Of a stretch of DNA of 64,000 nucleotides, positions 1 through 64,000 are shown piece by piece; positions within the stretch are counted from its first letter, which is position 1; each line of letters starts with the position of its first letter. The stretch comes from Cytospora piceicola (Eukaryota; Ascomycota; Sordariomycetes; Diaporthales; Cytosporaceae). The notes beneath the pieces are model-generated. The model was not told the origin of the DNA. It worked only from the letters and a program-made list of their open reading frames with translations, and did not search any database. The position numbers were made by a program, and so were the translations under genes. The stretch spans positions 620,001 through 684,000 of the forward strand of contig JALQBC010000009.1 of NCBI GenBank assembly GCA_023375675.1, in the 5' to 3' direction.

Positions 1-1360
1 CAGTCCAGAAATCCATCAAATGACCGTGGGAAATCCTTCCACCCGAATTTTGCAGACGAAGGACCACGGTGAAGACCTAGGTGTATAAGCCAGCCACAGT
101 AAATCCAAGAAGCTGATCTCTCGGTAAGCGTGCATGATCATCGGTCCACGCGACAGATGAAGCGGAGCATGTTTTGGTTTGGGTATGATACCATCGTCTT
201 CGTCGGCTGGCAAGCTATGTGTTATTTAAGACCTTGGTAGCATCTCTGGGACAAAAAATGCTGTGAAGTCGAATGGAATAGATATCAGCGTTATAGTCGT
301 CTCCCATGGTTCCCTGGGGACACGAAGCGGCTCAAACATAGCCAGAGGTCGAGGTCGAGCTTTCGGTCAGGGCGTCGGTGAGAGGACCCAGAGTTAAGGG
401 TCAGATCTAAGATTGAATCGAGATCGGGTTCAGGTTGCGGTGTGTGCGGTTCAAGATTGCAGCGGGCATGTACAGTAGGGGTACATATAAAGTATTTGTA
501 GTTGGCAGTATCGGTAGTGAAAGGCAGGGGTTTTGACATGCAGACATGTGGTACCTTGGTGGGTCAAGATAGCGTTGTAGCCCCATTTCCCGGAAGCCAT
601 GTGCCGGAAGTATGATGACGACCCTGACTGCTTGAACAACACTTTGACGCCCCCAAGAGCACCACCAAAAGCACGAACAATCCCCACCAGAACAACCACC
701 GTCATTTGTTCCTTTTAGTACCGGACCCTCCGCAACCTTCGGTTCGGTTCGCTCGGAATTCGCGAGGATTTCTGCCAAGGTAGTCCCCCTAGGGAGAGGA
801 TTCCAATTGTCTGCTTCGACGTCTGCGGCGCTGAAATCCATTACAATCATCTTGGCCGGCGGTATCAAGTTGTTAGCCGGGCTCTTAGTGCTAGGTAGGT
901 GACTTGGTGATGAACCACTATTGATGATTGAAATGCGTGCCCCACTAGGCTGGCATGTGGCTACCTCAAGTGCTAGGTACATTCTGCAGCAGTCTCCAGC
1001 ACTCTGTAGGTACCTAGGTAATTAATAACCTACGCCGCAAGGCTCTGAGCGGCGTCGAAAGATTGTCTGGGGGTGTCATTTCAAACAATTCGGCCATGTG
1101 CACAGTAAACCCACCTGGGTGGGCACTTAATAGCACTAGACAACCTAAGTATTTAGAGTGCACTGTACGCCCGCACGGCCAATTACTCAAACTCTCGGAC
1201 GCGTCGTTCACGCGTCGCCGAACGTGAGCCTCGAATCCACTTTTGGCCTCTCCACCGTTGACACCTGCTTGCTCGAAACTTCCATACGGCCGAACACTTG
1301 TCGGAGATATCACCAGTCTATCCCTCTTGCAGTTCTATCCGTATTCTCTGGCCGACAATC
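1..1360. other. Left-edge spacer upstream of nse1
   Basis: No protein of a recognisable family is visible here. One minus-strand reading frame within it (listed separately) has a protein-like N-terminal part. A TACCTAGGTA palindrome lies near 1010-1020. The last 150 bases before nse1 are pyrimidine-rich, as fungal core promoters and leaders often are. Confidence 0.4.
407..850 (-). CDS. Possible small protein with cysteine-rich segment, unknown
   Basis: I do not recognise this protein. The minus-strand frame is open from an ATG at 850 (a second in-frame ATG is at 841). It starts with an acidic, protein-like stretch (MDFSAADVEADNW) followed by a Gly/Cys-rich run containing CSGGDCSC near residues 55-62. 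After that the sequence becomes ordinary and less convincing, so the true protein may be only 60-80 residues, or may be spliced. No intron with good borders is evident. A chance open frame cannot be excluded. Confidence 0.25.
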   Translation of the reverse strand: MIVMDFSAADVEADNWNPLPRGTTLAEILANSERTEPKVAEGPVLKGTNDGGCSGGDCSCFWWCSWGRQSVVQAVRVVIILPAHGFREMGLQRYLDPPRYHMSACQNPCLSLPILPTTNTLYVPLLYMPAAILNRTHRNLNPISIQS

Positions 1361-2371
1361 ATGGCGGAGTGGGAGCCCTCTGTTCCAGGCGGATGGAACC
1401 ACAACCATCGCGCCTTTCTCCAGGCCTTTATGAGCCGCGGCACCCTCACATTTGCCGAGGGTCGAAAGATCATAGCGGCAATCTTGTCGGCAGACGACGA
1501 TGGCGCGCGCAGAGTGAACCCAGACACAATCACCGACGAGACGTTCAGGTACTACATCAGCAAGACACGCGAGGCCGTCGCCCCCCTCGACTACGACATC
1601 CGCAACACCTACCACCAGGTCGACCGAACCCAAGTATGGGCGCTCATCAACGCGCACAGCGACCCCAGCACACAACTCGCGACGTCACGCACACCCGACG
1701 AGCTCTCATTTATCAAGCGGGTACTGGACGCCATGTTCGAGACGTACAATACCAACAGACAGGAGGTCATGGCTGTGACCGCCGCACAGGCAAGGAAGCT
1801 TGCGCGGCCGCCTGCACCGGCGAACAACAGCGCCAATCAAAACGGTGACGCTGATGTAGACGACTCTATACAACAAGCACGCGCTGCGGACAGGGGTCTA
1901 AAACACAGCGATGTCGAGAGGCTGTTGCCCAGCCTCGTGGACGAAGGCTGGTTCGAGGAGAGCGACGAGGGTTTCTACAGCTTGAGCCCGCGCTCGTTGA
2001 TGGAGCTCAAGTCGTGGTTGGTGAACGCCTACAACGATCCCGATGCTGGTCCGGACGTCTGGCAGCGCATCAAGTTCTGCGAGGCATGCAAGGAGATCGT
2101 TACAGTGGGCCAGAGATGTTTGGATCGGGACTGCCATGCAAGGATTCACGATATTTGCTGCGAGGCATTCTGGCGGACTCGGCGAGGAGGAGAGCGTACA
2201 TGTCCCAAATGTCAGACTGCATGGACCGGGGAGAACTTTGTTGGAGAGAGGGCGGTCACAGAGACCGCTGCGTCTCACCGCCGGGCCGGAAGGAAGAGCG
2301 GGAGGAGAAGCAACATGAATAACTCGACGGTGGGCGGAGATGCCGAAGACATGGATGAGGATGAGGAGTAA
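1361..2371 (+). CDS. nse1: NSE1, SMC5/6 complex RING-like subunit
   Basis: A 336-residue single-exon protein of the Nse1 family. Nse1 pairs with the MAGE-type subunit Nse3 inside the nuclear SMC5/6 complex and supports recombinational DNA repair; its variant RING has ubiquitin-ligase activity in the family. The N-terminal and central parts look like the winged-helix region typical of Nse1. The C-terminal variant RING runs from about C240 (CEACKEI) through C-x4-C-H and H-x2-CC elements to CPKC at about residue 281. The frame is open upstream with other starts, but the ATG at 1361 (MAEWEP) begins the family-like sequence and was chosen. The final 45 residues are basic, then acidic, and probably disordered. 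Confidence 0.9.
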   Translation: MAEWEPSVPGGWNHNHRAFLQAFMSRGTLTFAEGRKIIAAILSADDDGARRVNPDTITDETFRYYISKTREAVAPLDYDIRNTYHQVDRTQVWALINAHSDPSTQLATSRTPDELSFIKRVLDAMFETYNTNRQEVMAVTAAQARKLARPPAPANNSANQNGDADVDDSIQQARAADRGLKHSDVERLLPSLVDEGWFEESDEGFYSLSPRSLMELKSWLVNAYNDPDAGPDVWQRIKFCEACKEIVTVGQRCLDRDCHARIHDICCEAFWRTRRGGERTCPKCQTAWTGENFVGERAVTETAASHRRAGRKSGRRSNMNNSTVGGDAEDMDEDEE

Positions 2372-3036
2372 TGGGGGCTCTGACGAATTTTCTTGGAGTT
2401 TTGTTTCGCTACGAAACCATGGCGGGTTTTGGTTCGCAAAGGGCAGCAGAAGCATTTCGAGATACCCACAGCCCAAAAAATGTATATGGCATTCACATGA
2501 ACCCAGCAGCCGTTGAGACAACCTTGGAAGCTTATGACCGTTTTGTGATGGGTTCAGGGGTACAAGGATCGCCCCCATCCATCCAACACTGCTTGGTGGT
2601 GACGTCACCCATATGAGGCCTCTCTTGCACCAGCCGCCCACAGTCAACTTCGAACAAGACAGGCCAATGGATCATGATTGTTCAGTCGTTACTGGGTGGT
2701 AGACCAGGAGATACGAGTGTAGCGCCTGGTCTACAGGCAGGTTGTCCGCGACAAAAGAGCACCGACTACTGGTTATTGGCAGCTGTGTTCGGGGGCTGTG
2801 TCTTGTGTTGAAACAAAACAGGCGGCCTCGACCAAGTTGTCGCCACACGCCACTAAGACTGTAACGCTACAATGCTGTTGAACTGATTCAAACAAAAGGG
2901 AAAGCTTACCTATGTCACACTTATAACCCTAAAGCTGCCATTCTTGACATACTCACCTAGGTATCCTTTGATCAGATTACATCAACTACTAAACCCATAA
3001 TATTTCCTTGAGCCTCCCGTGCCAACAACACGCAAG
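2372..3036. other. Spacer between nse1 and the next gene
   Basis: 665 bases holding the nse1 3' region and the promoter of the gene at 3037. An ACCTAGGTA element occurs near 2956. No open frame with protein character was seen. Confidence 0.5.
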
Positions 3037-4229
3037 ATGCTTGAATTCCTCGCCTATCGCAAGTTCAAGAAGAATAAGGATCAAAAGAAAGCCGAGCGCG
3101 AGAAGTTACACAATGCAACAGAAGCAGATTCCCCAGCGCCAGGACCTGGCCCGGTCCTGACCGACGACGACGAGCTCTTCTTCGAACGGATCACCTCCGA
3201 TGGCGGCTACTCCGACGAAGACGGCAAGCGTCCACCTCTGCCACCCCGCGGCCAGACGCCCGACATCTCCTGGGAGAGCGACACTGACGACGCTCGTAAA
3301 GACGAGGTTGCTGTCGACGGCAAGGGCAAAGGCAAGGACGAGGAGAAGAAGGGCCGCTTCTCCTTCTTTGTGCGCAAGGCCGGCCAGAAGGACAGCCTCG
3401 AGCCCACCAACCTCAACGTCCCCATCGCCGAGGAAGAGCGCGAGAAGGACGACATCAGCCGCATCCTCGACGACCTGAACCTCGGGGCACGTAACAACAA
3501 GACCTTCTCCCTGTCCAAGGAGTCGGCCGAGCTGGTTGGCAGTTTCACTGTCGTGCTGAAAGACCTCGTCAACGGCGTGCCCACCGCCGCGGGCGACTTG
3601 AAGAAGCTGCTCGAGGATCACGATGGCACTCTAGCCAAGAACTACGAGAAGCTGCCCAAGTCCATGCAGAAGATAGTGACTACACTGCCGACAAAGCTCA
3701 CGGGTTCGCTTGCGCCGGAGCTGCTGGCCGTCGCGGCAGAGTCGCAGGGCCTTAGAGGGGCTTCTACTCCTCAGGGCGGGATCAAGGCCCAGGCTAAGAA
3801 CCTGTTGATGCCGAAGAACTTGTCCGACCTTCTCACGAAACCGGGTGCGATTGTTGGGATGCTCAAGGCCATTATGAATGCGCTCAAGACTCGATGGCCG
3901 GCTTTCATCGGGACAAACGTTATCTGGAGCATTGCGCTTTTCTGTGAGCATCCTGCTTTTCCCACCTACTTGAATGCTGAGTGACGAAACTGACGCGTTA
4001 AACCATAGTGCTTCTGTTTGTACTCTGGTACTGCCACAAGAGGGGTCGCGAAGTCCGTCTCGAGAAGGAGAAGTCTGCTTCCGCAGTCGAGGCTGGCAGC
4101 CGTATCGAGGAGCTCTCTGACAATGACTCTGCCATTGACTCTGGTGCTACGCCTCTTGCCATCGAGGCGCGCAATGAGGCTGCTTCGCCGTTGCGTCTTG
4201 ATGCTCCTGCTACCATGAGCACGGCGTAG
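3037..4229 (+). CDS. Unknown acidic protein with one C-terminal membrane segment
   Basis: Two exons, 3037-3943 and 4009-4229, with a 65-nt GT-AG intron, give 375 residues. I do not recognise a named family. The N-terminus is basic (MLEFLAYRKFKKNKDQ). It is followed by a long acidic, proline-containing disordered region and a helical middle part (about residues 150-280). A single membrane-spanning stretch lies around 289-308 and is created across the splice junction (NVIWSIALF joined to LLLFVLWYC). The tail after it is short and polar. The topology suggests a single-pass membrane protein with most of its mass on the N-terminal side. Reading through the intron would stop inside the membrane segment, which supports the splice. 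It converges on bre2. Confidence 0.75.
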
Positions 4230-4586
4230 TGTTTCTTGGGTCTGTACCGACTGCGAATAATGAGGTGTTTATGAGCTACGATGTATGATTTTGCCAGATC
4301 AGTGGCATGGATTGTCTTTTTGGTGATAAAATAATGGGTTGCTGGAAGCAGGACTCAGTGTTCCATATCACTCAGCAGGAAGGAAGAAAGTTTGATGAGA
4401 TACCCCATAGGAGAAGGTGTACCTGCGTTCATGAAATCAGCGATAACTTCACTCAATGCAATGACTAATTACGAAAACACCGATTACTCCAGTATCTGGA
4501 CCGAATCCGGGTATCTTTGTGGCCCATTTTGTTCCATGTAGTCCCTTTCCCCATTGCGCCTCAAAACAGAAGAGGATGTGGAGCCC
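4230..4586. other. Convergent 3' spacer
   Basis: 357 bases between the ends of two convergent genes. It presumably holds both 3' untranslated regions. No further feature was seen. Confidence 0.6.
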
Positions 4587-6359
4587 CTAGACATCCTGCA
4601 CGACCTCCTTGAACTCCTTGACGGCCTCGTTGCGCCGCGTTCGGTCAATCACCTTTGCGCCATCCTGCATCCAGAAGTCCACCTCGTCTATGATATCATA
4701 GACAACGTCCTCTGCAATCTGCTCAACGTAGCGCTCCGTCATTGGCCTGGGAGCCTCCTGCTTGGCCGTGATAGTCGGCTGCTCATCTGTACCATCCATC
4801 ATCACATCGTCTTGCTGGCCCTGTCCTTGCTCATATCCCGGTGGAGGATACCAGAACTTCGGACCAAAGTTCACCTCTGCCGCACCGCCGCGGAATACAC
4901 TCACGGCGGGATAGTAGCCAAGCATTCCATCGTCGAGGCCCTCACGAGCATCAGGCTGCTTAGCGGTGGCTGGTTTGGAGGCTTGAGGCAGGAAAGAGAG
5001 GAGATTGGTGAAGGCAGTGCCCATGTCCACTCCGTTCTTGTAAACCTTGATCCAGGAATTCGGTAGAGTCCGCATACACGGGACTGGGTGGTTTGGGTTG
5101 GGACCCTCCGACTGCCCTGCCCCTGAACCAGATGTTGACATCGGCGATGGGTTCATCAGATCCTCCAGCTCAGGCGTAGTGTGGTAGTCTGGGGTTTCGA
5201 AGTAGATATGGGCTTTGAATCGAATGGGCAGGCGGTCTCGGACTATGTTGGCCGCTTCCGTCGTTGAATGGTCCGCCTCCTCGATCAGGTCGACGGCAGG
5301 GTTGTAGTGGCCTGACACAACCTTTCGATGGAGATACTCTGAGGGCAGGTTGATCTCAAGGCCTAGGACATCCCCCTCTCGTAGCTCCTCGCCGGGCGGG
5401 AACAGATCCTTCGGCCGCGACATGTGCACTTTCTGTCCCTCCTTGTCTCGAATTCCATAGCTGTAGGCATCAAATCCAGCTGGTGCATCGACAGCAGCCT
5501 CTCTCCGAGCAAAACCCACACGAACATGGCCATGCGACTCTGGCTGGTCTGAGCCCGGAGGTGGGGGCTCCTTCAGGATGCCCCTTGTAACCTTGCACTC
5601 CCAGTACCATCTGCCTTCTCGCATCGCGATATTTGCCCGAGACATTCTCCAGCCTTTGTCGGTTGTGATGTGTCTTCCAGATTTGTCGAAAAATAAGTGA
5701 GGGGCTGCATCCTCGAAGCTCATGTGTGGGCCGAAAGGCTCGGGTTCCGTCTGTCTGTAGTAGAAAGATGAGGGAAACTTGGGGTCGGCGATGCAGTGGG
5801 TGTAGTAGTATTGCTTCTTGTTATAAACACTGGGAACTGATCAGTATATCGGGGGTCAATTGCATGTCAGTTAGGCCACTCACTGCTCCGTCGTCTCGAA
5901 GAATTCAACCAGCTCGCCATCAGGACCGGTCATTTCATGATGGGGCACGAGTGTAGGGCCACGGGCTGGCTCGAAGTCGGTTGACTTGGGAAGAGGAAGT
6001 ATGTAGCGTGCCGGTGACATCTCTGTGGGTGGGAGATTCTTCAGGGTCTTTCTGGGCCCCCTTGGATCTGGAGTCGCTCGAGAGCTCTCTCCGCCACCGG
6101 GTGTACCGACCCCCTTAGACTCGCGCTTCTTGAGCGTGTCCTTCTTGGTGCGCTTCTCTCGTGCCATGACTGGTATCTCCTCTGGTACCTGAGATCTTCT
6201 GGAGCTGAAATCTGGGTTCAGAGGTGAAGACACAGCTGGTAAGTGGTCATCTTCTAGAGCGCGCTTCTGGGAAAGCAGGGCACCAGTTGGTGCTGGTATG
6301 GGGGCAGGAGTGGGTGTCGCGCCTCCAGGTGGAGGAACCTCCGGATTGTCAGTAGACAT
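4587..6359 (-). CDS. bre2: BRE2, COMPASS (Set1C) SPRY-domain subunit
   Basis: Exons 5884-6359 and 4587-5829 (54-nt intron) encode 572 residues. The protein resembles Bre2, the yeast counterpart of Ash2L, a core subunit of the Set1 histone H3K4 methyltransferase complex in the nucleus. The first exon is Pro/Ser/Lys-rich and disordered. A SPRY fold begins after the junction (YYYTHCIADPKFPSS) and includes GWRMSRANIAMREGRWYWECKV, HVRVGFARREA and DAYSYGIRD, followed by a long insert and a C-terminal FGPKFWYPPPG strand as in Ash2/Bre2. The splice uses acceptor TTCCCAG; the TTGATCAG-like alternative just upstream would put a stop in frame. It is transcribed divergently from cef1 across about 515 bases. 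Confidence 0.88.
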
Positions 6360-6874
6360 CTCGAATCAGGTCCTTTCAGAAAAGAAAGTGGACAAGAAAT
6401 AGCTGGAAGCTACGCCGTTGCATTGATTGCGAAGCTAATTGTGTTGTCGAAAGAATTGAAGAATCCCAGGCCGAGGTACTGATTGCACTCTCAAACAGAA
6501 GCGATGAAGCTCCAAGACGCGCCGGCCGGCAAAGTCGCGACTCGATAAGAGGAAGCTATCTATTGGCTTAGAGCCATACAAAAGGCTCCACCCTGTATTG
6601 AATGTTGCTCCAGTTGAATCTTCCAACTTTGGTGTCTTCAAACCGCTTGTCTTTCTTTCGCATCGAAGCACTTTTACAACGCACATCGGGCCGCATTTTT
6701 GTCCAGACCTTCCAGTTTGCCTCTTTCATCCAGAGGAGGCCAATCTAATTTTTAACCTACAGGCGCCACCGACATCCTCGATGGTCTCTTGAGCTGCTGT
6801 TTGCACTCCTTACCTACCCTCGACCTTTGACCCTTTCTTGAGCTACGAACTACGCTGTCGCCGTACCCGCTAAG
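6360..6874. promoter_or_regulatory. Divergent promoter region of bre2 and cef1
   Basis: 515 bases separate the start codons of two divergently transcribed nuclear genes. The cef1-proximal half is strongly pyrimidine-rich (CTTTCTTTCG, CTTGAGC, CCCTCGACC runs), as in many TATA-less fungal promoters. No specific operator is claimed. Confidence 0.5.
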
Positions 6875-9169
6875 ATGCCTGTCGTCAAGGGAGGTGTGTG
6901 GACAAACATCGAGGATGAAGTCCTCAAGGCTGCCGTGTCCAAGTACGGCTTGAATCAGTGGGCACGTGTGTCGTCGCTGCTCGCTAGGAAAACGCCCAAG
7001 CAGTGCAAAGCAAGATGGCAGGAATGGCTGGATCCCAGCATCAAGAAGGTCGAATTCACCAAGGAGGAGGATGAGAAGCTGCTCCACCTGGCAAAGCTGA
7101 TGCCCACACAATGGCGAACCATCGCCCCCCTCGTCGGCCGAACCGCCAACCAATGCATCGAAAGATACCAGAAACTACTGGACGAGGCAGAGCAGAGGGA
7201 GGCCGGAGAATTGGGGTTGACTGGAGGAGACGAATCAGCTGCGCCGTCAGCGGATGATGTCCGACGACTGCGACCAGGCGAAGTCGACCCCGACCCAGAG
7301 ACGAAGCCAGCGCGACCCGATACCATCGACCTGGACGAAGACGAAAAGGAAATGCTCAGCGAGGCTCGTGCTCGTTTGGCCAACACACAGGGAAAGAAGG
7401 CAAAGCGAAAGGCACGAGAAAGGCAACAAGAGGAATCCAGGCGCTTGGCCGCCCTGCAGAAGCGTCGCGAGCTGAAGACTGCTGGAATAAACATTAAGGT
7501 GGTCACACGAAAGCAGGGTCAAATGGACTATAATGCCGATATACCGTTCGAGAAGAAAGCAGCACCGGGGTTCTACGATACGAGCGAGGAATTGACGCTG
7601 AACGAGAGGCAGCGAGCCACTTTCGACCCAAGGAAGCAGCAGTTAGCGCAGGCAAAGAGGAAGCAGGATGAGGATGAGGAGGCAGGCCGCAAGCGACGGA
7701 AGAACGACAAGGATGCTCCTTCAGCGTCCTACCGGGAGGCTCTCAAGGCTGGTCAGATGCAAAAGGTCAGGGAAGCGGAGCAGAGCAGTAAACGAAGGGC
7801 ACTGAACCTGCCGGCACCTCAAGTTGGCGAAGGGGAGCTGGAGGAGATTGTAAAGATGGGCATGATTGGTGAGCGGGCGAACACAATGGCAGAGGGCAAA
7901 AACGATGCCACTCGAGGCCTTGTCAACTCGTACAACACTATCAACACTAGCGCGCCGATTCGAACACCCAAGGCACCTGCTCATGAAGACCACATTGCCA
8001 ACGAACTCAGAAACATTCGGGCGTTGACTCAAACGCAGTCATCTCTACTCGGCGGCGAGAACACACCCCTTCATGAGGGAGCCGGATCAACGGGCTTCGA
8101 GTCGGCCGCCCCGAGGATGCAGAACATCGTCACACCAAACCCCCTAGCCACCCCCCTTCGGCAAGGGGCTAGCGGTGTTGGTGCTACACCCCTGCGTCCG
8201 GGACAGACTCCCTTACGGACGCCTCGTGATAACTTTGCGCTCAATGCTCAGGGTAACGACATGGTCTTGAGACACAGGCTCAAGCAAGGCTTATCATCAT
8301 TGCCCAAGCCTAAGCAACAGTCATGGGAGCTTGAACTGCCCGAGGAGCAGCAAGAAGTGGTCACAACCGAGAGTGGGCTCGCCGAGGATGCCTCAGAGCG
8401 TGATCGAAAGTCACGTGAATTGCAAGAAGCGCAAGAACTCATAGAGCGGAAGCGACGGACGCAGGTTATGCAACGTGACCTTCCACGACCTGAGTCTGTC
8501 AACGTGTCAGTACTTTTCCGGGCAGCCCAGGAAATAGAGGATCCGGCCGAAAGGGCAATTGCGCGTGAGGCTGCGATGCTAATGGCTTACGATGCGGCCA
8601 AATACCCACTGCCCGCTGCCAAGCACGGCGGAAAGGTGCCCCAACTGGAACAAATTGAGGATATTGCCCTGGTGGAGGCACGCAGGCAGATCCTGGTGGA
8701 GGCGAAGGACGAGCTAAAGCCAAAAGACGTTGAGGCTATATGGGCAAAGACTAACAGCAGTTCTCTGCTGTTGGGCCTTGGCTGCTACGATGACACTGAG
8801 CAAGAGGAACTGGTGGCCATGAGAGAAGCATTTGATGAGATCCAGGACACCATGATCGAATCTGCCGAGAAGGGCGCCAAGCTGCAGAAGAAGCTGGACC
8901 TGCATCTGGGCGGCTACAAGCAGCGTGGTGAAATGCTGCGGAAGAAGATGGGAGACACGGCGACTGAGCTTGAGAAGGCCACGAATGCGCTGAACTCGTT
9001 CAAGATCTTGGCCGCGTCCGAGGAGGCGGCAGTCAGAAACAGGCTGGCTGCGCTGCGCGAGGAGGTTGGATTTATCAGCAAGAGGGAGAGAGAGGCCCAG
9101 GAGATGTACAGGAGGAACAAGGAAGAGCTGGATGCTCTCACGGCGGAGGGCACCAATGGTTATCACTGA
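6875..9169 (+). CDS. cef1: CEF1/CDC5 pre-mRNA splicing factor
   Basis: A single-exon 764-residue protein, close to the usual length of Cdc5/Cef1 (about 750-800). Cdc5 is the Myb-like core of the Prp19-associated NTC complex and sits in the catalytic spliceosome. Two Myb/SANT repeats fill the first 105 residues: [21 protein letters not shown] with [11 protein letters not shown], then [20 protein letters not shown] with [11 protein letters not shown] charged Lys/Arg/Glu helical region follows, then a TP-rich stretch (repeated ATPL and TPLR elements near residues 420-450, typical phospho-sites in Cdc5), and a C-terminal coiled-coil domain. The ATG at 6875 gives the conserved MPVVKGGVW start. Confidence 0.95.
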
Positions 9170-9674
9170 GTTTGGCGTTGCATTTATATCGGAGACTGCG
9201 GTTTGGTCCGCAACATTATGGCAGAAGACAGAAGATCAAGAATGACAACGAGAGAACCCAACACTTCTCTCTCGGAATTGAAGATATCCGGGAGACTTTA
9301 CAAGATGAACTGATACTTGAGTACCTACCTATACAACGAGTTAACAACCTTGGAGAATAGGTATCTAGGTAGTAGTACGATACACTACCGCTAGCATGGT
9401 GGTGGATAAAGATAGGAACCCATGTTCTGTTAGCCTTCCAACGTTCGCACTACGGCGCCGTACTGGGGCGCTACTTAGGTACTTCATGCATGTGAGTACC
9501 TAGCAGGCTAAGTAACCCACACTGTCGTAGCGCCGCCTGTCAACTGCATGGCCCTCTACATGGATCCGTGGTAGTTGACTCCACACGCGACATCACACTT
9601 CGACTCTTCTCCTACCTAACCAGCCTTCACCTTAGCAATCCCTTGGTGGGAGTAGTATGCGCATGGTTAGAAGG
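9170..9674. other. Spacer upstream of the TGT gene
   Basis: 505 bases with several ACCTA/TAGGTA repeats (near 9320-9380 and 9475-9515). An in-frame ATG at 9657 could extend the downstream protein by six residues. No other gene was seen. Confidence 0.5.
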
Positions 9675-11107
9675 ATGGCATCTACCACTACTAGAAGGTC
9701 CGCAACCCACGGGGCGCTTACCTTTGACCTCTTGGCGAAATGCTCTGTAAGGCTGTCTCTATGCGCCGCTCCCTCATCGAAACTCTGGAAACGTGAACTC
9801 CTGCTGACTTACGAGACCTCACTAGGGATAGACTACAAGAGCTCGCGCCTCCGTCCTCACCCTACCTCATGGCCCGGTTAACCTGCCCATGTTCATGCCT
9901 GTTGCCACCCAGGCTTCCCTGAAAGGCATCACGCCCGAGCAGCTCGAGCAGACGGGCTGCCGTCTCTGCCTGAACAACACATACCACCTAGGCTTGAAGC
10001 CAGGCCAGGAGGTCCTCGATGCCATAGGCGGTGCGCACAAGCTACAAGGGTGGAAACATAATATCCTGACGGACAGTGGAGGGTAGGTGGAACACTCCCG
10101 GCGAACCTACTCGTGCGTGGATCCAAGCAGGAGAGGACAACAAGCTTACAATGTCTACCGTGCACAGGTTCCAGATGGTCTCCCTCCTAAAACTAGCCAC
10201 CATAACGGAAGAAGGCGTGCGCTTCCTCTCGCCGCACGACGGGACACCCATGCTCCTGACCCCGGAGCACTCCATGTCCCTGCAGAACTCGATCGGCTCC
10301 GACATCATGATGCAGCTGGACGACGTGATCGTGACGACCTCGCCGGACCACCAGCGCATGCAAGAGGCCATGGAGCGGTCCGTCCGGTGGCTCGATCGGT
10401 GCATCGCGGCGCACAAGAACCCGGCGACCCAGAACCTATTCTGCATCATCCAGGGCGGCCTGGACCTCGACATGCGGCGCGCCTGCACCGAGGACATGGT
10501 CCGGCGGGACACGCCCGGCATCGCCATCGGCGGGCTGAGCGGCGGCGAGGCCAAGGCCGACTACTGCCGCGTCGTCGAGGCGTGCACGTCCATGCTGCCC
10601 GACCTGAAGCCCCGCTACGTCATGGGCATCGGCTACCCGGAGGACCTCGTCGTGAGCGTCGCGCTGGGCGCCGACATGTTTGACTGCGTGTGGCCCACGC
10701 GGACGGCGCGCTTCGGGAACGCCGTCACCAAGTCCGGCATGCTGAAGCTCAGGAACAACGAGTTCGCAAACGACTTTGGCATCATCGAGGAGGGGTGTGG
10801 GTGTGTCTGCTGTCGGCCTCGGGAGGCTGGAAAGGAGGCGGAGGGCTTGGCCGTCACGAGGGCCTTTATACATCACAACGTGGCCAAGGAGACGGTGGCG
10901 GCACATCTGCTCACTTTGCACAATGTCTGGTATCAGTTGAACCTCATGAAAGAGGTTCGAGGGGCGATTATTGAGGATAGATTTCCTGCTTTCATCGGGG
11001 AGTTCTTTGGCAGGTTATACCCAGATAAAAGCCAGTACCCGGAGTGGGCGGTGGGTGCTCTTCAAGGAGTTGGCGTCGACTTAATGCAGGATCCTCCTGT
11101 GGGATAA
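9675..11107 (+). CDS. QTRT1 homologue: Queuine tRNA-ribosyltransferase catalytic subunit (TGT)
   Basis: Exons 9675-9746, 9832-10082 and 10168-11107 (introns of 85 and 85 nt) encode 420 residues. The enzyme exchanges guanine 34 for queuine in GUN-anticodon tRNAs. Seen in the sequence: [32 protein letters not shown]; the active-site DSGGFQMVS, assembled across intron 2, with its catalytic aspartate; the GGLSGGE loop; the second conserved aspartate in [13 protein letters not shown]; and a zinc site C-x-C-x-CC (GCGCVCC) followed by a histidine in HNVAKE and later residues. The length matches eukaryotic QTRT1 (about 400). Intron 1 lies between AKCS and TTRARAS. The start at 9675 (MASTTT) is preferred to 9657. 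Budding yeast lacks this enzyme but it is usual in filamentous fungi. Confidence 0.93.
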
Positions 11108-11512
11108 ATATGTGAAAACCATTAAGCTCATAGTTATATACATCGTGCGAAATCTCTCTCCTGATATGCCTTAACCAGCTGGGAAACCAAGAGACAGAAA
11201 CAATCAAGCAAACTTCAAACCAAAAGAACAATAAATGCTTTGCAACGGAGACACCCGGTCTCTCTAGAAGGAACGTATGTTACCCTCTCAACCCGAACGG
11301 AAATGCTGCTCACTGCGATGTGCAAGTCCCTACCATCACGATGCTGGCCGCCGTTGTCGTGTCGTCGTCGTCGTCGTAAGCTTCAGGCCCAAAACCAGCG
11401 GCCACCTGATGTCATCCTGTCTGTCGTGTAGTCATTCCATATCCAACCCACCCAAACCCACCCAAAGCCGTTTCCATGTATAGATCATCACGCATCTGCA
11501 GCAGCCGTGAGC
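11108..11512. other. Convergent 3' spacer
   Basis: 405 bases between the convergent TGT and RBR genes. It contains a GTC/GTCGTCGT trinucleotide run near 11357-11377. Nothing else was seen. Confidence 0.5.
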
Positions 11513-14500
11513 TCAACCCGAGCCCACACTCGCCGCCGGGGGCCCGGCGCCGGGCTCGACGTGGGTGCGCCACTCAAAAACTCTGTCCATACCCCTGCCC
11601 GAGCCAGTCAGTCCAGCCAGATTGCTCGCCCTGGGAGGTTCTCTAAAGTGCTGTTTTCTCACCACTGCGCCCATCGGGACTGCCATATCCTCCGGCTCCT
11701 CGAACACCACGGGCCTCGTCGTCCTGCCGCTCGCGGTCACCCGCTCCACGGATCTCGTGCCGCCCGACCTCGCGCGCATGCTGTCGTCGGCGGCGTACAT
11801 CTCTCCGGACTCGACCGTGTGCCTCCTCGCGGGGACAGATGCGGGCCCCAGGGCCGGCAGGGAAACCGTGGCGGCGGACTGGAGCGGCGGCGGAGGCGCC
11901 CCGTGGGAGGAAGGCCCTCGATGGGCCGGGGTCTGTCGCAGGTCAGAGTTAAACCGATCCGCAAGCCTACGCTCAAGCGAGTTGGGCCCGACGCCCCGCG
12001 CGCGGTTCACATCCTGGACGTATCCGGTGCCGGTCCTGTCGAATATCGGTCCGGGATCGATCGTCATGGCCGGCATTGGGACTGGCGGCGGCGGCTGGGG
12101 CGCGGTGATATGGCGCGGACGCGGGCGGAAGTCCTCGTTCAGATGATGGCCACCGGCATTTCCCAACGCGTGGATGTCTCCGAAGCCATCCATGTATCCA
12201 ACCTCGCGGTCGTTATCGTAATCCTGGTAGTTCTGCAAACGTCTTGCGTACACCTCATCGCGGTCGTCTTGCAACCGCCGCAGGCGCCTTTCCTCGTCGT
12301 AGTTCTGCGGGCGAGGACGCGGTCCAGTGAATGCTGACGCGCCGGGAGCTTGCCAGTCTCTCGGTGGAGATGGAGGTATGTCAACAGTAGGGCGACCGCC
12401 CCCGAAACGTTCGCGGGCCGGCAAGGGAAGTTGCATGTGCTGTAGCCGGTCGTTCTCGACGGTATCATAGTTGAACCAGGGACATTCGCAAGTTTTCCAC
12501 CTTTCACCGCAGACCATGCAGAATTCCGCGCCGCAGCGACTGCACACAAGGGTCAGCAGGTCAGGGAAGAACCTTTTGGGTAGGAAAGAGGGTTGGTTAC
12601 ACACCATGTCATGTGATTACAGCCCTCCTTTAGCTCCACCATAGCCTTGCACCTAAAGCATCGTTTCCACCCCTCTTCTTTGGCCTGGGCCAGGAACCTT
12701 ACCGTCTCCTCATCCTTGGGGCACTCCCTCCCACTATGCCACTTCCCATTGCACCTTACACAGACCTTGGTCCGACACCTCGCACATCGGCCGTACTTCC
12801 TCCCGTCGTCGAAATGGTGGATGTCCTCGGGACGGATGAACTCGTTACAGCCGCGCTTGATGCAGTAGATGCGGTTCTTGGCGGAAAACTCGGTGAACTT
12901 CTTGTTCCATGTCTTTTTGAACTCAATGTCAAACAGCTTGTCCACGTGTTTCAGGGGGATGTTGTCTGCAGTGCAGCATCGGGGTGGCATGTGCTGGGGA
13001 TCGGTGATGGACAACTTGAAGCTTCGCTTGAGGCATGAGTGGCACATTCGGTGACCGCACTTGAGCTTGGCCGTCTTGCGGGGAGGGAGATCATCCATGC
13101 ACACGACGCATTCGATCCTGAGAACCACGGTCAGTAGGAGGCTCTCGTGTGAGATAAGACGGGCTCACTTACTTCTTGGCAGGTTTATCTGGGGCTTGAT
13201 GGTGATGGGAGTGTAGTGACGGACCAAAAAAGTTTCCAAGGAAAGTTGACGATGACGAGCGTTTTGTTGAGCTTACACTATGATGTTGCGACGCAGCCAC
13301 CTGAGAGCCGCTGACAGTATTGGCCCTCCTCAGCGACGCGGACGGCGGGTGATGACGGTCAGGCTTATCCATCGACACGACCTCGGTGTCGTAGTATCGC
13401 TTCGATGACGACCTGACCCGGTGTGATGAGCCAGGGTTGTTGCCCCCGAATATGGATGGCAATACATACCGCTTGGGAGTCGGTGAGGGATCCGCATAGC
13501 TATCGCTGCGCCTCCGTCTGGGCTCCCGTCCGTGAGACTTGTGCCGATGCTTGCGATTCTCGCGGGGTTCGAATCGGTCGCGAAGATCCTCAACGGATGG
13601 TTCGTCTGACATTGAGCCTTGCAGCTCTTGAGTGATACGCCCGGCCGGGGCTCGGGAACGTGACCGTGACCGCGAAATCGCCCTTGACGGAGGTTCCTCG
13701 CCGATAGAAGGGGTGTGCCTAGAGTCTATTTCATCATAGTCTTCTTCGGGCCTGGCTAATACTTCATCTCTTCGACGCCAATGATGGGGCCTCCTCGGCT
13801 CCACACGACTCCTACTTCTCTCAATACGGCTGCGACTCCTCTCGGTTCGGCTGCGAAGCCTCTCCCTTTCGGCTCGCCGCGGTTCCCTCTCCTCATCTGG
13901 ACTATCATATGTCGTCTCGGTATCCTCACCATCAGTTTCTGACTCTGACACGTAAGGAGTCGCAAAGGTCCCAGAGGTGTGCCTAGACACAGGCGCGGAG
14001 GAGACCGGATGGACCGAGCGAGGGCGGGACTGACTCCTCCGGGTTTCGGGCGGGGACTCGTCGTCTTCATAGACACCACCAGAAGCCGCCGCCTCTCTAA
14101 AGGAAATAGAGGGACGGCGGTATAATTCTTTGGAAGTGGACGGTCTCGTCATTGAGGACATCGGGGGATGGTGCACACGCATGCTCGTCTTGGAGGACGA
14201 GATGGAATGTGACGGCGTAGAACGGCGTCCTCGGGGTTCGGAGTGGAAAGGGCGGAGTGAAGACGACGACGCCCTGGAATCGGGAGTCCGCATTATTATT
14301 TCCTCGTCATCTTGCTGGATCTCCCTGTATCTATCCCTGACCCAGTCCCTGTCTCTTTCTCTCCTGTTGTCGTCGCTATTTCTATCTGTCCTGCTCCTGC
14401 GAGGCGGCGAATCTTCAAGCTGGTCCTGGGCTCTAGCCCAATCGACCTCTGGAGCCGGGGGCGGGTTCCTCCTGCGTCTGGAGCTCCTGGGGCTCTCGAC

Positions 14501-14518
14501 ATATTGGGACCTCGCCAT
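11513..14518 (-). CDS. RBR-type E3 ubiquitin ligase with Arg/Ser-rich N-terminal half
   Basis: Exons 13173-14518, 12605-13117 and 11513-12539 (introns of 55 and 65 nt) encode 961 residues. The first 448 residues are disordered, with dense RS dipeptides (RSRTERSRSRIERSRSR, SRSRSRSRAP). RING1 follows immediately (CVVCMDDLPPRKTAKLKCGHRMC), then an IBR (C-x3-C spacing through RCARCRTKVCVRCNGKWH), then RING2 (CFRCKAMVELKEGCNHMTC). By RBR family knowledge, the cysteine after HMT takes the ubiquitin thioester. Its codon is split by intron 2 (TG then T); the correct splice gives HMTCRCGAEFC, as in related proteins. The C-terminal 340 residues are low-complexity and Arg/Pro-rich. The substrate is unknown. 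A start five codons upstream (14533) is also possible. Confidence 0.88.
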
Positions 14519-15210
14519 TTGTCCACTCCACACAGGTCAGCCTCGAAGCATCGGCAATCGAAATAGAGATGTCGAAAACAATGAGAGATGCAGGTGGCTA
14601 TGTGGTTCCTGCTAGAGTGGACGGTTCAAAGCCCGTGGGGAGCAAGGTGGGTTGGGTACACAGTAGCTGATCCCGCAAGGGGGTGGGCAGCCCAGCATGT
14701 CCCGCAGCAAGTCCAGACAAATAGCAGTCCAGGTGAGGTGATTATTGAGTGGCCGGCTGCAGTTGCGTCTCAAGACCGACAGATGGTTTCACACGACTGG
14801 TTCGATACGACGTATGCTGCATACGGAAGTGGGTTATGGTTGGAGCGGGGAGCCCCCTTTTCCTGCTTGGTCTTCGATGTTTCTGCGCAGGTGCTGCAAA
14901 AAGAAATGAAGCGACAAGGGCAACCAGGGCGACCACAGGACGACCACAGACTCGGTGCAACCTAGCAAGCCCTATGCCGTTGGGAAGTGAACGAGGGCTC
15001 TTTGGCTGCAGGAGGGGCGTTGGGCATCAGTAAGAAGTCGAATTCCCTCCAAGGCGAAGCAGCACACTGGGCACATACTGTATGTAGATGCAAATCTGAC
15101 AGGTTGGTCCCTGGAATCCCTGGGGATTTTCACAATGCAGACAGAGTGGGGGAAGGAGGAGGAGACTAAAGTGGTGAGACTGAGAGTCCAAACAGCCATT
15201 GGACATCAGG

Positions 15211-15236
15211 AGCAAGCAGCAGCAGCAGCAGCAGCA
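15211..15236. repeat. AGC trinucleotide microsatellite
   Basis: About seven tandem AGC units lie in a non-coding spacer. They are directly visible and no function is implied. Confidence 0.9.
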
Positions 15237-15970
15237 AGATGGATGCTGTGTGACTGTTCCACCCGACCTCACTCCAGATGGCGTATCCAATAACTCACCA
15301 ATACCAGCTTTGTCTTACCTTCCATTGGGTTGAACAACAGGAAACCAGCCTTTAGAAATCTTGTTCAACCAGCCTAGAAGCCATTCTGTGTGGTTGGGGG
15401 TGTTGTCCCCGCCACCAAAGGAGTTGCCTGCCTGCCTGCTCGGGTGGCAGGGCGGCTGACAGTTCGAACTTACATATTAGTATCGTACAGTAACCTTTCT
15501 AGGTACCCTAAGTATGTATAAACAAGGGGCCAACTGGTACTCCACCACGCTTCCTGGCTTCCCAGCTGACAGCTTCTCGATATGGTCATGGGTGGTCCAA
15601 GCTTTTTAGAATTTGGAATTTGGAAAGGCTGGCGCGGCTACATTGTGGCAGCGCAACGTACCTACGCAACATGTGATGAGGGGACGGCCAACTGATAAGA
15701 TGTGCATGGTGAGTCCCGCGAGCTTTGGGTGGTCGTGACTATAGCTAGGTCCAAGTATGTACTCCTGGTAAAGTATCTAAGGTATATAAGCTCCGTACCT
15801 GACGTTGTAAGAATTGCACTTTGGGTCGCCTTGCAGCCTTCTAAGGTTTCCCCACGTGCCCGCTACTTACGCACGGAGCACAGCTACCGGCCGTTCCCCG
15901 CCAAGAGTGGGGCTGCCGGCTCCGTGCCAGTTGTCGGGGAAAGCTCCACACTTTCCGGCCATGTGAAAGC

Positions 15971-16002
15971 TGGCAGACTGGCAGACTGGCAGACTGGCAG
16001 AG
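15971..16002. repeat. 8-bp minisatellite, four copies of TGGCAGAC
   Basis: Three perfect copies and one with a single end change (TGGCAGAG) are arranged head to tail in a spacer. They are followed by TGGATGG-type imperfect repeats. Confidence 0.9.
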
Positions 16003-16589
16003 TGAGTGGATGGTGGTGGGTGGATGGTGGGTATGTAGATGGTGACTGTTGATAGGGCTGAACTCTTGGTCATATGACTTGTTATCCTTAAACGTGATCA
16101 GAGGCCCAGACAAGATCGAGGCACACCCCAGGAATCAATGTCACTCAGGACGGACTGATGTGAATGTGATAGGAAAGGTGGGCGGAGGACTGGAGGGTTT
16201 CCAACCCTTCCGGGTCGAGTTCGATACACCACCATACATACCATGGCTGAACCCATGTACTCACCAGTCCTGAAAATCGCATCCTCATTCTCACCGAGTC
16301 TACAAACTCACGCTGGTACTGGCTGAACAGTCGACAGGCCTAGCGGCCCAAGGATCTGATAGTGTGTCTGTCTCAGCTGGCTACATCCGGCTGGACTGAC
16401 GCTGTGCGACACAACATTGGTTGTGAGGCGCAAAATGATACCAGATTGATCCTTCCTAGTATGTAGGTGGCATTCAGGTACTCGGCGACTCCCTTTCTGC
16501 ATTCGAAAGTCCAGAGCCCAATCTTTTCAGACGGCCATCATGAATTGAATCCACTTCATTTCAATCAAGAGCCTACGTTCTCTCGCAAA

Positions 16590-16603
16590 CCCCCCCCCCC
16601 CCC
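16590..16603. repeat. Poly-C tract (14 C)
   Basis: A homopolymer run is immediately followed by two tandem copies of TAATTACAAA at 16611-16630. It lies about 330 bases upstream of the FlbE-like start codon. The exact length may be affected by sequencing. Confidence 0.8.
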
Positions 16604-16928
16604 GAACTAATAATTACAAATAATTACAAATCAAGAACGGCAGATGTTTCTACCCCTGGATTTCACGATAGTGTCACCTAGCGAACCTCCATATTCTGCC
16701 CTACAGGGGCTACCTAGGTACCCTGCCCCAGGAAGTACGTCGCATTCGGCTGCGCCAAAGCGTCCCTCAGTTCCAAATTCTAGCCAACTGGAGATGCCCC
16801 CTTACTAGTGCAAGCGAGTGCGCCTCGGAGGAGTTAAAGAGCCACCACCTCAAAATAAGAACAACTACGGCCTCAGATTGCATTGCTACCTTGTACTCTT
16901 TCACACCCACGTGACTCTGTGCTCTGCG

Positions 16929-18113
16929 ATGCCAACCTATCTATGTCGCGGTTTTCGCTGGAAGCGCCGAAGCATTAGGGTCTTCGTAGTTATCCAGAAT
17001 CTAGACGATGCTGCGCCGGAATGGGTTATCAAGAGAGGCTCTGCGCGAAGCCTGATCGAGGCACTCTATAGCCTCTTCGACTTCCTCCCGGAATACACAG
17101 ACCCCCCAAAACGCACCAACAGCCCAGAACCGAGATCTTGCTCCTTAACTGGCCCTTCGGAACGCACAGGTGGGAGCACAAGTCAGGGCCGGGCCGCTGC
17201 AGCCCAGCAGAACCAGGGCCCATATTATCACGGCCGAAACCAGGAGAACCCCACAGCCCCGGGCCCTCGCAGACAAAGCAGCAACAGCAGCAGGAAGCGC
17301 CGAGACCCTGTACCACAGAGCACTCATGTATATCACACGCCATCGTCGCCACCCTCGTCACAGCCACGGTCCCCAACTTCAAACTATGAAAGCCAGCGTG
17401 ACAGCCTCGACCCCGTCCTCGCGCAGGACTGGTCACCCGTGAAGCTCCTGGAGGAGTATGATCCCAATAACCTCCAGGAAGTCTCCCGGCCCTACGCCTA
17501 CGTTGCGGACTACGTACAACGTGTCGACTCAAGCTGCAGTATCGTCGAGGAGATAGCAAAGTATGAGCAGCAGGTGCGGCCCAGCCCCAATTCAGCAGTG
17601 ACGAGGCAATATTCACGCGGGTCGCCAAACGGGGAACAGGTTTCGACGAGGCTTAAGAGTGGGACCGGATGGCTCGAGCAGTTGAGGGACCAGCTGCAAA
17701 GGGACGAGGAGATCCAGTGGTACGTGGTGGTCAATGGGGATGAGGAGAGGGTCTGGCCAGTGGACGGGACGGGACAAAGGCTGGACATTGTGGATGCCAG
17801 GACCGAGACGGTCCATCAGGCGCAGTATGCGAATCAACGATCAGTCTTTGGAGGCCGGGACAAAGATATCGAGATGCGCCGACAGCAGCTGAGGAAGGAA
17901 ATGGGGTATGAGGAGAATGGTATCGAGAAATTGGTGGAATTGAGGCCGGAGAGGGAGCCAGAACTTCCAGAGACGGAGCCGCCGAACCTGCCGCCATTGA
18001 AGACGAATATACCGGTGCAACCGGTTGGTGCTTCCAGACCGAAAACCCCAAAGACGCCAGGGAAAGCATTCAGGAGGTTGTTTGGAAGATCAAAAACTAG
18101 AGACACCTCTTGA
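16929..18113 (+). CDS. flbE: FlbE-like developmental regulator
   Basis: A single-exon 394-residue protein. The N-terminal block (MPTYLCRGFRW, then IRVFVVIQNLDDAAPEW and an ALYSLFDFLP helix) and the central block (LLEEYDPNNLQEVSRPYAYVADYV) are the two conserved segments I associate with FlbE. In Aspergillus this fluffy-class factor works with FlbB at hyphal tips to trigger conidiation. Between them lies a Gln/Ser/Pro-rich insert of about 100 residues. After them comes WLEQLRDQLQ with EEIQWYVVVNGDEERVWP, and a basic tail ending FRRLFGRSKTRDTS. It is about twice the length I remember for the Aspergillus protein, so orthology is probable, not proven. The frame is open upstream to 16818, but the ATG at 16929 matches the family start. 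Confidence 0.65.
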   Translation: MPTYLCRGFRWKRRSIRVFVVIQNLDDAAPEWVIKRGSARSLIEALYSLFDFLPEYTDPPKRTNSPEPRSCSLTGPSERTGGSTSQGRAAAAQQNQGPYYHGRNQENPTAPGPRRQSSNSSRKRRDPVPQSTHVYHTPSSPPSSQPRSPTSNYESQRDSLDPVLAQDWSPVKLLEEYDPNNLQEVSRPYAYVADYVQRVDSSCSIVEEIAKYEQQVRPSPNSAVTRQYSRGSPNGEQVSTRLKSGTGWLEQLRDQLQRDEEIQWYVVVNGDEERVWPVDGTGQRLDIVDARTETVHQAQYANQRSVFGGRDKDIEMRRQQLRKEMGYEENGIEKLVELRPEREPELPETEPPNLPPLKTNIPVQPVGASRPKTPKTPGKAFRRLFGRSKTRDTS

Positions 18114-18861
18114 GGAAGTAGGAGGTTGAAGCAGGTTCTGGTCAGCAGTTGTTCACGATGTCCAGATGAAACCCAGTTCTGGAAAGATTGCCCAAGTCCC
18201 CTCGTCTCGTCACAACCCTTCGCCTTCACGAGAAGCAAGCCAAGTACTTGTTATCGTGTTGCAAAGGCCATCTTCGTTCCGAAGCCTGGACCAGGGAGTA
18301 TGGCTTACATCAAAATGAGTTACAGTTCACAATGATGTCGTGGATTCTAGCCATTAGACCATTTCGGCGGGCTGCTTTTCTCCTACGTTCCGAAGCGATG
18401 CAAGAAGATTTCACGGATGGTTCGTTTCAGGCATGCAGGCCCCCAGGTTCCAGACGCTCGGTCAAACAAGCATGCATAATGCTCAAGCTGCACGGAGTGT
18501 CGAGGTTCGTGCGCCATGTTCGCGGCTTCAACTTCTACGGTCCTGCATTTGAGGTGCCGTTATTGGTGGGATGGCGAGGGCTATTGAGACAAACGCAAGT
18601 CACCCGCCCTCTTTCTCCTCATGTTGGCTGTTGGGGGACGTTGACCTCTATGACGGCATTGCGTCGCCATCTCATCATCACGACGCGGGTGAATGGCAGC
18701 AACCTACGGAATGATGAGCGTTACCTACAGCAATGATCCTACAGCAATGACAATGTTGGGCCAACACATTGGCTGAACCCCAAAAACCTGGCTCATCAAT
18801 TTCTATCCTCATCCTGACGCTCACCTTCACTTGCACATTTACGCAGACCTCACAAACCACT
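18114..18861. other. Spacer upstream of the Rieske oxidoreductase
   Basis: 748 bases. A 182-codon open frame here (18188-18736) has no domain, membrane or motif character and I do not treat it as a gene. The last part is presumably promoter and leader. Confidence 0.45.
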
Positions 18862-20643
18862 ATGCAATCGCGTTGCGCAAGGTCTATATTCAGTCGAGTT
18901 AACACCTTCTCTAAACCGCATGTCTCCTTATTGAAGCCAAGATTTCCGCTTCTCAGGGTCGTCACCGTCAGCAGTCGAGCTATGTCTGTCTCAAAAACAA
19001 GCGAAGGTCAGTACGACCGCACCACTGGTGCCACCGACCCCGTCTGGATACACCAAGAGCCCTATGAAAGTCGACCGAGTTTCAGGCCTCTCACGAACAA
19101 CATCGAGACTCAGACCTGCATTATCGGTGCCGGAATTTCCGGCCTATCTATTGCTTACGAGCTTGTCAAGCGCCAACAAGAGGTTGTCCTCCTCGAGGCT
19201 CGCGAAGTGCTTTCTGGTGAGACAGGCCGCACCTCAGGCCACCTTTCCAGCGCCCTTGACGACCAGTACATCAACATCGAAAAGAAGCATGGCCGCGAAG
19301 GCGCCAAAGCCGCCGCTGAGAGTCACAACTGGGCAATAGAGAGGATTGGACAGATCTCTCAGGAGCTCGGAATCGACTGTGATTATCACCGACTCCCTGC
19401 CTACCGTGTCTCGCAATTTCCCAAGAACGGCGAGAATACCAAGGATCATTCCAAGGACGTCGAGGACATGAAAGCTGAGGCGAAAGTCGCCAATGAACTG
19501 GGACTCAAAGCTGAGTACCGCGAGGGTTTTGCCATCAAGGGATGGCAGGGCAAGCACGACCAGCGAGATGCCTTAGTCTTCACTGGGCAGGCTGTGTTCC
19601 ACCCTACCAAGTATCTCAATGGCCTAATGCGATGGTTGAAGAAACAGGACAACTTCAATTGCTATATAGATACCCGGGTCATGCTCGTAGAGGAAAAGGG
19701 CACCGGCATGCTCGGCCTTGGTAGCAGCAAGGGGGTCCACATCCAAACTGAAAAGGGCCATAACGTCAACTGCCAGAATGCCGTCGAGGCGACGGCCGTG
19801 CCTTTGCAGAAGCTCAGTGTGATCGTGGAACTCGAATTCTACCGCACCTGCTGTGTGGCTATCAAGGTGCCTAAGGGCTCTATCGAAGACTGCCTACTCT
19901 ACGACACGGCTGATCCTTACCACTACATGCGCCTGACGAAATGCGATGACAGAAATGACTACATCATTGTCGGTGGAGGAGATCACAAGGTCGGCCAGGA
20001 GGAGACTGATCCACATTACGAAGAACTTGAGAGTTGGGCACGAGAACGCTTCCCGCAGTGTACCTCTGTCGATTATCGGTGGAGTGGCCAGATCTTCGAA
20101 CCTGTGGACCATGTGGCTTTCATCGGGGCCAACCAAGGCTGCGATCACATCTACATCGTGACTGGCGACTCGGGCAATGGACTCACCCATGGCGTCCTGG
20201 CTGGCAAGTTGATTGCAGACCAGATCGCGCCGCAGCCTGCCCCTGCCGGTGACTTGGCCCGCCCGGACTGGACCGCCATCACGAAGCTGTATTCGCCCAA
20301 GCGCATGGGTTCCATCCTCAAGTCTTTGCCCATTATGCTGGCGCATGACGCCCAGATCAACTTCCAGTACAAGCGGTTCCTCGAGTCCGATATACAGGAC
20401 ATAGAAGATCTAGCACCGGGAACAGGAGGTGTCTTGAATCCTCTGACCAAGTTGCCCATTGCCGTCTACAAAGATGAAAAGGGCAATGTGACAAAGAGGA
20501 GTGCTCTATGCCCACATCTTCATGGTGTTGTGTGTTGGAACCAGGCTGAGAAATCGTGGGACTGCCCTGTTCATGGCAGTCGATTCTCTCCTCAGGGACT
20601 GTGTGTGGATGGACCTGCGAAGAGCAACTTACCGCCGGCTTAA
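18862..20643 (+). CDS. FAD-dependent oxidoreductase (DAO family) with C-terminal Rieske [2Fe-2S] domain
   Basis: A single-exon 593-residue protein. The N-terminus (MQSRCARSIFSRVNTF) is Arg/Ser-rich without acids, suggesting a mitochondrial presequence. A dinucleotide-binding motif (IIGAGISGLSIAYEL) begins near residue 86, and the DAO/GlpD-like fold ends with FIGANQGCDHIYIVTGDSGNGLTHG. The last 60 residues form a Rieske centre: C550-P-H552, fifteen residues, C568-x2-H571, then GSRFSPQG. This order (DAO plus Rieske) is known from bacterial and fungal proteins of uncharacterised substrate. Amino-acid or amine-like substrates are only a guess. The frame extends upstream without ATG, so 18862 is the first possible start. 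Confidence 0.88.
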   Translation: MQSRCARSIFSRVNTFSKPHVSLLKPRFPLLRVVTVSSRAMSVSKTSEGQYDRTTGATDPVWIHQEPYESRPSFRPLTNNIETQTCIIGAGISGLSIAYELVKRQQEVVLLEAREVLSGETGRTSGHLSSALDDQYINIEKKHGREGAKAAAESHNWAIERIGQISQELGIDCDYHRLPAYRVSQFPKNGENTKDHSKDVEDMKAEAKVANELGLKAEYREGFAIKGWQGKHDQRDALVFTGQAVFHPTKYLNGLMRWLKKQDNFNCYIDTRVMLVEEKGTGMLGLGSSKGVHIQTEKGHNVNCQNAVEATAVPLQKLSVIVELEFYRTCCVAIKVPKGSIEDCLLYDTADPYHYMRLTKCDDRNDYIIVGGGDHKVGQEETDPHYEELESWARERFPQCTSVDYRWSGQIFEPVDHVAFIGANQGCDHIYIVTGDSGNGLTHGVLAGKLIADQIAPQPAPAGDLARPDWTAITKLYSPKRMGSILKSLPIMLAHDAQINFQYKRFLESDIQDIEDLAPGTGGVLNPLTKLPIAVYKDEKGNVTKRSALCPHLHGVVCWNQAEKSWDCPVHGSRFSPQGLCVDGPAKSNLPPA

Positions 20644-23377
20644 GAGAGGAATCGTGGAATGTACTATTCGGCTGCAGAAAACATCTCATTTGTTGGGAGT
20701 GAGAAATGGGCTTCAGGGCGTGGCTGCATCAAGCTGCGCAGGTCGTGGAGCTGCGAAACTGTATCTTGAATTTCACCGGCAGGGCCATTCAGGAGTAAAA
20801 AAGGCTTGATATCGACCGAGCCCTTACATGTAACTGCTGGAGAACTCCATACGTGGGAACAACGTCCTCCAATTCCGATGCTCATACTCGGATACAGGTA
20901 CCGGGCTACGCTCTCCCACACTATGGCCAATACTTTAATGCATTCACAGTGGTTTGACAGTAGCTAAGCTATGTTCCAACGTGAACTTTCAATATCTGTG
21001 CTAACCGGATGTCCTTTGAATTGAACCTCCAAGCCTCGTACGCAACAGCCCAAGCCAAACTAAGGTAGCCAACGGTGATACCTGTCGTTATCCATAGGCT
21101 GTAGCAAGCCGTTGGTCCGGTTGGTACAGTAACCCGGATCTCGGCAGTGTCCAGACTGTCTGTGAGACTCTCCTCAGGTACATAAGGGGTAGATTTCTTA
21201 GCTCTTTCCCTCGTGGCGTTCGTGACTACAACCCAACCTGTCTCATGCAGGATCCGGCATATAAACAGTAGGGTTTCACCTTTGCAAGTCAGAGAGGTAG
21301 CTGGGCGGACCTTTTCTTTTTTTTGAGAGGTCTAGACGACCCATGGGTGTTTACCCAAGTCTTTCGTACCACCGCTTTGAAGGTTTCCCTTCAGCGTGCC
21401 TCATTGATGAGGATCTCACCGGGTACAGCTGAGGGTGCCCAGGTTCTCCTGTGCTGGACCCCCCACCCGGCACATAGGATATCACATCAACCGGGCCGGG
21501 TAAAAGGCTATATTCCTAAGGAACGGTAAGCAGGAAAAAAGAGTTGGGAACTACTGTATATACCCCGCGTTATACCACACAAGCGACTTATGCAGGGTCA
21601 GGCCACGCGCAGTTTCCATTACGACATCTCGAGGAAGGGTGTGGGGCGAGGGGGAGGTTGTTGCTGGCTCTCACAAGTCACTGCTCTGCTGATGGCTGAT
21701 GACAAGACACATGAACCCCTGAGACTGTCCAAGAGGGAGGAGAGGGGACGGGTATCGGCCTTGCTGGCTGATGTCAGGCCGGTGTGTGGTGATGCTAGAC
21801 GACGAGCCCTCGAGAGAATCATCTATCTTCTTAAATCGAAACAGCAGTGACTGGTGGGATGTGATATCCAATATCTGTCGCCCAGCGTGGCCTGCCTATC
21901 ACTAAACACCGTCTATCTGTGGAGGAAAGTAGAGAGATTGTCGAATGACCAAAATAGCAGGCATGACACTAGGCTGCCTCGATTGAGTCGCTTCCGATCA
22001 GACTGGTACCACACTTCGCGATATAATATCTCCTTACATGCTTGGCAACGACATGGCCCATCAGTTCTACCACGTCCGCTCGTCCATGGCCACACCTTCG
22101 CCCCCTAAGATCTCCTGGGCTCGACTCCTCTAACTTGATGAGGGTGGTGTGGTCCTTACGGACATCCCCAGCATTCCCCAGAGGTCAAGTTCGATATGGC
22201 AGCTCTTTGCGCAGCGCCAGCCTGGGACATACCCTTCGCCTCCTGGAGGTCACATCGAATACGCCATTCAGCCCTTTTGGCCCTTCCCTAAAGTCCACGT
22301 GTCTGCCCCTCCGGCAATTGATCTGCCTTGCCACTCGGACAACTCTGCAAGTTCTGGAGTGTTTCATGGCTCGGGGGTGATTAGATGAAATTGCCGGAGG
22401 GTGGCCCGGAGATCTCCAGACCCTATGGGGTATCGTTTTGCAGTAGCAAAGGACCATACAGTAGATCATGTGATGACAAAGTCGTGAGGTACGGTGTCCG
22501 ATCAGCGGGTCAAAGGGAGTTCATGTAAATCTCGCATCGGCTCTCATGGGGATGACGAAGGTGTAGGTAACCGATCAAGGATCGGATGAGGCTCTGTATG
22601 GTGGACTGAAAGGTGATGTGTGGTTGCTCGGCGGAAGATCGGTCCGTTCACCGAAGAACGCCCGCCAACCAAGGGCTACTATCGATCGCGGTGCAACCCA
22701 CAGCACCCCCGGACATCCCTCCATATGCTTTCGGTCTCCTTTGCTGTGCCCGGGTCCTGGATTCCATCCTTGGCGCTTAAATCTGACCTCTCGCCCCCGT
22801 TGTCCACTACTGTAATGACATTTCGATCAGGCTCTTACCAGCTCGGGGGCCTTGCACGCCGCCTGCGGTCGTCGCCCCCGTTCGTCCCACAATGCTGCCC
22901 AACGTACGTCAACAGAACCAAGAAATAGAGCGGTTGTAAAGAGATTGCGTCACCGGATCTGTGTGCTCATTTGAGATCTTCCTCGGAACCAAAAGCCGAA
23001 AACTGCGAGCATCAGATTAGAATTGATCTGCCTTGAACGTATAGATTGGGTTTGAAGCCTGAGATGGTCTGGAGACTTTCGGTGTACGACGAGGCAGTTT
23101 TTCCGAGCTGCTATCACAAGACCTTGCTCAAACCCCATGCGAGAATGTTTTGTGATGATGTGATTAGACGTGACAGGTGCATTGCAAACCGACTGTGGGT
23201 GTGCAGAAATGTCCGTGGCTCTATTTCGGTGTATCCGGCCGGCTATAGCCTCCCTGTCGTGTTCGCTATCGATTGTTCGTTGGTGCCGTACTTCCAAGGC
23301 TCCATAGAAGCGATTGCGTTTTATTCTTTGTTGTCCATCTGGTCAGTGGAAGAAGTACGTCTATGTGAGACCACACC
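20644..23377. other. 2.7-kb gene-poor spacer
   Basis: This convergent region lies between the Rieske oxidoreductase and the Zn2Cys6 factor. Only short open frames are present and none resembles a known family. No tRNA or 5S rRNA box pattern was seen. A T-run and A-runs occur near 21310 and 21535. Confidence 0.45.
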
Positions 23378-25706
23378 TCAGCTGTTAAGGAAGGTCCTTC
23401 TCCGGACTTCAGCCTCTTTGATAATCTCTGCGGCCAGACTCAGGCTAGGAGCCAGTACTGCATACCGCTCAATCTCCATGACGACATCATTGATAATTCG
23501 ATCAATAGTATCACCATGGGAAACAAGTGTCATCAAGATACTAGAGAGTGATGGCGACATGGTGGCCCCCATGATTAGAAGAGTCTGTGACACAATTGAC
23601 AGTGCCCCTTGCCATAGGTATGGCATATGTCCAGCGTGACTGGTCTCGGAGCGTCAGCTTCTGTGTCTAATGTATCTATGGAGGGGATTGTAGAAGTACG
23701 TGAGACTTTGGATTAACGCTGCATCGTTTGTATTGTCTGGGTAGTGGTGCCACCAAAATATGGACTAAACTTACTGTGCCGGGATATGTTCCAGTTGGCG
23801 GATGGAAGCTTCCAAGCATTTGTGACAGCTGTCACGCACTGCAGGATCCAATACCGCTTGTTCATTGTCCAGAACGGCAAGAATGTACGGCCTGTATATG
23901 ATGGTCCGGCAGGCGAAGAATCGCAAGCGGAGGACTGTCTGAACCGGATCCGGCAGCATCGTACGGGTGAAAGGGAACTGAAGTGGCAGGGGCAGACTCT
24001 CGTACCACTGGGTTAACTGGTAGTCAAGCTCAGCGACAACAGGCTCCAGGCTGGTTGTGGTTGCCAGAGAATCCTTGGAGTATATAAGCTGGCTGACTCT
24101 GTTCAGCAGTCGACGTAGCGCTATTTCAGCCAGGAAGTACCAGAGATCGTCCCGCCCGACCGCTTCGTTCTCGTCGCCTTCGAATCCGCCCGGTAAACCA
24201 ACGTTTTCTTCGAATTGGACCACTCCAGAGTGAGGGAGGTCGAGTTCTGCTAGCAGGTCGCTTTCACAGAGCAGGGAATTCCAGTAGATGCGCTCTGTCA
24301 GTTCCCGCTGGTCGGGTGGGATGCGGTTTGGCGACATTAATAATAGCTGAAGCTTGTTGCTCGTCGTACATAGCAGGTTCCAAGCCTCGAGAGGCCGGAC
24401 GAGGTAGAACAGGTAGGCGGACGCGAGCAAATGGCACTGGGCTGCCAGAACATTGTTGGACGTCATCATCCCGGGAAGTAACGCCCAAGCCGCCGTGAAG
24501 TATTGCAATCCCGGCGGATCTTCTTGTGGCACTACACTTGAGATACTGCCACGGAGACTTGCCTGGCCGAGTGCGAGAACAAGCAGAACAATGCAACTCT
24601 CGGCACCTTCGCGAAAGCCGTTTGACAGTGCGATTCGGTAGTGGCTTCTCCAAGTGTATGGATTAACGCAAGCATACCAGATATTGACACGCTCAAAGTA
24701 TGCTTCGATGTAGGCCGTGGTATTCGAAAGGTCGACACACGGTGTCTTGGTCAGGGAATGTAATGGTTCTCGCGCCATTTCCAACTGAAGAAGGATCTGA
24801 GGGTCATACGGCCGAGAAACCAGATCACGTATCAAAGGCCACTGGAGAAGGTGAAGAGCTGCATTGGTATGGATCTTGGGCATTGTCGAGATGTTGGTAT
24901 TGGTAGGAGCCCAAGTCCCTATGCCACCGCTTAGAATGACGGATCCCAAGCTGCCGCACGCACTCTGCACCACCAAGTTCTCTCCACTCAGGGCAGTGGT
25001 GCCACTGCTTAGGTCAGGTGAGTCCTGGGCCATGCTGATTCCGTTCGACTGGTTGACAATATTCATCTGGAGCAAACTTTCAATGCGGTTGAGACGTTCA
25101 AGAATCAGCTTGTCGCCGGCGTCAAGCTTGATTCCCGGCTCCCGATAGATACACTCGGCGCCCCTGGTTGACATCTCAGTCAGCGAGTGTTGAAAGCAAT
25201 TGTCTTTTGAGCCCCAAATACGAGGTATTGAGGGACAAAGAAATTACTAACAGTTCAGTGCAAAGTTTACATTTGGGCTTTGTCCCGTCACATCGGCTTT
25301 TCCGTGACCTGCAGACCTCGCAGGCGATCGTGGCCCTCCTTCTGGGGTAGTCAACGCCAGCGTCAGTATTCCTCCGCTTGAGGGGATTGATGCTCTCTTC
25401 GCTGTCATCCTTCTGCATAAGGTTGGAGATGGATTCCGGACGGGTCTCTGATGACTGTGACATATCTCGAGCTTTCTGTGCTGAGCCCAGGATACGGTCG
25501 CGACTGAAACTGGCCTGGCGCTTGGTCTTGGTTGCAGTTGAACATTTTGGGGGACCAGCGCCGTTCGTCGCAGTCATGGCAGGGGTTGGCATATCGATGG
25601 AAAAAGTGCCCCTGCCAGGCATGGAAAATGGCCTGGCTGTGTTCGCCGCCGTAGTTACTGTTCCTGTTGCAGAATGGGGCGAGTTGCCCGTGGATGACGG
25701 CGACAT
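23378..25706 (-). CDS. Zn(II)2Cys6 fungal transcription factor
   Basis: Exons 25252-25706, 23775-25163 and 23378-23639 (introns of 88 and 135 nt) encode 701 residues. The zinc cluster (CEVCRSRKSRCDGTKPKC then KLC and, after the first intron, C in GAEC) has spacing C-x2-C-x6-C-x6-C-x2-C-x6-C. It is followed by a short linker and a dimerisation-type helix (LDAGDKLILERLNRIESLLQ). The long middle region is the helical regulatory domain usual in this class. The last exon is joined at HIPAH, giving HMPYLWQGALSIVSQTLLIM and a helical C-terminus. The N-terminus is Ser/Thr/Pro-rich. An in-frame ATG at 25760 would add 18 residues. The target genes are unknown. Confidence 0.87.
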
Positions 25707-26685
25707 TTTGTCCTCTTGATGCGTGTGGGCGTCAGGGTGAGCAGGCGGGGGTGAGCACATGGGCGTTTTGCTCTGCTTGAGGAGCTCCGGACACCACGCA
25801 AGTAGGTGATGAGAACTGTATGGTGAGGTCTGTCCTACGACCCAAAAAAGAGGAGACAGATGCCCGAAGCCAGTTAGCCCGGCGGGCGAGAGCTATGAGT
25901 CTCGGGTGGACGACGGCGAATGTCTGAAATCATTGATTGCGTGCGTCTAGGCCCAGTCGTATTACGAAGAAGAAGAAGGGTACAGTACCTGCTAAATAGG
26001 CATGTGGACCCCTCTCTCGAGCAAATCCGGGGTTGTCGAGGCCATGCCGGATTAGTGATGGCCTCTCTCTACCGTAGTAGTGGGCTGCGAGGGCTAATCA
26101 TGTAGGGCGCACGAAGTAACAGGGGTTGGCTGAGGAGGTCGTCAGCATGAATTTAACTTGTGGTGTGCCTTGTCCGAGTAGGGTTGGGTTGGACAAGCCA
26201 ACACAGGGACATTCGTCCGAATAGAGAGACAGACACACCAAAGGGCGTGATATTGGGCGCGAGGCGATGTCTGACAGTCTCTACCCACGTGGGTCCCTAC
26301 CAAGTATTAAGTAGGTAGGTACCAACGTGTACGAGGGAATGGCCTCTGCGAATGCTCCAGAACAGGCCCAGGGCTTTGCTTTGAGTGTTCAAGCAAGTAC
26401 TGCAAACCACAGCTCACCCCAGGTGCCGGTCTCCAAGATGCGTCTTCGTCCATATATGATTGTTGTGCCCTATTTCCTGAGTGTGAAACAGTTTGTGCTG
26501 CCACAACAGGAACAGCTCGACTTGTCAGGGCTGGCTAGCTGACATTGAACAGGAGAGTAGGAGAGAAGCCACGATCGTTGAATTGGGTATTCCTTCACAC
26601 ACTATGGATTGGAGACCTCGGACGTCAAGCTGCGATGTCTAAAAGAACCCTAACCCTTGCAGCTACCTCCCATTACGGAGTATAT

Positions 26686-26750
26686 CTACCTAGGTACCTA
26701 GGTACTTCCTACTTACCTACTTAAGTACCTAGGTACTTAAGTAGGTATTA
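26686..26750. repeat. Cluster of TACCTAGGTA / TACTTAAGTA palindromes
   Basis: Overlapping copies of TACCTAGGTA and the related ACTTAAGTA are packed into 65 bases, making a long imperfect palindrome. The same motif recurs in many spacers of this window and is absent from the coding exons I read. Confidence 0.85.
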
Positions 26751-28006
26751 GTAATCAGCAATACGGTCGTCTTTCTTTTATTGCGCCAGTGTGTTTGAAA
26801 CACAAAATACATGCAAGGCGATTCAAGCTTGAAATCGGAAGGGTGTCTCTCTTCTATATACGGACGGAGGTCTATCTGGAAAGCTGCTAGACGGGTCGAG
26901 AAGAACACCAGATCTCGATCCACTGACCTAAAAATGTAGGAGTACGAATACATCTCGATGACTTAGTAAGTTCCCAGTTGTGTCTCTGTGCCTTGGCGGA
27001 GGTCCGTCCCTCCCAGCCGAATTAGCTGGGTGAAAGACCTAAAAGAAAGACGAGGGTGGAAGAGGGAGAGTGTCTGCCCACATGGGCGAGAAATTTGGTT
27101 GTTGACTATCTGCATATGTAAATCACCGCACCTTTTCATCCTCTCCCCCTTTCACCACCACAGCAAGCGTCTTGCTCATAGGTGCTTTCAAGAACCCTTG
27201 ATGTGGTTTACGGCGCACCCTAGCCCCTCCGTTTCCGCCTTTGGATGGCCCAGCTCCCCCAGTGAAACACAAGAGATGTTCTGATACCATCCCTGGAGAA
27301 GGAGCTCCTCATATATTGGTCGAAGAGTACGGAACACCCAGTCACCACCTCTTTTGGCAAAAGCGATTTTACTGGACCCGGATTCCTGCCACATTCCGAC
27401 CTCCCATGTTAAAGGCGCAGCGTGACGTCTAGATGCAGTGGCATAATGCACGTTTGGAAACAAGCTTGATCTTGGCCGATCTCACGGGTCCCATTGTGTT
27501 ATGTAGGTACCGGTACCCCATTGGAAAAGGACTGGTTACGGTTTGTTTCGCCAGCTACTACAGCCAAGCTGTCACTTGAAGCAGTGCTACTCCAATATAT
27601 ACGCACTCTCTATATGTCTAGCTATTATGAACGCCTTCTAGTATGCGGTATAGGGCTGTCTCTGCTGAATCCTACATTTTGGCAGTAAGGAGTCATATTC
27701 CTCGGAAAGTTCAGTTGATCCCTGGATATATCAGAAAGCTGACTGCCAATACCAATAGAGGATCTGAAGTCGGACAGTCACGAAGTATAACGCCCGTGAC
27801 TAATAAGAAAACCTACCAGTCAGGGACGTCTCCGAGCTTACCACCTGTCATATCATATCAAGTCATGTGGTCTAACACCATGTGCATATCTCTCGCTTCC
27901 AGGCGTGATCCAGCAACTTTCTGCTTGCAGTCGACTTGGCATGCCCGCGGCCGCATCTGTGGAACAAGGTCAACCGTGCGAAGGTGCCGGTTCAGGCAGG
28001 GACTTA

Positions 28007-28038
28007 CAGGTGTCCAGGTGTCCAGGTGTCCAGGTGTG
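28007..28038. repeat. 8-bp minisatellite, four copies of CAGGTGTC
   Basis: Three perfect copies and one ending in G instead of C, head to tail, within a non-coding spacer. Confidence 0.9.
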
Positions 28039-29023
28039 CCAGAGCCATACCAGACTGGCCTTTTGTGCATACAAAACCAATGCAGGAACCACTGAGGGTG
28101 TCAACATTGTCTAGCCTAGAAGGCGACCCATTGGGCATACGAGACGGCGGAGTCCCGTCCGAGCCAGTAAGGCGCCCGTTCGAGCAAAAGAGGTGGGTGC
28201 TGGGACAATCTGGGGTGAGTCAGATGGGTGGTTCGCCATACCGGCATATTCGTGATGGCTGAAGTACTAGCACCGGTCAGTTATAGGTTCAAGATGGTGC
28301 TCAAGTAGGAGGGTGACTGCTAGGTTGCCTGGCAGCTTCCGCACAGCCCTTCAAAGTATGTCCAGCGGGTACTTGCAGAATACAGTTTTGCATTGTAGTG
28401 TAATGATATAAACATATGGAAGGATCTTCGAGCAGGCGTCTGTATCCATTCGGCCATATCTTCCTTGTTCTGTCTTGCAGTATATCCGGCACATAGTGAT
28501 CACTTCAGAGTCCCCAAGACCAGGGGTCGAAGCTGCAAATAGCAGTGGCTCGTTTCAAATGAGCCATCGATCTGACAGGTATCCATGCGGGGAAAGAGGA
28601 AATCCGGGGAGAGATTCTCCTGAGTCTAGTAGGCAGGGGTAGCATTAAGCAATCCGTCCTGTTTTGGTGTGAAGGAGTGTGATCTCGGGGCATCAGAAGA
28701 CTTCACGCCAAGATCGAGTTCTAGGTGTGGGACGTCAAGCAGTGGGACCCAACGCATTCCGAATTCCATTGGGAAGCATCTCGGCACAGACTCCGGAGGC
28801 CTTTGTCCTTGATCTCGAGGGCATCAGAAGTGGTCTGGGCATAATTTGCCTAACAGTCTGGGTTTGAATTATGCGCAACGTCCGTTGAAAGTCTGAGAAC
28901 GCTACTGCTTTCGTGTGCTGCAACGTAGAAAGTCATGGAGCCCCCCTCCCAGAGATCATCCCCAGCAAAGCCAAACCATTATAGGACCAAACGCCGTCAA
29001 CGATGCTATCCACTGGTTTACTA

Positions 29024-32000
29024 TTATATGTCACGAAGGATCTCATCAAGCGTCTGCTCCGAAATCGCCACTTGTACATCTGGCGGCAGCGGCGAGACCC
29101 TGCTCTTTCTTGCCGTTTCCATACCGGCCGGCAATGGTTCCGGCAAAAGACCCGGATCTATAGCGTCCATGCCTCGCTCTGGCGTGCGCATTGCCGGTGC
29201 TGGTGATGCAATTGTGTTTGTCCGTGGTATCGGGCTGTGAGCAGCATGTTGGCCGCCCAGCACAGCCTTGACCTTGAACACCACGACGGCCTTGAATTTG
29301 CCCAGTAAGGCGGGGTCATCCGCTTCCGTCATCTCTGCTTGCCATACCTCCATTCCTGAGATCTCCTTTGCCCTGGCTATGAGTGCCTCATCCGGTGGCA
29401 TTCTTCCCGAGCTGGCGAGCTCAGCTACAGCGAACTGCATCAGTTGGTCTTCAAAGCCACGGCTGCTGAAGACGGCACCGCTGTTGACCGACACCGGGCT
29501 GTGGGTTGTTCCAGTGCTCTGTACGTCAGACATGGGAAAGTCGCTGAAATCAACACTCGAGTCTCCGCTGCCTAGGGCGGTCGGATGCGTCACTGGTGCT
29601 TGAGACGAGTCCGGGTCCGAGCTCTGCCACGGCATGCGTAAGCCCGCAACAGCTACGATATCATCAGGAAGTCCAGGCCCACCAGTAGCAGGCAAAATAC
29701 CCGTCGATCGCTTGAAGCGGGTCAACCACTCGACATTATCGGCTGCTGTGACATTGAATGGGTCGCCACTTTAATAAGAGTCTGTTAGCATGGGAACACC
29801 AAAGTCTGAGAAGAGTATTGGGATCACTCACTCGTCATACATGATCCACCTTGCTTGGTGACGAATTTCCTCGTCTGTAGGTGTGTGCTGAGCTGGATTA
29901 TTCGACGACATACAAGAAGCGACGTATCGAACAAGTTGCTTCACGACTTGGGGGTAGTTGCCTGCGCCGTTCAGGAGAAGGTGGAGGTTTCTTCCGGAAG
30001 CCCCTGTAGCATAAGTCTGAGGTACCTCAATATTTACCGGGCTATTCGTGTCGGTCCTGATGATAGATGACGTTGTCGTAAGACCACTGCTGATGGCCAG
30101 ACCAGGATTGAATGGACTGAAGAGTGTTTCCGCGGCATTAGCTCCGGAGGTTGATAATTCGTGTGTTGTTGGTGGTGAGTCGCTGTTGGGCGGGGATGCC
30201 TGGTTGTTGTGTTGCTGCGATTGCCGCTGTTTGAAGGCATTCAACCATGCTAAGTTGTCGGCCGCTGTTTGCCCCCAGCTGTCTTGATATTTATGCACAA
30301 CACAACGCGCCTGTCTTCGAAGCTCGTCATCTGATGGCATATCGACCGAGTTTTCGCCCTTTGACTCCATCGAGTCAGCGGAGTCGGGCAGATCAGCACG
30401 GCGACGAAAGCTGCATAGCCAAGATTGATCCTTCTGTACCAGACGCAGCATGAAATTCGCGACTTCCTCCGAACGCAAGATTGACGACTCTTCCATTCGG
30501 TTAAGGATATTGCAGGCTTCAGCCTGCAGCTCGTCATCCGTGACAGTCAAACCAAGTAGCGTTCTCGCCTTGACAAATTCGATCAGTTGATTCTCCAACG
30601 GACAGTCGTCGAAGATGTTGTATTTGCCGTTGATTTTCAGTTGACCTTGGCAGTTTTCGGCGATTCCACGTATAGGGCCTAGCTGGGCCCTTCGCTGAAT
30701 TTTATCAGAGGACATCAGGAGATCCCGCAGCCAGCTGGCTCGTGAACCCAAGCCACTTCTTGACGAAGCTTCCAAGGCGTAGATGATACGACAAGCCTCG
30801 TGCTGCATTTGACCCTCTGACGGGGTGGGCCCCGCCATATTCTGGAGGTAACCTGTCAACTCAATCTTGATCAACTCGTAGGCGCTTCGCGGGGAGTCCG
30901 CTGGTCGATGGCTTGCCTGATAAGGCAACGGGGTGGCTCTCTCGTTGTTAATAAGCCCTATTGCAGGAAAGATTAGCCCTTCCCTTCTTTCCCGTTTCTG
31001 GTAGTCGAGATAAGCCTTCCTGGAGAGTAACTTACATGGCGGTAGTGCGTTCTCTACAATTGATAGCACCATTGGTTCAAAGCCCCAGTCTCCCTTCCAA
31101 TCCTTCATATCAGAGCCCCTCTTGAAATGCTCAGCAAGGTGGTCGACACGGTTAGCCCAACTCTCGAGGACTGCCCCACAGAACCCACATCTCGACCTGA
31201 TTTCAGGGGTTGCGACCTTCCACGAGTCCATCGACCAACTGAGGTATTTCGCCTCGTGGACAAGTTTCAAATGCTGGCGGAGGTGATCTTTTCGATAGAA
31301 CGTACGTTCGTCAAGCTGGCGTTCCTGGCATGAGGTGTAATTATGAGTTTCGATATGCGCGTCGTCGGCATCAACTACACTGCAGAAGGCACAGCAAACT
31401 TTGTTGTTTTCCGGGTTGAATGCTCTGGGGCCTTTCGGGCAGCAAACCCATCGTTCCAACGATAGATGCAGAGACTTCTCATGCCTCTGCCAGTCATGTT
31501 TGGTACGAAATGTTTCCTAAGCACGTCAGCCTCTATCATAAGTCACAGTATAACCGAATTCGACCTCTCATGATCTCCTTCCTTCTCGTACATGTAGCGA
31601 GTCTTAAACTGGATCCTACCGGGTTTCCTTCAGGTCAAATACAGGGGACACCAAAACAACATACCGTGCAGAAAGTGCATTGGAACGTCTTTAGCGGCGC
31701 CTTAAGGCCAATCTTCTCGTCTCCTTCTTTTGGAGCCAGTCTTCTCCGCCTTCGGCGTCCTCTTTGCTGGAAGGACCCGATGGAACCAAAGGAGCCCCGA
31801 GAATTGTAGGAGAATCTAGTCGCGAACGATTCGGCCGATGGTGATGTACCAAAGCTGCTGGCTGATGACGCCTTGCAAGATATATCCGCATCCTCGTCGG
31901 TGAAGTTCAAGCTGTATGGGCTGTTACGTCCTGAGCTATTGGAAGAGCTCGAATTGCTCAGGATGGCAGAAGCAATGGCTGTGACGCTAGCAGGTTCGTT

Positions 32001-33134
32001 TTCTGAGTACAGTCAGCACAAGAAGATGGGGAGAGGTCTGACGGGTCAGTATTACCTGGTGGTGAATTCTCCCATCGCTGAAGAGGATTCATGTGCTCCA
32101 ATGCGGGAGTTCCTCGCCTTGGGGGGATTTCAATGGCGCCAGAGAAGCCACGCACACTTGGCGACGCTGACCGAGTGGGCTGGTATTTGCCTTTACTCCT
32201 CCGACGGGCGTTGGCGAGCCAATTGGCTATCTGAGTCTTATTAAGTCCGGTCTGCCGCTGTAGGGCTTCTCTTTCCTCCTCGGATGCTATTCAATCGTTC
32301 TCGGTTAGCAGATACCCTCTGAATCGCCTCTCAAGTTCCAAGACAGAAGGTGGGGGACATTGCAAGAGAGGGGGCACTCCTGAGGTATGCCTCGAGAGCG
32401 TCAAGATGGGTCCAATGAAATTTTAGGGCGTGGAAGCACTAACGGTATGGACGATTGGAGTGGGTGGACAACCAGGCTTTGAGGATCCGTACGGATTCTC
32501 TGCTAAACCTAGCGCCTATCTTGGGCACCGTTGGAGGTCTAGAGCTGCTGTCTTTGCCGGACTCAGTACCAGCCAGGTCTGGAGACGAGTGGCTACAGGA
32601 GCTGTCTTGCGACTCCTGCTCAGGGTTCTTAAGAAGGATGCTCGATTCGCCATGCACGATAGGCCATGTTGCCGAGGGGGAGGGCCCCGGTGTCGTATTG
32701 TCGGAGGACGATGACAGGCCAAAGCTACAATTATGCCTCAAGGCCACGCAGCTCATGCAGTAGCCTTTGTACTGACCCTCCTCGACCCTCTTGCACGTGA
32801 AACCTGACGCCTGGCAGGCATCGCAAGGGGCATGCTGGGGTTTGCAGAGAGCTAGTACCGCAACATCAGATGCAGGTCCATCGTCAATTTGGGCCTGGGC
32901 CTGCTCCAGCTCGAAGTTGCTTGTTTCAAAATGTTCCAGTGCCCAGAATGAAAAGTCATCGCCATCGATGTTAGCCAAAGCAAGATCAAAGTCGAGGTTG
33001 TCTTGCACTGGCTGTTGATCGGGGCTGGTCCCGGATGGCATGGCCATGATGCCTGAGCTCACAGACGGCTCTGCGTTCTCCCAGTTGACGAAGTCCTCCA
33101 TAACGGAGTCCTCGGGTATGATGGGCATATTCAC
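29024..33134 (-). CDS. Homeobox plus C2H2 zinc-finger transcription factor with Zn2Cys6-like cluster
   Basis: Six exons (32444-33134, 32056-32286, 31665-32002, 31036-31516, 29832-30957, 29024-29768; introns 157, 53, 148, 78 and 63 nt) encode 1203 residues. In order: an acidic N-terminus; a cysteine cluster at C104, C107, C114, C126, C129 and C136; a TALE/KN-type homeodomain at about 207-268 (FSRESVRILKAWLSTH, PYPSEEEREALQRQTG, NKTQIANWLANARRRSK) completed across intron 1; a Ser-rich linker and an RRRRRR run; a C2H2 finger joined across intron 3 (CTFCTETFRTKHDWQRHEKSLH); and further C/H elements (CGFC to DHLAEH). The C-terminal half carries several degenerate copies of a DE-x4-A-x-I-x-ADN-x-WL-x-FK motif. 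A nuclear regulator is inferred; its targets are unknown. Each splice restores frame and conserved sequence. Confidence 0.88.
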
Positions 33135-35084
33135 TACTCTGTCACGGTACAGAGTACAGGAAGGGCGTCGTGTCGAGGGCGCAGTTGCGCATCGACCTCG
33201 GAGCTAGTCCCAACACCAGGAGGGAGTGGGTACCTGGAAGGTGTGTAGATGACAGAGCTGACCAGTTGGCTTGGGTCCAATGTCGAGCAAGTCGCAAGAA
33301 GTTACCTGGGTCTCAAACAAGTGTTACTGATATTGCACTGTCTGTAGGTGGACTATCGTATCCTCCGGTGTACCAGCAGTTAGAGGACGTCAGTCCAGGT
33401 CTCTCCACTACGCCCTTTAGTAAAGGTACGCCCTTGAGATGTATTATCTCACGTGATCCAGCGAGGGAATCTGCGCCCTGCCGATGTCGATGTAGCTGTC
33501 GAAAATGGAACGTTCTGGGCGGGGGAGGATTTATGATAAGTATGCCCCGTACTTCAAAAACAGAAGCTCTGGTTCGATATAAGACGTATCCCGGATTGCT
33601 GCTGTGTTCTTGATGGTGGGTTTGGCGACCAAGCTGAAGTGTTTAAGTTTGACTTCGAAGTGGAAGAAAGACAACGAATCCTATCCTGGTTGAAACAAGC
33701 TGGCAATCCATTCGACGTCGTTGTCGCTGGCTCCGAGTCGGGTCATCTTAGCAGCAAGCAACTGTCACATTTCAAAGCCATCCCGAGGTCTTACGCTCTT
33801 CGGTATATTCGGTGTGCAAGGTCGCCATACGATCCCTTTGGCCGTATTTCTCGGCAAATAAACATGTTAGGCCGGTATCAGGCGACGTGTTAGCGGGCCT
33901 TGCGCTTACTAACGCCCGGGGTAAAACTCAAAGGCTATTTCAAGTTGGGTATTGTGGGTGACGCTGCTTTCACTGTATACCGGGCTTACATGACGGTGTA
34001 GGCCGCAATCTAGCCAATCATTATAGCTACCTAGGTACAAGTACTACGCACCTAATACAAGACGTCTATCACCACTCCGGTGGCTACGGCTCCCTCTCGC
34101 TGGAGGACCGTAAACATCCCGGGTTGGTTTCTGGGGGACTCGGGTACGGCCGTACCGGCCTCTCGCCGGACTCGCCCCTTCACTCCAGCCGGCTCTTAAA
34201 AACAAGAGAGAAGAGCGTTATTTTACGTTGTTGCGGTTCAAAGTGATTATAATTTAGAGTTGTTGTGTTTAAGTATCGCAAATTGAGGCGTGTATAGCCG
34301 AGACCCACACCGTCACACCAGCCCCGGGACACAGTCAACGCAGCGCCACCCGGGTACTGTAGCAGGTGTAGTATGTCAAGAACCCACTGACCATAGCTAC
34401 TATATACGGTATACTGTGTACTAGCTACCCAACTTAAACTTAGTAAAGTCCTTGGGTGGTCCATGAACTTTGAAAGAATACCTACAGTAGGTACCCAGTC
34501 CTGATCGACACATCTACCGTACCCGCTATACATTCCGTAGGTCCACGGCTCTGGGCCCGTAGGCCCGATGTACCTAAGTAAGTACTGTATTCCAGTGGAT
34601 GTCAAAGTCAAACAATGGCTGGAAAAAGGTATCAGAAACCCTATTGAACTTTCATGAATGAAAAATTTCAGTTTTTCTCGCTGATCACCTGCATTATTGC
34701 TGTTGACAGCGAGTAATGGCCATCCAAACGTCGTGATCTCGGTCTATTGGAGAAAACTTGCGCTGTATGGACGGGCGGGTCGGCTTCCCTTCAAAACCCC
34801 GGCCTTACCTCCGCTTTAGAGCATGTTGATGCCGAAGATGTGGGTACAACTCGCCTGCACCGCGCCGCGAGGCGACTCCGTTCAAGGGCCGGCTGCCGGA
34901 GCGTCTAGACTAATGTCAGATTAGGCAATTGGCTTGCTTGTTTTTCTGAGGGCAAGACTTTGGGCAGTGTTATCTGACTTGAACTTCGAGTTTGTAGAGG
35001 CATAGTTCTGGTCAGCTGTTGGCATTAGTAGTGACCTCGCATGATATAACCAAGGCTCATATTACGTTGGGGATAGGCTCCTAT
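33135..35084. other. 1.95-kb spacer
   Basis: Upstream region of the homeobox factor and 3' side of the acetamidase gene. ACCTAGGTAC (34029) and TACCTAAGTAAGTAC (34571) elements are present. No supported gene was found. Confidence 0.45.
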
Positions 35085-36080
35085 CTAGTCATCAAAGGTG
35101 CTCAACGGGATCGAGCAAGAAACTGCAAAATTGGGCATGTCCACAACCTCGGTCATCCTCAAGCTCGCGGCCACACTTGTCAGCATGTACCCCTCGGGTC
35201 TTGAAAGTCCTTTCTCCTTCTGTAACCAGTCGATCAAGCCTCTCAGTGCCATCCTCGCTGCTTCTCTAGGGTCCGCATGGATCCCCAGAGCCGCGTATGT
35301 CCCTTTCAGGTCATCTTCGGCGACTTCACCTGTCCTCGGTGGCGTAAGATAGTGCGGGCAGGCAAGATTCATCCAACCAGCCGTGCCCTTCTTGATAACG
35401 CTGAGTTTGACGCTGGCCTTCATGGGCGTCTCGATCGCCGTACCACAGACTTCGCCGTCTCCTTGCGCAGCGTGACCATCTCCGCAGCTGAACAAACCAC
35501 CGGACACTTGCACGGGGAAATAGACCGTAGATCCGATTCCCAAGTACCTGGTGTCGACGTTGCCCCCGGAAAGCGCGTATGGCGGGATAGTGCTGAACTC
35601 GCCATTCTCGGCCGGCGCGATGCCGATGACTCCCAAAAACGGCCGGACAGGCACCGAGATGCCTGGCTTGAACACGGCCCGGCGAGGTCCATTTACGCCC
35701 GTGGTGCCAGCAAGTAGGGCCTTCTCGCTCAGGTCCCACATCTTGACGTGCTGTTCCGGAAAGTCGTCGGCAAGCAGGCCGAAACCAGAGAGAATTGCGG
35801 TCCAGCCGTAGTCTGCGGTGACGAGAGATTGGATGTCAACCTTCAGGACGTCGCCGGGTTCAGCGCCATCGACATAGACGGGTCCGAAAGCAGGGTCGGC
35901 GAGGCTAAGGTCGAACGTTGTGAGGCAGGTGGATTCATTGTCTGGGCGTACTTGGTTGTTCCCGCCGTCTTTGAGGTCGAACGTGATCTCGGAGCCGGAG
36001 GGGACTGTGAGAGCCGGTGATAAGGCGTTGTTCCACTTGAGGTGGGCTTTGGAGATAGGAATATGGAAGGAGTGTGCCAT
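35085..36080 (-). CDS. Acetamidase/formamidase family amidohydrolase
   Basis: A single-exon 331-residue protein of the FmdA/AmdA family, which hydrolyses short amides (formamide, acetamide) to ammonia and the acid, usually in the cytosol for nitrogen use. Family features seen: the early TFDLKDGGNNQ segment, GPVYVDGAEPGDVLKVDI, the FLGVIGIAPA block, YALSGGNVDTRYLGIGSTVYFPV, and the metal-site region CGDGHAAQGDGEVCGTAIE. The C-terminal part (MALRGLIDWLQKEKGLSRPEGYML) and the ending are complete. This is the prokaryote-like FmdA type, not the amidase-signature amdS type. The ATG at 36080 (MAHSFHIPI) is chosen over upstream non-ATG starts. It is divergent from his2. Confidence 0.9.
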   Translation of the reverse strand: MAHSFHIPISKAHLKWNNALSPALTVPSGSEITFDLKDGGNNQVRPDNESTCLTTFDLSLADPAFGPVYVDGAEPGDVLKVDIQSLVTADYGWTAILSGFGLLADDFPEQHVKMWDLSEKALLAGTTGVNGPRRAVFKPGISVPVRPFLGVIGIAPAENGEFSTIPPYALSGGNVDTRYLGIGSTVYFPVQVSGGLFSCGDGHAAQGDGEVCGTAIETPMKASVKLSVIKKGTAGWMNLACPHYLTPPRTGEVAEDDLKGTYAALGIHADPREAARMALRGLIDWLQKEKGLSRPEGYMLTSVAASLRMTEVVDMPNFAVSCSIPLSTFDD

Positions 36081-36543
36081 GGTTTCTGATACTATATCAG
36101 ATCTTACTGGCAAAGGTCTAGATCGCGTGACAAATGAAGGAAGGAAGTCAAACTGCCGGTGGCTTCAGGAAGATATCGGATTCCCTCTTCTTAGAAACCC
36201 AGATGTCCCCTTTTGGAAAGCCCAGAGGGAGTTTCGGCTAGACCCTGAAGCAAAGTTTCAGGCGGTTGGCCAGTGAAGGTTGGTCCATGTTTAGCGGCTC
36301 GGGGCCAGTCTCCAGGGTTGTTAGCATCAATCACTGCGCTACCAAAAATCTGACGACTTCAGGGTCTTGAACCAACGGAGACGACGCGATCACATTCTCA
36401 ACGGCTCGCCAATTCGAGACAATTGCCTTGGGTGACTTGAGTTATTTTATTCTCTGCAACCTCTCCGGAACCCATTGTGACAAGCCTAGCCAAGCCGCGA
36501 CCTCGATAAGCGCCTACAATAACGTACCCCGAAATCGCCCAAT
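36081..36543. promoter_or_regulatory. Divergent promoter region, acetamidase and his2
   Basis: 463 bases between two divergent start codons. One HGATAR-type GATA element (CGATAA) is seen near 36504. A single copy is weak evidence for nitrogen (AreA-type) control. Confidence 0.4.
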
Positions 36544-37500
36544 ATGGCTTTCACGATGCACTGTCACTCCGGGCAGTTCTGCCCCGGCCACGCCAAGGAC
36601 CAACTCGAACAAGTCGTTCAGCACGCGATCAGCATAGGCTACAAGACCATGGCCCTAACAGAGCACATGCCCCGCACCGGCCTCGAGGACCTCTACCCGG
36701 AGGAGCTCGACGACCCCGAGGGCTCGCTGGCAGCTCTTATGCCGCGGCACGAGGCCTACCTGCTTGAGGCTCAGCGCTTGCAGGCCAAGTACGCGGACCA
36801 GATCCACATCCTCATCGCATTTGAGGGCGAGTTCATCCGACCAGAGGTGTACGGGCCGTTGGTACGGGAACTGGCGGCTCACCCGGCTATCGACTATTTC
36901 ATGGGGTCGCTGCATCATACTTGTGGCATAGCCATTGATTTCGACAAGGCTTTCTACTCCAATGCGAGGGACGTGGCTGGGGGCACGGAAGAGTTGTTGT
37001 ACGCGAACTACTACGACGAGCAGCACACCATGTTGACAACCCTGGAGCCAAGGATTGTTGGGCATTTCGACCTGATTCGACTTCTGAGCGAGGAGCCGGA
37101 GCGCGATTTGAAGGCTGCTTGGACCAGAGCGGTGTCGGGGTCCGGCGAGACGGTCTGGGAAAAGGTCGTGCGCAATCTCAAGGTCATCAAGAGCTACGGC
37201 GGCTGGCTCGAATGCAATACAAGCGCCTTGCGGAAGGGTCTGGCAGAGCCGTATCCTGCGAGAGCGATTGCGGAGGAGTGGTTGAAGATGGGGGGTAAAT
37301 TCACCATGTCAGATGACAGCCATGGTATCGCACAGGTGGCAACCAACTACAAGCGGGCGCTGGATTACCTCGAGTCACTGGGGGTAACAGAAGTATGGAC
37401 GCTGCAGAGGGCACCACACCCTGGGGTGAAGGATGGGGCAAAGGCCGATTTGAGAGAGAAGAGCGTGACGCTGGCTGAATTTCGACAGGACTTGGTATAA
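36544..37500 (+). CDS. his2: Histidinol-phosphatase (PHP family)
   Basis: A single-exon 318-residue protein. It removes phosphate from L-histidinol phosphate, the penultimate step of histidine synthesis. The PHP metal-binding motifs are visible: MHCHSGQFCPGHA at residues 5-17, ALTEHMPR near 37-44, an AFEGEF glutamate near 99, MGSLHH near 120-125, VGHFDLIRL, and SDDSHG near the end. The length fits the yeast/fungal His2 class (about 320-335) and not the HAD-type bacterial enzyme. The start at 36544 leaves only four residues before the first metal histidine, as usual for this family. Confidence 0.94.
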   Translation: MAFTMHCHSGQFCPGHAKDQLEQVVQHAISIGYKTMALTEHMPRTGLEDLYPEELDDPEGSLAALMPRHEAYLLEAQRLQAKYADQIHILIAFEGEFIRPEVYGPLVRELAAHPAIDYFMGSLHHTCGIAIDFDKAFYSNARDVAGGTEELLYANYYDEQHTMLTTLEPRIVGHFDLIRLLSEEPERDLKAAWTRAVSGSGETVWEKVVRNLKVIKSYGGWLECNTSALRKGLAEPYPARAIAEEWLKMGGKFTMSDDSHGIAQVATNYKRALDYLESLGVTEVWTLQRAPHPGVKDGAKADLREKSVTLAEFRQDLV

Positions 37501-38998
37501 AAGGCGAAGCAGATATGGTGAGCATCACACAGTCGCTATAGACGTACTTGGTCATGGTCAGGATTAGAAGTATGGAAAGGGAAGTCACAAGGCAGGTAAC
37601 TGTCACAGCAAGCAATTAGCTGCTATACCCGGTGCATTCTTGAAAAAGACGAGCAATTGAGGCTACCGTATCTCCTCTTTCTTTCACGTACAGCTTTTGA
37701 CTTACTGCTCAGACCGTTCGTGCCTTCTTTTGGGTTCGACACGCCAACGGAAGCATCAATATACCTAGGTACTCAGGTACTTACCGAGCCAACAGATTCA
37801 TCGAGGACCTCGGGATATAACTCAGCCTTCTGTCTAAGACACACAAACGAGACTTCAAGCAGGGTCAGCAAATAGTCCCTCGATAGAGTTTATAGAGGAG
37901 AATACTAGAATATACCTAAAACTTCCACTGAAGATCGCCAGCTACCCCCAGAATTTGAACTCGAATACCTTATAACTAGAATCAGTAGAAATCCACTACA
38001 TTACAACTTGGTCTCTTCTTTCCTAAATCCTGGCTGACAGCTAATGACCCAGCGTATGCGCAGCGTAGCCTGCTCCATATGTATCATCAGAGATCAATGC
38101 TCCTCCAGTGGCGACATGTTCGAGTACGTACGACTGATCAATTGATACATGGGCGACTGAATGTTAGTTCCCTAAACCGGCGAGTCTACGACATGATTCA
38201 TAGAATGGGCGATCAAGCAGATATTTACGCCGCAGCCAACGGAACATGGATGCCAGGTGAATCTCGACAAGATTCCGGACAATTTCAGCCTTATAGTTCT
38301 GGATACCTACCTAAGTACTTAAGGTAGGACTAAAATTACCCGCGGGTACCTAGGCTGCCAGGTAGATGTAAGACCCGATTACCCAATTACCTACCGGTAT
38401 CCTCGGTCACCCAGTTACCCAGTCACCAAGTTACATGATAACCCACGTGTCCCGCGTGTACCCACGGGTGAAGTTCTGGAGTCGCCCTCATCAGTTCCCA
38501 GCATGATGGAGTCGCGAACATTCGGAAAGGTATCGTGGTTCTTGACTACCGGGGTCTCTCTAGTATCGCCTCACCAGAACCAGCAGAAGAGTGATCGTAT
38601 AAGCCAACCCATTCCGGATCACCATCCGTTCCTCAATACTTTGGAGGTATCGGCCTGGTCGGTCGGGGAACTGTTTGTGGCTGGGCAGCGACTTTAGGCA
38701 CTCAAATCGGTGGCTTTGATGCCTCAGATAAAGTGCGACGGGAAACGATGTCTTCATTCCGGTCCTTGCGGGAAGCAATTGACCAGACAAGCTACATATT
38801 GCAGTGTCGTGGGCTGACGTGACACTTGAAGTCGGCAAAGCCTAAAGCCGATACCATCAATCCGGTAGCACCAAATTTCATTGGGCCCGGCCCGAGCCAC
38901 GGGACCCACTTTATCGGGCACCAATTGGCACGAGTCAAGTGTCCCGCGGCCGGTGTCGCTCATCAATATAATCTGGTTTCCACCCGTACTCAACAACT
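37501..38998. other. 1.5-kb spacer upstream of the tRNA gene
   Basis: Contains ACCTAGGTA elements (37760, 38309-38330, 38347) and a degenerate run of TTACCCA-like units at about 38375-38435. No supported gene. Confidence 0.45.
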
Positions 38999-39034
38999 GG
39001 CCTGATGGTCTAGCGGTATGATTCGTGCTTCGGG

Positions 39035-39069
39035 TTTTCATAATCTCGACAACAGTTAACTGTTGCTAC
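39035..39069 (+). other. Canonical tRNA intron (37/38), 35 nt
   Basis: It lies directly after the base 3' to the anticodon, the position cut by tRNA splicing endonuclease. It contains a 16-base perfect palindrome (39050-39065, CAACAGTTAACTGTTG) and starts with four T. Confidence 0.75.
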
Positions 39070-39081
39070 TGTGCGAGGTCC

Positions 39082-39140
39082 GTACGTATTATCCTCAAGT
39101 TCAAATGCGATATAAACAAATCATTCTAACAAAATAACAG
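39082..39140 (+). other. 59-nt spliceosomal-intron-like insertion in the tRNA T arm
   Basis: It begins GTACGT, has CTAAC at 39126-39130 as a candidate branch site and ends ACAG ten bases later. The length is typical for a fungal mRNA intron. Its exact removal joins C (39081) to CGGG (39141) and restores a 5-bp T stem and the normal variable loop length. Confidence 0.7.
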
Positions 39141-39176
39141 CGGGTTCAATCCCCGGTCAGGCCCATCAAAAAATCC

Positions 39177-39183
39177 TTTTTTT
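39177..39183 (+). terminator. RNA polymerase III terminator of tRNA-Pro
   Basis: A run of seven T begins 13 bases after the tRNA discriminator base, as expected for Pol III termination. Confidence 0.75.
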
Positions 39184-39271
39184 GCCTCACTTTTTCTTCT
39201 TCTTTTTGTCCCTTCTTATCTGTAGCTCCCCTCTATTACATAAGCAGGTAGGCCAGTCGGACACACAGCAA

Positions 39272-39323
39272 TACCTAGGTACATCGACAAAGTCTAACTA
39301 CCTAGGTACTTACCTAGGTACTC
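39272..39323. repeat. TACCTAGGTA palindrome cluster
   Basis: Three copies of CCTAGGTAC within 52 bases, belonging to the dispersed spacer motif of this window. Confidence 0.8.
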
Positions 39324-39784
39324 ATGGTGGATGATGCCATGAAGGAGCGACTCAAGAGCAGTGCTTACGGAGGACACTGATCAGGGAACGGTAAGAGATG
39401 AGTCCTGATGAGATGTTTATTTCAGTAGGAGGATCTTGTCTGTAAAGATCAAAAATTCATTTTGCATTGTTCTTGTACTACACACATATCCAAAGCATTT
39501 TAATGGATCCTTATGTGATCTCATGGTTGAAGTCAACATGCACCTCGTTCCTGTATATATCCCCAACCGGTGCCCGTGGGCATGTATCGCACTCCGACAC
39601 GCCTAAAAGCCCCGAAGCCTTTTTTCCATGCGTGCAACCCAACTGTATTCCATTTTTATATGTCCTTTTTCCGATATGCCTTATAAATGTCAATCGCACG
39701 AAGTCGCTATTTTCAACGGAATGAAAGAAATCAAACATGGACAGAACATAAGAAGTGGGGGAAAATAAAGAGAGTTACAAATGC

Positions 39785-42723
39785 TCAGATTGCCAAGCCA
39801 GTTCCGTCGCCCGTCCAGCGGTACAATGCAAGCAGTTCACGACGGCGCTGGTGCTGCTCGCTAATATCCTGGGGCACGCGGCCACGGACTTGAGCAAGGG
39901 CACTCCGCATGACCCTACTGAAGTTTCGCTGTGAACAAGAGATCAGTTTCATGAGATTCGGGGAGAGTTGTGGGTGGTGGTTGGGGAGGGGCTCTTCTGC
40001 AGGGACTCACCTGATACTCAGTGTTGAGTGTAACTACACAGGCTTCATGAGCCCTGGTGATCGTCTCACAAGCTTTCACCACACTCAGCGACGCCTCGTT
40101 ACGCAGCTTTTCCGCAACCAATAACAAGAGGAAGGATCCTTGAAGTAGATAGATCCCAAAGAAGAATGGCATGAACTCCAGCCCTGGATCATAATCGAGG
40201 ATGTGACTGGCGGCTCTGGCAGCAGATACCGCGTGTCCCGTGGCAGCAATGAATGCCTGGGAGCTGAGCCACAGATCGTTGTCATCAAGTAGGTTGACCG
40301 GGTCCCATTTCCCTGTCAATAGGATGTGCAGCACATGCGAGACATGTGTTCCGTATCCCACCACGATGCGTGTTTGGATCTCTGACTCCGTCATCCGGCT
40401 GGTACCCTTGAAGGCGCTGTGGACAGACTGCCCGGGAGGTGTGCCAGTGTCTGCGATCCCATATCCATCGTTATAGCCGTCTTCTTTGTCATCCAAGCTT
40501 GCGTTATTCGTGCTGACGTTGCGTTGCGCAAACATCTTCAAGCTCTGCTCGTAGAGCCCTAGGTGCCGTTCGATTTCCATCGCCTGACCATCCCATTCCT
40601 TTGCCGGTCTAAATCTAACCCCAAGCCGTGGGTGGTTACGAGCGTGGTTGAGGTCGACTATCTCACCCAAGATGGTCATCAATGGCAGGAAATAGCCATA
40701 TATGCTGGGTCCACTGCATTCAAATGATGGCCCACGTATGCGTCCTTGGGACTGCGAGGCGGAAGGACCGGAGGCTAGTACAGTAGGATCTGTGAAGGTA
40801 GCCGGAGCCTGGAACTCCCCGTTTTGAAAGGCAGTGTCGTCCATTGGCTGTAAGAGCCCGTCGCACTCGATGTCCAGAAGAAACAATGGACGGTTGTAAC
40901 ACAACGCAAGGTGGCGATCAACGATATAGGCAAGCCACCATGTGCGTCGCCTCTCCTCGCGCTCCTCTTCTGTGACCGATCCCTGCACGCCCGCCTGTTC
41001 ATCCGTTCCTTCGTTCCTCGGCTCATGGGCACTCATTGTCCGTGGTAGCTCTCGACCTAGCCTCAGCTCACGCGCGAGAGACCACGCTGCATTCCACCAT
41101 CGAAGGCTTGCTCCTTTGTATTCGCTGGCGGAAACGACGGTCGCCAGATGAATGTACGTTACCACGTCGTCGAGTGTTCCTGCCGCCCCGAACGGGCCGG
41201 TTTCGCTGGTCAAAGCCTCCATGCTGATCGTCCCAGGTAACGCAACCCCCAGGCCCCCAAGAGCTGCGCCGTCAGTGGCCCTCGGACTGGACACTGGCGA
41301 TAATGATTCACCGCGAGAGGGTGTGTGAATGAGCGGTTTCAGTAGGCTCACAGTCAGTTCCAGTAGCTTCTGGCAGATAGTCCCTCGGGCAGAGGGAAGA
41401 CTCGTTAGGAAGGAGGAATCGCTTGTCTGTGCAGCCACCCAGAGCATACTTGCCAACAGGGCAGGCTGGCACCTGCGCGGTTCTGAAGGATGAAGGAATG
41501 GTCGCTTCCGGAAGACGAAGCCCAGTACATACGGTGACATCGGATGCATCTGCGCACCGGAAGAGCTCGAGAAATAGAGGTCGATCAGGTCGCATGCAAG
41601 CGATAACGGTATGACGTTTTCGAGGTGGGGGACAAGGGGCTCCAACACGGGATATCGTAGCTGTGAGCTGTGATGGTTGACTAGATGCCGAAGGGACTGA
41701 TAATGCTGCGGTGGCGATGACATGTCCATCCAGCCAGGTGAGGGTCCATCCCCCGGGATCGAATAAGAGCTGAGAGAACTAGTTGTCATTCGAAAGGTGG
41801 GTGGATTAGGCGTATAGCCGGTAGGGGTTTGACCTTGTAGGCTGTAAGACATGTCCGGATAGGTCGAAATGCTGCATTGGCTGGGGCTGTAGGCAGAATG
41901 AGCTGCTGGGTTCATCATCTCCATACCTTGTCGGTCGTACGGATTATGGATGTTCACGTAGGTATTCGGGTCGAATGCGGTTCCACCCCCGAGCGCATAT
42001 CGTTCCATGACATCGGAATGACCGGGCATCCTTGATTGTTTCTCTGCCATGGGCTGCTCACTGTCCGCACTTCCTAGCCGCCCGCCTTCTCGTGGAGCGT
42101 ATTCGCCGCCCACTTCGCTCTCATTCTTCTCATTCCCAGTTATGGACCCATCATTCTTTGCTTCTGGTTGCTCACTGGCCTGATGTTTTTCAGGACCTGG
42201 AGTAGAGGAATTCGGATCACCAGCCACAACTGCGGCTTGAGCAGCAGCTTGCTGAGCAAGGTCCTTTCTGGAGGCCTTGCCTCGCTTCTTTCTTTCTCTT
42301 TGGTACTCACAACCAAGTCCGAATTCTAAGCACGTTAGTCTCCATACACCTTGTAGGCTCGTTCGGGACCACTAACTTACCTATGCAGTGGGCACAAGGA
42401 TGTTGGCCGTCACATTTGGTGCGAAGTTGGTTGCATTGGTCGCAGGCACGTGAGATCCTGCGGCGTATGGGGACATTGACACTGGCTGACCTCCCGGCAT
42501 ATGGATGATGCCCGTGTTTTCCCTGGGGGCTGCCTCGGTTTATATGCTGGTTATGGATTGCGACATGTTGCTGGAGATGCTGGAGAGCATAATGTGGCCC
42601 ATGTGACAGTCCATCAAGCCCAGAATCATGGAAGTGGCTTTGAGGAAAATGGCGGTCGTTGAGCGGATTGGACGAAGGCATGGAGTGGTATGGTGGAAAA
42701 CGATGCAGAGGATTTGACAACAT
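39785..42723 (-). CDS. xlnR: XlnR/Xyr1 xylanolytic and cellulolytic transcriptional activator
   Basis: Exons 42381-42723, 40011-42325 and 39785-39928 (introns 55 and 82 nt) encode 933 residues, close to the roughly 940 of Xyr1. The zinc cluster [18 protein letters not shown] has Cys 94, 97, 104, 110 and 113. The sixth cysteine, C120, is in EFGLGC and lies after the first intron. A basic linker ([13 protein letters not shown]) follows. The regulatory domain is highly conserved: [97 protein letters not shown] and [20 protein letters not shown]. The last exon supplies the typical end ([31 protein letters not shown]). The protein activates xylanase, cellulase and pentose-pathway genes in the nucleus. 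Confidence 0.96.
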
Positions 42724-44053
42724 CTTGACTCGGTGAGACCTATCTCAACCAGCAAACAATAGTGCGATTAGGATGGAGAATATTCCGGGTTGACGATAAT
42801 TGCTAAGGAAGATTGGGCCATCAAGCCAGTCTCCGATTTGGACCCCAACGGTCCAAAAGACGGTGCTGTTTGTCACTCAACGCCTGAAGTTGTTGGATAT
42901 CGGGCCAACTAAGATATAAATATCAATGTCAACATCAGTGCAATAGCCTCTATGTTTTCACGGAGCATACAGGTATGCAAAAATTGATAGGGAAAAGCAG
43001 CAACGCCAATGCAATCATGAGCGACTCCAAGTGAAGGCATGGAGTGAGGTTGTCCAGAGCCAGTCGCTGGGACGGAATGGACCATCCCTGATCCGTGATG
43101 AATGGATATTAACACCGTAACGCCCGGAAGCAAACTGTGCTTGTGCCATGCAATTCGCCGCCAAATCCAAATGGAGAGCCGGAATATCAACAATGGCTTC
43201 CGGAGATGGGAGGGGTGGACCGCACAGGAGACAGGGGTTTTGCGGAAGTTTGACAAGAAATCTATAAACAAATATGGTATACTGTAGGAGATGAAAGTCG
43301 ACTTACCGGGGATGGCAGCGTATAGCAGAATTTCGGAGGTATGATGGTGAGTGAACCAGACTTCGGGAAGTCCTGTGTATCTGCGTCACAACCCACAGCG
43401 CTGCTTGTTCGTCCTAGAGCGAACCGTATGCTGAGAGCTGTGTCCCTATATCTTTGTTTTCCCCGATACACAGTAGCAACATCAGAGATAGTCAAGCCCA
43501 AGAAAGTACAGATACGAGGCTGCAGAAGTGATTAGGGACTGTCGCTGGCATTGAGAGTTCGTGCGACAGACGTCGTGTTTATGGATTTGGTGTTTCCAAG
43601 ACACTTTCCGTAGTGAAGCCTGGATCGTGTCATGCACGTATAGATTTATAGCTCTTGGATGGGCTCGATGTTCATTTTTCAATAGCGTCATGCTCAATGC
43701 ACCCTGGTAGGGGGGTTTAGCTGACAAGTGTCGAATTGGTTACTTATTGACAATATGGTCCAGAGTGTGTGGAAAGGCGGAAGGTTAGCTGTTGAATACC
43801 AGGTAAATTTGCGTCATGTCACAGTGGTGTTGGGTTGGTAGGGTACCTTTGTACATCAGTAGTAATGATGATGGGAGGTAATAATCTGCGTTAAATGTGT
43901 GTGGATGGAATGATATGGGTGGTCCGCATCGTGTGTAAGAAGTATGGTTCGCCGCCCTGCAGGCTCAACGGTCTAACCAGGGATGGTATATAGAAAAGGA
44001 AATGGACGAACAAGCCAAAAGCACCTAAGCTTCTAGGGCAAGTCAAGCCGGGA
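42724..44053. promoter_or_regulatory. Proximal upstream region of xlnR
   Basis: 1.3 kb between the xlnR start and the next candidate frame. It contains only short open frames without protein character. It probably includes leader and promoter, but no specific site is claimed. Confidence 0.4.
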
Positions 44054-44641
44054 CTATCGTGTGCTGATCCACCACTCGTATGGATGCAGAAGTTGCTGCT
44101 CACGGGATACCAAGAAGTACGGATCTGTACCTAGCCATTCCCAGCCGGGACTTTGCCCAGACTCGCCAGATGAAGCAAAGCCAGAGAGAGGAGACAACTG
44201 ACTTGGGCGAAGGAAGTCTTGGGGCTGAGGGGATCTGGAGATGGCTGGGATTGCTGGGGTAGAAACCGGGCCAGTGATTGGGTCGAAGTATGCCCGGCCT
44301 GCAGGAGCTGGAATCCCAGGATTCTGTGATGGCAACATTTTCACACGGTGACCCGTAGTCACCTGTCAGACGTCATGGCGGTGCCAATTCTCTACAAATG
44401 AGCGGTGCGCCCTAGTTTTGGCCGAGGTTACAAGCAAGGACTGCTGGATGAACATCGTCATTGTATACGTCGGCCGTTGAACCAACCCTTTTCTAGATCT
44501 TGGCCAAGGAGCCCTGGGAGCTTGGTCAGGACGAACATTTCCGACTCGCCCTTCGCTGAGGTTGATTGAGGAGGAGGGAAGGGGAGGAGAAGAGGAGGAA
44601 GGAGGAGGAGAGGTCACGATGCCAGCCCGGGCGGAGTTCAT
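44054..44641 (-). CDS. Candidate small Pro/Ser-rich protein, unknown
   Basis: One minus-strand frame is open from ATG 44641 to the stop at 44054 except for a single TGA at 44366-44368. Removing a 48-nt GT-AG stretch (44324-44371, ending CATCACAG) deletes that stop in frame. This gives 179 residues: a Ser/Pro-rich start, then TSAKTRAHRSFVENWHRHD joined to NPGIPAPAGRAYFDPITGP, and an ending LHPYEWWISTR. I recognise no family. The donor (GTCTGA) is weak and the intron is unusually short, so alternatives are two separate frames, readthrough, a pseudogene, or upstream frames in a long xlnR leader. Confidence 0.35.
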
Positions 44642-47600
44642 AGCTACTTAGTACCTACCTAGGTACCTAGGTACCTAGGCAGGTAATGTGTACTGTGCAA
44701 TGTACATAGTTACCTTCCAAGGTTGGTATGTACCGTATGTACCGTATGTACAGAAGGCCGGTGGACCGTGCAACCCATGCCAATATGCAACGTATTATAT
44801 ATCTAGGTACAGTATCTACACTAAGTACTCCGCATTTACACTATGACCGATTACGTATGTGATCGACCAAACTTTATCTTTACCTCCTACATACATCTTA
44901 CTTCCTACTCGACCAAGTAGGTGAGTACTTAAGTATGTATCTGAGCATCCGGGCAGAGAGACCTGAGATCTCTGTTGCATTTCAAGGATTCTCTTCATCG
45001 GTAGCTAGGGGCTACCTGACCCAACCGATCCTCCTCCCACTGCAAAAGTCATGACAGATGCCCACTGCAGATGCATCGAACCGTCTCTCTGTTTGATGCC
45101 GAACTTCGATGTTACGCAGACAGGCGGTAACAGCGGCCACATGTGCGCCTTACCAGAGACTCGGGTCCTGAACATTGTGACGATTTACGTCCATGCCAAA
45201 CCCGAACTTGCCTCTTCTGCATGTTGGAGACTCATACCAGTGAGCCCCAGACACCCACTCGAAGCTGTCATAATCCATCACACCAATCAATCCTGGAAGC
45301 TGAACCCTCATTCTAGACACATATAAACCAATCGCTAGGATTCCTTCTTGGCATGGGTCAGCGCTTGATGATGTCCCTGCACCATTGGCCATTGTCTCTA
45401 GAGCTATTGTCTCGAAGGCCGGCTTCCGTTGCCTCCATCCCTCCGCCATGTCGCTAAATTCTTACCCAACCAAAGAAATCAGGGGACACATGATACTCCT
45501 GAGGCCAGGGAAACTTGACCTTATTCTGTCGAGGCCCAATGTCAACCTTCACTGAGGTGAGGCCATGTCCGTTCGGAAGGAGGTCCGGCATGACTGCCAA
45601 ACCCTGTCCATATCGGCAAAACAGGCCATTCAGTACCAGGCCGAGACCCAGCCGACCCTTTTCATGACGCCTGAGTGGAAGTTCTGACCCCTCCAGGTGT
45701 CGACTAATCTGGGCATCCATGGCCTAGATCTCATTATGCAAGATATTGCCGAGACAAGTAGCCTTCTTTCCGCAACCTTTGTACTTCAGGGTGGATCATA
45801 CTTTAAATTACCACTGCTCTTACTGAACTGGGAAGCCGCACTCAGTGCTGCCTTCATCTTTCTTACTAATTGTCCATATGGACTCATGGCAGAGCAGATA
45901 GTGGTTTGCACATCGCCAGCCAATTATCCGCCCGGCCGCCCGAGCAAGACCTTCAACATTTGGATCTTCTTGCATGCCCATGGTCGCATGACCGGAGTAT
46001 ACATCATGTGGCTAACCTGCTATATCAAGGACACTCGTGAGGCTATCGCCGACCCAGATGGCTCCCGTGGCTTAGCTCTCAGCACTTGCCCAGGTAATCT
46101 TGTGTGGTGGGAAGTGTCGAGGCCTTTTTGGTCTCTCCAAACCTTTGATAGCAGCACCACCCTTCAACAACACCTACAGACGCTGCTTCGATAATCTGGT
46201 GTTGCCAATATCTCCACATGACAGTCTCTGCCCTTCCTTTTCAAGCCGCCTCTACCCGGGATAAGCATATCTGGCAGTAAGAGCGGCTTTCACACGATCT
46301 CACTCAGCGACTATGCAGATGCTTCTTGGCTGGGTGGTTTCATTGGATAACAAACCTCCGGTCGATGGCACATCTGAGCTGAGAAACCATTGCTGAGGAT
46401 GGCAGCATTTGGGTGTACACAGTACAACATGGTGGCACATGCAGATGGGCGACATGCGATCAGTTGCCAAAGGCGCTTGATACACCGAGGAAAGCTCTAG
46501 GACCACCTCGGCTCTGCGAGCTTGCAGTCGTGGCAGTTCTCTAACCAATATCAATATGCATAACAGGGCGGCGGTTTATTCCTACCCATACTCTAGAATA
46601 CACACAAGTTGCTGGCCACCCGACCTTTCACATTGCGGGCGAAGCAAATACCATTGACCCTTGAAGTTATGAACCCATGTGGGCAATCTGATGCGTCAAA
46701 TGTCTTAGAACTACGATACTACAGAGATGCACCATTGCAGGGGAAACTGGCGCAAACTGGTCTAATAACGCCAGCTACAACGGCCGCCACCGGGCACCGG
46801 CCCGGGACTCCCATATTTTTGTGGCCGATCCAAACCTCTGAACAACGGAACGCCATGGCGCTTTCATGACCCCCCTGTTTGAGAAAGGTTGGTCGTTTGA
46901 CACGGACATCTTCCGACGAATTCTACAGGCTAAGCACGCTATGTCTGTCATGCCATCCTCAGTTCACTGTGAATTGCACTTTCCATCTGGTTCTCTGCTG
47001 AAGCGGCGGAAAATACGAGCAGTCTCCTACGTATGGCTTGGATGCACACGAAGAGGTTCTTGTATAAACTTCACCGCGAGAGCTGACCGAGAGTCCACCA
47101 TCGACAGCTATATGGACTGGTTTTCAGAGGCATCATGAAGTCGTTCAAACACTGTCCAATCATAGTGAAGGGGAGCAACATGGCATGCTGCTTTGCTAGA
47201 GCCGTATAGTCTCCTGCAACTAAGCAAGCCACCTAACCGTGACCACGCTTTGGCACTGACCTTCCTCAAGGACCTTGAAGGATCTCAGCCTCATAGTGTT
47301 CAGGATAAGCAGACCTGTCCTGGACTGTGCGACGTGGGGGCGGCAGATTGATGATTGGCGGCAGAACGACTGCCGGAGCACATTCATACCTCAGGGACGA
47401 ACGACGTTGAAAGCAGGGAACCTTATTTGGGATCTGACATTGACCTGTAGAATGTCATGGATCATGTCAAACCTGACTTACAATCCAACCCAAACTCCTC
47501 GGCGGCCTCAACGTCGATACAACCGAAGCGTGCGCGCTCGGAACTTGGCATGTCGAGCGGCCCGCCGTTCCAACCTCTTGTCAATCAGTTATGAAAACTG

Positions 47601-48512
47601 GGGGAACCGAGCCTGTTTCTGAAGGTCATACAAGGCTCGGAGACCAAAACATCCTTCGCATAGGATCAGTATCGCCATACCTTGTTCTACGGACAAGTGT
47701 GCATACCTTCCTGTCGCCTCACCCCAAGGCTCAACCCTAGCGACGACAGCGAAATGACTCCGACAACGTCAAGCGGTGGCCAAAGGCAGGTGATATGTGA
47801 CGCCGTCATTCTCGGAAGTATTGCTCCCACGGAAGCTGTCTATTGCAAGTCCGAGTTTCCGCTCGCCTCAAAGCGGACACATCAAGAAAATGACGGGTAA
47901 TTCGAGTGTGGCGTATATAGTAGAAATGAGCTGCAAGTGAGCATGACTAAACTGGACACCCTCTCCGATTATGCTGCAGCACCTCTCCAACCGGAGTCGA
48001 AGATATCTTCAGGGATGGAAATCCTCCGCGCCCCCTTTCCGTGTCCACCAGGCTGGACTTCAGCTGTCTGCATCTGCTGCCGAGTTGGTCAACTCCTAGA
48101 AATCACAACGAAAATCCGTTTTGCCCTTTCTTTGATTTGGAGTTGCTTGGAATACCAAGTTATTGGTCGTGTTGTCTAGGCGCAAGCTGCTGAGTGTGGA
48201 CGAAGGATGGTCAAGAGTAGAGGTTCGAATAAAAGGAAATGGCGCCATCTATATGCATTGGAAATGCGGGTTTACGGCACAATGGCAATATGTAACTTAG
48301 TACTTAATTCCGCCAAGTACGCAGATGTCTTTAAGCCAATCAACCCTTGTAATAATCTCGGACGTCTGTTTGGATGGCTCTGCAACTTTCACCCTCGGCG
48401 ACGTTCGACATGGGCCCGGAGGTCCCGAGACCTTCAACGTCGGTTCTGACTCTTGAGCTTCGCCTCGCCTTGAACACTTCGCAAAGACAATTGCTCCATG
48501 CAGGTTTTGGCC
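44642..48512. other. 3.9-kb gene-poor region between xlnR and the MFS gene
   Basis: Begins with a TACCTAGGTAC cluster (44651-44684). Several 80-165-codon frames on both strands (for example 45454-45720 minus, 45697-46194 plus, 46866-47138 plus) show no recognisable domain. They could be remnants or chance. No transposase or reverse-transcriptase motif was seen. Confidence 0.4.
44651..44684. repeat. Tandem CCTAGGTA repeat
   Basis: Four consecutive CCTAGGTA/CCTAGGCA units form a perfect or near-perfect palindrome, the densest tandem form of the dispersed motif. Confidence 0.9.
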
Positions 48513-50471
48513 ATGTCAAATCAAGATACCAAAGGACTCGAGGTGCCCTCTGAGGGAGGAGGCACCATCACGCCAGCCTCGCGTGAGATTCAGACCGACA
48601 GGGAGGATGACAACAGTAACAACAATACCACTGATCCGGACCATGACCTTGAACGCCTCCATAGCCATCTCTCGCGCGTCCAGTCCATCAAAGAGAGCTT
48701 GGGCCAACGACCAGCATGCTTCAAGAATACACTGCAAGAGGTATCTTTTGTTGGCCAGGCTACGGTTGCCATGTCGGCCTCCACCTTTGTCGTTGGCGCC
48801 TCTTCCATCGTGACGGCGTCCATCGGCCGAGACCTTGGGATGACCCAGGCTGAGATCTCGTGGATCGCCGCCGCCTCCACGCTGACGGCCGGCGCCTTCC
48901 AGCTCGCCGTGGGGCAGCTCGCCGACCTGCTCGGCCGGAAGCTGGTGTTCCTTATCGGCACGGGCTCGTTTGCCGTGTTTGTCTTGCTCCTCGGCTTCGC
49001 GCGGAACCCCTTCTGGATGGATATCGTCCTCGGGGTCGTCGGGATCTGTTGTGCCATGGTAGTTCCTCCTGCTGGCGGCATATTAGGGGCAGCTTATGGA
49101 GCGCCCTCCAAGCGCAAGAACCTAGCCTTCTCTGCTTTCAGCGCTGGCAACCCCACTGGATTCGTCCTAGGAAGTATCACCTGTGGTGTGGCCACGAGGC
49201 TGTTTAACGTACGTACTTGGCTTAGCCTCCCGTGTTCCCCCCGACATACAGACCAGATATTTTTCCTTGGTTATGTACGTGACTTGCTTCGCAGGCCTGA
49301 TGCCACGCTTACTTTGCAAGTTGATACTTCCCTGCGCAAAATGCTAACGCCGGCTTGATTAATAGTGGCGCGCTGCATTTTACTTCATCTCCATGCTCTG
49401 GGCAGTCTTCTTCCTGCATGCCCTCTGGGCCATTCCCAACGTCGAAGCCTTCGAGATTGGAGAGCCCCTGAAGAAGAGGCTATCCACCTTCTTCAAAAGG
49501 TTCGATACTGTCGGGGCAATCTTAACGCTCTTCGGCACCGGCATGTTCACAGCCGGCATCACACTTGGCCCGGCCGATGGCTGGAAGAGCCCAGTGACGC
49601 TCTGCCTCATGATTATCGGCGTCGTCCTGATAATCCTGTTCGGCTTCTGGGAGACCAAGTACCCCTATCCGCTCATGCCGCCCTTCATCTGGAAGGACAG
49701 AAACTTCACCCTTCTCATTTCTGTCACGGTCTTGGGCTTCATGGCCTTCCAGGCTTCAGCTTTCTACCTGGCGTACTTCATGCAGGAGGTCAGGCAGTGG
49801 GACGCGCTGACTGTGGCGGTTCACCTGCTCCCCCAGGCTATCGCCGGCCTCCTGTGGAATGTACTGATCGGGCATACCTTGCACAGAGTCAACAACACGT
49901 TGATCATGGGCGCTGGTGCGCTTTCGTACTTGGCTGCGGACCTACTCCTGTCGCTGATGCACGCCGACAGCAACTATTGGGCATTCATGTTCCCGGCATT
50001 GATCCTCAATGTCGTAGGGGCTGACTTCCAATTCAATGTTGCCAATGTAAGTCTTACGCTGCGCCCCCCTCCTCCTCAATTCTCCCTGATTACTCAAGAG
50101 GCCATTCCCGGGAAGACCAAGTGAATTGACTTGAGCAGATGTATGTTATGCAGTCACTCCCGGCGCACCAGCAGGGCCTGGCAAGTGGAGTGATGAATAC
50201 CCTCATCCGATTATCCTCGACCGTGGCGATGGGAATCGCCACAGCGGTGTTTTCGTCCGTCGAGGTATCACCACAGGGGATGGAGAAGCCGATGCTGAAG
50301 TACACCCGGACTTTCCAGGTGTCGGTGGCGCTGGCAGCGGCGAGTGTACTAATAGTCCCATTCATCAAGATTGGGACTCAGGGGCACCTCGAAAATGACG
50401 ACGCGACCCAGGTTGTTACGGCGGAGAAGGGGGCACAAGCAGCAGAGACGGCGGATACCAAGGAGCAATGA
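48513..50471 (+). CDS. Major facilitator superfamily transporter, 14-TM drug:H+ antiporter type
   Basis: Exons 48513-49208, 49366-50046 and 50139-50471 (introns 157 and 92 nt) encode 569 residues. After a 70-residue acidic, Asn-rich cytosolic start come many membrane segments. The MFS loop motif is seen as LAVGQLADLLGRKLVFLIG, then WRAAFYFISMLWAVFF after intron 1 and MYVMQSLPAHQQGLASGVMNTLIRLS after intron 2 (motif C-like region). It resembles fungal ATR1/AMF1-like members of the DHA2 group, whose substrates range from toxicants to ammonium and boron. The substrate here is unknown. The tail is hydrophilic. An ATG five codons upstream (48498) is an alternative start. It is convergent with utp21, 211 bases apart. 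Confidence 0.88.
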
Positions 50472-50682
50472 TTAAAGACGACAGAGTGTGCTGATATGGC
50501 ACAGGACGGAATGATATGAACACTCAACGGCACGGTAAGGCAACCAAAAAAGAAGAAGAAAGGATTAGACATGGATATATGTAGACTGTGATATGCACGA
50601 GCGAGATAATACTGATAGATTTCCACTACATCGATGTTTATAAGATGCTTTACCATGCCTGTCGGACGAATAGGCAGCCCGC

Positions 50683-53600
50683 TCATGTCCTCGGACTCCT
50701 GAGGAAGCCCACTACACCCGAGGTGTACCCAACCAGATTATCCAGGCGGCCCTTCTCTCTCTCCTGATGAACCTTCCATCTCTTCAGCTCGCCCAGCAGC
50801 ACCTCATTCTCCATAACCAAGTCGAAGTGTAGCCTCAAGAACACAGTCATCCAAGCCTGCGTCAGCTCGTAATCCCGCCTGGCGGTGAGTCGGGCTGTCA
50901 AGGCACGAATGAAATGCAAAAGCTCGTTGTCCTCGCTATCCCCGGCGCCACCAATCGACAACGAGCGCAGCTCGAGGTCCGCAGTCGATGGTGACAGTGC
51001 TTTCAGATGCTCAATGAACTCGTCGTAGTTACCACTGTCGGCGCCATCACGGAGTTTCGCGCTGAAAGCCTCCTGCGACCGAGCCCAGTCGAGCTTCGTG
51101 ATTCGGGACTTAGATTCGTCTTGTCCATTGGCAGGAGCCAGGGCATTTTGATCCTGAGCCTTATTCCCGTTGCTAGATGGCAGGAAAAACGGCGCCTTTT
51201 CCGGTGCCTTCGGTGCCTCGGTGGGCTTGTTGCGCTTCTTGATCAGGTCCAGGTGAAGCAGGGTCTGCCACCTGCTCTTCGGTACCAGACTCAACGTCAT
51301 CATGTCTGCGCTCAACTGGTCCAGATTTGGCGCCGCCACGCCATCATCCTCCTCGTCCTCCTTGTTGTCTTCCTCGAAAGCAGCCTCAATCAAGCCCTGG
51401 CCACCCTCTCCGGATGTGGTAGGTCCTGATATCTGGCCGATCTCCTTTTCTGATATTTGCCTGGTGGGCACGTGCTTGAATGCCGCCCTGTTTGTGAAGA
51501 TGTTCACTCCGAGCTGGCCCTCGTTCGAGAGTGCCAGGTAGTCGCCGGTCGCTGAGAAGGCCAGTGCTGTGCACGGAGTCTCCGACCTGAAGGCGTCAAT
51601 CAAGTGGCTAGTGGGCAGGTCCCACACACGCACAATACTATCTTGCGACGCGGCGAGTATCCAGCGACCATCGTTGGAGAAGCAGAAGTCGTTGATCGCC
51701 CCCTGACAGCCCCAAAACTCTCTGATAGTCTTCTTCGTTTCGATATCCACGACCCGGATAGAGTTGTCGTCACACGAAAAGGCGATCAGGTCATTTGCTG
51801 CGTGGTACCGACATCCTGTCACCTTTGTCATTGGGGCCCAGTCAATCTGGTCCAGCAGATTACCCGTCAGGAATTCCCAAAACTTCACAGTTCCGTCTAG
51901 AGAGCAAGAAATGACCATCTTGTTCAGGGAGTCAACGACAATGCCAGTGACAGCCTTGATATGCTTTCCGGTTCCTGGCGCAAATGTGAACCTGGACCTC
52001 GCATGTAGTTGCTGAACAGAGTCTGCTTGCTTCAGCTGGTGCAGCTTCATCTGTCTGGCCTGGGCGGGCGTGAGTCGCGAAGGGAACTTCTGGCGGTGCA
52101 TGCCTGACTGCAAGTTGAACATGTCGAGACTACCTCCCTCAGAACCCACCAATGCGAAGGTGCCGCAAGGACTTATCGAGACTGTAGAAACATCCATCCC
52201 ATCCCCAGTCTGGAAAGCCCATCGGCCGGCCCTCTTTCGGCCCCAGAACCATGTTCGGGCATAGGGGTCGCCCTTGTGACCAGTGACTACACTTTCCCAG
52301 CCAGTCATTGCGCTTATTTCAGCATCTGCTTTCTTGTTGTTGTTGCCCTTTTGCCAGATTTGTTGTTTGCCAGGAACGGCACCCATTCCACCGTCGCGGT
52401 TGAGTGACGAGGCTATAGACGTAATCTCGGGAGCCTTCAGGTCGTCGAGCGTCGTCGTTGGCCCGTGGCTGAGAGCCGATTGAGAGAGAACTCCGATCTT
52501 CTTTGCTTTCTTGCGGATTGCGCCTTGGCTCAACTCGGTACTCTGTCCATCGCGGCGCAAACTCCATCCCCAGAGACTTCGGTCCTTTCCACCACTCAAG
52601 AGCCACTTGTTACCAGCTTCGGAACCATCAAAATCAGTGGGAAGGAACTCAAGGCAGGTGACTGGGCCGGCATGTCCGCTCCGTGAGTGCAGAATGCGTG
52701 GGATTGGGGAGAAGGGCGTCTCGTCGAAAATCCACGATTTCAAGGAGTTGTCTAGACCGCTGGAGACAATGACAGGTTGTCCGGGAAGGAACTCTATCTT
52801 GCTCACTCCGCCGCCAACAACGGGGCCTTCACGTGCTGGAGGATTGTGAGCACTGCGAAGAACACCCATTATCCTGCCCCCTTTATTAAGATCCCAGAAG
52901 GTAACGTCGCCGTTTTTTGTTGTGGCCGTGGCCATCACACCGTCTTTGCGACCGTCTTGGCCGGCTCCTTGGCCGTCTGTTCGGAATGAGATCGCAGTCA
53001 CCGGCGCCTCTTCTGTGCCAGCCATCAGCTGGACAACTCTCTTGTCCATTAGAATATCGTGAATTATCAGAGGACCGTTGGAGTAGGATATGGCCAGCAA
53101 AGAGAGAGCCGGGGTGGGCTCCAAGCAAGCAACGGCACCGCATTTTGCCGAAGGAGGAAGGATGGTGTAAATCAGCTTTCCCGTGCTGATGTTCCAGATC
53201 TCAACCCATCCGTCACGTCGTCCCACGAATATTTTGTTCAAGTAGGTCGGCATATTGCAGACTCCTCCAGTCAATTCATTGTCGCCCAGCTTCGAGGCGG
53301 CAGTGTGCAGAGTCGTGTAGTGCTCGAGGGTTGCCGTCTTGAAGACCTCGATCCTGGTTAAGCAACATGCCACTATCCAAGAGCCAAAGATGAGGATCTG
53401 TCGTATAGGTTGATCAAGGTCATTGGGTAGCTCGAGCTCGGCGACCTTCTTGCCCCTCTGGAACACCCAGAAGCCCTGAGAGCCTCCATTGCGCGAGTCT
53501 CCCCAGGCGGCAAAGACCTTCTCTTTCCAGGCATATGTTGCGGTGATATCGGCAGGCGCTTGAGGCCGAGTGATGAAGACGAGGTTGAGGCCACGCTTTA

Positions 53601-53899
53601 GGTCGTAGGTCTGGAGAGATCGGCCGACGGAAGTGGTGATCTGGAAGGTGGTTTTGCCCAAAGGTATGGAGGTGAAGGGAACACTGGTTGGAGAAACCAA
53701 TCCGACTGTCTGTTTAGAGGGGACATCAGCATATTTGAATCAATGGAGCCATATATAGCCTCGGGCACTGGCATGGACATACTCTGAAGGGCGCAAAGAT
53801 GCGCGATGCGTTTGGTGACGAAGGAGAGGCGGACTTCGAAGGAGCGCCGACCTTCTGGCGCTTAATCATAGGACCGTCATGTTGCTGCGAGTGAGGCAT
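50683..53899 (-). CDS. utp21: UTP21/WDR36, small-subunit processome WD40 protein
   Basis: Exons 53783-53899 and 50683-53709 (73-nt intron) encode 1047 residues. The protein belongs to the UTP-B module of the nucleolar SSU processome, which is needed for 18S rRNA maturation. The short first exon is basic (MIKRQKVGAPSK) and ends IFAPFR, joined to TVGLVS. Two WD40 propellers follow, with repeats such as RIEVFKTATLEHY, FVGRRDGWVEIWN, ATTKNGDVTFWDLN, GSEGGSLDMFNLQSG, SCSLDGTVKFWEF, SCDDNSIRVVDI and AASQDSIVRVWDLP. The C-terminal 200 residues form the Utp21-specific helical domain (SKSRWQTLLHLDLIKKRNKP; DLELRSLSIGG; HFIRALTARLTARRDYEL). The length is within the fungal range. Confidence 0.95.
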
Positions 53900-54973
53900 C
53901 TTGTAAACCTCATCGACTCCTTGTGGTATGGAGACAGGATGAAAACAAGGGCAGATCTAATTGGAACGACTCTGGTCTTCAATATCGATCAGCCTTGCGA
54001 TGCCGTCTTGTCGCAGAAAATTTGGACCAGGATCTCGTTATCTTATCGTAGCCCCACCACTGCGCCTCCATCCACTGGTGCCACCTTCAGAACATCAAGC
54101 TCCAGATGTCCCTGTACCTAGGCACGCTAGCAGTGCTGCAGGGCTAGGTAGCGTTAGTAGCTTCACATGTTTACAGGTGCTCACTGGGTCTGGCCCTACT
54201 CAGTAGACCGTCGAACCGCGCAGGCGCCAAACGCCACTGCTACGTCAGGCCGTTCACCCAGTCGCTGTACGGATACGGCAAAAGTAACAAGTCGTCTTCA
54301 ATGCCGTCAATACTGTTCCCTACCTCGGTACCTAGGTGGTTCTCGAGTACAACTTGACTGACAGACTGACATAACATAACAACTGTTTCTCCAATCGTCC
54401 CTATAATTTTATCATATCAATTGAAGTTATTCCAAGAGAACTCGAGGCTGTAGATTACAACGAAGCTTCTTGAAACCAACCCAAGCAATTAAGAACGGCG
54501 GCAGTTCCTTGTCTTCTTCCCCCCTAGAGAAAAAAAATTACTCGGCCAACAACAACAAAAACAACAACAACGGACAGACAGAAACACAGAGACACAATTG
54601 ATGAGTCTTAATTCTGTTGATCTTCCATTCAATATTCTGGCTCAGCTTGAACAACGAACAAGACTACCTTGACATCCTGTCTCTGTCTTTAAATCAATAC
54701 TTTGAATTCTTTCACTTCTTTCACCGTATTGATACCGTCATAGCGAGAGCAAACCAGAAAACGCCTCGTTTTGCTGGCTAGCTCCAGTCGTCGGTCGGTG
54801 CCACTCCAGTCCGCAGATAACGTGGTGGGGCCATTCTGGAACTTCAGCATACAAATAACACCATCTCTTGAAGAGTCGACTAATTTCAAGCCCATCTCAT
54901 TACCCAGACTGCCCATACTAGCCAGGTAGCTCCGTGTCATCACCTGTTATTACAGCAAAAGAGTGGCTAAACC
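53900..54973. promoter_or_regulatory. Divergent region of utp21 and vip1
   Basis: 1.07 kb. A TACCTAGGTGG element occurs near 54330. Near the vip1 side is an A-rich stretch with a CAA repeat at 54547-54571, probably in the vip1 5' leader. Confidence 0.45.
54547..54571 (+). repeat. CAA/AAC repeat in probable vip1 leader
   Basis: About eight near-tandem AAC units lie some 400 bases before the vip1 start. Such runs are unstructured in RNA. Confidence 0.7.
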
Positions 54974-57900
54974 ATGGCTGAACCGCCCCCGCCAACCGCA
55001 ACAGATCATCCTCCAGCTGAAGAAGCTATTGATGACCAAGCTGCACCCAGCATGGAGATGCCAGAACAGCACCAGGGCCTGGTCCCAAGCAGTAACCCTT
55101 CCTCTCACCTAGAAAAGGACGCACAGTCTGAGCCTGCCGCTACAGAAGCACCTGTTGACCCGGCTAGCTCGTCCATGCCTCCCCCGGCACTGCCTATAAA
55201 AATTCCTCAAGCATCTGATACTGGCAACAACCGCGCTGCCACGGACGAAAAGGATTCTGAGACACCTCGCCTGGTCCCTGGCCCCTTTAACGAAAACGTA
55301 CATGATCGTCCTCTTCCCGAGGCTACCATGTCGGCCTCGAGATCCTCGTTCTCCGAGACGGACAGGGAGGTCAAGCGTATGAGCATCTCGTCTGTTTACT
55401 CAATGGCATCCGCACGAGGTATCCCAAGCTCAGCTGCATCGGCTAACGGCTCCGATACTGGCTCGGCGGGAACTCCACGCAATGTATCTGGCCTCATGGC
55501 GTCTTCTGCCGGAAAACAAGGAGAGACCGGCGTTTCAAATGTCAATGTCACCACTGGTACCCAGGGCTCAGCCGGTGGTAACCTCGCTCTACGAGAGCAA
55601 CATCACAATCTTCCCGACGCCCTCAAGAGGAGCAGCCCACAACCGCCGCGTTCTGATCCCTCCGGCGCACCGCGGACTCAGCCTCCCACCATTAGAGATA
55701 GAGACAGAAGCCGAGCTAAGCGAAGACTCAGCGGCAGTACCGCGGCTAGCAGCCACAGCCCGAGCAGTGATCGGGTGCCTCACCACAGGGAAAAGGAGGA
55801 AGGTCCGTTCGTTACTCCCACGAGGGCCTCGGCCGTGTCGCTGATGAATACAACAGTAAAACCTGCCCCATTGGGTCTTATCGGCGTTTGTGCCCTGGAT
55901 GTGAAGGCCAGAAGCAAACCTTGCAGGAATATCTTGAACCGTCTCCTTGCGAACCGGGAGTTTGACGTTAAAATCTTTGGAGACAAGGTTATATTAGACG
56001 AAGGTACGGATATTGCTGTTTCCCCTTCTCCTAGAGCAGATTGACTGATGCGGCACGAATAGATATCGAGAACTGGCCCGTGTGGTAAGGATTATCAACC
56101 ATTTCCGTAGCACCATACACCCTTGGGCCGGACTTTCGCTCTGCTAATGCGCTTCGTGATGCAGTGATTACCTGATATCCTTCTACTCTGATGGGTTTCC
56201 CCTGGACAAGGCCATTGCGTATGTTAAGGCACGCAAGCCGTTCTGTGTCAACGACGTTCCCATGCAGACTGTTTTGTGGGACCGCCGACTATGCCTCTAT
56301 CTCCTGGACAATGTCAAGGTTCCTACGCCTGCGCGTTTGGAAGTGAATCGCGACGGGGGGTCCCCTCTCTTGACTCCTGAACTCGCTAAACATATCAAGG
56401 ATGTCTCTGGCCTTGCTCTGGAACCCACCCCAACAGATCCTTCGAAGAGGGTTGTGCCACAAAAGGTGGAATTGTTGGATGATGGTGATACCCTCAGCGT
56501 CGATGGCGCGCTGCTAAAAAAGCCTTTCGTCGAAAAGCCTGTGAGTGGTGAGGATCACAACATCATCATCTACTTCGCCAACGATGACCCCGATAATCCC
56601 GGAGGCGCAAGAAAGCTTTTCAGGAAAATTGGCAACAAAAGCTCTGAGGCCGTATCAGATCTCAGGGTCCCCAGATGCATCACTCAGCCAAGCGAGAGCT
56701 TCATCTACGAGAAATTTATGAGAGTCGAGAATGCGGAAGATGTGAAGGCATACACAGTCGGGCCCACCTATTGCCATGCGGAAACCCGGAAATCCCCTGT
56801 GGTCGATGGTCTTGTCCGCCGCAATACTCACGGCAAAGAAGTTCGTTATGTGACCAACCTAAGTGATGAGGAAAAGAGTATCGCGAGCCGAATTTCGACT
56901 ACCTTTGGTCAGCGCGTTTGCGGTTTCGATCTTCTACGAGCCGACGGCAAGGGTTACGTGATTGACGTCAACGGCTGGAGTTTCGTCAAGGATAACAACG
57001 AATACTACGACCGCTGTGCAAACATCCTGAAAGACATCTTCATTAAGGAAAAGGTGCGACGGAGTGGTATGACACCGCCGATGCCGTCGCCGGTTATCAC
57101 AGACGTTGATCCCATGAGTCGGGGCGTTCTTGGGAGTAAAGAGAAGGCCGCTAAGGAGACTCCTCTTACGGGAATGCTGCCTAACCAGAAGACGGCCCCT
57201 GGTATGCCGGGATCAAAGTCAACACTAGATACCAAGAGTGCCAGTCTTCCTCCTCCAGAACCAGGCCTGAAGACAGGAAGCGCCGCCGCGTCTAGAACTG
57301 GAAGTGGTACCGCGACTCCATTGCCATCACTTTCAGAACCTACCGTATCAAACCTGTCTTCCTCTGCGCCACCCGTCCTGCCAGCAACGTCGAATCTTCA
57401 AGACGATACGGCGACCGAGGCCGAGGTTCAACTGCCACCTCCTCCACCTCCGAAACACGATTGGAAGCTCAAGGGCATGGTGTCCGTCATCCGACATGCT
57501 GATCGTACTCCCAAGCAAAAGTTCAAGTTCACTTTCCATACCCAGCCATTTATACAACTGCTGAAAGGCCACCAAGAGGAAGTGCTCCTTATTGGTGAGC
57601 CAGCACTAGCGAGCGTTCTTGAGGCTGTGGATAAAGCCATGAGAGCTGGCGGCGAGGACCTTGGAAAGCTCAGGGCGCTGCGAAATGTCCTGATCAAGAA
57701 GAGCAATTGGCCAGGCACGAAGGTTCAGATCAAACCCATGTTCCGAAAAAAGAAGACTGATAAAATGGCTTCACTGGACGAGAAGCATGTCTCTCAAAAG
57801 GGCCGGTCTTTACAGCCCGCGGAAGATCTACACAAGGTATCCTTCCATTCTGACAATGAACAGTCTGGGACTGAGCGTGAGCCGCGGTTCCCTCCCAGAC

Positions 57901-59975
57901 GCAATGATTCTTTGACGGGAGTAACCATGTCGAAGATTACGGCAGCTGAGAATGGTTTGGTCCTCGATAAGCTGCAACTCATAGTCAAGTGGGGAGGGGA
58001 GCCGACTCACTCAGCTCGGTACCAAGCACAGGAACTTGGAGAGAATATGCGCAATGATTTGGCCATCCTGAACCGGGATGTTCTTGATGAAGTCCATGTT
58101 TTCAGCAGCTCCGAAAGACGAGTGACGACAAGCGCTCAAATCTGGTCATCGGCCTTTTTGGACCGCACAGATCTCCCAGAGGATTTCATCCAGATTCGGA
58201 AGGACCTTTTGGATGATTCCAATGCTGCAAAAGATGAAATGGACAAGGTCAAGAAGAAGCTCAAGGGCCTCCTCCGAAAAGGCAATGAAAGGCCACCGCA
58301 ATTTGCCTGGCCCGAGAATATGCCTGAGCCATCAGAAGTCCAGAACCGTGTGGTGCAGTTGATGAATTTCCATCGCCGCGTGATGCAGCACAACTTTGCA
58401 AAGCTGCAAAGTGGAGCTGTGAACTCACTCAACGCCGTGTCCAACCCAGGCAGCTCGGAAAAGCTCAAGTCTGGTGAGCCTTCGTCTGCCTCCGTCCACT
58501 CAATCGCGTCGTCACTATCGCAGGCAAATGCGGTGAACGAGATCCAGGCCCGATGGTGCTGTGGGGAGGACTCTGAACTATTCCGCGAACGTTGGGAGAA
58601 GCTTTTTACAGAGTTCTGTGATGCGGAGAAAGTGGATCCAAGCAAGATCTCCGAGCTGTACGATACGATGAAATTCGACGCTCTTCATAACCGTCAATTC
58701 CTTGAGTGGGTTTTCAGGCCATCTAAGGAAATGCTCGTGGAATTCGTCAAGCATGGAGTTGTGACGGAGAGCATGGAGGAACAGTCAGCTGATGCCCAAA
58801 AAGATTTTGAGGAACAGCAGCAATCCGGCAAGTTGTCAGAGGACAGCAAGCATGGGGACAAGGGCTACACAAAAGAGGATGATGAGGGCGACAAGCACGA
58901 CCACAGGGTAAAGCGATTGTTCAGGAGACAGTCTTGGGGTACCAGCCTTCGTAAGGCGGGCAAGTATGCTGATCCGGAAGAATCGGCATACTACTTTAAC
59001 CTACAGAGAGGGTCACCCGACAAGCAGACCAAGGCGAAGACTGATGACCGCTTCGAGCTTTTGCGAGAACTGTATCAGCTTGCTAAAGTTCTTTTCGACT
59101 TCATTTGTCCTCAGGAATACGGCATATCTGACAGCGAAAAGGTACGTGCTGGTGTTTCCCAATCAATAGTAACAGAAAATCACTAACCGAGTGTCCTCTA
59201 GCTCGAAATTGGATTGCTCACTTCCCTTCCTCTCCTCAGAGAGATTGTTACAGACCTCGAGGAAATGCAAGCATCGGACGACGCCAAGTGTTTCTTCTAC
59301 TTCACCAAGGAATCGCACATCTACACCCTCCTCAACTCTATCCTAGAGGGCGGCATTGAGACGAAGATCAAGCGTAGCACGATTCCCGAGTTGGACTACC
59401 TTTCGCAAATCTGTTTCGAATTGTACGAGTCTGAGACCAATGATCCCCCACCGCCAACGGAGCAGAACGCAGGGGCGGATGGAGGCGATGGAGGCGGCGG
59501 TAACAACAAATACCAGTCCTTCAAGTACAGCATCCGCATCACCATCAGCCCCGGCTGCCACGTCTACGACCCGCTGGACGTCCAGCTCGACAGCAAGCAC
59601 TGCATTAGTTGCGCGCAGAGGAGAAGCCTCACGCCGCACTGTGATTGGAAGGAGGTCATCGAGACGCTCAGGGCCAAGTTCCACACTGTCAAACTACCAA
59701 AGAGTTTTGTTGCGGTGAACCTGTCTGATGCATTTTCGTGGCCCGAGAAGCAGCAATTCGACGACCAGGATGAGGTACCAGACGCCGGCGACATCTTGGA
59801 AATGAGGGCGCCCGGACGGGCGAGGGCGGGCGGGGCTACTGCCACTGCCACTGCGGCGCCGGCGGCTGAGGAGCCTCTAGTTACCGCGGCGGCTGCAGCG
59901 GCTGCCGAGGAGGAAGAGGAATCTACCGAACAGGAGGGTGCGCCTTCAGAGTCTAAGGAGACTGATGCCTCGTAA
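54974..59975 (+). CDS. vip1: VIP1/PPIP5K inositol hexakisphosphate and diphosphoinositol-pentakisphosphate kinase
   Basis: Exons 54974-56003, 56063-56084, 56165-59141 and 59202-59975 (introns 59, 80 and 60 nt) encode 1600 residues. The enzyme makes 1-InsP7/InsP8, signals in phosphate sensing and cell morphology; Asp1 in fission yeast is the counterpart. The N-terminal 295 residues are disordered. The ATP-grasp kinase domain spans about 298-620: LGLIGVCALDVKARSKPCRNIL, the micro-exon IENWPV, CDYLISFYSDGFPLDKAIAY, KPFVEKPVSGEDHNI, FDLLRADGKGYVIDVNGWSFVKD. A histidine-acid-phosphatase-like domain follows, with RHADRTPKQ at about 793 and KESHIYTLLN at about 1380, split by long disordered inserts. 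The C-terminal tail is Ala/Glu-rich. Confidence 0.94.
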
Positions 59976-62900
59976 TTCGTAGCCTCTCGATGACCACAGT
60001 CTTTGTCTGTTTGCGCGGATTACCGAACTCGCAGTACTCGGAAATTTGTCCCCTCTCCCATGCGACGAGGAACGTTATAGGTTCGAATAGATAGAGATAG
60101 CGTCATAGGTACAGTACAGAATTAGATGCCCTCGGCGGGCCTACCAAACCCTCCAAGACTGACCACCAAGAAACTGGATCATCGGTAATGTTGAAGAAGA
60201 CGACACTACCACGCCCAATGTCTCAGTTTAAGTTATGATACCGAGGTGAAAGTGATCAGATCTTCAACCCCCGGCCGTATCACACCGCAAGTCCAAGTCG
60301 CAAATTCCTGCTCCTGATGAAGCCGGTGAGTAAGATGCATGCTGATCTTGTTTTCTTTAATGAAAAGAGCATTGATAAGGAAGATTGGCACGCCTATTCG
60401 GTGTCCGCGCAAGATGGTTCACAGGACCTGAGGAGGACTTGAGCTGGTGCTTTGAGCCAGAATCTGATGTATCAGGTTTACGTGCACGTCTTTGGTTGCA
60501 GTACCTGCGAAACCTACGTGTTTATGATGACGGGCTGATGGGATCTTTGCTGCTTATGAGATGATCATCTAGTGACAGCTGCATGCCGGGAACGACCCGG
60601 AGACCAGTCAAATACATGGTCTTGACTTTCAGAGGAAGCGAGAGAGCGTGAAAGGTTGCCAGCTATTGGGAAGTGTTAAAGGTCGAAGAGGGCACATAAT
60701 TATGGGCAAAATCAAGGCTTCCTTCTGCATAGTACTCGCCCTGGAGGAGATATAATCCTCGCCGGGAACATGCTTAGTGTCGATGTCATAATACTTGCAC
60801 TGGAAAAATCAGGCAACCTAGCCCAGCAAGGAAGGTTCAGATATCAGCCTGTAGATCAGCATATTCCTGCCATGGCAGCCATGTGGGGTCGAGATGGCAT
60901 CAGACGGCGAATCCGCCAAGGACGTGGGCAGGTGGCGGCGCCGCCTTGGGGATGACGCCTGGTACCTGGTACCTGGGCCACATAAGAGTGCGACCGGCGA
61001 CCATTTTAACCGCTTTGGAGGCATCATCAGCGACTGTGCGACGAAGCCCGGCTGTGGGATGAAACGACAGGCACGGCGTGTCAAGTGATCGAGCGCGGCC
61101 GTTGTCCACTTTCGGAGGACTGCCGATCCCGCCAGGGCCCCCATAGCTATCCGTTCCCTCGACGTGCATCGTGACTGGAGGAAAGGTGCAGGGAGACAAC
61201 TTGTCTGTTGGCCTGCTTGTCGCAAGCCGATGAGATTACTTGAAGATACCGAGGCAGCCCTCCGGCACATTTCCAGTGAAGGGTGAAGGATGTGGGGAGT
61301 CCACATGAACGGATCACCGGTGAATCGTTGTTGGAATCACAGGACCTTTGTAAAACATCGCTTCGGTAGCGACCTGGCAGTTGACAAGCGAGGTGTGCAT
61401 GTGGCCGGAGTGGGAAGATCTCTTTGGATGATCGATTTCTTGCAACATCTTTTGATAAGGGCAAGACTTTATGAATGCCTGCTGACCGAACCGTGGTTAT
61501 CCGAAGGATGGCCCGAAGAGCATTTTGGTAGAAAGTCGACCGTTGCAGGAACGCCTGAAGCTGCAGTAGTCGATGAACAAGATGGTGTACTCTAAGAAGA
61601 AACCGGCGACCGGTGAATATTGATCCGCGCCTATAAGACCTCGGGGGTGGCGGACGACTTTCCTAATGCAAGGTCGGAAACCGGCACGATGAGGCTAATC
61701 TGGGCCTGGGCCAAGTAGCCTCGAATGCTCAGATAGTCCTGGGTTGCAATCACATTATCCACCGGTGTGCGGCTCTTGGTTGAACCCACATATGCCAGGT
61801 CTGCATGTGAGGGTCCAGCATTGGCCTGGCCCAAATAAATAACGTACATATTGACATGCTCGACAGAGCTGCCCTGCCAGCGTGTGCAGGGGTGTGCTCC
61901 GGCCGGTGCTTACCAGACCGTTCTCCGAGGCCGACACATATTAGTGGATGTTGTGTAACCCAACCGCTGATACTTGAATTCATACTAAACACATATAATG
62001 CCATGTGTTTTGGCGTGGCGTTCCTTGCATAGGGCGGGGTGCTGTACCCGGGTATATAATACCTCGGTCCTGTGTCTTGTCAACTGGTGGTGGCTTGTCA
62101 GGATTCATGTCGGATGATCACCCGCCGCTTGGCCAAATTGCGTGAGATATCATGGCGGCCCTCACTTTGGTTTTGGCCGAAATCCGACCAGGAAAATGAC
62201 ATGTCAAAGTTTACGGCCGTCGAGTTCTTGGGTTTGGATACATCTCCGCTTTTGGCCTCGTGCATGGGGTTGCGGATTAAAGTTCGACTACAACCGACAG
62301 CGGCTAGTAATAGCGGCGAATTGCCAAATGATCCCATTCCATGTCGAACGATACTTCCGCCGAAGCGATCGCTAACGCTCTCGAACTCGAACGGTTGGGC
62401 ATGCTCCTTGCCGATTGTGCTACCAGTCCATGGACCTGAAGCCCCGAGGGGGGGTTGACGCCGAGCAACTTTGTGGCCGACGCAAAGCTGTCCGTGTCTA
62501 TCCAACTGGAAATTTAGTCCACGATGTCCAAGGGAATCCCAGAGCAAATTACCGTCCCGGGAGGGATCGTGTGTTAAGGTATGCTACCGCACAGCAAAGT
62601 GACCAGAGCACTTCGAAATTTCGGATATCCCGAGGGAAGCCCTGCTGGATTCCAATAGGGTTTGGTATAAGGCTCTGTGCAGAAGACTCTGCCACTGGCG
62701 CTAAATCAATATAGTTATGAACCCCGCCAGGATGGCGAAACATGGGGGGCCCGTCGACTCGACTCAGTGTATATTGACAATCGGGTTGTGACTATCCTTA
62801 GATTGAGGACCGTAGGGCAGAGCAAAGGCGCATCCTACAATAGTCAGTAGTCCAGCAAGATTAGAGCCAATCGTAGCTTCACCTAATCGCTGCTCTGGTC

Positions 62901-64000
62901 GAAAGACGGGTGTGGCATCAAAAGCAACTCCGCACAATGGAGTCTAGCAGGTACATGCTGTGTACCGGCCCCATCTGAGCAATGAGTACCGTAGATTCTG
63001 AGTGGCGGGCTGATTGAGAGGCTGCTCTGGTGAGATGGCCGGAACTCGTAAGATGCACGCAGCCCAAGCACGCGCAGCCAGCCCGACATACTCCTATAGA
63101 TATTTCACAAAGGTGAGTGGATCTTCCGCCACTATAAAGTTTGCAATCTAAGTGGCAGTTGAGAAATGGGGTAATCCATGGGTCCACTGTGACGATGAGG
63201 CGGCAGTCATCACCACGTGGGGGTTGCGGAAGTTGTTCTGGAGGCACTGAAACAGCCATGGAAGCCTGATGAAACCCATCGAGATGAGGCCTGCAAGGAC
63301 GACTGGGCTTGTCGTGACATCCGAGGCATCCGCACTGCTGGATTATATCGGACATCGTAATGTACGATGCTGCAGGTTCGAATAAGATTGCCGATACCGA
63401 GAGTGTGGTCGAAAATCAGGATGTGACGCGTCTTGTATCCACGGCCGTGGCTACCTACTTCTTAAGTAGGTAGGCGTTATGACACGGCATTTTACTGTCT
63501 GATTCTTTCTAAATTTGACGAAGGGAGGGAAACAGTGATGATAAAGTATTTTTCGTACATGTACCTTAAAATGAAGGTGGGAAAGTTGTACTTCGATCCA
63601 TATGAACATTGGACTCGTTTGCAGAGAACCGTTTTCCAAGGTCCAGTCGAGCAATTGATGTTGTTGGAAGTGGAAAGCGCTGTCTAGTATCCACCTGGAT
63701 ACTTAAGTAAGCAAGCTTACATAATAGGTACACACATGGACAGCCTTGAAACCTGTGATCTGCACCTAGGTATTTACACTGGGTCGCGCAATTTCTACAC
63801 CGGATCAATGGATTATAACGTAGAATTACAAGTCACCTTCCGCTTTCTGCTCAAGACTTCAGCCGGAAGTTAGAGCAACACAAGTTTCCAGATCTCTAGG
63901 TATCTTTTGAACTTCCACACTCACCAATAAACCGGGGCTGAGGCCAGTATCCAGGACCATGGTGTGCTTGCATGAAGGCTTGACAGATATTATTTACTTG
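59976..64000. other. 4-kb gene-poor right end
   Basis: Nothing I can support as a gene. Open frames up to about 160 codons (60818-61306 minus, 62098-62547 minus, 62918-63355 minus) lack family features. ACCTAGGTA and CTTAAGTAGG elements occur at 63453, 63766 and 63897, and a doubled TGGTACC at about 60960. No tRNA or 5S rRNA signal was noticed. Confidence 0.45.

Follow-up and report, generated by a model that had tools for sequence, protein, structure and literature searches.

Only two small structured RNAs, U3 and U6, are known so far to be often interrupted by an intron, according to the accessible part of one account (PMC5832005), and the accessible text of another describes a spliceosomal intron in the U6 gene of S. 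pombe, a gene transcribed by Pol III (PMC8917221). Introns in the T arm of tRNA genes have been described in Cyanidioschyzon merolae, where the tRNA splicing endonuclease is thought to recognise bulge-helix-bulge (BHB) motifs, and in nucleomorphs, where their mode of excision is described as unknown (accessible portions of PMC4090602 and PMC9602550). Short insertions in the D or T arm of eukaryotic tRNA genes are found mostly in one of many synonymous genes, and these are supposed to be pseudogenes (PMC4090602, accessible portion). In the literature on tRNA-gene introns and U6 that we covered, most subscription papers lying outside that coverage, we found no description of a spliceosomal intron in a tRNA gene. 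The first-pass annotation of the present DNA had known of no precedent in fungi, a statement to be qualified, since the S. pombe U6 intron and the T-arm introns of the red alga and of nucleomorphs are known (PMC8917221, PMC4090602, PMC9602550, each as far as its accessible text goes).

Within the window, i.e. the whole stretch of 64,000 nucleotides that was analysed, lies a tRNA-Pro(CGG) gene that holds two introns of different appearance (Table 1). The anatomy put forward by the first-pass annotation proved correct to the base: with positions 39035-39069 and 39082-39140 taken out, the joined exons form a 72-nt molecule that ARAGORN calls tRNA-Pro(CGG), and the T arm does hold a 59-nt insert reading GTACGT...CTAAC...ACAG, with 10 nt from CTAAC to its end. 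With the insert alone removed, ARAGORN placed a 35-nt intron at position 37 of the tRNA that it called; it called none from the gene lacking only intron 1, nor from the unspliced gene, to which the Rfam tRNA model aligned end to end at 17.4 bits, below its cut-off (gathering score 29). Neither ARAGORN nor Rfam reported a tRNA anywhere in the window. Intron 1 has the canonical features, namely the position 37/38 and, in predicted folds, pairing of the intron to the anticodon region.

Table 1. Features of the interrupted tRNA-Pro(CGG) gene (window positions) and of the U6 gene L040 of the same genome
Feature	Position	Strand	Basis
TATA-like element (TATAA) 32 nt upstream of the gene	38967..38971	+	motif reading only
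Exon 1: acceptor 5' strand, D arm, anticodon CGG (39031-39033)	38999..39034	+	sequence, copy alignment, ARAGORN
A box (TGGTCTAGCGG), as in Pol III promoters	39006..39016	+	position from box scan
Intron 1, canonical tRNA intron at 37/38, 35 nt	39035..39069	+	ARAGORN; anticodon-intron pairing in predicted fold
Exon 2, 12 nt: anticodon stem 3' strand, variable loop, C49	39070..39081	+	sequence, copy alignment
Intron 2, 59 nt, spliceosomal-type, at T stem positions 49/50	39082..39140	+	common site in six genes
Predicted 5' splice site, GTACGT	39082..39087	+	six-copy comparison
B-box-like AGTTCAAATGC within intron 2	39098..39108	+	GTTCRA in 6/6 inserts; 7.4 bits here vs 9.3 for the weakest true box
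Predicted branch site, CTAAC	39126..39130	+	intron position 45 in 6/6; 10 nt to intron end
Predicted 3' splice site, CAG	39138..39140	+	CAG in five inserts, TAG in one
Exon 3: C50-G53, T loop, T stem 3' strand, acceptor 3' strand, C73	39141..39164	+	sequence, ARAGORN
Exonic B box / T loop, GGTTCAATCCC	39143..39153	+	box scan
T7 run, probable Pol III terminator	39177..39183	+	sequence; T run downstream in all six genes
U6 gene L040	G000:C68:682185-682353	minus	reads with two spliceosomal-type introns, 53 and 60 nt

The tRNA gene is flanked by ORFs for a PHP-domain protein and for a Fungal_trans protein, the nearest of at least 250 aa on each side. Utp21 is encoded at 50683-53700, where the match to the 1049-residue Utp21 chain 5oql_O, probably from Chaetomium thermophilum, reaches 1758 bits against 472 for the next best chain, which suggests a Sordariomycete host. 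The window also carries genes for a Cef1/Cdc5-type splicing factor (6875-9169) and a queuine tRNA-ribosyltransferase (10076-11107), for neither of which we claim a link to the tRNA. Proline codons are used nearly evenly (CCT 150, CCC 167, CCA 142, CCG 174) in 19 of the 20 window ORFs of at least 250 aa, one overlapping ORF being omitted.

Intron-like motifs alone are not rare, and a single copy of the insert would therefore be weak evidence: the signal-plus-frame scan by which introns were called gave nine rows in the window and nine in its reversed sequence. Seven of the window rows were frame-compatible, corresponding to six sites (one is the tRNA insert, one was listed twice), against none in the reversed sequence, where frames are scrambled anyway. 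The five other frame-compatible introns measure 55, 55, 60, 65 and 91 nt, with 8-20 nt from the branch site to the end, and two of the five also begin with GTACGT; having been selected by the same signals, they indicate that the length and spacing of the insert are usual here, and not that its signals are. Two coding-potential intron callers (8 calls; 4 vs 1 in the reversed control; several of them poor) were set aside. The usual exon context of a spliceosomal intron is AG|G, from which the insert departs, with CC before it and CG after it. What goes beyond chance is the presence of the insert at the same base in six genes.

These six tRNA-Pro genes, four with anticodon AGG and two with CGG, lie on four contigs, and each has 59 nt inserted at 49/50. 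The census behind this count searched the 43.6-Mb genome with a D-arm pattern allowing up to two mismatches and gave 14 sites, ten of which were tRNA-Pro by inspection; more divergent tRNA-Pro genes could escape it, and the family therefore comprises at least six. Among the ten, the insert is present in 4/5 AGG, 2/3 CGG and 0/2 TGG genes, which leaves one AGG gene (on C20), one CGG gene (L016) and two TGG genes without it. The window gene is thus not the only tRNA-Pro(CGG) gene, a possibility that the first-pass annotation had raised in support of its function, as three were found, two of them with the insert; several intact CGG genes elsewhere, which the same annotation had listed among the signs of a pseudogene, are represented only in part, by L016, a gene with a different body. 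The six interrupted genes probably go back to one insertion and do not count as independent cases.

Other searches of the genome converged on the same family. A search for a CTAAC branch site followed by AG and a B box returned the six genes and two sites resembling ordinary tRNA arms, and every match to the window gene at the DNA level (8 pieces) fell in the six. This CTAAC pattern and those with GTAAGT or GTGAGT before a B box together gave the six genes, the two ordinary tRNA arms and a chance site, L107, which was rejected as a further interrupted tRNA because inspection revealed no tRNA there; the corresponding CTGAC pattern gave 14 sites, mostly ordinary anticodon arms and a few chance-like (five of the 14 inspected), and GTATGT gave one. 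A pattern for uninterrupted 3' halves matched both TGG genes and the C20 AGG gene perfectly, and a further three sites at two mismatches. The tRNA family search scored 63 of 1659 candidates, with 50 regions taken and L046 limited to 10 kb. An introner-like mobile intron was rejected, since neither the window gene nor an AGG insert matched anything in the genome but tRNA-Pro genes at E <= 0.001, in a DNA search that skips very common words. No relatives were found in viral_contigs or genome_contigs, as expected, because neither is a fungal collection.

With both introns removed, ARAGORN called tRNA-Pro in all six genes; with only the insert removed it still called a tRNA in each, tRNA-Pro in five and, through another intron placement, tRNA-Phe in one. 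Run on the genes as they stand, with introns of up to 200 nt allowed, it found none of the six. Given this result and the silence of ARAGORN and Rfam in the window, annotation may well miss interrupted genes of this kind.

Two of the interrupted AGG genes (G000:C1:939662-940089) lie in direct orientation with starts 281 bp apart and differing inserts, and are the sole adjoining pair among the six. Three further tRNA genes (L020, L021 and L022) have a related D arm (TGGTCTAGGGGTATGAT) and are non-Pro by inspection. A tRNA gene cluster, including two genes with a TCA anticodon, was seen on G000:C65 (135 kb), which is probably the mitochondrial genome.

The inserts share the features of U2-type introns in all six genes: a GT start fitting GTRNGT (GTAAGT in three, GTGAGT in two, GTACGT in one), an AG end of the form YAG, and a branch site at fungal spacing. 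Comparison of the copies sets exon against insert. Over the mature 72 nt the two CGG genes do not differ (0/72 differences), nor do the four AGG genes (0/72), whereas the CGG inserts differ from each other at 18/59 sites (Fisher p = 1.1e-7) and those of the AGG four vary in 10/59 columns (Fisher p = 2.2e-4). Signal positions of the CGG-pair insert changed at 2/14 sites vs 16/45 for the rest, a difference that is not significant (p = 0.19), and the signal changes seen stay within consensus (GTACGT/GTAAGT, GTGAGT/GTAAGT, CAG/TAG). At acceptor pairs 3-70 and 7-66 the AGG and CGG groups have different bases on either side yet still pair, and the interrupted AGG body differs from the AGG gene on C20 by a two-sided anticodon-stem change, U-A to G-C, as read from the sequences. 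The flanks of the six genes (300 nt upstream, 250 nt downstream) have no similarity by blastn at E 0.01; the single match, of 19 nt, is the same DNA, the flanks of two neighbouring C1 copies overlapping. A run of at least five T starts 11-24 nt downstream of every gene, and TATA- or TTAAA-like motifs stand at -26 to -37 in four of the six.

Identical exons around a diverged insert point to working genes from which the insert is removed and not to a fresh pseudogene, a candidate that the six copies with identical exons rule out; concerted evolution may account for part of the exon identity. The same pattern bears on the idea that the six genes are dead or unprocessed relics, with insert-less tRNA-Pro genes doing the work. 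AGG, CGG and TGG genes without the insert are present, so the six might be dispensable, and the supposed pseudogenes with short D- or T-arm insertions would offer a parallel. We nevertheless consider relics very improbable in view of 0/72 exonic against 18/59 insert differences, the number of copies, the T runs following all of them, and an insert present in 4/5 of the AGG genes found.

With regard to the machinery, one alternative is that the tRNA splicing endonuclease has a second, non-canonical target in intron 2, of the kind supposed for the ectopic introns of C. merolae. The T-arm introns of that alga and of nucleomorphs would be precedents, and the window gene already holds an endonuclease-type intron in intron 1. 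Read by eye, however, the predicted folds of the six genes have no bulge-helix-bulge at the insert junctions, and a BHB intron was rejected for intron 2 on this ground. The RNAalifold consensus leaves the insert unpaired, including its 3' part, except for its first bases, which pair with the D arm and cover the 5' splice site; predicted folds of the whole precursor pair the same elements. If such a fold forms, it would count somewhat against easy splicing. In five of the six inserts the fold is no stronger than in shuffles, C1b being the exception at about 1.3 sd better, and what all six have in common is GT, CTAAC and AG at fixed spacing, which the endonuclease is not known to require. Cleavage by the endonuclease at this second site is accordingly very improbable. 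A further option is that the insert is retained as a giant variable region, with the T hairpin formed from exon 3 alone; such a hairpin of 3 to 4 bp appears in 5/6 unspliced folds (the AGG copy on C7 folds otherwise), but the insert is 66-71% A+T and mostly unstructured, its 59 nt would split the outer T-stem pair, and splice signals would need no conservation, all of which makes retention extremely improbable.

The reading that we prefer, with a probability of roughly 0.84, is that a family of six or more tRNA-Pro genes, Pol III-transcribed and probably functional, contains two kinds of intron, and that the second would be removed by the spliceosome. Pol III would transcribe the gene with both introns, the nuclear spliceosome would next remove intron 2 and so make the 5-bp T stem whole, the precursor would then be trimmed at its ends and exported, and the endonuclease would remove intron 1 last, with ligase joining the halves; this order is one that we infer. 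The first-pass annotation had left three options side by side, of which the spliceosome acting on a Pol III transcript now appears best supported; a recently interrupted copy is contradicted by the identical exons and diverged inserts of the six genes, and a second endonuclease site is disfavoured by the lack of a visible bulge-helix-bulge at the insert ends.

The same genome offers a second candidate case of an interrupted Pol III gene. Two U6 matches were found, of which L039 is uninterrupted and L040 reads as interrupted, with an exon of 14 nt, an intron of 53 nt (GTAAGT...CTAAT...ACAAG), an exon of 28 nt, an intron of 60 nt (GTAGGT...CTGAC...ACAG) and the rest of the gene. Joining the exons of L040 restores ACAGAGA...AGCATGG and leaves 5 differences from L039 in the first 74 bases, with more toward the 3' end. 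Of the two sites, the Rfam U6 model independently recovers an insertion at the second only and forces a poor 5' stem at the first; the second intron is for this reason firm as a reading of the sequence, whereas the first is our own assignment.

The inserts may in addition carry promoter elements. GTTCRA occurs in 6/6 tRNA-Pro inserts, 72-92 nt from the A box, with the exonic B box at 118-137 nt. The spacing of A and B boxes in yeast tRNA genes is 31-93 nt (PMC4937561, accessible part). The intronic GTTCRA is the best B-box window of the insert in five genes, at 5.7-7.4 bits (in C1a1 another window tops), on a scale set by 37 true B boxes that were themselves chosen by the GTTCRA pattern, the weakest scoring 9.3 bits; shuffle p-values for the intronic box are 0.004-0.018 and are not independent. 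In L040 the introns hold an A-box-like stretch (TGGCTCAACCG) and a B-box-like one (AGTTCAAGTC), 99 nt apart; with 9.5 bits AGTTCAAGTC lies at the lower end of the range of true B boxes, and TGGCTCAACCG is an unscored motif resemblance. The U6 intron of S. pombe carries a B box. A broader proposal, which we offer tentatively and with some doubt, has two parts: most AGG genes (4/5 of those found) would need the spliceosome to yield a working tRNA, so that tRNA supply would be coupled to pre-mRNA splicing, and the intronic second B box, nearer to the A box, would help to drive Pol III, as the intron boxes of L040 may do.

If spliceosomal removal of intron 2 is true, the spliceosome matures a tRNA and two unrelated splicing systems join in one transcript, translation capacity is linked to mRNA splicing, and Pol III RNAs besides U6 can be spliceosome substrates; tRNA gene finders may then overlook a class of tRNA genes, of which ARAGORN found 0/6 here. 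Set against known systems, intron 1 belongs with the canonical 37/38 introns of eukaryotic tRNAs, and intron 2 differs from them in site, signals and fold. Nuclear tRNA genes with T-arm introns besides those at 37/38 are shared with C. merolae and nucleomorphs (PMC4090602, PMC9602550, accessible portions). In the accessible text on these systems, the T-arm intron of C. merolae tRNA-Ile sits at 53/54 and is tied to BHB motifs, and those of the Guillardia theta nucleomorph measure 3-24 nt, whereas the tRNA-Pro insert lies at 49/50, is 59 nt long and bears spliceosomal signals. The introns of fungal U3 snoRNA are likewise spliceosomal and interrupt a small structured RNA, as far as the accessible sources describe them, with a different host RNA and gene class. 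The mRNA-type introns in U6 genes of S. pombe and other fungi form a further parallel: in the accessible account of S. pombe (PMC8917221) the spliceosome takes the intron out of this Pol III transcript, and L040 of the present genome reads likewise; the tRNA-Pro genes differ from U6 in that the host is not a component of the spliceosome, the same precursor has an endonuclease-type intron, and the family spans two isoacceptors.
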